A DNA stretch of 25,727 nucleotides from a virus: positions 1 through 25,727 of the IMG/VR virus record IMGVR_UViG_3300001848_000284. One strand, 5' to 3'. Position 1 is the first letter of the stretch. Each line of letters opens with the position of its first letter. Of the stretch, positions 1 to 25,727 are shown piece by piece. A model generated the notes under the pieces. The model had not been told where the DNA came from and did no database searches. It was given only the letters and a program-made list of their open reading frames with translations. A program made the translations under genes and the position numbers.

Positions 1-1
1 T

Positions 2-49
2 TGCGGTAAACTTGGTGCAGTGATCGCCAAGGTCTTCTCTCCGTCTCAT
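2..49 (-). CDS. Possible N-terminal part of a leftward gene, cut by the window edge
   Basis: An ATG at 49..47 opens a frame of 16 codons that runs off the left edge of the window. The peptide starts MRRREDLGDHCTKF. It sits 16 bases beyond the stop of the preceding leftward gene, in the same direction, so it may be the next member of the left operon. No clear ribosome binding site precedes it, and the piece is too short to assign a family. It could be chance. Confidence 0.25.
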   Translation of the reverse strand, partial: MRRREDLGDHCTKFTA

Positions 50-65
50 CTGGTATGGGGGGCGA

Positions 66-380
66 TTAAGCGCGTGCCTGGACGCGGTGGTTAGCTTCTG
101 CCGATTGCCATTCTTGGAAGCGGGCCTTGAGGTATTCGAGCCGCACCTTCGCGAGGTTCGCATCGTGCCGCGCTTTCACCATGTCTTTGAGGTAGGCGTG
201 CCAACGGGCAGAGGCTTTGATCTGCATTTCAGCACGGTTGACGGCCACGCCTTTAACTTCGCTAGACCATTCCGCGAGGGTTGCGCTTTTCAGTTCTTCA
301 AGCAGATCGGCGGCGGCGTTCTTGTCTGCCCATGCCGTCCCAGCTTTGAATAGCTGCTCTGATAGCGGTTCGTTGCTCAT
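66..380 (-). CDS. Hypothetical phage protein, 104 aa, helical
   Basis: I do not recognise a family. The 104-residue product is rich in Ala, Lys, Glu and Arg and looks almost wholly alpha-helical. The stretch from about residue 50 to 100 (KASARWHAYLKD to the end) could form a coiled coil. There is no signal peptide or membrane segment. Its ATG overlaps the stop of the upstream HNH gene as ATGA, which supports this start and implies translational coupling. It is the last complete gene of the leftward recombination operon visible here. A role in DNA metabolism is only suggested by position. Confidence 0.72.
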   Translation of the reverse strand: MSNEPLSEQLFKAGTAWADKNAAADLLEELKSATLAEWSSEVKGVAVNRAEMQIKASARWHAYLKDMVKARHDANLAKVRLEYLKARFQEWQSAEANHRVQARA

Positions 381-745
381 CGCCGCACTACCTCTCCGCT
401 AAACGTCTTCTTGAAATCGCTGTTACGTCCGCAAGGCATCGGCCTAGAAGTCGTGCGAATGCCTAAGTGCTTGTCCTGTTGCCGCTTCGTCTTGGAGACT
501 AGCGGCTTGTCGTAATGGTCTGTCTTCCAGCGCCAGCACTTCGGGCAAACTGCAAGGCAGTTTTCCAAGCTGTTATCCTTGGAATTAGCGTCAGGATCGA
601 CGTGTTCAAAGCGCACGCCGTTCCCTAGCGATGTTTCGCAATGCCTTCCCGGATCAAGCCCAAACATTGCGCCGGAAGCCTCGCACTTCATGCCCGAGCG
701 CTTTAGCGCGTCACGCTTGGTTTGCTTGGTAAACTCGGCGCGCAT
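377..745 (-). CDS. HNH endonuclease-like protein, 122 aa
   Basis: The protein looks like a small HNH (beta-beta-alpha metal) nuclease. An EH pair lies at residues 47-48 in RFEHVDPDAN, followed by N62 and a CPKC zinc knuckle at 67-70. Two more cysteines at 21 and 36 may complete the zinc site. The C-terminus (TKRQQDKHLGI) is basic. I start at the ATG at 745 because it lies one base past the upstream stop. The frame is open further upstream, but that would overlap the previous gene by about 65 bases. Lying beside an annealing protein and an exonuclease, it could process DNA during recombination, or it could be a packaging-type HNH. The fold is fairly sure and the role is not. Confidence 0.72.
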   Translation of the reverse strand: MRAEFTKQTKRDALKRSGMKCEASGAMFGLDPGRHCETSLGNGVRFEHVDPDANSKDNSLENCLAVCPKCWRWKTDHYDKPLVSKTKRQQDKHLGIRTTSRPMPCGRNSDFKKTFSGEVVRR

Positions 746-746
746 G

Positions 747-944
747 TCAGAACGGCGCTTCCTCTCCGTCCTTGCGCTCTTTGCGGGGCGCAATCGTGAA
801 CTTGCCGTCAACCGGATTGGCTACGAGCGTCACGAAGAACCCGCCATCGTCGCGTTGATTGGCATAGCCGATCCGCGTTCCCAGCTTCTTCCCGTTCTTG
901 GTTTCCGTCCAAGCCGTGCAGTCCCAAAATTCATTACTCGCCAT
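747..944 (-). CDS. Small hypothetical protein, 65 aa, next to Rad52-like gene
   Basis: This is a 65-residue protein of unknown function. It starts MASNEFWDCTAW, is polar throughout and reads like a small beta-rich domain (GFFVTLVANPVDGKFTIAPR) ending in a charged tail. A GGAG lies about a dozen bases upstream of the ATG, across the stop of the Rad52-like gene. It is packed between the annealing protein and an HNH nuclease with gaps of 1 and 7 bases, so it is almost certainly cotranscribed with them. It may be an accessory factor in recombination, but nothing in the sequence shows that. Confidence 0.68.
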   Translation of the reverse strand: MASNEFWDCTAWTETKNGKKLGTRIGYANQRDDGGFFVTLVANPVDGKFTIAPRKERKDGEEAPF

Positions 945-951
945 TGTGTCG

Positions 952-1728
952 TTACTCCGCTGCGATGGTTACAGGTTGGGTGAGGTCGTAGCGTCGCTGA
1001 TCTGCATAGCGCTCTGTCTCATCGTGTAAATCGGGGTTGGCCCTGCGAAGGGCGGTAACTTGGTCGCCGTTATCGGCCCAAAGCTTTGTCAGCGTTTGTT
1101 CGTCCCGGCAGGCGTCGATTGCGGTACGCATGGATTCCGCCCACGCCGAATAGTTGGGCTTAGGAGGTGTTAGTTTCATGCCGGGAACGGCAATGGTGAG
1201 GCTCTTGCGCTTTAGGAATATCTCAACCTTGGACGGCTCTTTGGCGGGCGGCTGAAATGGCGTCGTGGTCTTTGGCGCAGCTTTCGGCGTATCGTCCACA
1301 ACACCGGCTTGCTCTTTGTCGTACAACGCAAGGCCGAACGGATTGCCGAACGTCATAAGGGCGCGTTTTGCAGCATCGCTCTCAGCTTCTTTTAGGGCGC
1401 TCTCGTACGCATCCCCTATGTTCTTTGAGACGCCAGAGCCGTAACCGCTACCCATTCGCAATATAACGGTATCACCAGCCCTCACAGTTACGCGCACCTG
1501 CGCCATAAAGGCGACGTACCATTTCCCGTCTTTCTCGTATGGGTCACCAAGCTTGACCATCGAAACGGTTTCGCGGTCCCAAGCGTCAAAGCCAAAAATT
1601 CGGTTAGCTTCAGAGATTGCAAACCACGATTCGATGTAACTCAGTTCACGCCCCGCCTGCGTGCGCGTCTTTACGCTGCTTCTGGCAAGCGGGGATTGCA
1701 GTGCAGATTTTTGCACGTCCGTAAACAT
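952..1728 (-). CDS. Rad52/Rad22-family single-strand annealing protein
   Basis: This 258-residue protein belongs to the Rad52/Rad22 family, whose members form rings that coat single-stranded DNA and anneal complementary strands. Family hallmarks are visible: LSYIESWFAISEANRIFG near residues 29-46, an aromatic FDAWDRET segment, and the helix ALKEAESDAAKRALMTFG with NPFGLALYDKEQ near residues 110-140. Residues about 140-170 are Pro, Lys and Thr rich and probably disordered, and the rest may bind partners. A GGAGG sits 11 bases before the ATG, within the end of the preceding HNH gene. A PD-(D/E)XK nuclease lies two genes upstream, so the two should form an exonuclease-annealase pair working like lambda Exo and Beta. 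Confidence 0.9.
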   Translation of the reverse strand: MFTDVQKSALQSPLARSSVKTRTQAGRELSYIESWFAISEANRIFGFDAWDRETVSMVKLGDPYEKDGKWYVAFMAQVRVTVRAGDTVILRMGSGYGSGVSKNIGDAYESALKEAESDAAKRALMTFGNPFGLALYDKEQAGVVDDTPKAAPKTTTPFQPPAKEPSKVEIFLKRKSLTIAVPGMKLTPPKPNYSAWAESMRTAIDACRDEQTLTKLWADNGDQVTALRRANPDLHDETERYADQRRYDLTQPVTIAAE

Positions 1729-1730
1729 CT

Positions 1731-2204
1731 CTAGATGTGCCTCCAGTTTTCACGATTAACGATCTTTCCGATCTGCCCGCGCGCAACATTGAACAAGCCA
1801 GCCAGATAGGCTTGTGTTGCGCCGCATGAGGCCAAGCGGCGTATCTCAAGGACTTGCTCTTCAGTAAGTTTGCTCAATGGGTGCTTTGTTCCGCGCCGAT
1901 CTGGAGCCCGGCCACGCTCGAATTTGTCGCGAGTATTATCGGCAGGAGTTCCGACCGTAAGGTGAATTGGGTTCACGCATTGCGGGTTGTCGCACTTGTG
2001 GCGAACAACCATGCCGTCCGGTGGCACGGTATATAAGTGCTCGTAAATCCATCGGTGCGCCTTAACAATCTGCCCATTGACTGAGAAATGACCGTATCGG
2101 CCATCCGGCTTGTTTCCGATCCATATCCAACAGTCGCCAGCGGCTTTGCCGACCTGGACATGCGTCATAAAGCGGACGAACGTCGCGGCATGTGCGGCAA
2201 TCAT
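1731..2204 (-). CDS. HNH homing-type endonuclease with C-terminal DNA-binding helix-turn-helix
   Basis: The protein has the plan of free-standing HNH homing endonucleases. An opening GDCWIWIG motif (residues 24-30) is followed by GRYGHFSVNG, AHRW with H50, and a zinc or HNH core at RHKCDNPQCVNPIHL (H69, C71, C76, H81) with N90. The C-terminal third (about 110-157, LTEEQVLEIRRL to NRENW) is a helix-turn-helix that would read the target. The ATG overlaps the upstream stop as TAATG and has GGAGG 8 bases ahead. It sits between the exonuclease and annealing genes, which usually work as neighbours, so it looks like a selfish insertion that keeps the operon intact. It would cut phages lacking the insert. 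Confidence 0.87.
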   Translation of the reverse strand: MIAAHAATFVRFMTHVQVGKAAGDCWIWIGNKPDGRYGHFSVNGQIVKAHRWIYEHLYTVPPDGMVVRHKCDNPQCVNPIHLTVGTPADNTRDKFERGRAPDRRGTKHPLSKLTEEQVLEIRRLASCGATQAYLAGLFNVARGQIGKIVNRENWRHI

Positions 2205-2935
2205 TACGCGGCCTCCACAGCCAGTTTGTAAGTCTCAGGTGACCAGCGAAAGTTTTCTCGATCCAAGGCAAAGAAGCGCATGGCGTCCCTGCCATCCTCA
2301 GACCGGCTCAGAAGGTGACGGACAGATCGGGCGGCGCGTTCAAGGTCGCGCAGATGCATCGCGGAATCGTCGGCGCTTAGGTCATAGAGCGCAAACTTCT
2401 TTGCGGTCACATACAACACCTTCCACGGGCGCTTTTTCGCCGTGGAATACAGCGCCACTTGCCGCGCGTGGTCGGCTTTAATGGCCGAAGGGCAAGCCTT
2501 GGTGGTCTTGAGGTCCAGGCCATATTCGTTCCACTCGTAATCGGTAGACCCGATGATAGGAACTTCAACGCCGTTTGCGTAGTATTCCAGGCGAAGCTGG
2601 CGCGCATTGGGCGGCGGAAAATCCTTAAGAGCCTCTATTGCCTGCAATAGCATCGGCTCAAGATTGGCCCGCTCTGTGTCGTGTTCTGCGTCTACAACGC
2701 CACCTGTCTCTGTGGCGAATTTCTGCCACGCCGCTTGAATGGCAAGTTCAGGGTCGCGCTGATATAGCCAGTGGTCTAGTCCCGCCTCTACCGCCGTTCC
2801 ACGGGCCGCTGCGGGGCCGAAATCGTCCTCCCATCCGAGCAGATATTTACCTACCCACAGAGCCGGGTTAACCGCGTAATTGTTCAGTGATGAAGGGCTT
2901 AGATGTTTGATGCCGTGGCGTTCAAACGGGTTCAT
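2204..2935 (-). CDS. PD-(D/E)XK (RecB/Cas4-like) exonuclease
   Basis: The 243-residue product carries the RecB-family nuclease core. RGTAVE is at residues 45-50, an acidic residue sits in GSTDYE (D132), the DLK catalytic pair is at 141-143 (LDLKTTK), and a trailing RQVALY holds Q159. An N-terminal LSPSSLNNY motif is typical of phage and Cas4-like members. Such enzymes resect double-stranded ends with magnesium to give a single strand for an annealing protein, and a Rad52-like annealase follows one gene later. The ATG overlaps the upstream stop as ATGA, with GAGG 8 bases before it. The family call is firm. The direction of digestion cannot be read from the sequence. Confidence 0.85.
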   Translation of the reverse strand: MNPFERHGIKHLSPSSLNNYAVNPALWVGKYLLGWEDDFGPAAARGTAVEAGLDHWLYQRDPELAIQAAWQKFATETGGVVDAEHDTERANLEPMLLQAIEALKDFPPPNARQLRLEYYANGVEVPIIGSTDYEWNEYGLDLKTTKACPSAIKADHARQVALYSTAKKRPWKVLYVTAKKFALYDLSADDSAMHLRDLERAARSVRHLLSRSEDGRDAMRFFALDRENFRWSPETYKLAVEAA

Positions 2936-3168
2936 TCTGCAGCCTCTAGCTTGCCTTCCATCTTCCCCACCATTTCGGCCAGTTCGTCCGAAAGATCGGA
3001 AAGGAATGATGCATAATGGCGTGCAACGGCGGGATGCCTCCCGGCCAATTCCTTCAGATGCCCGATAGCGCTCGAAAGCGAGTGGATGGTCCCGCCAAAT
3101 TCCATGGCAGCCGTACCGTTCTCACAATACTGATCGCGCAGTTCGCGTGCCGCTGTTCTGACGTTCAT
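2932..3168 (-). CDS. Hypothetical protein, 78 aa, helical
   Basis: I do not recognise this 78-residue protein. It is helical and amphipathic, with a run SLSSAIGHLKELAGRHPAV and a lysine/glutamate-rich end. I start at the ATG at 3168, although the frame is open 26 codons further, because that ATG overlaps the preceding stop as ATGA and has GGAG 8 bases upstream. It lies directly before the exonuclease gene, also with an ATGA overlap, so the two are likely translationally coupled. An inhibitor or helper of recombination would fit the position but is unsupported. Confidence 0.68.
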   Translation of the reverse strand: MNVRTAARELRDQYCENGTAAMEFGGTIHSLSSAIGHLKELAGRHPAVARHYASFLSDLSDELAEMVGKMEGKLEAAE

Positions 3169-3323
3169 ATTCCCACGCTCCAAAATCCTAGTGCGACCAT
3201 TCCGAGGCACAAAAGCGCGACAACCGCATATCTCGCCATATCCCAAGGCTTATCTTGGGAGGGGAGAGGGGCGTGGTAATCTTCAACAAATTCGTGATGC
3301 CACATGTCGATTTTGCCGCGCAT
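3165..3323 (-). CDS. Small single-pass membrane protein, 52 aa
   Basis: The product is a 52-residue peptide with a polar N-terminal half (MRGKIDMWHHEFVEDYHAPL) and a strong hydrophobic segment near the C-terminus (AVVALLCLGMVALGFWSV, about residues 32-50), so it should sit in the inner membrane with a short tail. The frame is open upstream to about 3422, but GGGAGG lies 6 bases before the ATG at 3323, which decides the start. That ATG overlaps the stop of a second hydrophobic reading frame as TAATG. Function is unknown. Small phage membrane peptides are often involved in exclusion or host-envelope effects, which is only analogy. Confidence 0.62.
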   Translation of the reverse strand: MRGKIDMWHHEFVEDYHAPLPSQDKPWDMARYAVVALLCLGMVALGFWSVGI

Positions 3324-3395
3324 TAGTGCCTCCCAAATATCCACGCTATGAACACTGCAAACACGATGCAGCAGAGGGTTTCTTTCGCCGCTCAT
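3323..3395 (-). pseudogene. Possible frameshifted small transmembrane peptide
   Basis: The ATG at 3395 overlaps the upstream stop as ATGA and begins MSGE, then continues into a poor reading frame (RNPLLHRV). Losing one A in the GAAAGAA run just after would instead give MSGE followed by ETLCCIVFAVFIAWIFGRH and a TAA that overlaps the next start as TAATG. That peptide of about 23 residues would be a near-perfect membrane helix fitting exactly between both neighbours. As it stands the hydrophobic frame has no start codon after the upstream TGA. This may be a natural frameshift, a sequencing error, or recoding. Confidence 0.38.
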
Positions 3396-3760
3396 GAGCG
3401 GAACAGGTATTCTTCGCGCCAAGTTCCATCCGGGCTCAGAACGATGGTGCTAAGGTAATCGCCGGATGGCTCGCGTTCGTCGTAGCCGTCTGCAGCATGT
3501 TCACGGGCCTCGTGCGCGGTGCCGTACCAATCGACGCGCGTTCCGCTGAATTGGTCCTTGAACACGTTCAGGAACACATCGCCGGTATTGCCTGAGAGCC
3601 ACTTGAGGCTGTCTGCCGTCGTGTTGGCGGCTTTCACCATCGCGGCAATACGGGTAGCGCGCACTTCAGCTTCAGAGCGAAGGTTTGCAGCAGCAGAGGC
3701 TAAGCGCGGCGAAACCGTATCTGACAGGCGGGAAAGAGTGAGGCTAAGTTTGGAGGACAT
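3392..3760 (-). CDS. Hypothetical phage protein, 122 aa
   Basis: I do not recognise a family. The first 50 residues are Ser/Ala/Arg rich and helical (LSLTLSRLSDTVSPRLASAA). The rest has a mixed fold, with an acidic stretch and a segment STIVLSPDGTWREEYLF that looks like a beta hairpin. No membrane segment or signal is visible. The ATG overlaps the upstream stop as TAATG and has GGAGG 8 bases ahead, so the start is well supported. It is the second gene of the left early operon, a position where phages often keep host-interaction genes. Confidence 0.72.
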   Translation of the reverse strand: MSSKLSLTLSRLSDTVSPRLASAAANLRSEAEVRATRIAAMVKAANTTADSLKWLSGNTGDVFLNVFKDQFSGTRVDWYGTAHEAREHAADGYDEREPSGDYLSTIVLSPDGTWREEYLFRS

Positions 3761-3924
3761 TAGCGGGCCTCCGCTTTGGCGATGGCGGCGCGAACCAACT
3801 TCAACCCGCCCTCAATCGTCGTGATTGCCGTGCGCTTCGGAGCGCCGGTTTCCAGGTCAATCTTGGCGTTGAGCAGATAGCCCTCCGCGGACTTCAGTGC
3901 GGCAAGTAGTTCGGCGGTAGCCAT
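3760..3924 (-). CDS. Small hypothetical protein, 54 aa, first gene of the left operon
   Basis: This 54-codon gene begins MATAELLAALKSAEGYLLNA and ends KAEAR, and the product is helical with a KIDLETGAPKRTA turn. GGGAGA sits 8 bases before the ATG, and its stop overlaps the next ATG as TAATG. It is the first gene after the operator region, so it should be the most strongly expressed early leftward product. Its leader GGGAGACGGACA is the same as the leader before the gene starting at 10136. The coding call is good and the function is unknown. Confidence 0.75.
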   Translation of the reverse strand: MATAELLAALKSAEGYLLNAKIDLETGAPKRTAITTIEGGLKLVRAAIAKAEAR

Positions 3925-3953
3925 TGTCCGTCTCCCTGTTTGGTGAGATGGAC

Positions 3954-3970
3954 TTTCGCATATAGCGAAA
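3954..3970. promoter_or_regulatory. Operator O1, TTTCGC-N5-GCGAAA, perfect palindrome
   Basis: The 17-bp site TTTCGCATATAGCGAAA has fully matching 6-base arms. It lies 30 bases upstream of the first gene of the left operon. Read leftward it contains TATATG, a fair -10-like hexamer, so a bound repressor would cover the early left promoter. Three similar sites lie nearby. The arms match the shape of a Cro/C1-type dimer site. Confidence 0.8.
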
Positions 3971-3987
3971 CACCTGTCCAGAACTAT

Positions 3988-4004
3988 TTTCGCGCAATGC
4001 GAAA
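3988..4004. promoter_or_regulatory. Operator O2, TTTCGC-N5-GCGAAA, perfect palindrome
   Basis: The site TTTCGCGCAATGCGAAA has the same arms as O1, and the centres are 34 bp apart, about three helical turns. It lies between the repressor gene and the left operon. The pair resembles cooperative repressor sites at a lambda-type left promoter. Confidence 0.8.
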
Positions 4005-4055
4005 AATAATTGCAGCCGGACGCAAGCCCAGCCTACCGGCAGCTATAGAGGGGTA

Positions 4056-4373
4056 TTAGCCGTTAGAGGCTTTCTTCACGAAGCCCTGCAGGACGCGCAC
4101 AGCGGTTTCCCGCTCAGTCGGGGCTATCTGGTCCCATATGGACCATATGGAGTTTGGCGCGGTCGGATCGCGCATTAAAAGGTCTGCGGGCGTGCAGTTA
4201 TAGGCTTCGGCCATTGCCTCCAGGTGGTCCTGGTTAAACCGGCGCTTACCCTTCTCTAGGTCACTGAGGTAACCGACAGACATGCCCAGCCGGTCGGCGG
4301 CGGCTTCAAGGTTTAGGTTGTTGTGCTTACGCCACTCTCGGGCAAACCATCTGAATTTTTGCTTTTTCGCCAT
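4056..4373 (-). CDS. CI-like repressor, Cro/C1-type helix-turn-helix (105 aa)
   Basis: The protein is a short lambda-CI-type regulator. An HTH of the XRE class is clear: LEAAADRLGMSVGYLSDLEK (about residues 22-41) followed by GKRRFNQDHLEAMAEAYNCT. The remaining C-terminal 40 residues (WSIWDQIAPTERETAVRVLQ) probably form a dimer helix. There is no LexA-type peptidase domain, so RecA-driven self-cleavage is not expected. The frame is open another 47 codons upstream, but MAKKQKF gives a natural N-terminus and avoids running over the operators. No strong ribosome site is visible. It lies between operator pairs O1/O2 and O3/O4 and divergently from a Cro-like gene, so it most likely maintains lysogeny. 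Confidence 0.85.
   Translation of the reverse strand: MAKKQKFRWFAREWRKHNNLNLEAAADRLGMSVGYLSDLEKGKRRFNQDHLEAMAEAYNCTPADLLMRDPTAPNSIWSIWDQIAPTERETAVRVLQGFVKKASNG
4134..4150. repeat. Tandem CCATATGG palindromes inside the repressor gene
   Basis: Two CCATATGG palindromes lie 9 bp apart (4134-4141 and 4143-4150). On the coding strand they encode the repeated residues SIW-SIW in the C-terminal part of the repressor. A 9-bp in-frame duplication explains it best. Binding by a protein is possible but not suggested by anything else. Confidence 0.5.
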
Positions 4374-4442
4374 ACGCCAAGGATGACTCGCCGGGGTCCG
4401 GCACGTCCCAACGCACATAGCGGAAAAAAGTCTTGCGTTGTG

Positions 4443-4459
4443 TTTCGCAGTATGCGAAA
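4443..4459. promoter_or_regulatory. Operator O3, TTTCGC-N5-GCGAAA, perfect palindrome
   Basis: TTTCGCAGTATGCGAAA repeats the arms of O1 and O2. It lies just upstream of the Cro-like gene and about 70 bases upstream of the repressor start, where it can control both directions. Its spacer holds TATGCG-like bases that could serve as a weak -10 for rightward transcription. Confidence 0.8.
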
Positions 4460-4476
4460 TTTCGCTCATGTCGAAA
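4460..4476. promoter_or_regulatory. Operator O4, imperfect, overlaps the Cro-like start codon
   Basis: TTTCGCTCATGTCGAAA directly abuts O3, a 17-bp tandem period, and has one mismatch in the right arm (TCGAAA). Its spacer contains the ATG of the Cro-like gene at 4468, so binding here would block early transcription directly. The mismatch suggests a weaker site that fills last. Confidence 0.7.
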
Positions 4477-4662
4477 CGCTTCACACCACCGTCCGACGTG
4501 ACGAAATTCGCCAAGCTCTTGTCCTCAAAGGTGGATTTGAGCGCTGGCTACGCATGCGACTTGGCACGGAAAAACCGCACGCCGTCGCTCGAAAAAGCAA
4601 TCGAGTTTGAGGACGCATACGGCATCCCGCCACGGTTCTGGATCGAGCGGAGGACCGCGTGA
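4468..4662 (+). CDS. Cro-like helix-turn-helix regulator (64 aa)
   Basis: This is a 64-residue protein with a Cro/YdaS-like DNA-binding fold. TKFAKLLSSKVDLSAGYACD forms the first helices, ARKNRTPSLEKAIEFEDAYG the recognition part, and it ends PPRFWIERRTA. The start lies inside operator O4. The ten in-frame codons upstream are made of operator sequence, so I reject them. No Shine-Dalgarno sequence precedes the ATG, which fits a leaderless message if transcription starts next to O3. It is divergent to the CI-like gene, as in lambdoid phages, and should bind the same operators and favour lytic growth. YdaS-type toxin regulators are an alternative family. Confidence 0.78.
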   Translation: MSKRFTPPSDVTKFAKLLSSKVDLSAGYACDLARKNRTPSLEKAIEFEDAYGIPPRFWIERRTA

Positions 4663-4663
4663 C

Positions 4664-4870
4664 CTACTCTGGCGGCGGCATCTTCTCCGGATTGCACAGC
4701 CCGCAAATGCGGCAGTGCCGTAGCACGTACCCAACGGCCTCGCGGTCGCCTCTCCGTGTCGCAAGCCGTAAATCCCGGCTTACTCGCTTCTCCCAGCAAG
4801 CTTTGGCCCCTAGCGGGTCCTTTGCCTTTGCATGGTCTAACCGGAACGCCTCTAAAGAACTCGCCCGCAC
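4664..4870 (-). CDS. Uncertain leftward ORF, 68 aa, CxxCGxC motif
   Basis: A GTG at 4870 opens 68 codons on the minus strand. The product reads well as a soluble protein (AKDPLGAKACWEKRVSRDLR, then CRICGLCNPEKMPPPE with a zinc-type CxxCxxC near the end). It has no good ribosome site and would run against the Cro-like gene. The plus strand of the same DNA also has an open frame of 84 codons from 4663 to about 4914, ending AMAGMFQQPP, with only a GTG at 4759 as start. A third open frame runs from 4659 into the CII-like gene. At most one of these is likely real. I slightly favour the minus one. From 4871 to 4956 I see nothing else. Confidence 0.35.
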   Translation of the reverse strand: MRASSLEAFRLDHAKAKDPLGAKACWEKRVSRDLRLATRRGDREAVGYVLRHCRICGLCNPEKMPPPE

Positions 4871-4956
4871 CCGCCGCGATAGCTATGGCCGGAATGTTCC
4901 AACAGCCCCCCTGACGCAGCGTTCCGGTCATAGCGCCCCCTTTATGAGAGAGCGGC

Positions 4957-5112
4957 GTGGAAGGACACGCGCGGTATGCGTTGCTGGCCTGTTCAGCACT
5001 GAGCTTGGACAGTCGAAAAGAGTTGCTAGCGCTCAATGCAAAGCCAGTAGCCGGTATCAAGCTAAGCCTCATGTCGTTTTGCCCGCAATTGATAGCGCTG
5101 AAACAATGGTGA
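4957..5112 (+). CDS. Hidden small protein, 51 aa, upstream of the CII-like gene
   Basis: A GTG at 4957 preceded by GAGAGAG opens 51 codons ending in TGGTGA. The product begins MEGHARYALLACSALSLDSR and continues KELLALNAKPVAG, with good leucine/alanine composition and a mildly hydrophobic C-terminus (IKLSLMSFCPQLIAL). Its stop overlaps the ATG of the next gene by 7 bases, an arrangement typical of coupled phage genes, which supports both. Nothing assigns a function. The position between Cro-like and CII-like genes recalls small early regulators. Confidence 0.5.
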   Translation: MEGHARYALLACSALSLDSRKELLALNAKPVAGIKLSLMSFCPQLIALKQW

Positions 5113-5465
5113 GTTCACTCGGGAAAACTGACCGAACATTTCGGGGAGATTTTCGGAATATCTCTGTACGTCCCGCTGAGCGGGAAAACCAAGACTGGCT
5201 CAAGGAGCAAGCGCGCCGGTACTCGGCAAAGGAGGGCGCAGAGCTTGCGGGCACGTCGGAGCGGGCATTCGAGAACTTCCGTCAAGGCCGCAATAAAATC
5301 AGCTTCGACAACATGGTTAATTGGGCGCGGAACGATCCGGAATTTCTGGCGGCATTCGTCCAGCATTGCGGCGGTCAACTGAATTATCCGCCCGAGATCG
5401 TCGCGGCAATAACGAAACTCGCGCGCTGGCAAGAAAACGAAAATTCCATGCGGGGGCTGGATTGA
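5106..5465 (+). CDS. CII-like helix-turn-helix transcription regulator (119 aa)
   Basis: The 119-residue protein has a linker-rich start (MVSSLGKTDRTF) followed by an HTH-like core: RYSAKEGAELAGTSERAFEN (about residues 40-60), then FRQGRNKISFDNMVNWARND, and a C-terminal helix EIVAAITKLARW. Fold and position (third gene rightward after a Cro-like gene, before replication genes) fit a lambda CII-type activator. The frame is open 149 codons further upstream to a GTG at 4659, but that part has shadow-like Ser/Arg composition and overlaps better candidates. The ATG at 5106 has no strong ribosome site and may rely on coupling to the 51-aa gene. DNA binding is likely; activator rather than repressor is inferred from context. 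Confidence 0.72.
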   Translation: MVSSLGKTDRTFRGDFRNISVRPAERENQDWLKEQARRYSAKEGAELAGTSERAFENFRQGRNKISFDNMVNWARNDPEFLAAFVQHCGGQLNYPPEIVAAITKLARWQENENSMRGLD

Positions 5466-5623
5466 TGATCTCCGCCGCCACTCGCATAGCCCGCAAGTCC
5501 CGCGAACTCCACGCCGCCTTAGAGCGCGATGTCCAGCACATGAACGCCCTCAAATCCATCGACACCCAACCCGATAAATCAGATAGACGCAAATCGTCTT
5601 TCCAAGACCGAATTAATTCCTAG
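5465..5623 (+). CDS. Small hypothetical protein, 52 aa
   Basis: The ATG overlaps the previous stop as TGATG, and 52 codons follow (MISAATRIARKSRELHAALE, then DVQHMNALKSI and a basic end RRKSSFQDRINS). The first 30 residues should form one long amphipathic helix and the tail is charged. No family is recognised. Coupling to the CII-like gene suggests early expression. Confidence 0.68.
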   Translation: MISAATRIARKSRELHAALERDVQHMNALKSIDTQPDKSDRRKSSFQDRINS

Positions 5624-5646
5624 CCCACACCTAGAGGGGGAGAGAC

Positions 5647-6000
5647 TTGGGCAAGAGTAGGTACGCAACAGCCAAGCGCGTTCAGGTGGACGGGCATTGG
5701 TTCCAATCGCAGCGGGAGGCTAACCGCTATTGCGAACTGAAAATGCTTGAGCGCTCTGGCGAGATTTCCGATCTGGAATTGCAGCCACGCTTTGACCTCG
5801 TTGTGAACGGGCAGAAGATCGGATTTTGGAAGGGCGACTTCCGCTATTTCTCCCGGCCTAGCAATAACGCACGCGGCGAATATGTCGTTGAGGACGTGAA
5901 GTCTTCCGGCACACGCAAGGAGCCGATGCACCGGATCAAGGTCAAGCTCGTCGAAGCTTTATACCCCAGCGTTAAGATTACCGAAGTGGTGCGCAGATGA
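5647..6000 (+). CDS. DUF1064-family nuclease-like protein (117 aa)
   Basis: The sequence matches the DUF1064 family of phage proteins, which have a PD-(D/E)XK nuclease-like fold. GHWFQSQREANRYCEL (residues 17-31) starts the core, LELQPRFDLVVNG follows, D64 lies in KGDFRYF, and VEDVKSS gives the D83-x-K85 pair. Length is normal for the family. It uses a TTG start with a strong GGGGGAGAG 5 bases before, and no ATG lies nearby. The next gene overlaps it by ATGA. Family members sit in replication regions and are thought to act on branched or damaged DNA; the substrate is not established. Confidence 0.85.
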   Translation: MGKSRYATAKRVQVDGHWFQSQREANRYCELKMLERSGEISDLELQPRFDLVVNGQKIGFWKGDFRYFSRPSNNARGEYVVEDVKSSGTRKEPMHRIKVKLVEALYPSVKITEVVRR

Positions 6001-6263
6001 AGCGTGAGGAAGTCCTAGCGGCTGCACAGGCTTTGATAACGCGCGACCGCGCTGAGAGTTACGGCGATGCGCAGGAAAACTTCGCGCGGATTGCAGCGAT
6101 CTGGACCGCAATTCTCGACACCTACATTCGTCCCGAGCAAGTTGCGTTGATGATGGCGGGGCTAAAGATTGCCCGCCTAGCGCACGATTCCAGTTCAAGC
6201 GACGGCTGGTTAGATGGCGTGGGCTATCTCGCACTCGGCGCGGAAATGGCGACCAAAGAATGA
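5997..6263 (+). CDS. DUF6378-like phage protein (88 aa)
   Basis: The 88 residues resemble the DUF6378 group of small phage proteins. A start MKREEVLAAAQALITRDRAE is followed by YGDAQENFARIAAIW, ALMMAGLKIARLAH and the end GYLALGAEMA. The GDAQENF and KIARL segments are the characteristic ones. It is all-helical with no membrane segment. The ATG overlaps the stop of the DUF1064 gene and its own stop overlaps the methyltransferase start, so the three are coupled. MazG-like nucleotide metabolism has a similar helical look, but the role is unknown. Confidence 0.75.
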   Translation: MKREEVLAAAQALITRDRAESYGDAQENFARIAAIWTAILDTYIRPEQVALMMAGLKIARLAHDSSSSDGWLDGVGYLALGAEMATKE

Positions 6264-7027
6264 CCTTCCGCAAAGAAGTGCTGGCAGACGGTATCGAGCT
6301 TTTCAACGCGGACTGCCGCGAAGTGCTGCCTACGCTAGGAAAGGTCTCCCACATAATCAGCGATCCGCCCTATGAGGCGGTTATGCAGAATAAATGGGGA
6401 GTTCTAAGCCGCAACGCGCCATCGTCTCATGTCCGCCACGAAGAAATTAACTTCGATGCCGTGGACGATATGCGCCCAGATGTTGCGATTAAAGCCGTCG
6501 CGGCGTGTGACGGGTGGCTACTGTTGTTCTGCATGGCAGAGGGCGTCCGCGCTTGGCGCGACGCCATCGAAGCGGCTGGCGCTCGATACAAGCGGGCGAT
6601 GGTCTGGATCAAGCCAGACGCGATGCCTCAGTTCAACGGGCAGGGTCCGAGCGTTGGTTTTGAAATGCTTGTCTCCGCATGGTGCGGAGCAGGCCATTCG
6701 CGCTGGAACGGTGGCGGGCGTCCTGGGACTTTCACGCATAACAAGAACACGCCGGGCGGATCTGTTCACCCAACGCAAAAGCCGCTGCCGCTCATGTTCG
6801 AGTTGGTCGAGCTTTTCAGCTTCAAAGGTGACACGGTTTGCGACCCGTTTATGGGGTCTGGCACGACAGGCGTGGCAGCGGCCCAGCGCGGGCGTTCCTT
6901 CATCGGGATAGAGCAAGACGCCCGTTACTTTGACGTGGCCTGCCAGCGCGTCTCTGCTGCTCTCAAGCAGCCTGATTTCTTCATAGAGAAGCCCAAGCCC
7001 CTAAAGCAGGAGGCTATGCCCCTATGA
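6260..7027 (+). CDS. Beta-class DNA (N4/N6) methyltransferase
   Basis: This is a beta-class amino-methyltransferase of 255 aa. The catalytic motif DPPY lies at residues 35-38, the HPTQKP motif at 170-175, and the AdoMet-binding DPFMGSGTTG at 195-204, in the order (catalytic first, cofactor last) that defines the class. The target-recognition region between them is short. It methylates adenine N6 or cytosine N4 in double-stranded DNA; the target sequence cannot be read here. No restriction partner is present, so it is an orphan enzyme, likely protecting phage DNA from host restriction or adjusting host regulatory sites. ATGA overlaps join it to both neighbours. Confidence 0.92.
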   Translation: MTFRKEVLADGIELFNADCREVLPTLGKVSHIISDPPYEAVMQNKWGVLSRNAPSSHVRHEEINFDAVDDMRPDVAIKAVAACDGWLLLFCMAEGVRAWRDAIEAAGARYKRAMVWIKPDAMPQFNGQGPSVGFEMLVSAWCGAGHSRWNGGGRPGTFTHNKNTPGGSVHPTQKPLPLMFELVELFSFKGDTVCDPFMGSGTTGVAAAQRGRSFIGIEQDARYFDVACQRVSAALKQPDFFIEKPKPLKQEAMPL

Positions 7028-7308
7028 GGCCCACCACCGCCCGCGAGTACGTGCTTTCCCTTCTGACAAACTGCAGGGAAGCAAGCCTAAAGCAGATTTG
7101 CGAAAGGGTGCCCAAGCATCCCGACGCAATCGAATGGGCGATTAAGAAGCTCACGGCAGCGGGCACGATTCAGAGGGTGTCCGTTGGGGTTTACCGCCTG
7201 ACACCCCCGCAAGAGGCCAAGCCCGAGAAACCCGCACCGAAACCGGCTGCACCACAGCCGCAGTTCATCAAACCAATTCCACTCAACAGATTAATGGCAG
7301 GCAGATGA
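7024..7308 (+). CDS. Small winged-helix-like protein with Pro-rich tail (94 aa)
   Basis: Residues 1-60 fit a winged helix: YVLSLLTNCREASLKQICER, then PDAIEWAIKKLTAAGTIQRV and a wing SVGVYRLTPP. The tail (EKPAPKPAAPQPQF) is proline-rich and flexible. It overlaps the methyltransferase stop as ATGA and the DnaA-like start in the same way. Small winged-helix proteins at this place in phages often bind DNA near the origin or act as regulators. I do not recognise a named family. Confidence 0.68.
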   Translation: MRPTTAREYVLSLLTNCREASLKQICERVPKHPDAIEWAIKKLTAAGTIQRVSVGVYRLTPPQEAKPEKPAPKPAAPQPQFIKPIPLNRLMAGR

Positions 7309-7847
7309 TTACTATTTCAGAGATTCAGAAAACCGTTGGAGAGTATTTCGGCATACCCAGGTCAAAATTACTTGGCCCCCGCCGCAACCAAGCAATTGCC
7401 GTACCGCGTCAGATTAGCATGATCCTGTGCCGCGAGCTTACCAGCGTGTCCTTGCCCAAGATTGGCGACATGCACGGCGGCAGGGATCATACCACGGTCC
7501 TGCACGCTTGCAGGCGCAAGCTGAAACCGAAGATGGCCGAGGACTTGGCAATCATTCGGGCAAAGCTTCAAGAGCTGAAGGCAGTGGAAGTGCAAGGGCC
7601 GCCGATGCGCCCGCAATTCTTCATCGTTATCCCTCCCCAGCCAAAGCCCATGCCCAAGCGCCGGGAAGGCTCACCAGAGCCCCGCAGAAGCCCGCCCACG
7701 CCTATGCGTGCAGTCCTGCTACCTTCGGACATACGCCAGCCTGAAGGGCTCCTACGCGGCTCTGGTCGCGAATGGGCTCGACGGGCAAAGTTCTCTGGTG
7801 GCACCGCCCGCCGTCACAACATCGGCATCCAGAATCAAACCGTATAG
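7305..7847 (+). CDS. DnaA domain IV-like protein (isolated DnaA-box-binding domain)
   Basis: The first 75 residues match domain IV of the bacterial initiator DnaA. EIQKTVGEYFGIPRSKLLGP is followed by VPRQISMILCRELTSVSLPK and the signature GGRDHTTVLHACR (residues 58-70), which contacts the DnaA box. The ATPase and helicase-loading domains are missing, so it can bind sites but not open DNA by itself. The rest (about 100-180) is Pro/Arg-rich and low in structure, and another frame (from 7708) looks at least as good over 7708-7847, so the C-terminus may be frameshifted. It may occupy host DnaA boxes or recruit host DnaA. It overlaps the upstream gene as ATGA. Confidence 0.8.
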   Translation: MITISEIQKTVGEYFGIPRSKLLGPRRNQAIAVPRQISMILCRELTSVSLPKIGDMHGGRDHTTVLHACRRKLKPKMAEDLAIIRAKLQELKAVEVQGPPMRPQFFIVIPPQPKPMPKRREGSPEPRRSPPTPMRAVLLPSDIRQPEGLLRGSGREWARRAKFSGGTARRHNIGIQNQTV

Positions 7848-7854
7848 GCGAGCC

Positions 7855-8028
7855 ATGACCGTCCACGATTCCAAGGCCCGCGCCACATGCTCCGATTGTG
7901 GGGTAAGCTTTCCCAAGCATGGCCCCGCCAAACGCTGCAAGCCCTGTGCCTATGACCACATGGAGCGCGAGCAAATGAGGCGGAATAGGGAGAGGGCGCA
8001 ACGCAAGGCAGCGCAGGCGAGGGCGTAG
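7855..8028 (+). CDS. Small zinc-ribbon protein (57 aa)
   Basis: The product has two CxxC knuckles, CSDC (residues 12-15) and CKPC (28-31), spaced as in a zinc ribbon, followed by a strongly basic helix (EREQMRRNRERAQRKAAQAR). It probably binds nucleic acid or an RNA polymerase or replisome partner. AGGCGAG lies just before the ATG. The frame is open 147 bases further upstream, so it could be the tail of a longer protein overlapping the DnaA-like gene. I take the ATG nearest the domain. Confidence 0.6.
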   Translation: MTVHDSKARATCSDCGVSFPKHGPAKRCKPCAYDHMEREQMRRNRERAQRKAAQARA

Positions 8029-8030
8029 GC

Positions 8031-8846
8031 GTGTCTGACTGGGGCACATTCTCTGTTGCGCGCGACATTTGGGACCATCCGGTCCTGAGTTGCAAAGAGC
8101 CGTTCACGAAGCGCGAGGCGTGGATGTGGCTGCTCTCTGCGGCGGCATGGAAGCCCTATAAGCATGGCGACTGCGGGCGCATTGTATCGCTTGAGCGTGG
8201 CGAGTTCTGCCATTCGATTCGCTTCCTTGAACGCAAGTGGGATTGGCTTCCGGGGCGTGTGGAACGGTTTTTAAAGACGCTCGAAAAGTACGACATGATC
8301 CGCGACACCTCGCGCGACGGCAGCAAGGTCTATTTAATCAGCAAATATAATGAGTACCAACTAGGCGCTGGAGAAAAACGCGACAGCGAACGCGACAGTA
8401 ACCGCGACACTACCGCGACACCATCGCGACAGGACCGCGACAAAGTAGAAACATTCAATCATTCAAACAATAAACCATCCTCACTTCGTTCGGATGGTAG
8501 CGCGCCCAAGCGGGCAATGCGCATTCCTGAAAACTTCCCTTCCCAAGCCCAATTCGAAGCGGCGGTGGAGTTCTGGACCGAGCGTGGCCGGTCAGACCTT
8601 TGCGCGACCGTGGCAGATGAGGCCCAAAACTTCCGGGACCACAACATCGCCAAGGGTGAAACCGCGCTCGATTGGGAAGCGAAATGGCGGACTTGGTACC
8701 GGAGAACCATGACCTATAATCCGAGGAAGCCCGCCAATGGACGAGCCCAAAAACCGACCCACGACGCCGTTGTCGGCGGTGGGGCGCTTGCCGTCGCAAT
8801 TCTTGAACAGCGCCAAGCCGCGCGAGATAATTTCGGAGCTGACTAG
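8031..8846 (+). CDS. Phage replication initiator-like protein (lambda O / DnaD-like layout)
   Basis: A GTG start preceded by GAGGGC follows the zinc-ribbon stop by 2 bases. The 271-residue protein has an N-terminal winged-helix region (about 20-110, with HSIRFLERKWDW, FLKTLEKYDMIRD and KVYLISKYNEYQ), as in phage replisome organizers. A low-complexity linker follows at about 115-138 (RDSERDSNRDTT), then a C-terminal part (EAAVEFWTERGR to WYRRTMTYNP) that resembles the region of such proteins that touches the helicase loader. The linker DNA holds six CGCGACA repeats, so the protein probably binds an origin within its own gene, as lambda O does. The next gene overlaps it by 110 bases and looks like a helicase loader. 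Confidence 0.76.
   Translation: MSDWGTFSVARDIWDHPVLSCKEPFTKREAWMWLLSAAAWKPYKHGDCGRIVSLERGEFCHSIRFLERKWDWLPGRVERFLKTLEKYDMIRDTSRDGSKVYLISKYNEYQLGAGEKRDSERDSNRDTTATPSRQDRDKVETFNHSNNKPSSLRSDGSAPKRAMRIPENFPSQAQFEAAVEFWTERGRSDLCATVADEAQNFRDHNIAKGETALDWEAKWRTWYRRTMTYNPRKPANGRAQKPTHDAVVGGGALAVAILEQRQAARDNFGAD
8379..8442. repeat. Six CGCGACA iterons (candidate replication origin)
   Basis: CGCGACA occurs at 8379, 8391, 8403, 8414, 8425 and 8436, with spacings of 12, 12, 11, 11 and 11 bp, close to one helical turn each, so all copies face the same side of the helix. Most are preceded by A and C or A (ACCGCGACA or AACGCGACA). The copies are in different reading frames, which argues that DNA rather than protein sequence is being conserved. 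They lie in the initiator-like gene. Confidence 0.78.
8443..8498. other. AT-rich stretch and hairpin beside the iterons (candidate unwinding region)
   Basis: Directly after the iterons, 8443-8478 has only 9 G/C in 36 bases, in contrast to its surroundings, and contains a repeated ATTCAA (8453 and 8461). It ends at a perfect 7-bp hairpin ACCATCC/GGATGGT (8474-8480 and 8492-8498) with an 11-base loop. Iterons, then an AT-rich unwinding element, is the usual order of a phage or plasmid origin. The hairpin could help primase or be incidental. Confidence 0.58.
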
Positions 8847-9297
8847 GCTTGCGTTTCACTATCACAACGCCCTTTCTGAAGCGCAGATTGCCAGTAGATC
8901 GGCAGACTTTTGCGAGTCCCTTCAAGGGCTTTCGCTTGCGCAAATTCGCGAGGGATGCCGCCGTTATCGCGACAATCCGGCAAACAAGTTCTTTCCCTCT
9001 CCCGGACAACTTCGGGAAGCGTGCAAGAGCCCGTTCGCGGACCCGAAGCCGCGCCGATACGAGCTGCTGCAAGACTTGCCCACCGGCCCCACGCGCGACC
9101 GCGTTGAGCAAATGCTGGCCTTAAGCCGGAAGACTATCACGGCAGGCAGGCCGAAACCGTTGGCGGCGCTCAAAGAGGAAATCCTGGAACGCCCGCCGCT
9201 GGTGATGACGCCGGAAATGATCGAACTGGAAAAATCGCTTGCGCAAGAACGCCAGGAATCGCTCGCACGTCTCATGCAGGCCAAGGGTCTGATTTAA
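8737..9297 (+). CDS. Probable replicative helicase loader (lambda P-like position)
   Basis: The 186-residue protein has a helical core (EIISELTRLAFHYHNALSEA, then CESLQGLSLAQIREGCRRY), a conserved-looking FFPSPGQLRE at residues 85-94, and a long charged C-terminal region (PEMIELEKSLAQERQESLAR). FFPSPGQL is typical of phage proteins coded directly after an initiator, which bring host DnaB helicase to the origin. No P-loop is seen, so it would be P-type rather than DnaC-type. GAGGAAG 9 bases before the ATG fixes the start, even though the gene overlaps the initiator gene by 110 bases in another frame. It is the last gene of the rightward early operon. Confidence 0.66.
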   Translation: MDEPKNRPTTPLSAVGRLPSQFLNSAKPREIISELTRLAFHYHNALSEAQIASRSADFCESLQGLSLAQIREGCRRYRDNPANKFFPSPGQLREACKSPFADPKPRRYELLQDLPTGPTRDRVEQMLALSRKTITAGRPKPLAALKEEILERPPLVMTPEMIELEKSLAQERQESLARLMQAKGLI

Positions 9298-9339
9298 GCC
9301 GCCGAATGATCTCACCCATCCCACAGAGGAATGGAAATG

Positions 9340-9522
9340 TCAGCTTTGATCCTTCGCTCGCCTCTTGCGCATGTACTCGCGCATACGTTCGCGCCTGGAG
9401 GCTTTGTCGCGGGTTTCTACGGCCATTCCGTCAGGCACCCATACCCAACGGCCACCCGGTTTAGCGGGCGGCTCCTTGGGCTTCTGTGGGGCTTTGCGGC
9501 GGTATTCTATGGGTGGCTTCAT
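9340..9522 (-). CDS. Small basic hypothetical protein, 60 aa
   Basis: The 60-residue product is strongly basic and proline-rich: MKPPIEYRRKAPQKPKEPPA, then GGRWVWVPDGMA and a KASRRERMREYMRKRR helix. It probably binds nucleic acid. AAGGAG lies about 11 bases before the ATG at 9522, and the upstream stop in the best coding frame is at 9532..9530, so this start is well supported even though the frame is open much further. It is the last leftward gene and converges on the replication operon with a 42-base gap in which I see no clear terminator hairpin. Confidence 0.65.
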   Translation of the reverse strand: MKPPIEYRRKAPQKPKEPPAKPGGRWVWVPDGMAVETRDKASRRERMREYMRKRRAKDQS

Positions 9523-9529
9523 TTGATCG

Positions 9530-9840
9530 TTACTCCTTTCTCGGAGCCTCAATCCATTCAGGCCAGCCGAACATTGGCCGATCATCGCTTTCCTCACGGG
9601 CGCGGTACGCTTCGTCCTTGCAGGTTTCCCAGCCGTGTTCGTGGTGGTCAGTGTGGCAATAATAAACCTTTGAGCTGCTCTGAGGCTGTTATCGCACCAT
9701 GCACGCCTGCCCTCACACACCGGGCACTGATGCGTGTTGCGGCGATTTCCCGGCTCTAGGTATGGCGAGCTTGAATCACCACGCAGGAAGTCTTGGCACG
9801 GCTGTTTGCCAACCGTGTAAACCGAAACTCGCGCCATCAT
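9530..9840 (-). pseudogene. Frameshifted zinc-binding-like gene (about 103 codons in two frames)
   Basis: An ATG at 9840 overlaps the upstream stop as ATGA and begins MMARVSVYTVGKQPCQDFLR, leading to a cysteine cluster CPVCEGRRAWCDN. From about 9668 on, the convincing frame is a different one: KVYYCHTDHHEHGWETCKDE, then MFGWPEWIEAPRKE and a stop at 9532..9530. That second frame has no start codon of its own, only a TAA at 9691..9689. Joined by a -1 shift they would give one small Cys/His-rich, zinc-type protein of about 100 residues. As the sequence stands, the first frame runs on into the next gene. A real mutation, a sequence error or recoding are all possible. Confidence 0.52.
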
Positions 9841-10136
9841 GCCCCCCTTCCATTGCGGCGTGCTTCGCCTTTATCCGCCGCCGCCTTCACTGCCGCGTAC
9901 AGCGGGTGCGAAGGGGTGACGCGGATGCGGTCATATTCAAAATAATCCGTGCTGCTGTCCGTATCGTTATCAACGCGGAAGGATTGCGCCACTTCAGCCG
10001 AGAACCTGCACCCGCGAGCGTAAATTGTGACCGTGCCCTTCGGGTAGCTAATCAGCTCGCCTTCGCAAATGTGCGCCCGCTGAAGCTTGCCGTCCGAACC
10101 TTTGATGCCGTTCCAGAAGAATTTGAGGTTGCTCAT
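9837..10136 (-). CDS. Hypothetical protein, 99 aa, first gene of second leftward operon
   Basis: The protein begins MSNLKFFWNGIKGSDGKLQR and has a beta-rich feel (AHICEGELISYPKGTVTIYA, then FSAEVAQSFRVDND) with a basic end. I do not recognise the family. GGGAG 9 bases before the ATG fixes the start at 10136, though the frame is open 19 codons further, which would run through the promoter. The leader GGGAGACGGACA is the same as that before the gene at 3924, as if the two leaders share a control or an origin. It is followed by an ATGA overlap. Confidence 0.74.
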   Translation of the reverse strand: MSNLKFFWNGIKGSDGKLQRAHICEGELISYPKGTVTIYARGCRFSAEVAQSFRVDNDTDSSTDYFEYDRIRVTPSHPLYAAVKAAADKGEARRNGRGA

Positions 10137-10164
10137 GTGTCCGTCTCCCGTTGTTGATGATGGG

Positions 10165-10193
10165 AATGTAAACCGGCTAAACCGGGTTGTCAA
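10165..10193 (-). promoter_or_regulatory. Sigma70-type promoter for the second leftward operon
   Basis: On the minus strand a perfect -35 TTGACA (10193..10188) is followed by a 17-base spacer and the -10 TACATT (10170..10165). Start of transcription would be near 10158, about 20 bases before the ATG at 10136. It is the best consensus promoter in the window. Confidence 0.7.
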
Positions 10194-10201
10194 CCGGCTA
10201 A
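10171..10201. repeat. Direct repeat AACCGGCTAA over the promoter (candidate operator)
   Basis: AACCGGCTAA occurs at 10171-10180 and 10192-10201, exactly 21 bp (two helical turns) apart. It covers the spacer and the -35 of the leftward promoter and lies just upstream of the rightward gene at 10228. Between the copies AACCGGGTT forms an imperfect palindrome. It is unlike the TTTCGC operators, so another regulator is likely. Confidence 0.58.
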
Positions 10202-10227
10202 CGTAATTATTTTCAGAGGAAGAACGT

Positions 10228-10422
10228 ATGAGCTTGGTGGAGAAGGTGGCGAGGGTTGTGTGTTGCCCATATGGGTGCCTTTATGGGCGCGGTCATGCGC
10301 AAGCCTGTTTGTCTCGCAGCTACGAAAACCAAGCTCGCGCCGCCATAGAGGCAATGCGGGAGCCGACGAGTAATTCAGCGTGGTACACGAAGACGAAGGA
10401 CTATTCAGAGCCAGGCTATTAA
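10228..10422 (+). CDS. Small Cys-rich hypothetical protein, 64 aa
   Basis: The product begins MSLVEKVARVVCCPYGCLYG and continues RGHAQACLSRSYENQARAAI, with four cysteines and one histidine in residues 12-28 that could bind zinc, and a polar tail. AGAGGAAG lies 6 bases before the ATG. It is the first gene after the divergent promoter region and precedes the NusG-like gene by 21 bases. Small proteins of this style are common in phages infecting alphaproteobacteria, but I know no function for them. Confidence 0.72.
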   Translation: MSLVEKVARVVCCPYGCLYGRGHAQACLSRSYENQARAAIEAMREPTSNSAWYTKTKDYSEPGY

Positions 10423-10443
10423 CCCCAACGAAAAGGCTTTTTG

Positions 10444-10959
10444 ATGCTCAACTGGTACGTTATCGAAACGAAGGCCCGGTCCGAGCCTGAAGTCCACCAA
10501 GCTTTGACCCAGTTGGGACTAACCAGCTATTTCCCCACCTATGGGCGTCAAACCGTCGATAGGTCCAAGCACGCGCGGCCACAGGTTGAAGTCCGCGTCC
10601 CGCTATTCCCCCGCTATATCTTCGCCCAATTCGATACCAGCGCAGACCTCAAGTGGGTTGGCATATCCCGGCTGAAGGGCGTGATCCGGCTGCTTGGCAA
10701 CCCATCCCCGATCCGGGGCGATTTCATCTCTCAAATACAGACCGAACTTATGGCCATTGCAGCAGCCCAAATTGCCGACAAGGCCATCACATTTGAGCCC
10801 ATCGAAAAGGGCGCAAGGGTCAAAATCACAGCCGGGCCTTTCGCCACCTATGGCGGCTCTCTTGTCCGCATGGCCTCAGCAGATCGGGTGAGAATTATGC
10901 TTGATGCGGTAGGCCATCCCGTGCTAGATGTTGAGCGTTCCGCCGTGGTGCGCGCTTGA
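10444..10959 (+). CDS. NusG/RfaH-like transcription antitermination factor
   Basis: The 171-residue protein has the NusG plan. An NGN domain runs over about residues 3-105 (NWYVIETKARSEPEVHQALT, then FPTYGR, VPLFPRYIFAQFD and GVIRLLG), and a KOW-type motif near 120-145 (EKGARVKITAGPFATYGGSL). NGN contacts RNA polymerase and lowers pausing; KOW binds a ribosome or Rho partner. The ATG at 10444 has AAAAGG about 8 bases before it. It is encoded just ahead of the packaging and head genes, so it is best read as a phage-coded factor that lets polymerase run through the long late operon, in the manner of RfaH. A host-hijacking role is an alternative. Confidence 0.86.
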   Translation: MLNWYVIETKARSEPEVHQALTQLGLTSYFPTYGRQTVDRSKHARPQVEVRVPLFPRYIFAQFDTSADLKWVGISRLKGVIRLLGNPSPIRGDFISQIQTELMAIAAAQIADKAITFEPIEKGARVKITAGPFATYGGSLVRMASADRVRIMLDAVGHPVLDVERSAVVRA

Positions 10960-10984
10960 TGCTGCGTGCCACGAAGTGCGGCGC

Positions 10985-11248
10985 ATGTTCAAAAAATCCC
11001 CACACCTTGCCAATTCTTCCGAGCCCCCAGACAAAGGCGCCGCGAAGCGGATGCGCATGTTTGACGCGCTTCCACCCAAGGTAAGGCGTGCGGTTTCTCA
11101 ATCACAACGCGACTTCAGCGTGAAACGCCTGAAGCAGTCGGGTGGGGTGGGTTTGGCCGCTCATTCGGCGACGGGAATAGATGGGTCTCAGCGCTCCGAG
11201 TACCTTCCGACAATTAACTGCTCCATCCACACTGGAAAGCAACAATGA
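10985..11248 (+). CDS. Hypothetical protein, 87 aa
   Basis: The best-looking part is KRMRMFDALPPKVRRAVSQS followed by RDFSVKRLKQSG, a basic helical stretch that resembles short DNA-binding proteins before phage terminases. The C-terminal 35 residues are less convincing. The start is uncertain: an ATG at 10928 lies in the same frame, and a 42-codon frame begins at 10959 (TGATG) in another. I use the ATG at 10985. Its stop overlaps the next start as ATGA, which supports the reading frame. Function unknown. Confidence 0.55.
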   Translation: MFKKSPHLANSSEPPDKGAAKRMRMFDALPPKVRRAVSQSQRDFSVKRLKQSGGVGLAAHSATGIDGSQRSEYLPTINCSIHTGKQQ

Positions 11249-11418
11249 AATACTACGTCTACGAACTCGTAGACCCTAGAACCTCGCGCGTGTTCTACGT
11301 GGGCAAGGGCAGGGGTAAACGCATGCACGCGCATGAGCGGGAAGCCATCATCAGGCGCGAGATTAAGCCAGAGTTCTTGGCCCCGATCTTTGCCAAATAT
11401 GGCATTGGGGTTGTGTAA
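11245..11418 (+). CDS. Truncated GIY-YIG endonuclease-like protein (57 aa)
   Basis: The peptide MKYYVYELVDPRTSRVFYVG followed by KGRGKRMHAHEREA is the start of a GIY-YIG domain of the LEM-3-like type: YVYEL and FYVGKGRGKR are the two core strands, with R and H positions nearby. Complete proteins of this type are several times longer, while this one ends at KYGIGVV. Both ends overlap neighbours (ATGA and TAATG), so it is neatly placed, not obviously decayed. It could be a remnant of a mobile endonuclease, or a domesticated small domain. Catalytic glutamate and asparagine positions of the full domain are absent, so I expect no cleavage. Confidence 0.68.
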   Translation: MKYYVYELVDPRTSRVFYVGKGRGKRMHAHEREAIIRREIKPEFLAPIFAKYGIGVV

Positions 11419-11645
11419 TGGCGAAGACCAAACGCAACGCGATGCTGATTGAAGAAGCCCGCGAAAAGATCAAGACCACCCAGCTCATAAATCGCTTGCA
11501 AAATCATGGGCTTGGCAAGGTGGAAATGACACAGACGCAAGTGCGCGCCGTAGAGGTGCTTTTGCGTAAGGCTGTGCCCGATCTGTCATCGGTACAACTC
11601 ACCGGCAAGGACGGCGGCGCAATCGTGGTGAGCTGGGAGCGGTAG
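11418..11645 (+). CDS. Probable small terminase-like DNA-binding protein (75 aa)
   Basis: The 75-residue protein begins MAKTKRNAMLIEEAREKIKT and continues LINRLQNHGLGKVEMTQTQV, then AVEVLLRKAVPDLSSVQLTG. That pattern (a helix, a QLINRLQ turn, a TQTQ-RAVEVLLRK helix) is typical of a short protein encoded just before large terminases, probably recognising phage DNA for packaging. It is shorter than classical small terminases. Its ATG overlaps the GIY-YIG stop as TAATG and its TAG is followed directly by the apparent CTG start of the large terminase. Confidence 0.62.
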   Translation: MAKTKRNAMLIEEAREKIKTTQLINRLQNHGLGKVEMTQTQVRAVEVLLRKAVPDLSSVQLTGKDGGAIVVSWER

Positions 11646-12995
11646 CTGGCCCGCCGCCTAATCATCCCGTACAAACCACGGGAAGCATTCCAAGGCTATC
11701 ACGACAACAAAAAGCGCTTTTCCGTTTCGGTATGCCATCGCCGTGCGGGAAAGACCGTAGCCCGCATCAATCGCCTGATCCGCTCTGCGGTGGAAATGAG
11801 CAGGCCGTATCCTCCGGGCCGCTTTGCCTACGTTGCCCCGTTCCGCAAGCAAGCCAAAGATATTGCCTGGCTCTACCTGCAGCATTACGCGCGCCCGCTT
11901 ATCGACATAGGCGCGAAGGTCAACCAAACAGACCTCTCCATCACATTCCCGCATAATAACGCTTTGATAGCCCTCCACGGGGCCGACAATGCCGAGTCAT
12001 TGCGCGGCGTGTATTGGGACGGGGTTGTTGCGGACGAGGCCCAGGGCATCGCTAGAGCGACGCTGACAACGGTCATCATGCCGACGCTGGCGGACTACAA
12101 CGGATGGCTTGACGCATCAGGCACGCCGCGCGGCTGGATCAATCTCTTGGGCGATCTGGTCAAGATGGCCAAGGCCAATCCGGAAGATTGGTATGTGAAT
12201 ATCCTGCGCGCGTCCGAGAGCGGCATCATCCCGCCGAAGGAGTTAGCCTTTCAGCGCGTGTTAATGAGTGAGAACGAGTACGATCAGGAATACGAGTGCT
12301 CATTTGATGCCGCCATTACAGGCGCGGTTTATGGCAAGTGGGTCGCGGACGCTCAGAAGTCTGGCCGCATCGGTGCAGTCGATGCCTTACCCGGTGTGCC
12401 CGTTAATACATCGTGGGATTTGGGCTTTGACGACTCCACGGCCATTTGGTTCTGGCAATCGCTGCCCGGTGAAATCCGCATAGTCGATTACTACGAGGCG
12501 GCAGGCGAAGCGATCCCGCATTACTGCGAGTTGGTGCGCCTCAGAGCCGCAGAGCGCGGCTACCGTTACGGCAAACACTACGTCCCACACGATGCCGCGA
12601 ACGAGCTTCTAGCCGCAGGTGGGCGGTCGATAGTTCAGCAGGCGTTCGCCCTCGGCGTGAAGATGTACGTGGTGCCCGCCACGTCACAGCAGAACAGCAT
12701 CGAAGCAACGCGCAAGACGATTCAACGCTGTTGGTTCGATGAAACCAAGTGCGAGATGGGGCTGAGCGCACTTCGCCAGTACCAATTCGAGTGGGATGAG
12801 GACAAGAAAACGTTTCGTTCCAAGCCCCGCCACGATTGGGCGTCCCACGCGGCGGACGCTTTCGAGATCATCGCGCAAGTGTGGCAGCTCCCGGCAGAGG
12901 TTGAGGTCGATTCAGTTCACCGCTTCCTGCACGACATGAAAGCGCACGAGATTTTCTGGCCCGAGCAGCAAGGGCGCAAATACGAAAGGATTTAG
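11646..12995 (+). CDS. terL: Terminase large subunit (packaging ATPase/nuclease), CTG start
   Basis: The 449-residue product is the DNA-packaging motor. Walker A is CHRRAGKTV (residues 30-38), Walker B is VVADEAQ (D130/E131), and the RNase H-like nuclease shows SWDLGFDDST (D258), HYVPHDAANE and HAADAFE (aspartate near 404). It pumps DNA into the prohead through the portal and cuts concatemers. The first ATG/GTG/TTG in frame is the GTG at 11790 (codon 49), which would remove Walker A, so translation must begin earlier. A CTG at 11646 right after the upstream TAG has GGGAG 7 bases before it and gives a normal N-terminus (LIIPYKPREAFQ). Readthrough of the TAG is the alternative. Confidence 0.93.
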   Translation: MARRLIIPYKPREAFQGYHDNKKRFSVSVCHRRAGKTVARINRLIRSAVEMSRPYPPGRFAYVAPFRKQAKDIAWLYLQHYARPLIDIGAKVNQTDLSITFPHNNALIALHGADNAESLRGVYWDGVVADEAQGIARATLTTVIMPTLADYNGWLDASGTPRGWINLLGDLVKMAKANPEDWYVNILRASESGIIPPKELAFQRVLMSENEYDQEYECSFDAAITGAVYGKWVADAQKSGRIGAVDALPGVPVNTSWDLGFDDSTAIWFWQSLPGEIRIVDYYEAAGEAIPHYCELVRLRAAERGYRYGKHYVPHDAANELLAAGGRSIVQQAFALGVKMYVVPATSQQNSIEATRKTIQRCWFDETKCEMGLSALRQYQFEWDEDKKTFRSKPRHDWASHAADAFEIIAQVWQLPAEVEVDSVHRFLHDMKAHEIFWPEQQGRKYERI

Positions 12996-12998
12996 CTC

Positions 12999-13280
12999 AT
13001 GGCCGGAATACAGTCATCGTTGACGGGCGTCCCCGTGAACATCACGGCCACGGCTAACGTTAAAGGCGTGTCCGGATGCTTAATGGGCTTTTTCGTTAAT
13101 TCCAGCACGTCCGGTACAATCCAGTTTTACGACTCCGCGACCACGACCACGACCATGCCAATTACGGGCGCAATAACGCCCGCGGCTGGGAACTGGTATC
13201 CGCTGCCCGTGTGCTATTCCAATGGCCTGTATGCGGTCATCGGTGGCACTGCCCTCAACGTGACAATCGTCATCGGCTGA
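12999..13280 (+). CDS. Small hypothetical structural protein, 93 aa, beta-rich
   Basis: The protein is Thr/Ser/Gly/Val-rich and reads like a beta-sandwich (SLTGVPVNITATANVKGVSG, then GTIQFYDSATTTTTM and a GGTALNVTIVIG end), as in small head-decoration or head-surface proteins. No signal is seen. AAGGAT sits about 9 bases before the ATG. It lies between the terminase and portal genes and its stop overlaps the portal ATG as TGATG. Position suggests a virion role, but no family is recognised. Confidence 0.7.
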   Translation: MAGIQSSLTGVPVNITATANVKGVSGCLMGFFVNSSTSGTIQFYDSATTTTTMPITGAITPAAGNWYPLPVCYSNGLYAVIGGTALNVTIVIG

Positions 13281-15472
13281 TGGAAGCTGAAACCGCTTCG
13301 CCTGCCACAGACAAAGCGCCTGCGCCGAACGGTAAACGTACCGTTCAATCCTATGTCGCTGAGGTGAAGCTTTACGATAAGGAAGCGCAGGGCTGGCACG
13401 AGCGCGGCAAGCGGATAATTCGCCGCTACAAGGACAAGCGTTCGCCTCGCGACGGCAATTCTAACCGCTTCAACATGCTCTGGAGCAACACGCAAACCTT
13501 GCTCCCAGCGCTCTATGCAAAGCCTGCAAAGCCCGACATTGAGCGCCGCTTTAAGGATGCCGACCCGTTAGGACGGGTATCAGCGGACGTTCTGGAGCGC
13601 TGCACATCGTATTTTATCGCCTTGGACAAAACGCATCTCGCAAATCGTCAATGCGTGTTTGATTACCTGCTTCCCGGACGCGGTACCGCCTGGGTGCGCT
13701 ACGTTCCACACTTCCGGGACATGGACCTAACAGGTTCAGAGGAAGTTCGCGGCGAAGGCCCGCAGACCTCAGACGATGCCGACACAGGCGACGCGCTTCC
13801 CAAGCAGGAAGTTTACTACGAGGAATGCGTCACCGATTACGTGCATTGGCAGGACTTCGGCCACAACGTGGCGCGGACGTGGGAGGAAGTGTGGTGCGGC
13901 TGGCGGCGCGTGTTCCTCGCCAAGGACGAGCTGCACGAGCGCTTTGACGAGACCTACACCAAGGCCAAAGTCGCTCTTATTCCGCTCGATCATGTCTCCA
14001 AAGACCTGAATGACGCCAAGATTGCGGAAACGCAGGCTAAGGCGACGATTTACGAACTATGGGACAAGCGCGACCGCAAGGTTCGTTGGTTTCACAAGGA
14101 CCTAAACGAGTTCTTGGACGAGCGCGACGATCCGCTGGAGTTGGAAGACTTCTTCCCGTTCCCGCGCCCGCTCCTGACCAATCTGGCAAACGATAGCCTG
14201 ATCCCGACCCCCGATTACGCGCAGTATCAGGATCAGGCGCAGGAGATCGACGAACTTACGGCGCGAATTGCCTCGATTACAAAGGCGATCAAGGTTGCGG
14301 GCGTTTATGACGCGAGCGTACAGGGGCTTACGCGGCTCCTAGCGGAAGGCGTCGAAAACCAGCTTTTGCCGGTTGAGAACTGGGCAATCTTCGCGGAGAA
14401 GGGCGGCATCGACGGTGCTGTGTCCTTTCTGCCAATCAGGGAAATCACCGAGGCGCTTATTGCGCTTTACCAAGCCCGCGAGAAGGTCAAGCAAGACTTA
14501 TACGAGATTACCGGCCTATCCGACATTTTACGCGGCGCATCGAATGCGCAAGAGACTGCCACAGCGCAGCAGATAAAGTCGAACTTTGCCACGTTGCGGC
14601 TGAGTGACAGGCAGGCGGAGGTTCAGCGCTTCACGCGCGATCTGGTCCGCATCGTTGCCCAGATCATCGGCAAGCAATTTAGCATCGACACGATTAAGCA
14701 AATCTCAGGCGTCCGGCTGTTCGACAATTTGCAGCAAAAGCAAGCTATCCAAAGCGGACAAGTGCCGCCGCCGCCTGGGATCAAACAAGATACTCTCGCT
14801 ACCATGTTGGAAGACCCCACATGGGAAGAGGTGGAAGCGCTTATACGCGACAACTGCGTCCGTTCGTTTCGCATCGACATCGAGACCGACTCGATCATCA
14901 AAGGCGATCAGCAGCAGGATCGGCAGGACGCGACAGAGTTCCTGACGGCGGCAGGCGGGTTCTTGCAGCAGGCCGTTCAGGCTGGACAGCAGCAGCCCGA
15001 TATGATCCCGCTTCTCGCTCAGATGCTCATGTTTGGTGTTCGCCGCTTCCCGATTGGGAAAGAGCTTGAGAGCGCGTTTAACGTGACGTTACGCAAGCTG
15101 GAGCAGGCGGCAGCGCAGCCTCGCCCTCCGCAGCAAAGCCCGGATGCCATCAAGGCCCAGGCGCAAGCTCAGTTGGATCAGCAAAAGTTTAATGCTGACC
15201 AGCAGCAGGCTCACGCCAAGATACAGAACGACAACGCCCAGGCATCTAACAAGATGGCATCTGACGAGCGCGTTGCCGTGCAGAAAGCGCAATACGAGCG
15301 CGAGCTTCAGGAGCTGAAGATGCGCGGCGAATGGGCCTTGCGTCAGATGGAGATCGAAGCCAGCCAGCGCATGAAGGCGTACGAACTTGGGATGATTGCC
15401 CAGGCCGAGACTGCCAAGCATGAAATGAGCTTGCGCGCCCAGCATGACCTTGGATTGCAGAAGGAGCGCTGA
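13280..15472 (+). CDS. Portal protein (P22-like, 730 aa)
   Basis: Length and layout match P22-type portal proteins, which form the 12-part ring through which DNA enters and leaves the head. The N-terminal half shows RFNMLWSNTQTLLPALYAKP, VADVLERC-like helices, and a stem/clip region, with ITGLSDILRG near the crown side. The last 110 residues are Gln/Ala/Glu-rich (KAQAQAQLDQQKFNADQQQA and onward) and should form the long helical barrel known in P22. The ATG overlaps the previous stop as TGATG; the frame is open 23 codons more. It follows the terminase directly, as expected. Confidence 0.9.
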   Translation: MEAETASPATDKAPAPNGKRTVQSYVAEVKLYDKEAQGWHERGKRIIRRYKDKRSPRDGNSNRFNMLWSNTQTLLPALYAKPAKPDIERRFKDADPLGRVSADVLERCTSYFIALDKTHLANRQCVFDYLLPGRGTAWVRYVPHFRDMDLTGSEEVRGEGPQTSDDADTGDALPKQEVYYEECVTDYVHWQDFGHNVARTWEEVWCGWRRVFLAKDELHERFDETYTKAKVALIPLDHVSKDLNDAKIAETQAKATIYELWDKRDRKVRWFHKDLNEFLDERDDPLELEDFFPFPRPLLTNLANDSLIPTPDYAQYQDQAQEIDELTARIASITKAIKVAGVYDASVQGLTRLLAEGVENQLLPVENWAIFAEKGGIDGAVSFLPIREITEALIALYQAREKVKQDLYEITGLSDILRGASNAQETATAQQIKSNFATLRLSDRQAEVQRFTRDLVRIVAQIIGKQFSIDTIKQISGVRLFDNLQQKQAIQSGQVPPPPGIKQDTLATMLEDPTWEEVEALIRDNCVRSFRIDIETDSIIKGDQQQDRQDATEFLTAAGGFLQQAVQAGQQQPDMIPLLAQMLMFGVRRFPIGKELESAFNVTLRKLEQAAAQPRPPQQSPDAIKAQAQAQLDQQKFNADQQQAHAKIQNDNAQASNKMASDERVAVQKAQYERELQELKMRGEWALRQMEIEASQRMKAYELGMIAQAETAKHEMSLRAQHDLGLQKER

Positions 15473-15473
15473 C

Positions 15474-15806
15474 GTGAGCAAGTTGGTTCTTAAGATGCCT
15501 GAGCCGGTTAACCCGGCAGATGTTCCGATCAATGAAACCTGGGAAGCTCGCGAGCCCGCAAACCCTCAAAGCGTCGGCCTTCAGCTTATCAAGGACATTG
15601 AGCCTTATATGGCGGTTGCTGCCGATGTGAACGGCAAGGCCCCGCTGATCCGCTCCCGCCGCGAGCACAAAGAATTTTTGAAGCGTAACGGCTACATCGA
15701 AATCGGGAATGAGCGTCAAACGCCCCGCAGTTTCGATACCTCAGCCCACCAAGGCGACGTTCGCCGCGATTTGAAGCAAGCCCTTCACATGGTCAAGGGC
15801 TACTAA
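15474..15806 (+). CDS. Hypothetical podovirus head-region protein, 110 aa
   Basis: The protein starts at a GTG with AAGGAG 9 bases before it (MSKLVLKMPEPVNPADVPIN). The mid part SVGLQLIKDIEPYM and the basic segment RSRREHKEFLKRNGYIEIGN are followed by a RRDLKQALHMVKGY end. RSRREHKEFLKRNG is a motif I associate with small proteins between portal and scaffold in podoviruses, without known function. No membrane segment. It is separated from the portal stop by 1 base. Confidence 0.7.
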   Translation: MSKLVLKMPEPVNPADVPINETWEAREPANPQSVGLQLIKDIEPYMAVAADVNGKAPLIRSRREHKEFLKRNGYIEIGNERQTPRSFDTSAHQGDVRRDLKQALHMVKGY

Positions 15807-15821
15807 CCACCAGGAGAATCG

Positions 15822-16895
15822 ATGCTGCCGGAACTCGACCCGGCTGAAACTCAGGAAACTGAGTCCATCAGCCTGCGCGATGAGCTTGCCAATGCCCTCA
15901 AGGAAGTAACGGAACGGGATAGCGCCCTTCCAGAGTCGGAAGCGGCAGAAACGCCGGGAGCACCAAAGGAAGATCGGCCCCGCGATGAATCGGGCCGCTT
16001 CGCCGCCAAGGAAGGCTCAGCACCGGCAAAGCCCGAGGCCGCGCCACAAGAGCCTGCCAAGGTAGAAACGCCGCCAAAGCCCGCCGCTACGCCTTCTGTG
16101 AAGGCTCCGCAGTCGTGGTCTACAGCAGCCAAAGCAGACTTCGACAAGCTGCCGCCGCACATACAGGCCGAGATTGCCAAGCGCGAAAGCGACGTTGAGA
16201 AAGGCTTTACCCGGCAGGACGAAGAACGCCAGTTCGGTCGCTCTCTCCGGGACATTATCAACCCTTACATGCCGATCATCACGGCAGAAGGCGGGACGCC
16301 ACAGAAGGCTGTCCAGGAATTGTTGAACACCGCTTACTTGCTTCGTCGTGGCACGCCGGAACAGAAGGTTGCTCTATTCCGCGCCACGGCCCAGCAATTC
16401 GGCATTCCGCTTGACCAATTGGTGCAAGCGCCGAATTTCGACATTGACCCAAAGGTGCAGACGCTTCAACAGCGTTTGGACCAGATGGAACGCGATAGGC
16501 AGGCCGAGAAGGATGCCCGCGAAGCTGAAATGCGATATTCCCTGCAGCGCGAAGTTGACGCGTTCGCTGCCGATCCTAAGCATGAGCACTACGACAAGGT
16601 GACGTCTCACATGGCTGCACTTCTCGCCGGTGGTGCTGCGAAGGATATGCAAGACGCTTACGATCAAGCCTGCTGGGCGAATGCCGAAGTGCGCTCCACT
16701 CTTGAGGCTCAACGCATCCGCGAAGCTGATGAAAAGCGTAAGGCCGATGCAGCGGCGAAAGCCCTGCAATCCAAACGAGCCGCAGTCAGTGTGACAGGTG
16801 CGCCCGGCGCTGCCGTGCCAGCCAATCACAATCCTGAACGCAGCTTACGCGATGAACTCGCGGCCAATTTCGCCGCTGCACAAGGGCGACTCTGA
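15822..16895 (+). CDS. Scaffolding protein (357 aa)
   Basis: The protein is highly charged, Ala/Pro/Glu/Lys-rich, and mostly helical or unstructured, as scaffolds are. Residues 40-105 are a Pro/Ala/Lys linker (PAKPEAAPQEPAKVETPPK), 130-245 a helical core (RDIINPYMPIITAEGGTPQK, then LQQRLDQMERDRQAEKDARE), and 290-330 another coiled helix. It should hold coat proteins on the inside of the growing shell and then leave. SLRDELA occurs near both ends (residues 17-23 and 341-347). AGGAG is 8 bases before the ATG. The position between portal and coat supports the call. Confidence 0.84.
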   Translation: MLPELDPAETQETESISLRDELANALKEVTERDSALPESEAAETPGAPKEDRPRDESGRFAAKEGSAPAKPEAAPQEPAKVETPPKPAATPSVKAPQSWSTAAKADFDKLPPHIQAEIAKRESDVEKGFTRQDEERQFGRSLRDIINPYMPIITAEGGTPQKAVQELLNTAYLLRRGTPEQKVALFRATAQQFGIPLDQLVQAPNFDIDPKVQTLQQRLDQMERDRQAEKDAREAEMRYSLQREVDAFAADPKHEHYDKVTSHMAALLAGGAAKDMQDAYDQACWANAEVRSTLEAQRIREADEKRKADAAAKALQSKRAAVSVTGAPGAAVPANHNPERSLRDELAANFAAAQGRL

Positions 16896-16923
16896 GGCCG
16901 CATAAGCCACAGGAGGGCCTATT

Positions 16924-17904
16924 ATGGCTCTGGTAAATCCATCCTCGACGCTTACGGAAATTGTTACTACGACGCTCCGTAACCGCACCGGCAAGCTTGC
17001 CGACAACGTAACCAAGAATACCGCGCTGCTCAATCGTTTGCGTAAGCGCGGCAAAGTCAAGACCGTTTCTGGCGGTCGTACCATCGTCCAAGAACTTGAA
17101 TACGCGGAAAACGGAACCTACAAGCGCTATTCTGGCTACGAAGCCCTGAACATCGCTCCGTCCGATGTATTCACGGGCGCGGAATACAACTACGCCCAGT
17201 CGGCGGTTGCGGTCTCGATTTCGGGCCTGGAAATGCTCCAGAACTCGGGCGAGAGTGCCATCATCGACCTGCTCGAAAGCCGCATCGGCAACGCAGAGCG
17301 GACGATGATTAACAACACCTCCGTCGATATCTACTCGGATGGCACGGCGGACGGCGGACGCCAGATCGGCGGGCTTCAGCTTTTGGTCCCGTCCACCAAC
17401 ACCAACACGGTGGGCGGCATCAACGCCAGCACGTATTCCTTCTGGCGTAATGTCGCGTTCTCTGCCGCTACCACGGGCGGCTCGGCTGCATCGGCTGCGA
17501 ATATTCAGAGCTACATGAACCGCGTTTGGGTTCAGCTTGTTCGCGGTGCGGATGCCCCGGACCTTATCGTTGCGGACAACAATTACTGGCGCTTTTATCT
17601 GGAAAGCCTGCAGGCAATCCAGCGCCTTGTCAGTGACTCCGAAGCGCAAGCGGGCTTTTCGTCTCTGAAATACATGACAGCAGACGTGGTGCTCGATGGC
17701 GGCTTCGGCGGTGCGGCTCCGTCCAACACCATGTACTTCCTCAACACCAACTATCTGTTTTTCCGCCCCCATGCGGATCGCAACTTCTCCCCGTTGGGCG
17801 ATGAGCGCTTCGCGGTCAATCAGGACGCGATGGTCAAATTGATCGGCTTTGCCGGGAACATGACGACATCGAATCGCAGCCTGCAAGGCTACCTCGGCGC
17901 GTAA
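16924..17904 (+). CDS. Major capsid protein (HK97-fold, 326 aa)
   Basis: The 326-residue product follows the scaffold and has the composition and pattern of a phage coat protein. An N-arm-like start MALVNPSSTLTEIVTTTLRN is followed by a helix-rich first part (GKLADNVTKNTALLNRLRKR), SGGRTIVQELEYAENGTYKR, a long spine-helix region LEMLQNSGESAIIDLLESRI, and a C-terminal P-domain-like segment DNNYWRFYLESLQAIQRL. AGGAGG 8 bases before the ATG is the strongest ribosome site in this part, as expected for the most abundant virion protein. Hundreds of copies would form the icosahedral head. The HK97 fold is inferred from family position and pattern. Confidence 0.88.
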   Translation: MALVNPSSTLTEIVTTTLRNRTGKLADNVTKNTALLNRLRKRGKVKTVSGGRTIVQELEYAENGTYKRYSGYEALNIAPSDVFTGAEYNYAQSAVAVSISGLEMLQNSGESAIIDLLESRIGNAERTMINNTSVDIYSDGTADGGRQIGGLQLLVPSTNTNTVGGINASTYSFWRNVAFSAATTGGSAASAANIQSYMNRVWVQLVRGADAPDLIVADNNYWRFYLESLQAIQRLVSDSEAQAGFSSLKYMTADVVLDGGFGGAAPSNTMYFLNTNYLFFRPHADRNFSPLGDERFAVNQDAMVKLIGFAGNMTTSNRSLQGYLGA

Positions 17905-17929
17905 CGGACCCAGAGAAGGAGATTAAACT

Positions 17930-18526
17930 ATGACTTACGTCATCACTCAGGGCCGTGCCATCGGCATCCCGGACCTCTTCGCGGTTTACACCACGTTGGG
18001 CACCCCGGGCAATTCCAACCTCCCCAGCGTTCCGACCGAGGCGCAGCTTGGCGAGATCGTTACCGCATACGATGTTGCATCGAATGCGGCGGCGACTGGC
18101 GCGGGCGGTTATGGCGAGTTCATCTTGCTCGCTGTTCCGACCTCGACCAGCGTCACGGCTGGCCTGTATTACAGCTTCACGCCATCGGACTACAAAATCG
18201 CGGCGCTACCGACTTCAGCGGGCACCACGACCACGAGCGGTATTCCGATTGCGCTGGCTGTTAACTCGGTTACCTCAAACGCCTCCAGCGTTCAGTACAC
18301 TTGGTTCCAGGTGGGTGGACGCGGCACGGCGCTGAAAACCGCTGTTGCGGCTGCTCCTAACGTGCCTGTGTATCTCAGCGGCACGGCTGGGCGCGTCCAG
18401 TTCACCGGCTCGGCGTTCAAAGGGTTCGTTGGTGTCCGCACCGCGAACGCCACGACCGTTGCATCCGGCACTTCGACGGTTGCCGTGTACATGAATGGCC
18501 GCCCCTGCATCACGGTGGCCATCTAA
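17930..18526 (+). CDS. Structural (decoration/head-surface) protein, 198 aa
   Basis: The protein is Ala/Thr/Ser/Gly-rich and reads as beta-sheet throughout (TYVITQGRAIGIPDLFAVYT, AALPTSAGTTTTSGIPIALA, SSVQYTWFQVGGRGTALKTA). Such proteins next to the coat gene usually bind the outside of the head as decoration. AAGGAG precedes the ATG at the right distance. Its stop overlaps the start of the 672-aa glycosyltransferase-methyltransferase fusion as TAATG, so it might be the substrate of that enzyme. No cysteine-based or membrane features are seen. Confidence 0.7.
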   Translation: MTYVITQGRAIGIPDLFAVYTTLGTPGNSNLPSVPTEAQLGEIVTAYDVASNAAATGAGGYGEFILLAVPTSTSVTAGLYYSFTPSDYKIAALPTSAGTTTTSGIPIALAVNSVTSNASSVQYTWFQVGGRGTALKTAVAAAPNVPVYLSGTAGRVQFTGSAFKGFVGVRTANATTVASGTSTVAVYMNGRPCITVAI

Positions 18527-20544
18527 TGCTTCATATCGTCTGTCTGAAAGCTGGCACAAAGTACGGCCCGGAATACGTAAACATCCTTTACGACATGGTG
18601 TCCCGAAACTTGCCCGAGGGGTTCGACGGCGATTTTACGTGCTTTACTGACGACATCAGCGGCCTTTCCCCCTCTATTGCAACGAGGCCGTTACCTCATC
18701 CTGGCTTGAATGGTTGGTGGAATAAGATTGCCCTGTTCAAGCCGGGGCTTTTCCCCGATGGCGACCAAGTTCTGTATTTCGATTTGGATACCGTTATTAC
18801 GGGGCCGCTCGATGAGATCGCGTCTTATCGCGGCGACTTTGCCATCCTCCGCGACTTTTACCGGCCTGACGGGCTGCAATCGTCCGTCATGTCGTGGCGC
18901 GTCTCAGTGCCTGAAATTGTTTGGGATGCATGGTCGGCGGCAGATTGCCCGCAAGACTTCCCGGAAGGTGACCAGTTCGTCATTGAGCAGGTCATGTGCG
19001 AATGCGTTGACATCTGGCAAGACCTCTATCCCGGCCAATTTGCCTCCTATAAAGTCCATGCAAGCCTCGGCATTCCCAAAGGCGCAAACGTTGTCGTTTT
19101 CCACGGTGAGCCCCGTCCGCATGAGTGCGGCGACTGGGTGCCGTATGTGTGGAAGGTCGGCGGCGGTGTAAGCGCAAGCCTTGTCTTTAATCCCAACGTT
19201 CCGCTTGCGACCATCAAGGCCAACATCGCGTCCACGAAAGCGCGCGGCGCGGAATGGTTGAAAGCCTCAGAGCCGCACGAGGGCGAAGCGCTCATTGTTG
19301 CGGGCGGGCCTTCCATGAAGGTGGACTTGCCGTCGATTGCGGCACGTGCCCGTGGCGGTGCGGCGGTATTCGGCATCAATAACGCGGCAAAGTTCCTGCT
19401 TACCCATGGCCTCTGCGTTAACGCTCAAGTTATCTCTGATGCGCGCCCGGAAAATTGTGATTTTGTTCTGCCCGGCATCGTGCTCGCGGATTGCTTCTTT
19501 GCCTCCCAGTGCGATCCATCCGTCCTCGACGCGGCTGCAGATCGGTTGACGTGCTTTCAGCTTCTCACGCCGGAAATGGAGCCGAATGAAAAGGACATGA
19601 TTTACATCGGCGGCGGCACCACGGCAGGGCTGCACGCCATCGTTATTGCTTACGTCCTCGGATATCGCAAGATTCACCTATACGGCTTCGACAGTTGCTA
19701 TGAGGGCGATGAGAACCACGCCTACAAGCAACCGCTTAACGATGGCGAGCGCATTATCGAGACAATTGTTGGCGGGCAGACGTTCCGTTGCGCTCCGTGG
19801 ATGATTGCCCAGGCCGACGACTTCAAGGGCCTAATTCCTCAGCTTGTCGGTATGGGATGCGAAATACACGTTCATGGCACGGGGCTTATCCCCCATATCG
19901 CTAAACTCATGGTTCCGGGTGCAATTGACGGCGAGTTAAAGCTTATCGATGGCATATGGTGGCCTAATAAGGACCAATACGCAGCCCCAGCGCTGAACCG
20001 TGAAAAGAATGATATCCCCCGCATCCTCCACTATGTCCCGAAGCGTGACGTGGTGGTGCAGGCGGGCGGCAATGTCGGCATCTGGCCGCATGAGTTCGCT
20101 GGCCACTTCCGCAAGGTCTTCACGTTTGAGCCCGATCCTCTGAATTTCGAATGTCTTAAACGCAACACCGAGAACGATCTAAACATTGAGCGCTTCAACA
20201 TGGCGCTCGGCTTTGAGCCCGAGACAATCGACTTGCAGCGTGATGCTGAGAATTGTGGTGCGCATTATGCCAAGCCCGGAACGTCAATCGACGTGGTCAG
20301 CATTGACGACATGCAGCTTACAGACTGCGATCTGATCCAGCTTGATATTGAGGGCTACGAACTCAAGGCCCTAAAGGGTGCTCGCGAAACTATCGCGAAA
20401 AACAAGCCCGTTATCGTGACCGAGGAAAAGGGCCTTTCGCGCCGCTACGGCAGCGAGGACGCCGACATTTTGGAATTTCTTGCCTCATATGGATACCGCG
20501 TAGCGGAACGCATCAATAACGATGTGATCTACGTCGCGGCTTAA
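18526..20544 (+). CDS. Fusion of glycosyltransferase, MptE-like (DUF115) and FkbM methyltransferase domains
   Basis: The 672-residue protein has three parts. Residues 1-215 look like a GT-A glycosyltransferase: YFDLDTVITG holds the metal-binding DLD at 86-88 and HGEPRP is at 193-198. Residues about 250-465 match the MptE-like/DUF115 fold: VAGGPSM (258-264), IGGGTTAGLHA (361-371) and LYGFDSC (385-391). Residues about 500-672 form an FkbM-type AdoMet methyltransferase: VVQAGGNVG (510-518), FEPDP (534-538), LDIEGYE (606-612). It would add a sugar and methylate it. It sits in TAATG overlap with a decoration-like gene, inside the virion operon, so modification of virion proteins is the likely role; the substrate is inferred. 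No signal or membrane segment is visible. Confidence 0.86.
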   Translation: MLHIVCLKAGTKYGPEYVNILYDMVSRNLPEGFDGDFTCFTDDISGLSPSIATRPLPHPGLNGWWNKIALFKPGLFPDGDQVLYFDLDTVITGPLDEIASYRGDFAILRDFYRPDGLQSSVMSWRVSVPEIVWDAWSAADCPQDFPEGDQFVIEQVMCECVDIWQDLYPGQFASYKVHASLGIPKGANVVVFHGEPRPHECGDWVPYVWKVGGGVSASLVFNPNVPLATIKANIASTKARGAEWLKASEPHEGEALIVAGGPSMKVDLPSIAARARGGAAVFGINNAAKFLLTHGLCVNAQVISDARPENCDFVLPGIVLADCFFASQCDPSVLDAAADRLTCFQLLTPEMEPNEKDMIYIGGGTTAGLHAIVIAYVLGYRKIHLYGFDSCYEGDENHAYKQPLNDGERIIETIVGGQTFRCAPWMIAQADDFKGLIPQLVGMGCEIHVHGTGLIPHIAKLMVPGAIDGELKLIDGIWWPNKDQYAAPALNREKNDIPRILHYVPKRDVVVQAGGNVGIWPHEFAGHFRKVFTFEPDPLNFECLKRNTENDLNIERFNMALGFEPETIDLQRDAENCGAHYAKPGTSIDVVSIDDMQLTDCDLIQLDIEGYELKALKGARETIAKNKPVIVTEEKGLSRRYGSEDADILEFLASYGYRVAERINNDVIYVAA

Positions 20545-20560
20545 CAAAGGAGAGGACTGC

Positions 20561-21145
20561 GTGGACTTGGTTTCGCCGACAATTACGCAACGTGGGAATA
20601 ACTACGATGTGTCTCACGGATCGGATGCAAGCTTGATTGTTGAGTTCGTCATGGAGCCCGTTTTCATGGAGGCGAAAAGCACCGGAGCGGGCCGCAAGAT
20701 TTATGAAGATCGTCCGTACATTCACATCCGCTTTCCCGGCGACAAGACCCGCGAAATTTTTCGCCCCATTCAGGAAGATGACAAAGACCGATTTCATCGC
20801 CAATGGGCCGCATTCGAGCGTCAGAACGTCCAATCCCATACCGGCACACCGATTGAGCAATATCCCCCACTTTCCAAGGCCCAGGTTTTGGAACTCAAAG
20901 CGATCAACGTTCACACCGTGGAGCAGTTGGCCAATATCCCGGATTCGGCAGGTCACACGGTTGGTATGGGTTTCCGCGAGTTACGTTCAACGGCCCAAAA
21001 ATGGCTTGAGAACGCGAACGGCGGCGCGGCAGTCACGTCGATGCAGGCTGAGATTGAACGCCTCAAGGCGGACCTTGAAGCGCAAAAGGCGCTTTTTATC
21101 GAACACTCTCAGAAGCGCTCCAAGCGCAAAGAAGAAGGAGAATAA
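20561..21145 (+). CDS. Hypothetical structural-region protein, 194 aa, with HhH and coiled coil
   Basis: A GTG with AGGAGAGG 7 bases upstream opens 194 codons. The N-terminal 110 residues are beta/alpha mixed (SLIVEFVMEPVFMEA, then YIHIRFPGDKTREIFRPIQE and FHRQWAAFERQN). The middle (LSKAQVLELKAINVHTVEQL, then ANIPDSAGH) resembles a helix-hairpin-helix, and the end (MQAEIERLKADLEAQKALFI) is a coiled coil with a basic tail. Proteins of this plan occur in podovirus head regions. A role in binding DNA inside the head or assisting assembly is possible; nothing proves it. Confidence 0.66.
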   Translation: MDLVSPTITQRGNNYDVSHGSDASLIVEFVMEPVFMEAKSTGAGRKIYEDRPYIHIRFPGDKTREIFRPIQEDDKDRFHRQWAAFERQNVQSHTGTPIEQYPPLSKAQVLELKAINVHTVEQLANIPDSAGHTVGMGFRELRSTAQKWLENANGGAAVTSMQAEIERLKADLEAQKALFIEHSQKRSKRKEEGE

Positions 21146-21148
21146 GCC

Positions 21149-21520
21149 ATGATTAAAGCGAAAATGATGGGCGTGGGAACGCCGCCGATGATGGCGCAGG
21201 TAACTGTCGGAACTGTCACGAACACCCTTACCGCTAGCGGCTCCACGCAGGGTACGGCGCTGGCTATTAGCGACGATGTCAACATTTTCACGACCGTTGC
21301 GGCTTCAACCGGCACAATCCTGCCGGGCTCCACGCTTGTTTCGGCTGGCGATAATATATTGGTTGTAAACTATGGCGCGAACGCGCTGACGGTCTATCCG
21401 CCCACAGGTGGCAAGATCAACAATGGCTCGGCCAATGCGGGCGTTTCCGTCGCGGCCAATAAGAACGCCGAATTTGTCTGTATCAATGGCACCGACTACA
21501 TCGGCCTGCTGAGCGCGTAA
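21149..21520 (+). CDS. Small beta-rich virion protein, 123 aa
   Basis: The protein begins MIKAKMMGVGTPPMMAQVTV and is otherwise a Thr/Ala/Gly/Asn-rich beta domain (GDNILVVNYGANALTVYPPT, then GGKINNGSANAGVSVAANKN and NGTDYIGLLSA). The last pattern is typical of small head-surface or fibre-base domains in many phages. AAGGAG lies about 10 bases before the ATG. It overlaps the next gene as TAATG. It probably decorates the head; this is inferred from position. Confidence 0.68.
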   Translation: MIKAKMMGVGTPPMMAQVTVGTVTNTLTASGSTQGTALAISDDVNIFTTVAASTGTILPGSTLVSAGDNILVVNYGANALTVYPPTGGKINNGSANAGVSVAANKNAEFVCINGTDYIGLLSA

Positions 21521-22449
21521 TGGCTAAATCCCTCCTGACCTTGCTCGGTAATGTTGCGGACGAACTTGGCATTCCGACGCCAACGTTTATCTTCGGCAAT
21601 ACTGACAATCAGGTAAAGCAATTGCTTGCCCTCTCTAACCGGGAGGGCAAGGAATTTGCTGCGATGGGCACGCCGTGGGGCGGGTGGCCTCAGATGCGAG
21701 GCGAGCAGATTATTTCGCTTGTCTCGGTCGGGAGCTACACGGGCAACACCACGTCCGGCTCTACGACCATTAGCGGCCTCTCCAGCGTATCGGGGGTTCA
21801 GGTCGGATACGGTGTGACTATGAACGGCGTTCCCAACGCTTCGGTGGTGACATCGGTCGGCGTCAATAGCGTGGTTATCAATCAGCCCGCTACCGTCACG
21901 GCCACCGGAACCTCTGTTAGCTTCGGGAAGGTCGCTTATGACTTCCCCTCGGATTGGCAGTTTTTCCTCTCTCAGACCCAGTGGGATCGTAACTTCCGCT
22001 GGCAGCTTTTAGGCCCTCTCGATGCTCAGGAATGGCAGGTCTTAAAGTCGGGCATTTCTCCGACAGGCCCGCGCCGCCGCTTCCGTATTATGGGCGGTAA
22101 ATTCTATATTGATCCCGTCCCGAGCGCGCAGGAGAACGGTTACACGCTCGTCACCGAGTATATTACAAACACCTGGTGTACATCTTCGGGCGGCACGCTT
22201 CAGACCGAATGGGCGGCAGATACTGACACGTACCTTCTGGACGAGGATAGCTTTATTCTCGGTGTCAAATGGCGCTGGAAAGCCGCTAAGGGGCTCCCCT
22301 ACGCCGAAGAGCGCGCCGCCTACGAAGCGCAGGCCATGCGTGCCGGAAGCCGTGCCGGAGGCGCTAGGGCGCTCCCGTTGAATGCTTCGGCATCGGGGCT
22401 GCGTCTACTCAATAACCAGAATGTTCCGGATTCGGGCTTTGGAAGCTAG
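21520..22449 (+). CDS. Head-to-tail adaptor (P22 gp4-like position) with inserted beta domain
   Basis: The 309-residue protein begins MAKSLLTLLGNVADELGIPT, continues LLALSNREGKEFAAMG and later VAYDFPSDWQFFLSQTQWDR, with FRIMGGKFYIDPVPSAQENG and a helical end YAEERAAYEAQAMRAGSRAG. This helical-beta pattern with a WQ/YDFPSDW core fits podovirus proteins that bind beneath the portal and connect the tail. Residues about 71-136 (SGSTTISGLSSVSG, then NGVPNASVVTSVGV) form a Ser/Thr/Val/Gly-rich beta module, absent from minimal adaptors, inserted between two parts of the adaptor. Overlap TAATG with the preceding gene. Confidence 0.72.
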   Translation: MAKSLLTLLGNVADELGIPTPTFIFGNTDNQVKQLLALSNREGKEFAAMGTPWGGWPQMRGEQIISLVSVGSYTGNTTSGSTTISGLSSVSGVQVGYGVTMNGVPNASVVTSVGVNSVVINQPATVTATGTSVSFGKVAYDFPSDWQFFLSQTQWDRNFRWQLLGPLDAQEWQVLKSGISPTGPRRRFRIMGGKFYIDPVPSAQENGYTLVTEYITNTWCTSSGGTLQTEWAADTDTYLLDEDSFILGVKWRWKAAKGLPYAEERAAYEAQAMRAGSRAGGARALPLNASASGLRLLNNQNVPDSGFGS

Positions 22450-22453
22450 ATCG

Positions 22454-22537
22454 ATGACTTACGCTGAAAGCGCAAAGGCTCGGTTGCTGACCAAGATTGA
22501 AAAGATGCCAAGCGGTTGCTGGCGCGCTCATGGCTAA
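22454..22537 (+). pseudogene. Remnant of an HNH homing endonuclease (27 codons)
   Basis: An ATG 5 bases past the adaptor stop opens 27 codons: MTYAESAKARLLTKIEKMPS then GCWRAHG and a TAA. LLTKIEKMPSGCW followed by G is how many phage HNH endonucleases of the type seen at 1731-2204 begin (there GDCWIWIG). The body of the enzyme is missing. It overlaps the start of the tail hub gene by 8 bases. A GGAAG lies upstream. It may persist as a coupling leader for the next gene, which lacks a ribosome site of its own. Confidence 0.55.
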
Positions 22538-24110
22538 GGTCTCCGCTTTCGCTCGCCAACGCAGTGGCACGCCGCTGGACAAGCAGCGGGGAGGCTTGGG
22601 CAGGGTAACGTCCATTCCGGCTCCGGTCGGCGGCCTGAATGCGCGCGACTCCATTGCGAACATGCCGCCCACAGACGCCATTCTCATGGAGAACTGGTTT
22701 CCGTATCCGTCCTATATCCAGGTGCGGAACGGGATGACCGCTTACGTGACAGGCTTCAGCTCTTGGGTTGAAAGCCTGATGATCTACAGCGGGGCATCTT
22801 CTCGCAAGATGTTCGCGGCCTCCGGGACTGCTTTCTATAACGCTACGACCGCAGGCGCGGTTGGTGCTGCGGTGCAAAGCGGACTTACAAACGCTCGATG
22901 GGAAAGCGTCAATTTTGGCACGTCTGCCGGGCAGTATATGTACGCTTGCAATGCTGTAGATAAGCCGCGGCTTTATGACGGGACGAACTGGGTTGCGGTG
23001 GATGGCGTTTCGGTGCCTGCGATTACAGGCGTTACGACCACAACGCTCCGCAGCCCGGCAGTATGGAAAAGCCGCATTTGGTTCGTTCAAGACGGGACCA
23101 TGAAGGCTTGGTATCTGCCTACGTCCAGCATCGGCGGTGCGGCGCAATCTATCGACTTCGGCGCCGAGTTTAAGTTGGGCGGCTATCTGCAATCCATTAT
23201 CACGATGAGCATCGATAATGCTTCCTCGCTTGATGACTATATCGGGTTTTTGTCTAGCGAGGGCGAGTTGCTTGTCTATCGCGGGACTGACCCGGCTGTT
23301 GCGGGTGTGTTCGGGATTGTTGGCCGGTATCGGCTCGGACGACCCATCGGACGACGCTGTTTCTTCCGCTACGGGGCCGACACTATCATCATTTGCGCGG
23401 ACGGGTTTACGCCGTTCTCTTCGCTGTTAATGAGCAACCGCGACAACCTTTCTAAGCAGCTTTCCTACAAAATCCTAAACCTCGTTAATTCAGACGTTCA
23501 GAGCTATTCGGCAAATTTCGGTTGGCAAGGCATCCTCTACCCAATCGGGAACAAAATCATTATCAACGTCCCGCAGGTGGAGAATAATACCCAATATCAG
23601 TATGTGATGAACACCATCACAGGCGCTTGGTGCAAGTTTACTGGCTGGAATGCCTGCTGTTTCTCAGAGATGGGAGACAATCTATTCTTCGGTGGATCGA
23701 CGGCTGTTTACCAGTGCGATACCGGCGATGACGACAATGGCTCATACATCAACAGCAACGTGGCCCCGGCCTATTCGTATTTCGGCACGCGCGGCACGAA
23801 GCTGTGGACGATGATCCGCCCGGTTTTCCAAACCAGTAGAACGCTTGCTGCGCGGATCTCGGCCAATACAGACTTTGCCACCCCTGCGTTGGGTTTAAGC
23901 GACATTACCTCAACGGGTGAAGGCTCGACGTGGGACTTGGCCCCATGGGACACAAGCCCGTGGGCGGTGTCGGATCAGGTGCAACGCCTTTGGCAGTCTT
24001 TTCCATGCACTGGCTTTGCGGTCACGCCGACAATCTCGATGAGCACTAAGTCCATCACGGCGAAGCTGCATTCGATTGACTACGTTTACGAGCCGGGCGG
24101 GATACTCTGA
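22530..24110 (+). CDS. Tail hub / packaged-DNA stabilisation protein (P22 gp10-like), 526 aa
   Basis: The protein has a repeating beta pattern expected of a propeller-like tail hub: GGLNARDSIANMPPTDAILM, WFPYPSYIQVRNGMTAYVTG, then KPRLYDGTNWVAVDGVSVPA, SSLDDYIGFLSSEGELLVYR and SYINSNVAPAYSYFGTRGTK. P22 gp10 and related podovirus proteins have this size and lie after the adaptor gene. It would close the portal vertex and anchor tail spikes. The frame is open to 22497, but the ATG at 22530 fits the protein start MAKVSAFARQ. No ribosome site is seen, so it is probably coupled to the small HNH remnant. Confidence 0.74.
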   Translation: MAKVSAFARQRSGTPLDKQRGGLGRVTSIPAPVGGLNARDSIANMPPTDAILMENWFPYPSYIQVRNGMTAYVTGFSSWVESLMIYSGASSRKMFAASGTAFYNATTAGAVGAAVQSGLTNARWESVNFGTSAGQYMYACNAVDKPRLYDGTNWVAVDGVSVPAITGVTTTTLRSPAVWKSRIWFVQDGTMKAWYLPTSSIGGAAQSIDFGAEFKLGGYLQSIITMSIDNASSLDDYIGFLSSEGELLVYRGTDPAVAGVFGIVGRYRLGRPIGRRCFFRYGADTIIICADGFTPFSSLLMSNRDNLSKQLSYKILNLVNSDVQSYSANFGWQGILYPIGNKIIINVPQVENNTQYQYVMNTITGAWCKFTGWNACCFSEMGDNLFFGGSTAVYQCDTGDDDNGSYINSNVAPAYSYFGTRGTKLWTMIRPVFQTSRTLAARISANTDFATPALGLSDITSTGEGSTWDLAPWDTSPWAVSDQVQRLWQSFPCTGFAVTPTISMSTKSITAKLHSIDYVYEPGGIL

Positions 24111-24112
24111 AA

Positions 24113-24526
24113 GTGAGGCGTCTCGTCTTTGACCGTCAACCAGAATTGGCGGCATGGATCGCAATTCGCATCGGAAGCCCGCTTGATGATTGCAAGTGCA
24201 TCGGCGTTGAGCGTGACGGGCGATTGATTGCAGGCGTTGGCTATTCCAATTGGACGCCTAGCGTCGACATCCGTATGCACGTTGCCGCCGAACATGGCGA
24301 GCCATGGCTTTCGCGAAAAGCGCTGCAAGCGTTTTTCTATTACCCATTCATTGAGTTGGGGGTTAGGCGTGTTTCAAGCCTGATACTCCCGAGCAATTCT
24401 CGCTCCATTCGGCTGTCTGAGCACTTGGGCTTTAAATCCGAAGGCCGCATTCGAGAAGCGTGGCACACCGGCGACGATCTTCTACTTTATGGACTCCTCA
24501 AGCGGGAATGTAGGTATCTGCCATGA
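24113..24526 (+). CDS. GNAT-family N-acetyltransferase (137 aa)
   Basis: The protein fits the GNAT fold. A first strand region (VERDGRLIAGVGYSNWTPSV) leads to the acetyl-CoA site around LSRKALQAFFYYPFIELG, then VRRVSSLILPSNSRSIRLSE, and GFKSEGRIREAWHTGDDLLL, the usual RimJ/RimL-type end. It would transfer acetyl from acetyl-CoA to an amine, often a protein N-terminus. It begins with GTG two bases after the tail hub stop and overlaps the next ATG. GNAT genes in podovirus tail regions are known but their targets are not; a virion protein or a host protein are both plausible. Confidence 0.85.
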   Translation: MRRLVFDRQPELAAWIAIRIGSPLDDCKCIGVERDGRLIAGVGYSNWTPSVDIRMHVAAEHGEPWLSRKALQAFFYYPFIELGVRRVSSLILPSNSRSIRLSEHLGFKSEGRIREAWHTGDDLLLYGLLKRECRYLP

Positions 24527-25680
24527 AATCAACTCCAAAGGCTCCCACGCCTCCCGATCCCGTAAAGACGGCGGAGGCGCAAACCGCGTCCAATCTTTCA
24601 ACGGCGATCGCAAATGCGGAATTGAACCGCGTTCCCGTAAGCACTCCATGGGGCAATCTCGATTACACCGTGACGGGCACGAACCCTGACGGCACGCCGC
24701 AATACTCGCAATCAATTACCCTCTCCCCGACCGAACAGCAGAAATTTGATCTTGCCCAGCAAGGTGATATTGCCTTAGCCAATACTGGACAAGGCATGTT
24801 GGGACAGGTCAATGACGCCTATTCTCAGCCCTTCAGCCTTGGCGGGGCTCCATCGCTACAAAGCGGCGTTCCGCAGTCCAATTATTCCGGGCTGCCATCA
24901 ATGCCAACAAGCGTTCCGACCTCGGATTATTCGGGCGCTCCTGGAATCCGCTCCAGCGTCTACCAAGATGGGCAGACGACCGCGAATGCGATCAAGCAAG
25001 CACAGGACGCGGCCTACAGCACGCAAACTCAATATTTGGACCCGCAATTCCAGCGTGACGAAGCGGCCTTGCGCAATCGCCTTGCCAATCAGGGCATCAC
25101 TGACGAGGGTTCGGAAGCCTACCGGAATGCAATGGACCAGTTTAACGCGGGCAAGAACCAAGCCTATCAGGGCGCTCGGAACGCGGCGATGACGGCGGGC
25201 CTTGCTGAGCAAAATACGCTATTCGGCCAAGCGGCACAGGATGCGGCGCTCGGTAACCAAGCCCACTCCATGGGGGTATCGGACGCGAACAACATCTTTA
25301 ACCAGAACATTACCAATGCGGGCTTGGCTACGAATGCGCGTCAACAGGGGGTCGGCGAGGCCAATACGCAATTCAGCCAAGGCCTGCAGAACGCTGAACT
25401 GTCCAACAACGCGCGCAATCAGTATATTTCGCAGCTCATTGCGCAGCGCAATCAGCCCTTGAACGAATACAATGCGCTTATGACGGGCTCTCAGGTGAGC
25501 CAGCCAGTTTTCCCGAATACGCCGACCGCTAATATGGCCGGAACAAATGTGGCTGACATTACACAGAATGGCTACAACAACCAGATGAACGCCTACAACG
25601 CGAAGCTGGCATCCCAGAACGCCATGATGCAGAGCTTGTTCGGGCTAGGTGGTCAGCTCGGCGCAGCTGCAATCTTGTGA
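24523..25680 (+). CDS. Repeat-rich virion protein, probable internal/ejection protein, 385 aa
   Basis: Residues 1-170 are Pro/Ser/Gln-rich (KSTPKAPTPPDPVKTAEAQT, then SLGGAPSLQSGVPQSNYSGL). Residues 170-310 are helical and repetitive: phenylalanines at 234, 259 and 284 lie at exact 25-residue steps in units such as LAEQNTLFGQAAQDAALGNQ, DANNIFNQNITNAGLATNAR and EANTQFSQGLQNAELSNNAR, with an older copy near 207. The last part (MNAYNAKLASQNAMMQSLFG, then LGGQLGAAAIL) is a mildly hydrophobic helix. This mixture fits proteins ejected with DNA to cross the cell envelope. ATGA overlap with the GNAT gene. Family uncertain. Confidence 0.66.
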   Translation: MKSTPKAPTPPDPVKTAEAQTASNLSTAIANAELNRVPVSTPWGNLDYTVTGTNPDGTPQYSQSITLSPTEQQKFDLAQQGDIALANTGQGMLGQVNDAYSQPFSLGGAPSLQSGVPQSNYSGLPSMPTSVPTSDYSGAPGIRSSVYQDGQTTANAIKQAQDAAYSTQTQYLDPQFQRDEAALRNRLANQGITDEGSEAYRNAMDQFNAGKNQAYQGARNAAMTAGLAEQNTLFGQAAQDAALGNQAHSMGVSDANNIFNQNITNAGLATNARQQGVGEANTQFSQGLQNAELSNNARNQYISQLIAQRNQPLNEYNALMTGSQVSQPVFPNTPTANMAGTNVADITQNGYNNQMNAYNAKLASQNAMMQSLFGLGGQLGAAAIL

Positions 25681-25727
25681 AAGACAACATCCGCCGCATC
25701 AGCACGACGCCGGGCGGGCTTGGCGTG
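25677..25727 (+). CDS. N-terminal part of the next virion gene, cut by the window edge
   Basis: A GTG overlapping the previous stop as GTGA opens a frame that runs off the right end after 17 codons (MKDNIRRISTTPGGLGV). Overlap spacing is typical of this operon, so a real downstream tail or ejection gene is likely. The product cannot be named. Confidence 0.5.
   Translation, partial: MKDNIRRISTTPGGLGV

Follow-up and report, generated by a model that had tools for sequence, protein, structure and literature searches.

Phage-encoded glycosylation of virion proteins is known from a few mycobacteriophages, in which both capsid and tail-tube proteins are modified; examples are Che8 gp110, Corndog gp38 and Myrna (PMC12363180, citing Freeman et al., 2023). 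A further point of comparison is provided by the Maf proteins, which in the cytoplasm attach directly to flagellin (PMC4065374) and O-glycosylate serine and threonine residues exposed at the surface (PMC11339370). Here we describe a viral gene that joins a Maf-like domain to a GT8-like glycosyltransferase and a methyltransferase, and that is co-inherited with a particular type of capsid decoration protein.

The window, that is, the whole 25,727-nucleotide stretch of viral DNA analysed here (IMG/VR record IMGVR_UViG_3300001848_000284), comes from an Mx8-like podovirus as judged by its head protein, which is 51% identical to the major virion protein of Myxococcus phage Mx8 and 64% identical to Bradyrhizobium phage ppBjS10J-1. 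An earlier note on this DNA had described a three-enzyme fusion placed between coat and tail genes and translationally overlapped with a Ser/Thr-rich gene, and each of these features is borne out (Table 1). The fusion gene is preceded by the genes for the head and decoration proteins and followed by SU10-type adaptor and tail genes, and its start lies within the stop codon of the decoration gene, a one-base overlap; serine and threonine make up 23% of the decoration protein. The large tail-module protein is probably a tail nozzle, a role assigned from synteny. A GNAT acetyltransferase gene (phrog_4470; 24113-24526) also lies inside the tail operon, recurs at that location in numerous relatives as well as in the cultured phages BUCT555 and ppBjS10J-1, and could encode another virion-modifying enzyme.

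Table 1. Features of the head and tail region of the window
Feature	Coordinates	Strand	Evidence or remark
Major head protein (Mx8-like)	16924..17904	+	phrog_9953, E 1.1e-125
Capsid decoration protein, proposed substrate	17930..18526	+	phrog_29386, E 1.2e-7; Mx8 AAK94384.1 profile match; Foldseek
Ser/Thr-rich segment TANATTVASGTSTV, decoration-protein residues 171-184, candidate modification site	18440..18481	+	
TAATG, overlap of decoration-gene stop and enzyme start codons (coupling)	18524..18528	+	Sequence
GT8-Maf-FkbM fusion enzyme, 672 aa	18526..20544	+	Pfam/PHROGs; AF2 model
Domain 1, GT8-like glycosyltransferase, about residues 1-215	18526..19170	+	phrog_1962; profile matches; Foldseek
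DLD of domain 1	18781-18789		Residues 86-88
Domain 2, Maf/MptE-like glycosyltransferase, about residues 230-470	19213..19935	+	PF01973; Maf 5mu5
Domain 3, FkbM-family SAM methyltransferase, about residues 500-672	20023..20541	+	PF05050; TIGR01444; Foldseek 2py6
orf7, virion-module gene downstream of enzyme, control tree	20561..21145	+	phrog_20268
orf8, small conserved gene	21149..21520	+	
SU10-type head-tail adaptor	21520..22449	+	PF24175; phrog_6013
Large tail-module protein, 'amidase' in PHROGs	22497..24110	+	phrog_5107, E 6e-117

The fusion reading frame is intact and open throughout. It recurs with 100% identity in contigs of three metagenome assemblies (3300001851, 3300009218 and 3300009225), in one of them at identical coordinates (IMGVR_UViG_3300001851_000241, of whose 33,858 bases the window appears to form the first 25,727); contamination or an assembly artefact was set aside on this ground. 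Pfam, PHROGs and NCBIfam families fall on it in the order glycosyltransferase (phrog_1962, residues 6-210, E 1.8e-34), MptE-like (PF01973, residues 235-394, E 3.3e-13) and FkbM methyltransferase (PF05050, residues 530-659, E 2.1e-14, 54.4 bits against a cut-off of 22.7; fkbM_fam TIGR01444, E 3e-19, 69.9 bits against a cut-off of 37.7). All of the motifs named in the earlier note are present (DLD at residues 86-88, GGPSM, GGGTTAGLH, GGNVG and LDIEGYE), and motifs and catalytic residues are kept in relatives at about 42-52% identity, far beyond chance. The AF2 model of the fusion has a pLDDT of 91.2 and a pTM of 0.62, the latter value indicating that the arrangement of the domains is not reliable. 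A fold comparison with this model returned an FkbM protein (2py6) at rank 1 in Foldseek, with glycogenin and Maf 5mu5 also among the five best matches. Above-cut-off FkbM scores coupled with SAM motif I (GGNVG) place the third domain in the FkbM family.

Domain 1 has the GT-A fold, DxD site and downstream motifs of GT8 enzymes. When a profile of 24 relatives was compared with PDB sequences, this domain matched the Skp1 galactosyltransferase (1e-8) and glycogenin (2e-4), and a profile of the glycosyltransferase part only matched AgtA (E 2e-7) and glycogenin (E 2e-4), with the DxD, GGDQ and HG-P-P regions aligned and DLD 86-88 lying on the glycogenin DxD. The Foldseek match to glycogenin is at 1e-6. 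Residues D86, L87, D149 and H193 are invariant in the alignment of relatives (A5) and D88 is nearly so; the histidine sits two residues away from that of glycogenin in an alignment judged by eye, and the Pfam scan of the fusion protein gave no scoring match to GT8.

For the middle domain the best solved sequence relative is the Magnetospirillum Maf protein 5mu5 (E 4e-16 with the 24-relative profile), which is also a fold match (E 1.2e-6 in Foldseek), and PF01973, found in 24 of 24 relatives, indicates homology to the nucleotide-sugar domain of Maf. For the domain that the earlier note called MptE-like, sequence and modelled fold thus favour a Maf-type protein O-glycosyltransferase; the alternative of a pterin kinase (MptE, 6-hydroxymethylpterin diphosphokinase) was set aside. 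Family scans with Pfam and PHROGs brought up no pterin gene among the window genes scanned. Given its likeness to Maf, the fusion probably contains two sugar transferases.

More than 200 related virus loci were compared. In a search that started from the enzyme family, the best 80 of 436 candidate matches were examined. At all 80 the gene still has neighbours from the capsid or tail module, and the sequence of genes is head protein, decoration protein, enzyme, orf7, adaptor. Within these best 80 of 436 loci the head protein was found in 74, the decoration protein and orf7 in 76 each and the adaptor in 78, the gaps mostly reflecting nearby contig ends or relatives too distant for the search; the head proteins of this set are as little as 33-44% identical to that of the window. 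The enzyme is phage-encoded and linked to a structural gene, as is expected of a virion-glycosylation system. No record in the phages collection covers 80% of the query, so that no cultured phage with the fusion was found there. Among cellular genomes, a single-protein scan found nothing, and a scan with a subset alignment brought up the GT-Maf fusion in two MAG contigs of Gammaproteobacteria (L337 and L338), of which one also has the head gene and the other the decoration gene and orf7. A GT-Maf fusion that lacks a methyltransferase lies near RNase HII and protein kinase genes in an alphaproteobacterial MAG (L339, 2514-4247), apparently in a chromosomal, non-phage context, and is a counter-example to placement in the capsid module. 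Four loci (L260, L274, L295 and L309) carry an ORF between the head-protein and decoration genes that looks HNH-like by eye. IMG/VR entries resembling isolate-derived prophages (L026, L027, L030, L032, L049 and similar) have no enzyme and a decoration protein of the other class.

The fusion is modular. Among 72 distinct complete GT-Maf fusions the C-terminal domain is FkbM in 19 and of the Methyltransf_24 type in 42, and the remaining 11 have no recognised methyltransferase; two methyltransferase families are thus interchanged at one position, the third domain, which suggests that methylation of the product is itself selected. One locus (L091) has Maf with a Methyltransf_11/25-type methyltransferase and no glycosyltransferase, another (L061) has Maf alone, and in other podoviruses of the wider group (L200, L285) the slot is filled by separate Maf, methyltransferase and sometimes GT8-like genes. 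Since Maf is the constant element across relatives, we infer that it performs the first, protein-contacting step. The separate genes that follow the head protein in L200, L203, L212 and L285 include a Maf-like gene, a gene for a protein of 278-294 aa of unknown family, Methyltransf_11/23 and sometimes a GT8-like gene. At two loci (L161, 5004-7193; L171, 5001-7113) there are fusions of about 730 aa, or split versions, which seem to have a second Maf-like stretch between the glycosyltransferase and the conserved Maf domain. The same glycosyltransferase family also accompanies a different capsid lineage: at six loci in cellular genomes (L346, L351, L352, L359, L360 and L365), all probable prophages, a member follows an HK97-type capsid gene at a distance of up to about 3.5 kb; in Halomonas getboli (L351) an FkbM gene lies between the capsid gene and the glycosyltransferase, and L360 has an FkbM-profile match.

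The gene that overlaps the enzyme encodes a capsid decoration protein. Its family profile matches the Mx8 'major virion structural protein' AAK94384.1 (E 1.5e-25), and its model (AF2, pLDDT 86.7) has a decoration-like fold, the top PDB matches in Foldseek being capsid proteins of cyanophage Pam3, Sf11 and HFTV1 and the phi29 head-fibre base (best match E 1.3e-3, probability 1.00). The presence of the enzyme follows the class of this protein: the two agree in 67 of 67 loci gathered by head protein only in which both could be called, and in 243 of 262 loci over all sets, with class profiles that were trained on data overlapping these test loci. In the wider samples eight Maf-positive loci have another decoration type. 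At 11 loci without the enzyme the decoration protein is assigned by score to the enzyme class, but none of these 11 proteins has the Ser/Thr hairpin motif described below. Mapped onto a head-protein tree built from 103 loci, the enzyme label switches 12 times, with eight or more of the switches forced by supported branches, and between six and eight supported independent pairs agree with decoration class with none opposed (median p 0.016). For 101 loci, 12 changes of the enzyme label are needed on the head-protein tree, 11 on the orf7 tree and 12 on the adaptor tree, against two on the decoration-protein tree, which has some long branches. The enzyme thus tracks a single type of decoration protein through inheritance. 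Co-inheritance of adjacent, translationally coupled genes could come about through recombination as one cassette and not through the need of an enzyme for its substrate; linkage alone would, however, predict that orf7 agrees as well, and the failure of orf7 to follow the enzyme weakens this explanation.

A candidate site of modification can be named. Decoration proteins of the enzyme class have in common a compact turn, rich in serine and threonine, that precedes the last strand (consensus ANxxTVTSTTSTVxVxxNRP); the corresponding segment of the window, TANATTVASGTSTV, is flanked in the model by strands 165-171 and 183-195. The motif T[VITA][TAV][SAT][TAG][TSVQA][ST], a post hoc definition, is found in 90 of 129 enzyme-linked decoration proteins of the enzyme class, the other 39 departing from the regular-expression form, and in none of 78 others, eight of which are Maf-linked but of the other class. 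It is absent from every enzyme-less relative, and it separates enzyme-linked from enzyme-less decoration proteins better than Ser/Thr density does. Plain Ser/Thr density of the C-terminal segment was rejected as a marker, enzyme-less proteins having a longer loop with a similar count. Judged by sequence and model, the C-terminal hairpin is thus a candidate for the modified site.

Collectively, the sequence comparisons lead us to regard it as probable that the fusion is a dedicated, soluble, single-chain enzyme that O-glycosylates the decoration protein and adds methyl groups to the resulting glycan. The earlier note had looked to virion proteins as the target, including the products of 17930-18526 and 21149-21520; comparative genomics supports a virion target and makes the decoration protein the likely one, and nothing was found that points to orf8. 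Late in infection the fusion would be translated in a manner coupled to the decoration gene, and its Maf-like domain would bind the newly made decoration protein and add a sugar to serine or threonine, probably in the C-terminal hairpin. By analogy with Maf, this sugar may be a CMP-activated nonulosonic-type acid. The GT8-like domain would then add a hexose, with a UDP-sugar as donor, after which the methyltransferase domain would O-methylate the glycan and the decorated subunits would go on to cover the head. Such an enzyme would need nucleotide sugars and SAM from the host, and the description of it as a 'self-contained' tool has been dropped. The benefit may lie in an altered head surface, for example in shielding or adhesion; hiding the phage or tuning its attachment, the roles first put forward for the modification, are speculation. 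More tentatively, and in our view a little less probable than its converse, the GT8-like, Maf-like and exchangeable methyltransferase domains may form an 'assembly line' on one chain, widespread in environmental Mx8-like podoviruses, that places an O-methylated nonulosonate-type glycan on a dedicated decoration protein, enzyme and substrate travelling as one cassette.

The families involved also admit a target outside the virion. Host envelopes are the target of many phage glycosyltransferases, and envelope clusters often contain members of the GT8 and FkbM families. The fusion might on this account alter LPS, capsule or flagellin at the surface of the infected or lysogenic host, for instance to block superinfection, its place in the operon reflecting incidental late expression, and Maf itself is a flagellin glycosyltransferase (PMC4065374). 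The GT-Maf fusion outside any recognisable phage (L339) would fit such a role, which we nevertheless consider improbable: the best 80 of 436 loci all lie in the capsid/tail module, the enzyme tracks decoration type and not the lineage of coat, orf7 or adaptor, and no flippase-type partner was noticed among the family-annotated genes of the window.

It is also unlikely, if marginally less so, that the enzyme acts on another virion protein, such as the major head protein, orf8 or tail proteins, and owes its tie to decoration class to cassette linkage only. Adjacent genes recombine jointly, the TAATG overlap would favour joint transfer, and more than one kind of virion protein is glycosylated in the mycobacteriophages (PMC12363180, citing Freeman et al., 2023). 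Against this, orf7 is equally close and does not track the enzyme (11 changes against two), and head proteins about 85% identical to that of the window occur both with the enzyme (L017) and without it (L016 and L018). Very little weight is given to the remaining possibility, a modification centred on methylation or using another donor, in which the Maf/MptE-like domain is no sugar transferase and the product no methylated oligosaccharide. PF01973 is named for a pterin diphosphokinase and donor specificity is unreadable from sequence; yet Maf is the nearest solved protein by sequence and ranks among the five best fold matches, and the Maf-like domain is joined to a GT8-like domain with a conserved DxD. 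Glycosylation of the decoration protein remains the preferred reading. The comparisons suggest that a large group of environmental podoviruses has an enzyme dedicated to capsid glycosylation, and because gene genealogies allow its substrate to be named, the question is open to direct testing. The GT8-Maf-methyltransferase fusion might also serve as a tool for the O-glycosylation of display proteins.

Each part of the fusion has described counterparts. Its central domain is homologous to that of the Maf flagellin glycosyltransferases (5mu5, Aeromonas Maf1), and O-glycosylation of Ser/Thr on the subunit of a surface polymer is plausibly a job common to both. The fusion, however, has no flagellar context, matches only the central domain of Maf, is joined to GT8 and methyltransferase domains and adjoins a capsid gene. 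Domain 1 resembles the GT8 family, including glycogenin and the Skp1 galactosyltransferase AgtA, in profile, fold and aligned motifs, but with only 14-17% sequence identity in Foldseek. The FkbM methyltransferases, exemplified by 2py6, are matched by Pfam, NCBIfam and fold; here the domain is a C-terminal part of a fusion, and in relatives it is swapped for Methyltransf_24 or missing. A comparable gene block in Tetraselmis viridis virus S20, likewise placed between the head and the tail genes, comprises glycosyltransferases, a methyltransferase, FkbM and a weak match to the MptE-like family, but as separate genes, with GT-D and GT2 folds for the glycosyltransferases, and beside a head module annotated differently (portal, prohead protease). 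In the literature searched, which was mostly without subscription papers and in which absence is not proof, neither a GT8-Maf-methyltransferase fusion nor a link between such an enzyme and a decoration protein was found described. As described in PMC12363180, the mycobacteriophage systems are like the one proposed here in using phage-encoded glycosyltransferases for the phage's own capsid and tail proteins; that description sets them apart as glycosyltransferases of actinobacterial phages, whereas here GT8-like, Maf-like and methyltransferase domains lie on one chain, in Mx8-like podoviruses, and are tied to a decoration protein. Virion glycosylation is a known capability of a few mycobacteriophages, and it is the fused, substrate-linked version that appears to be new.
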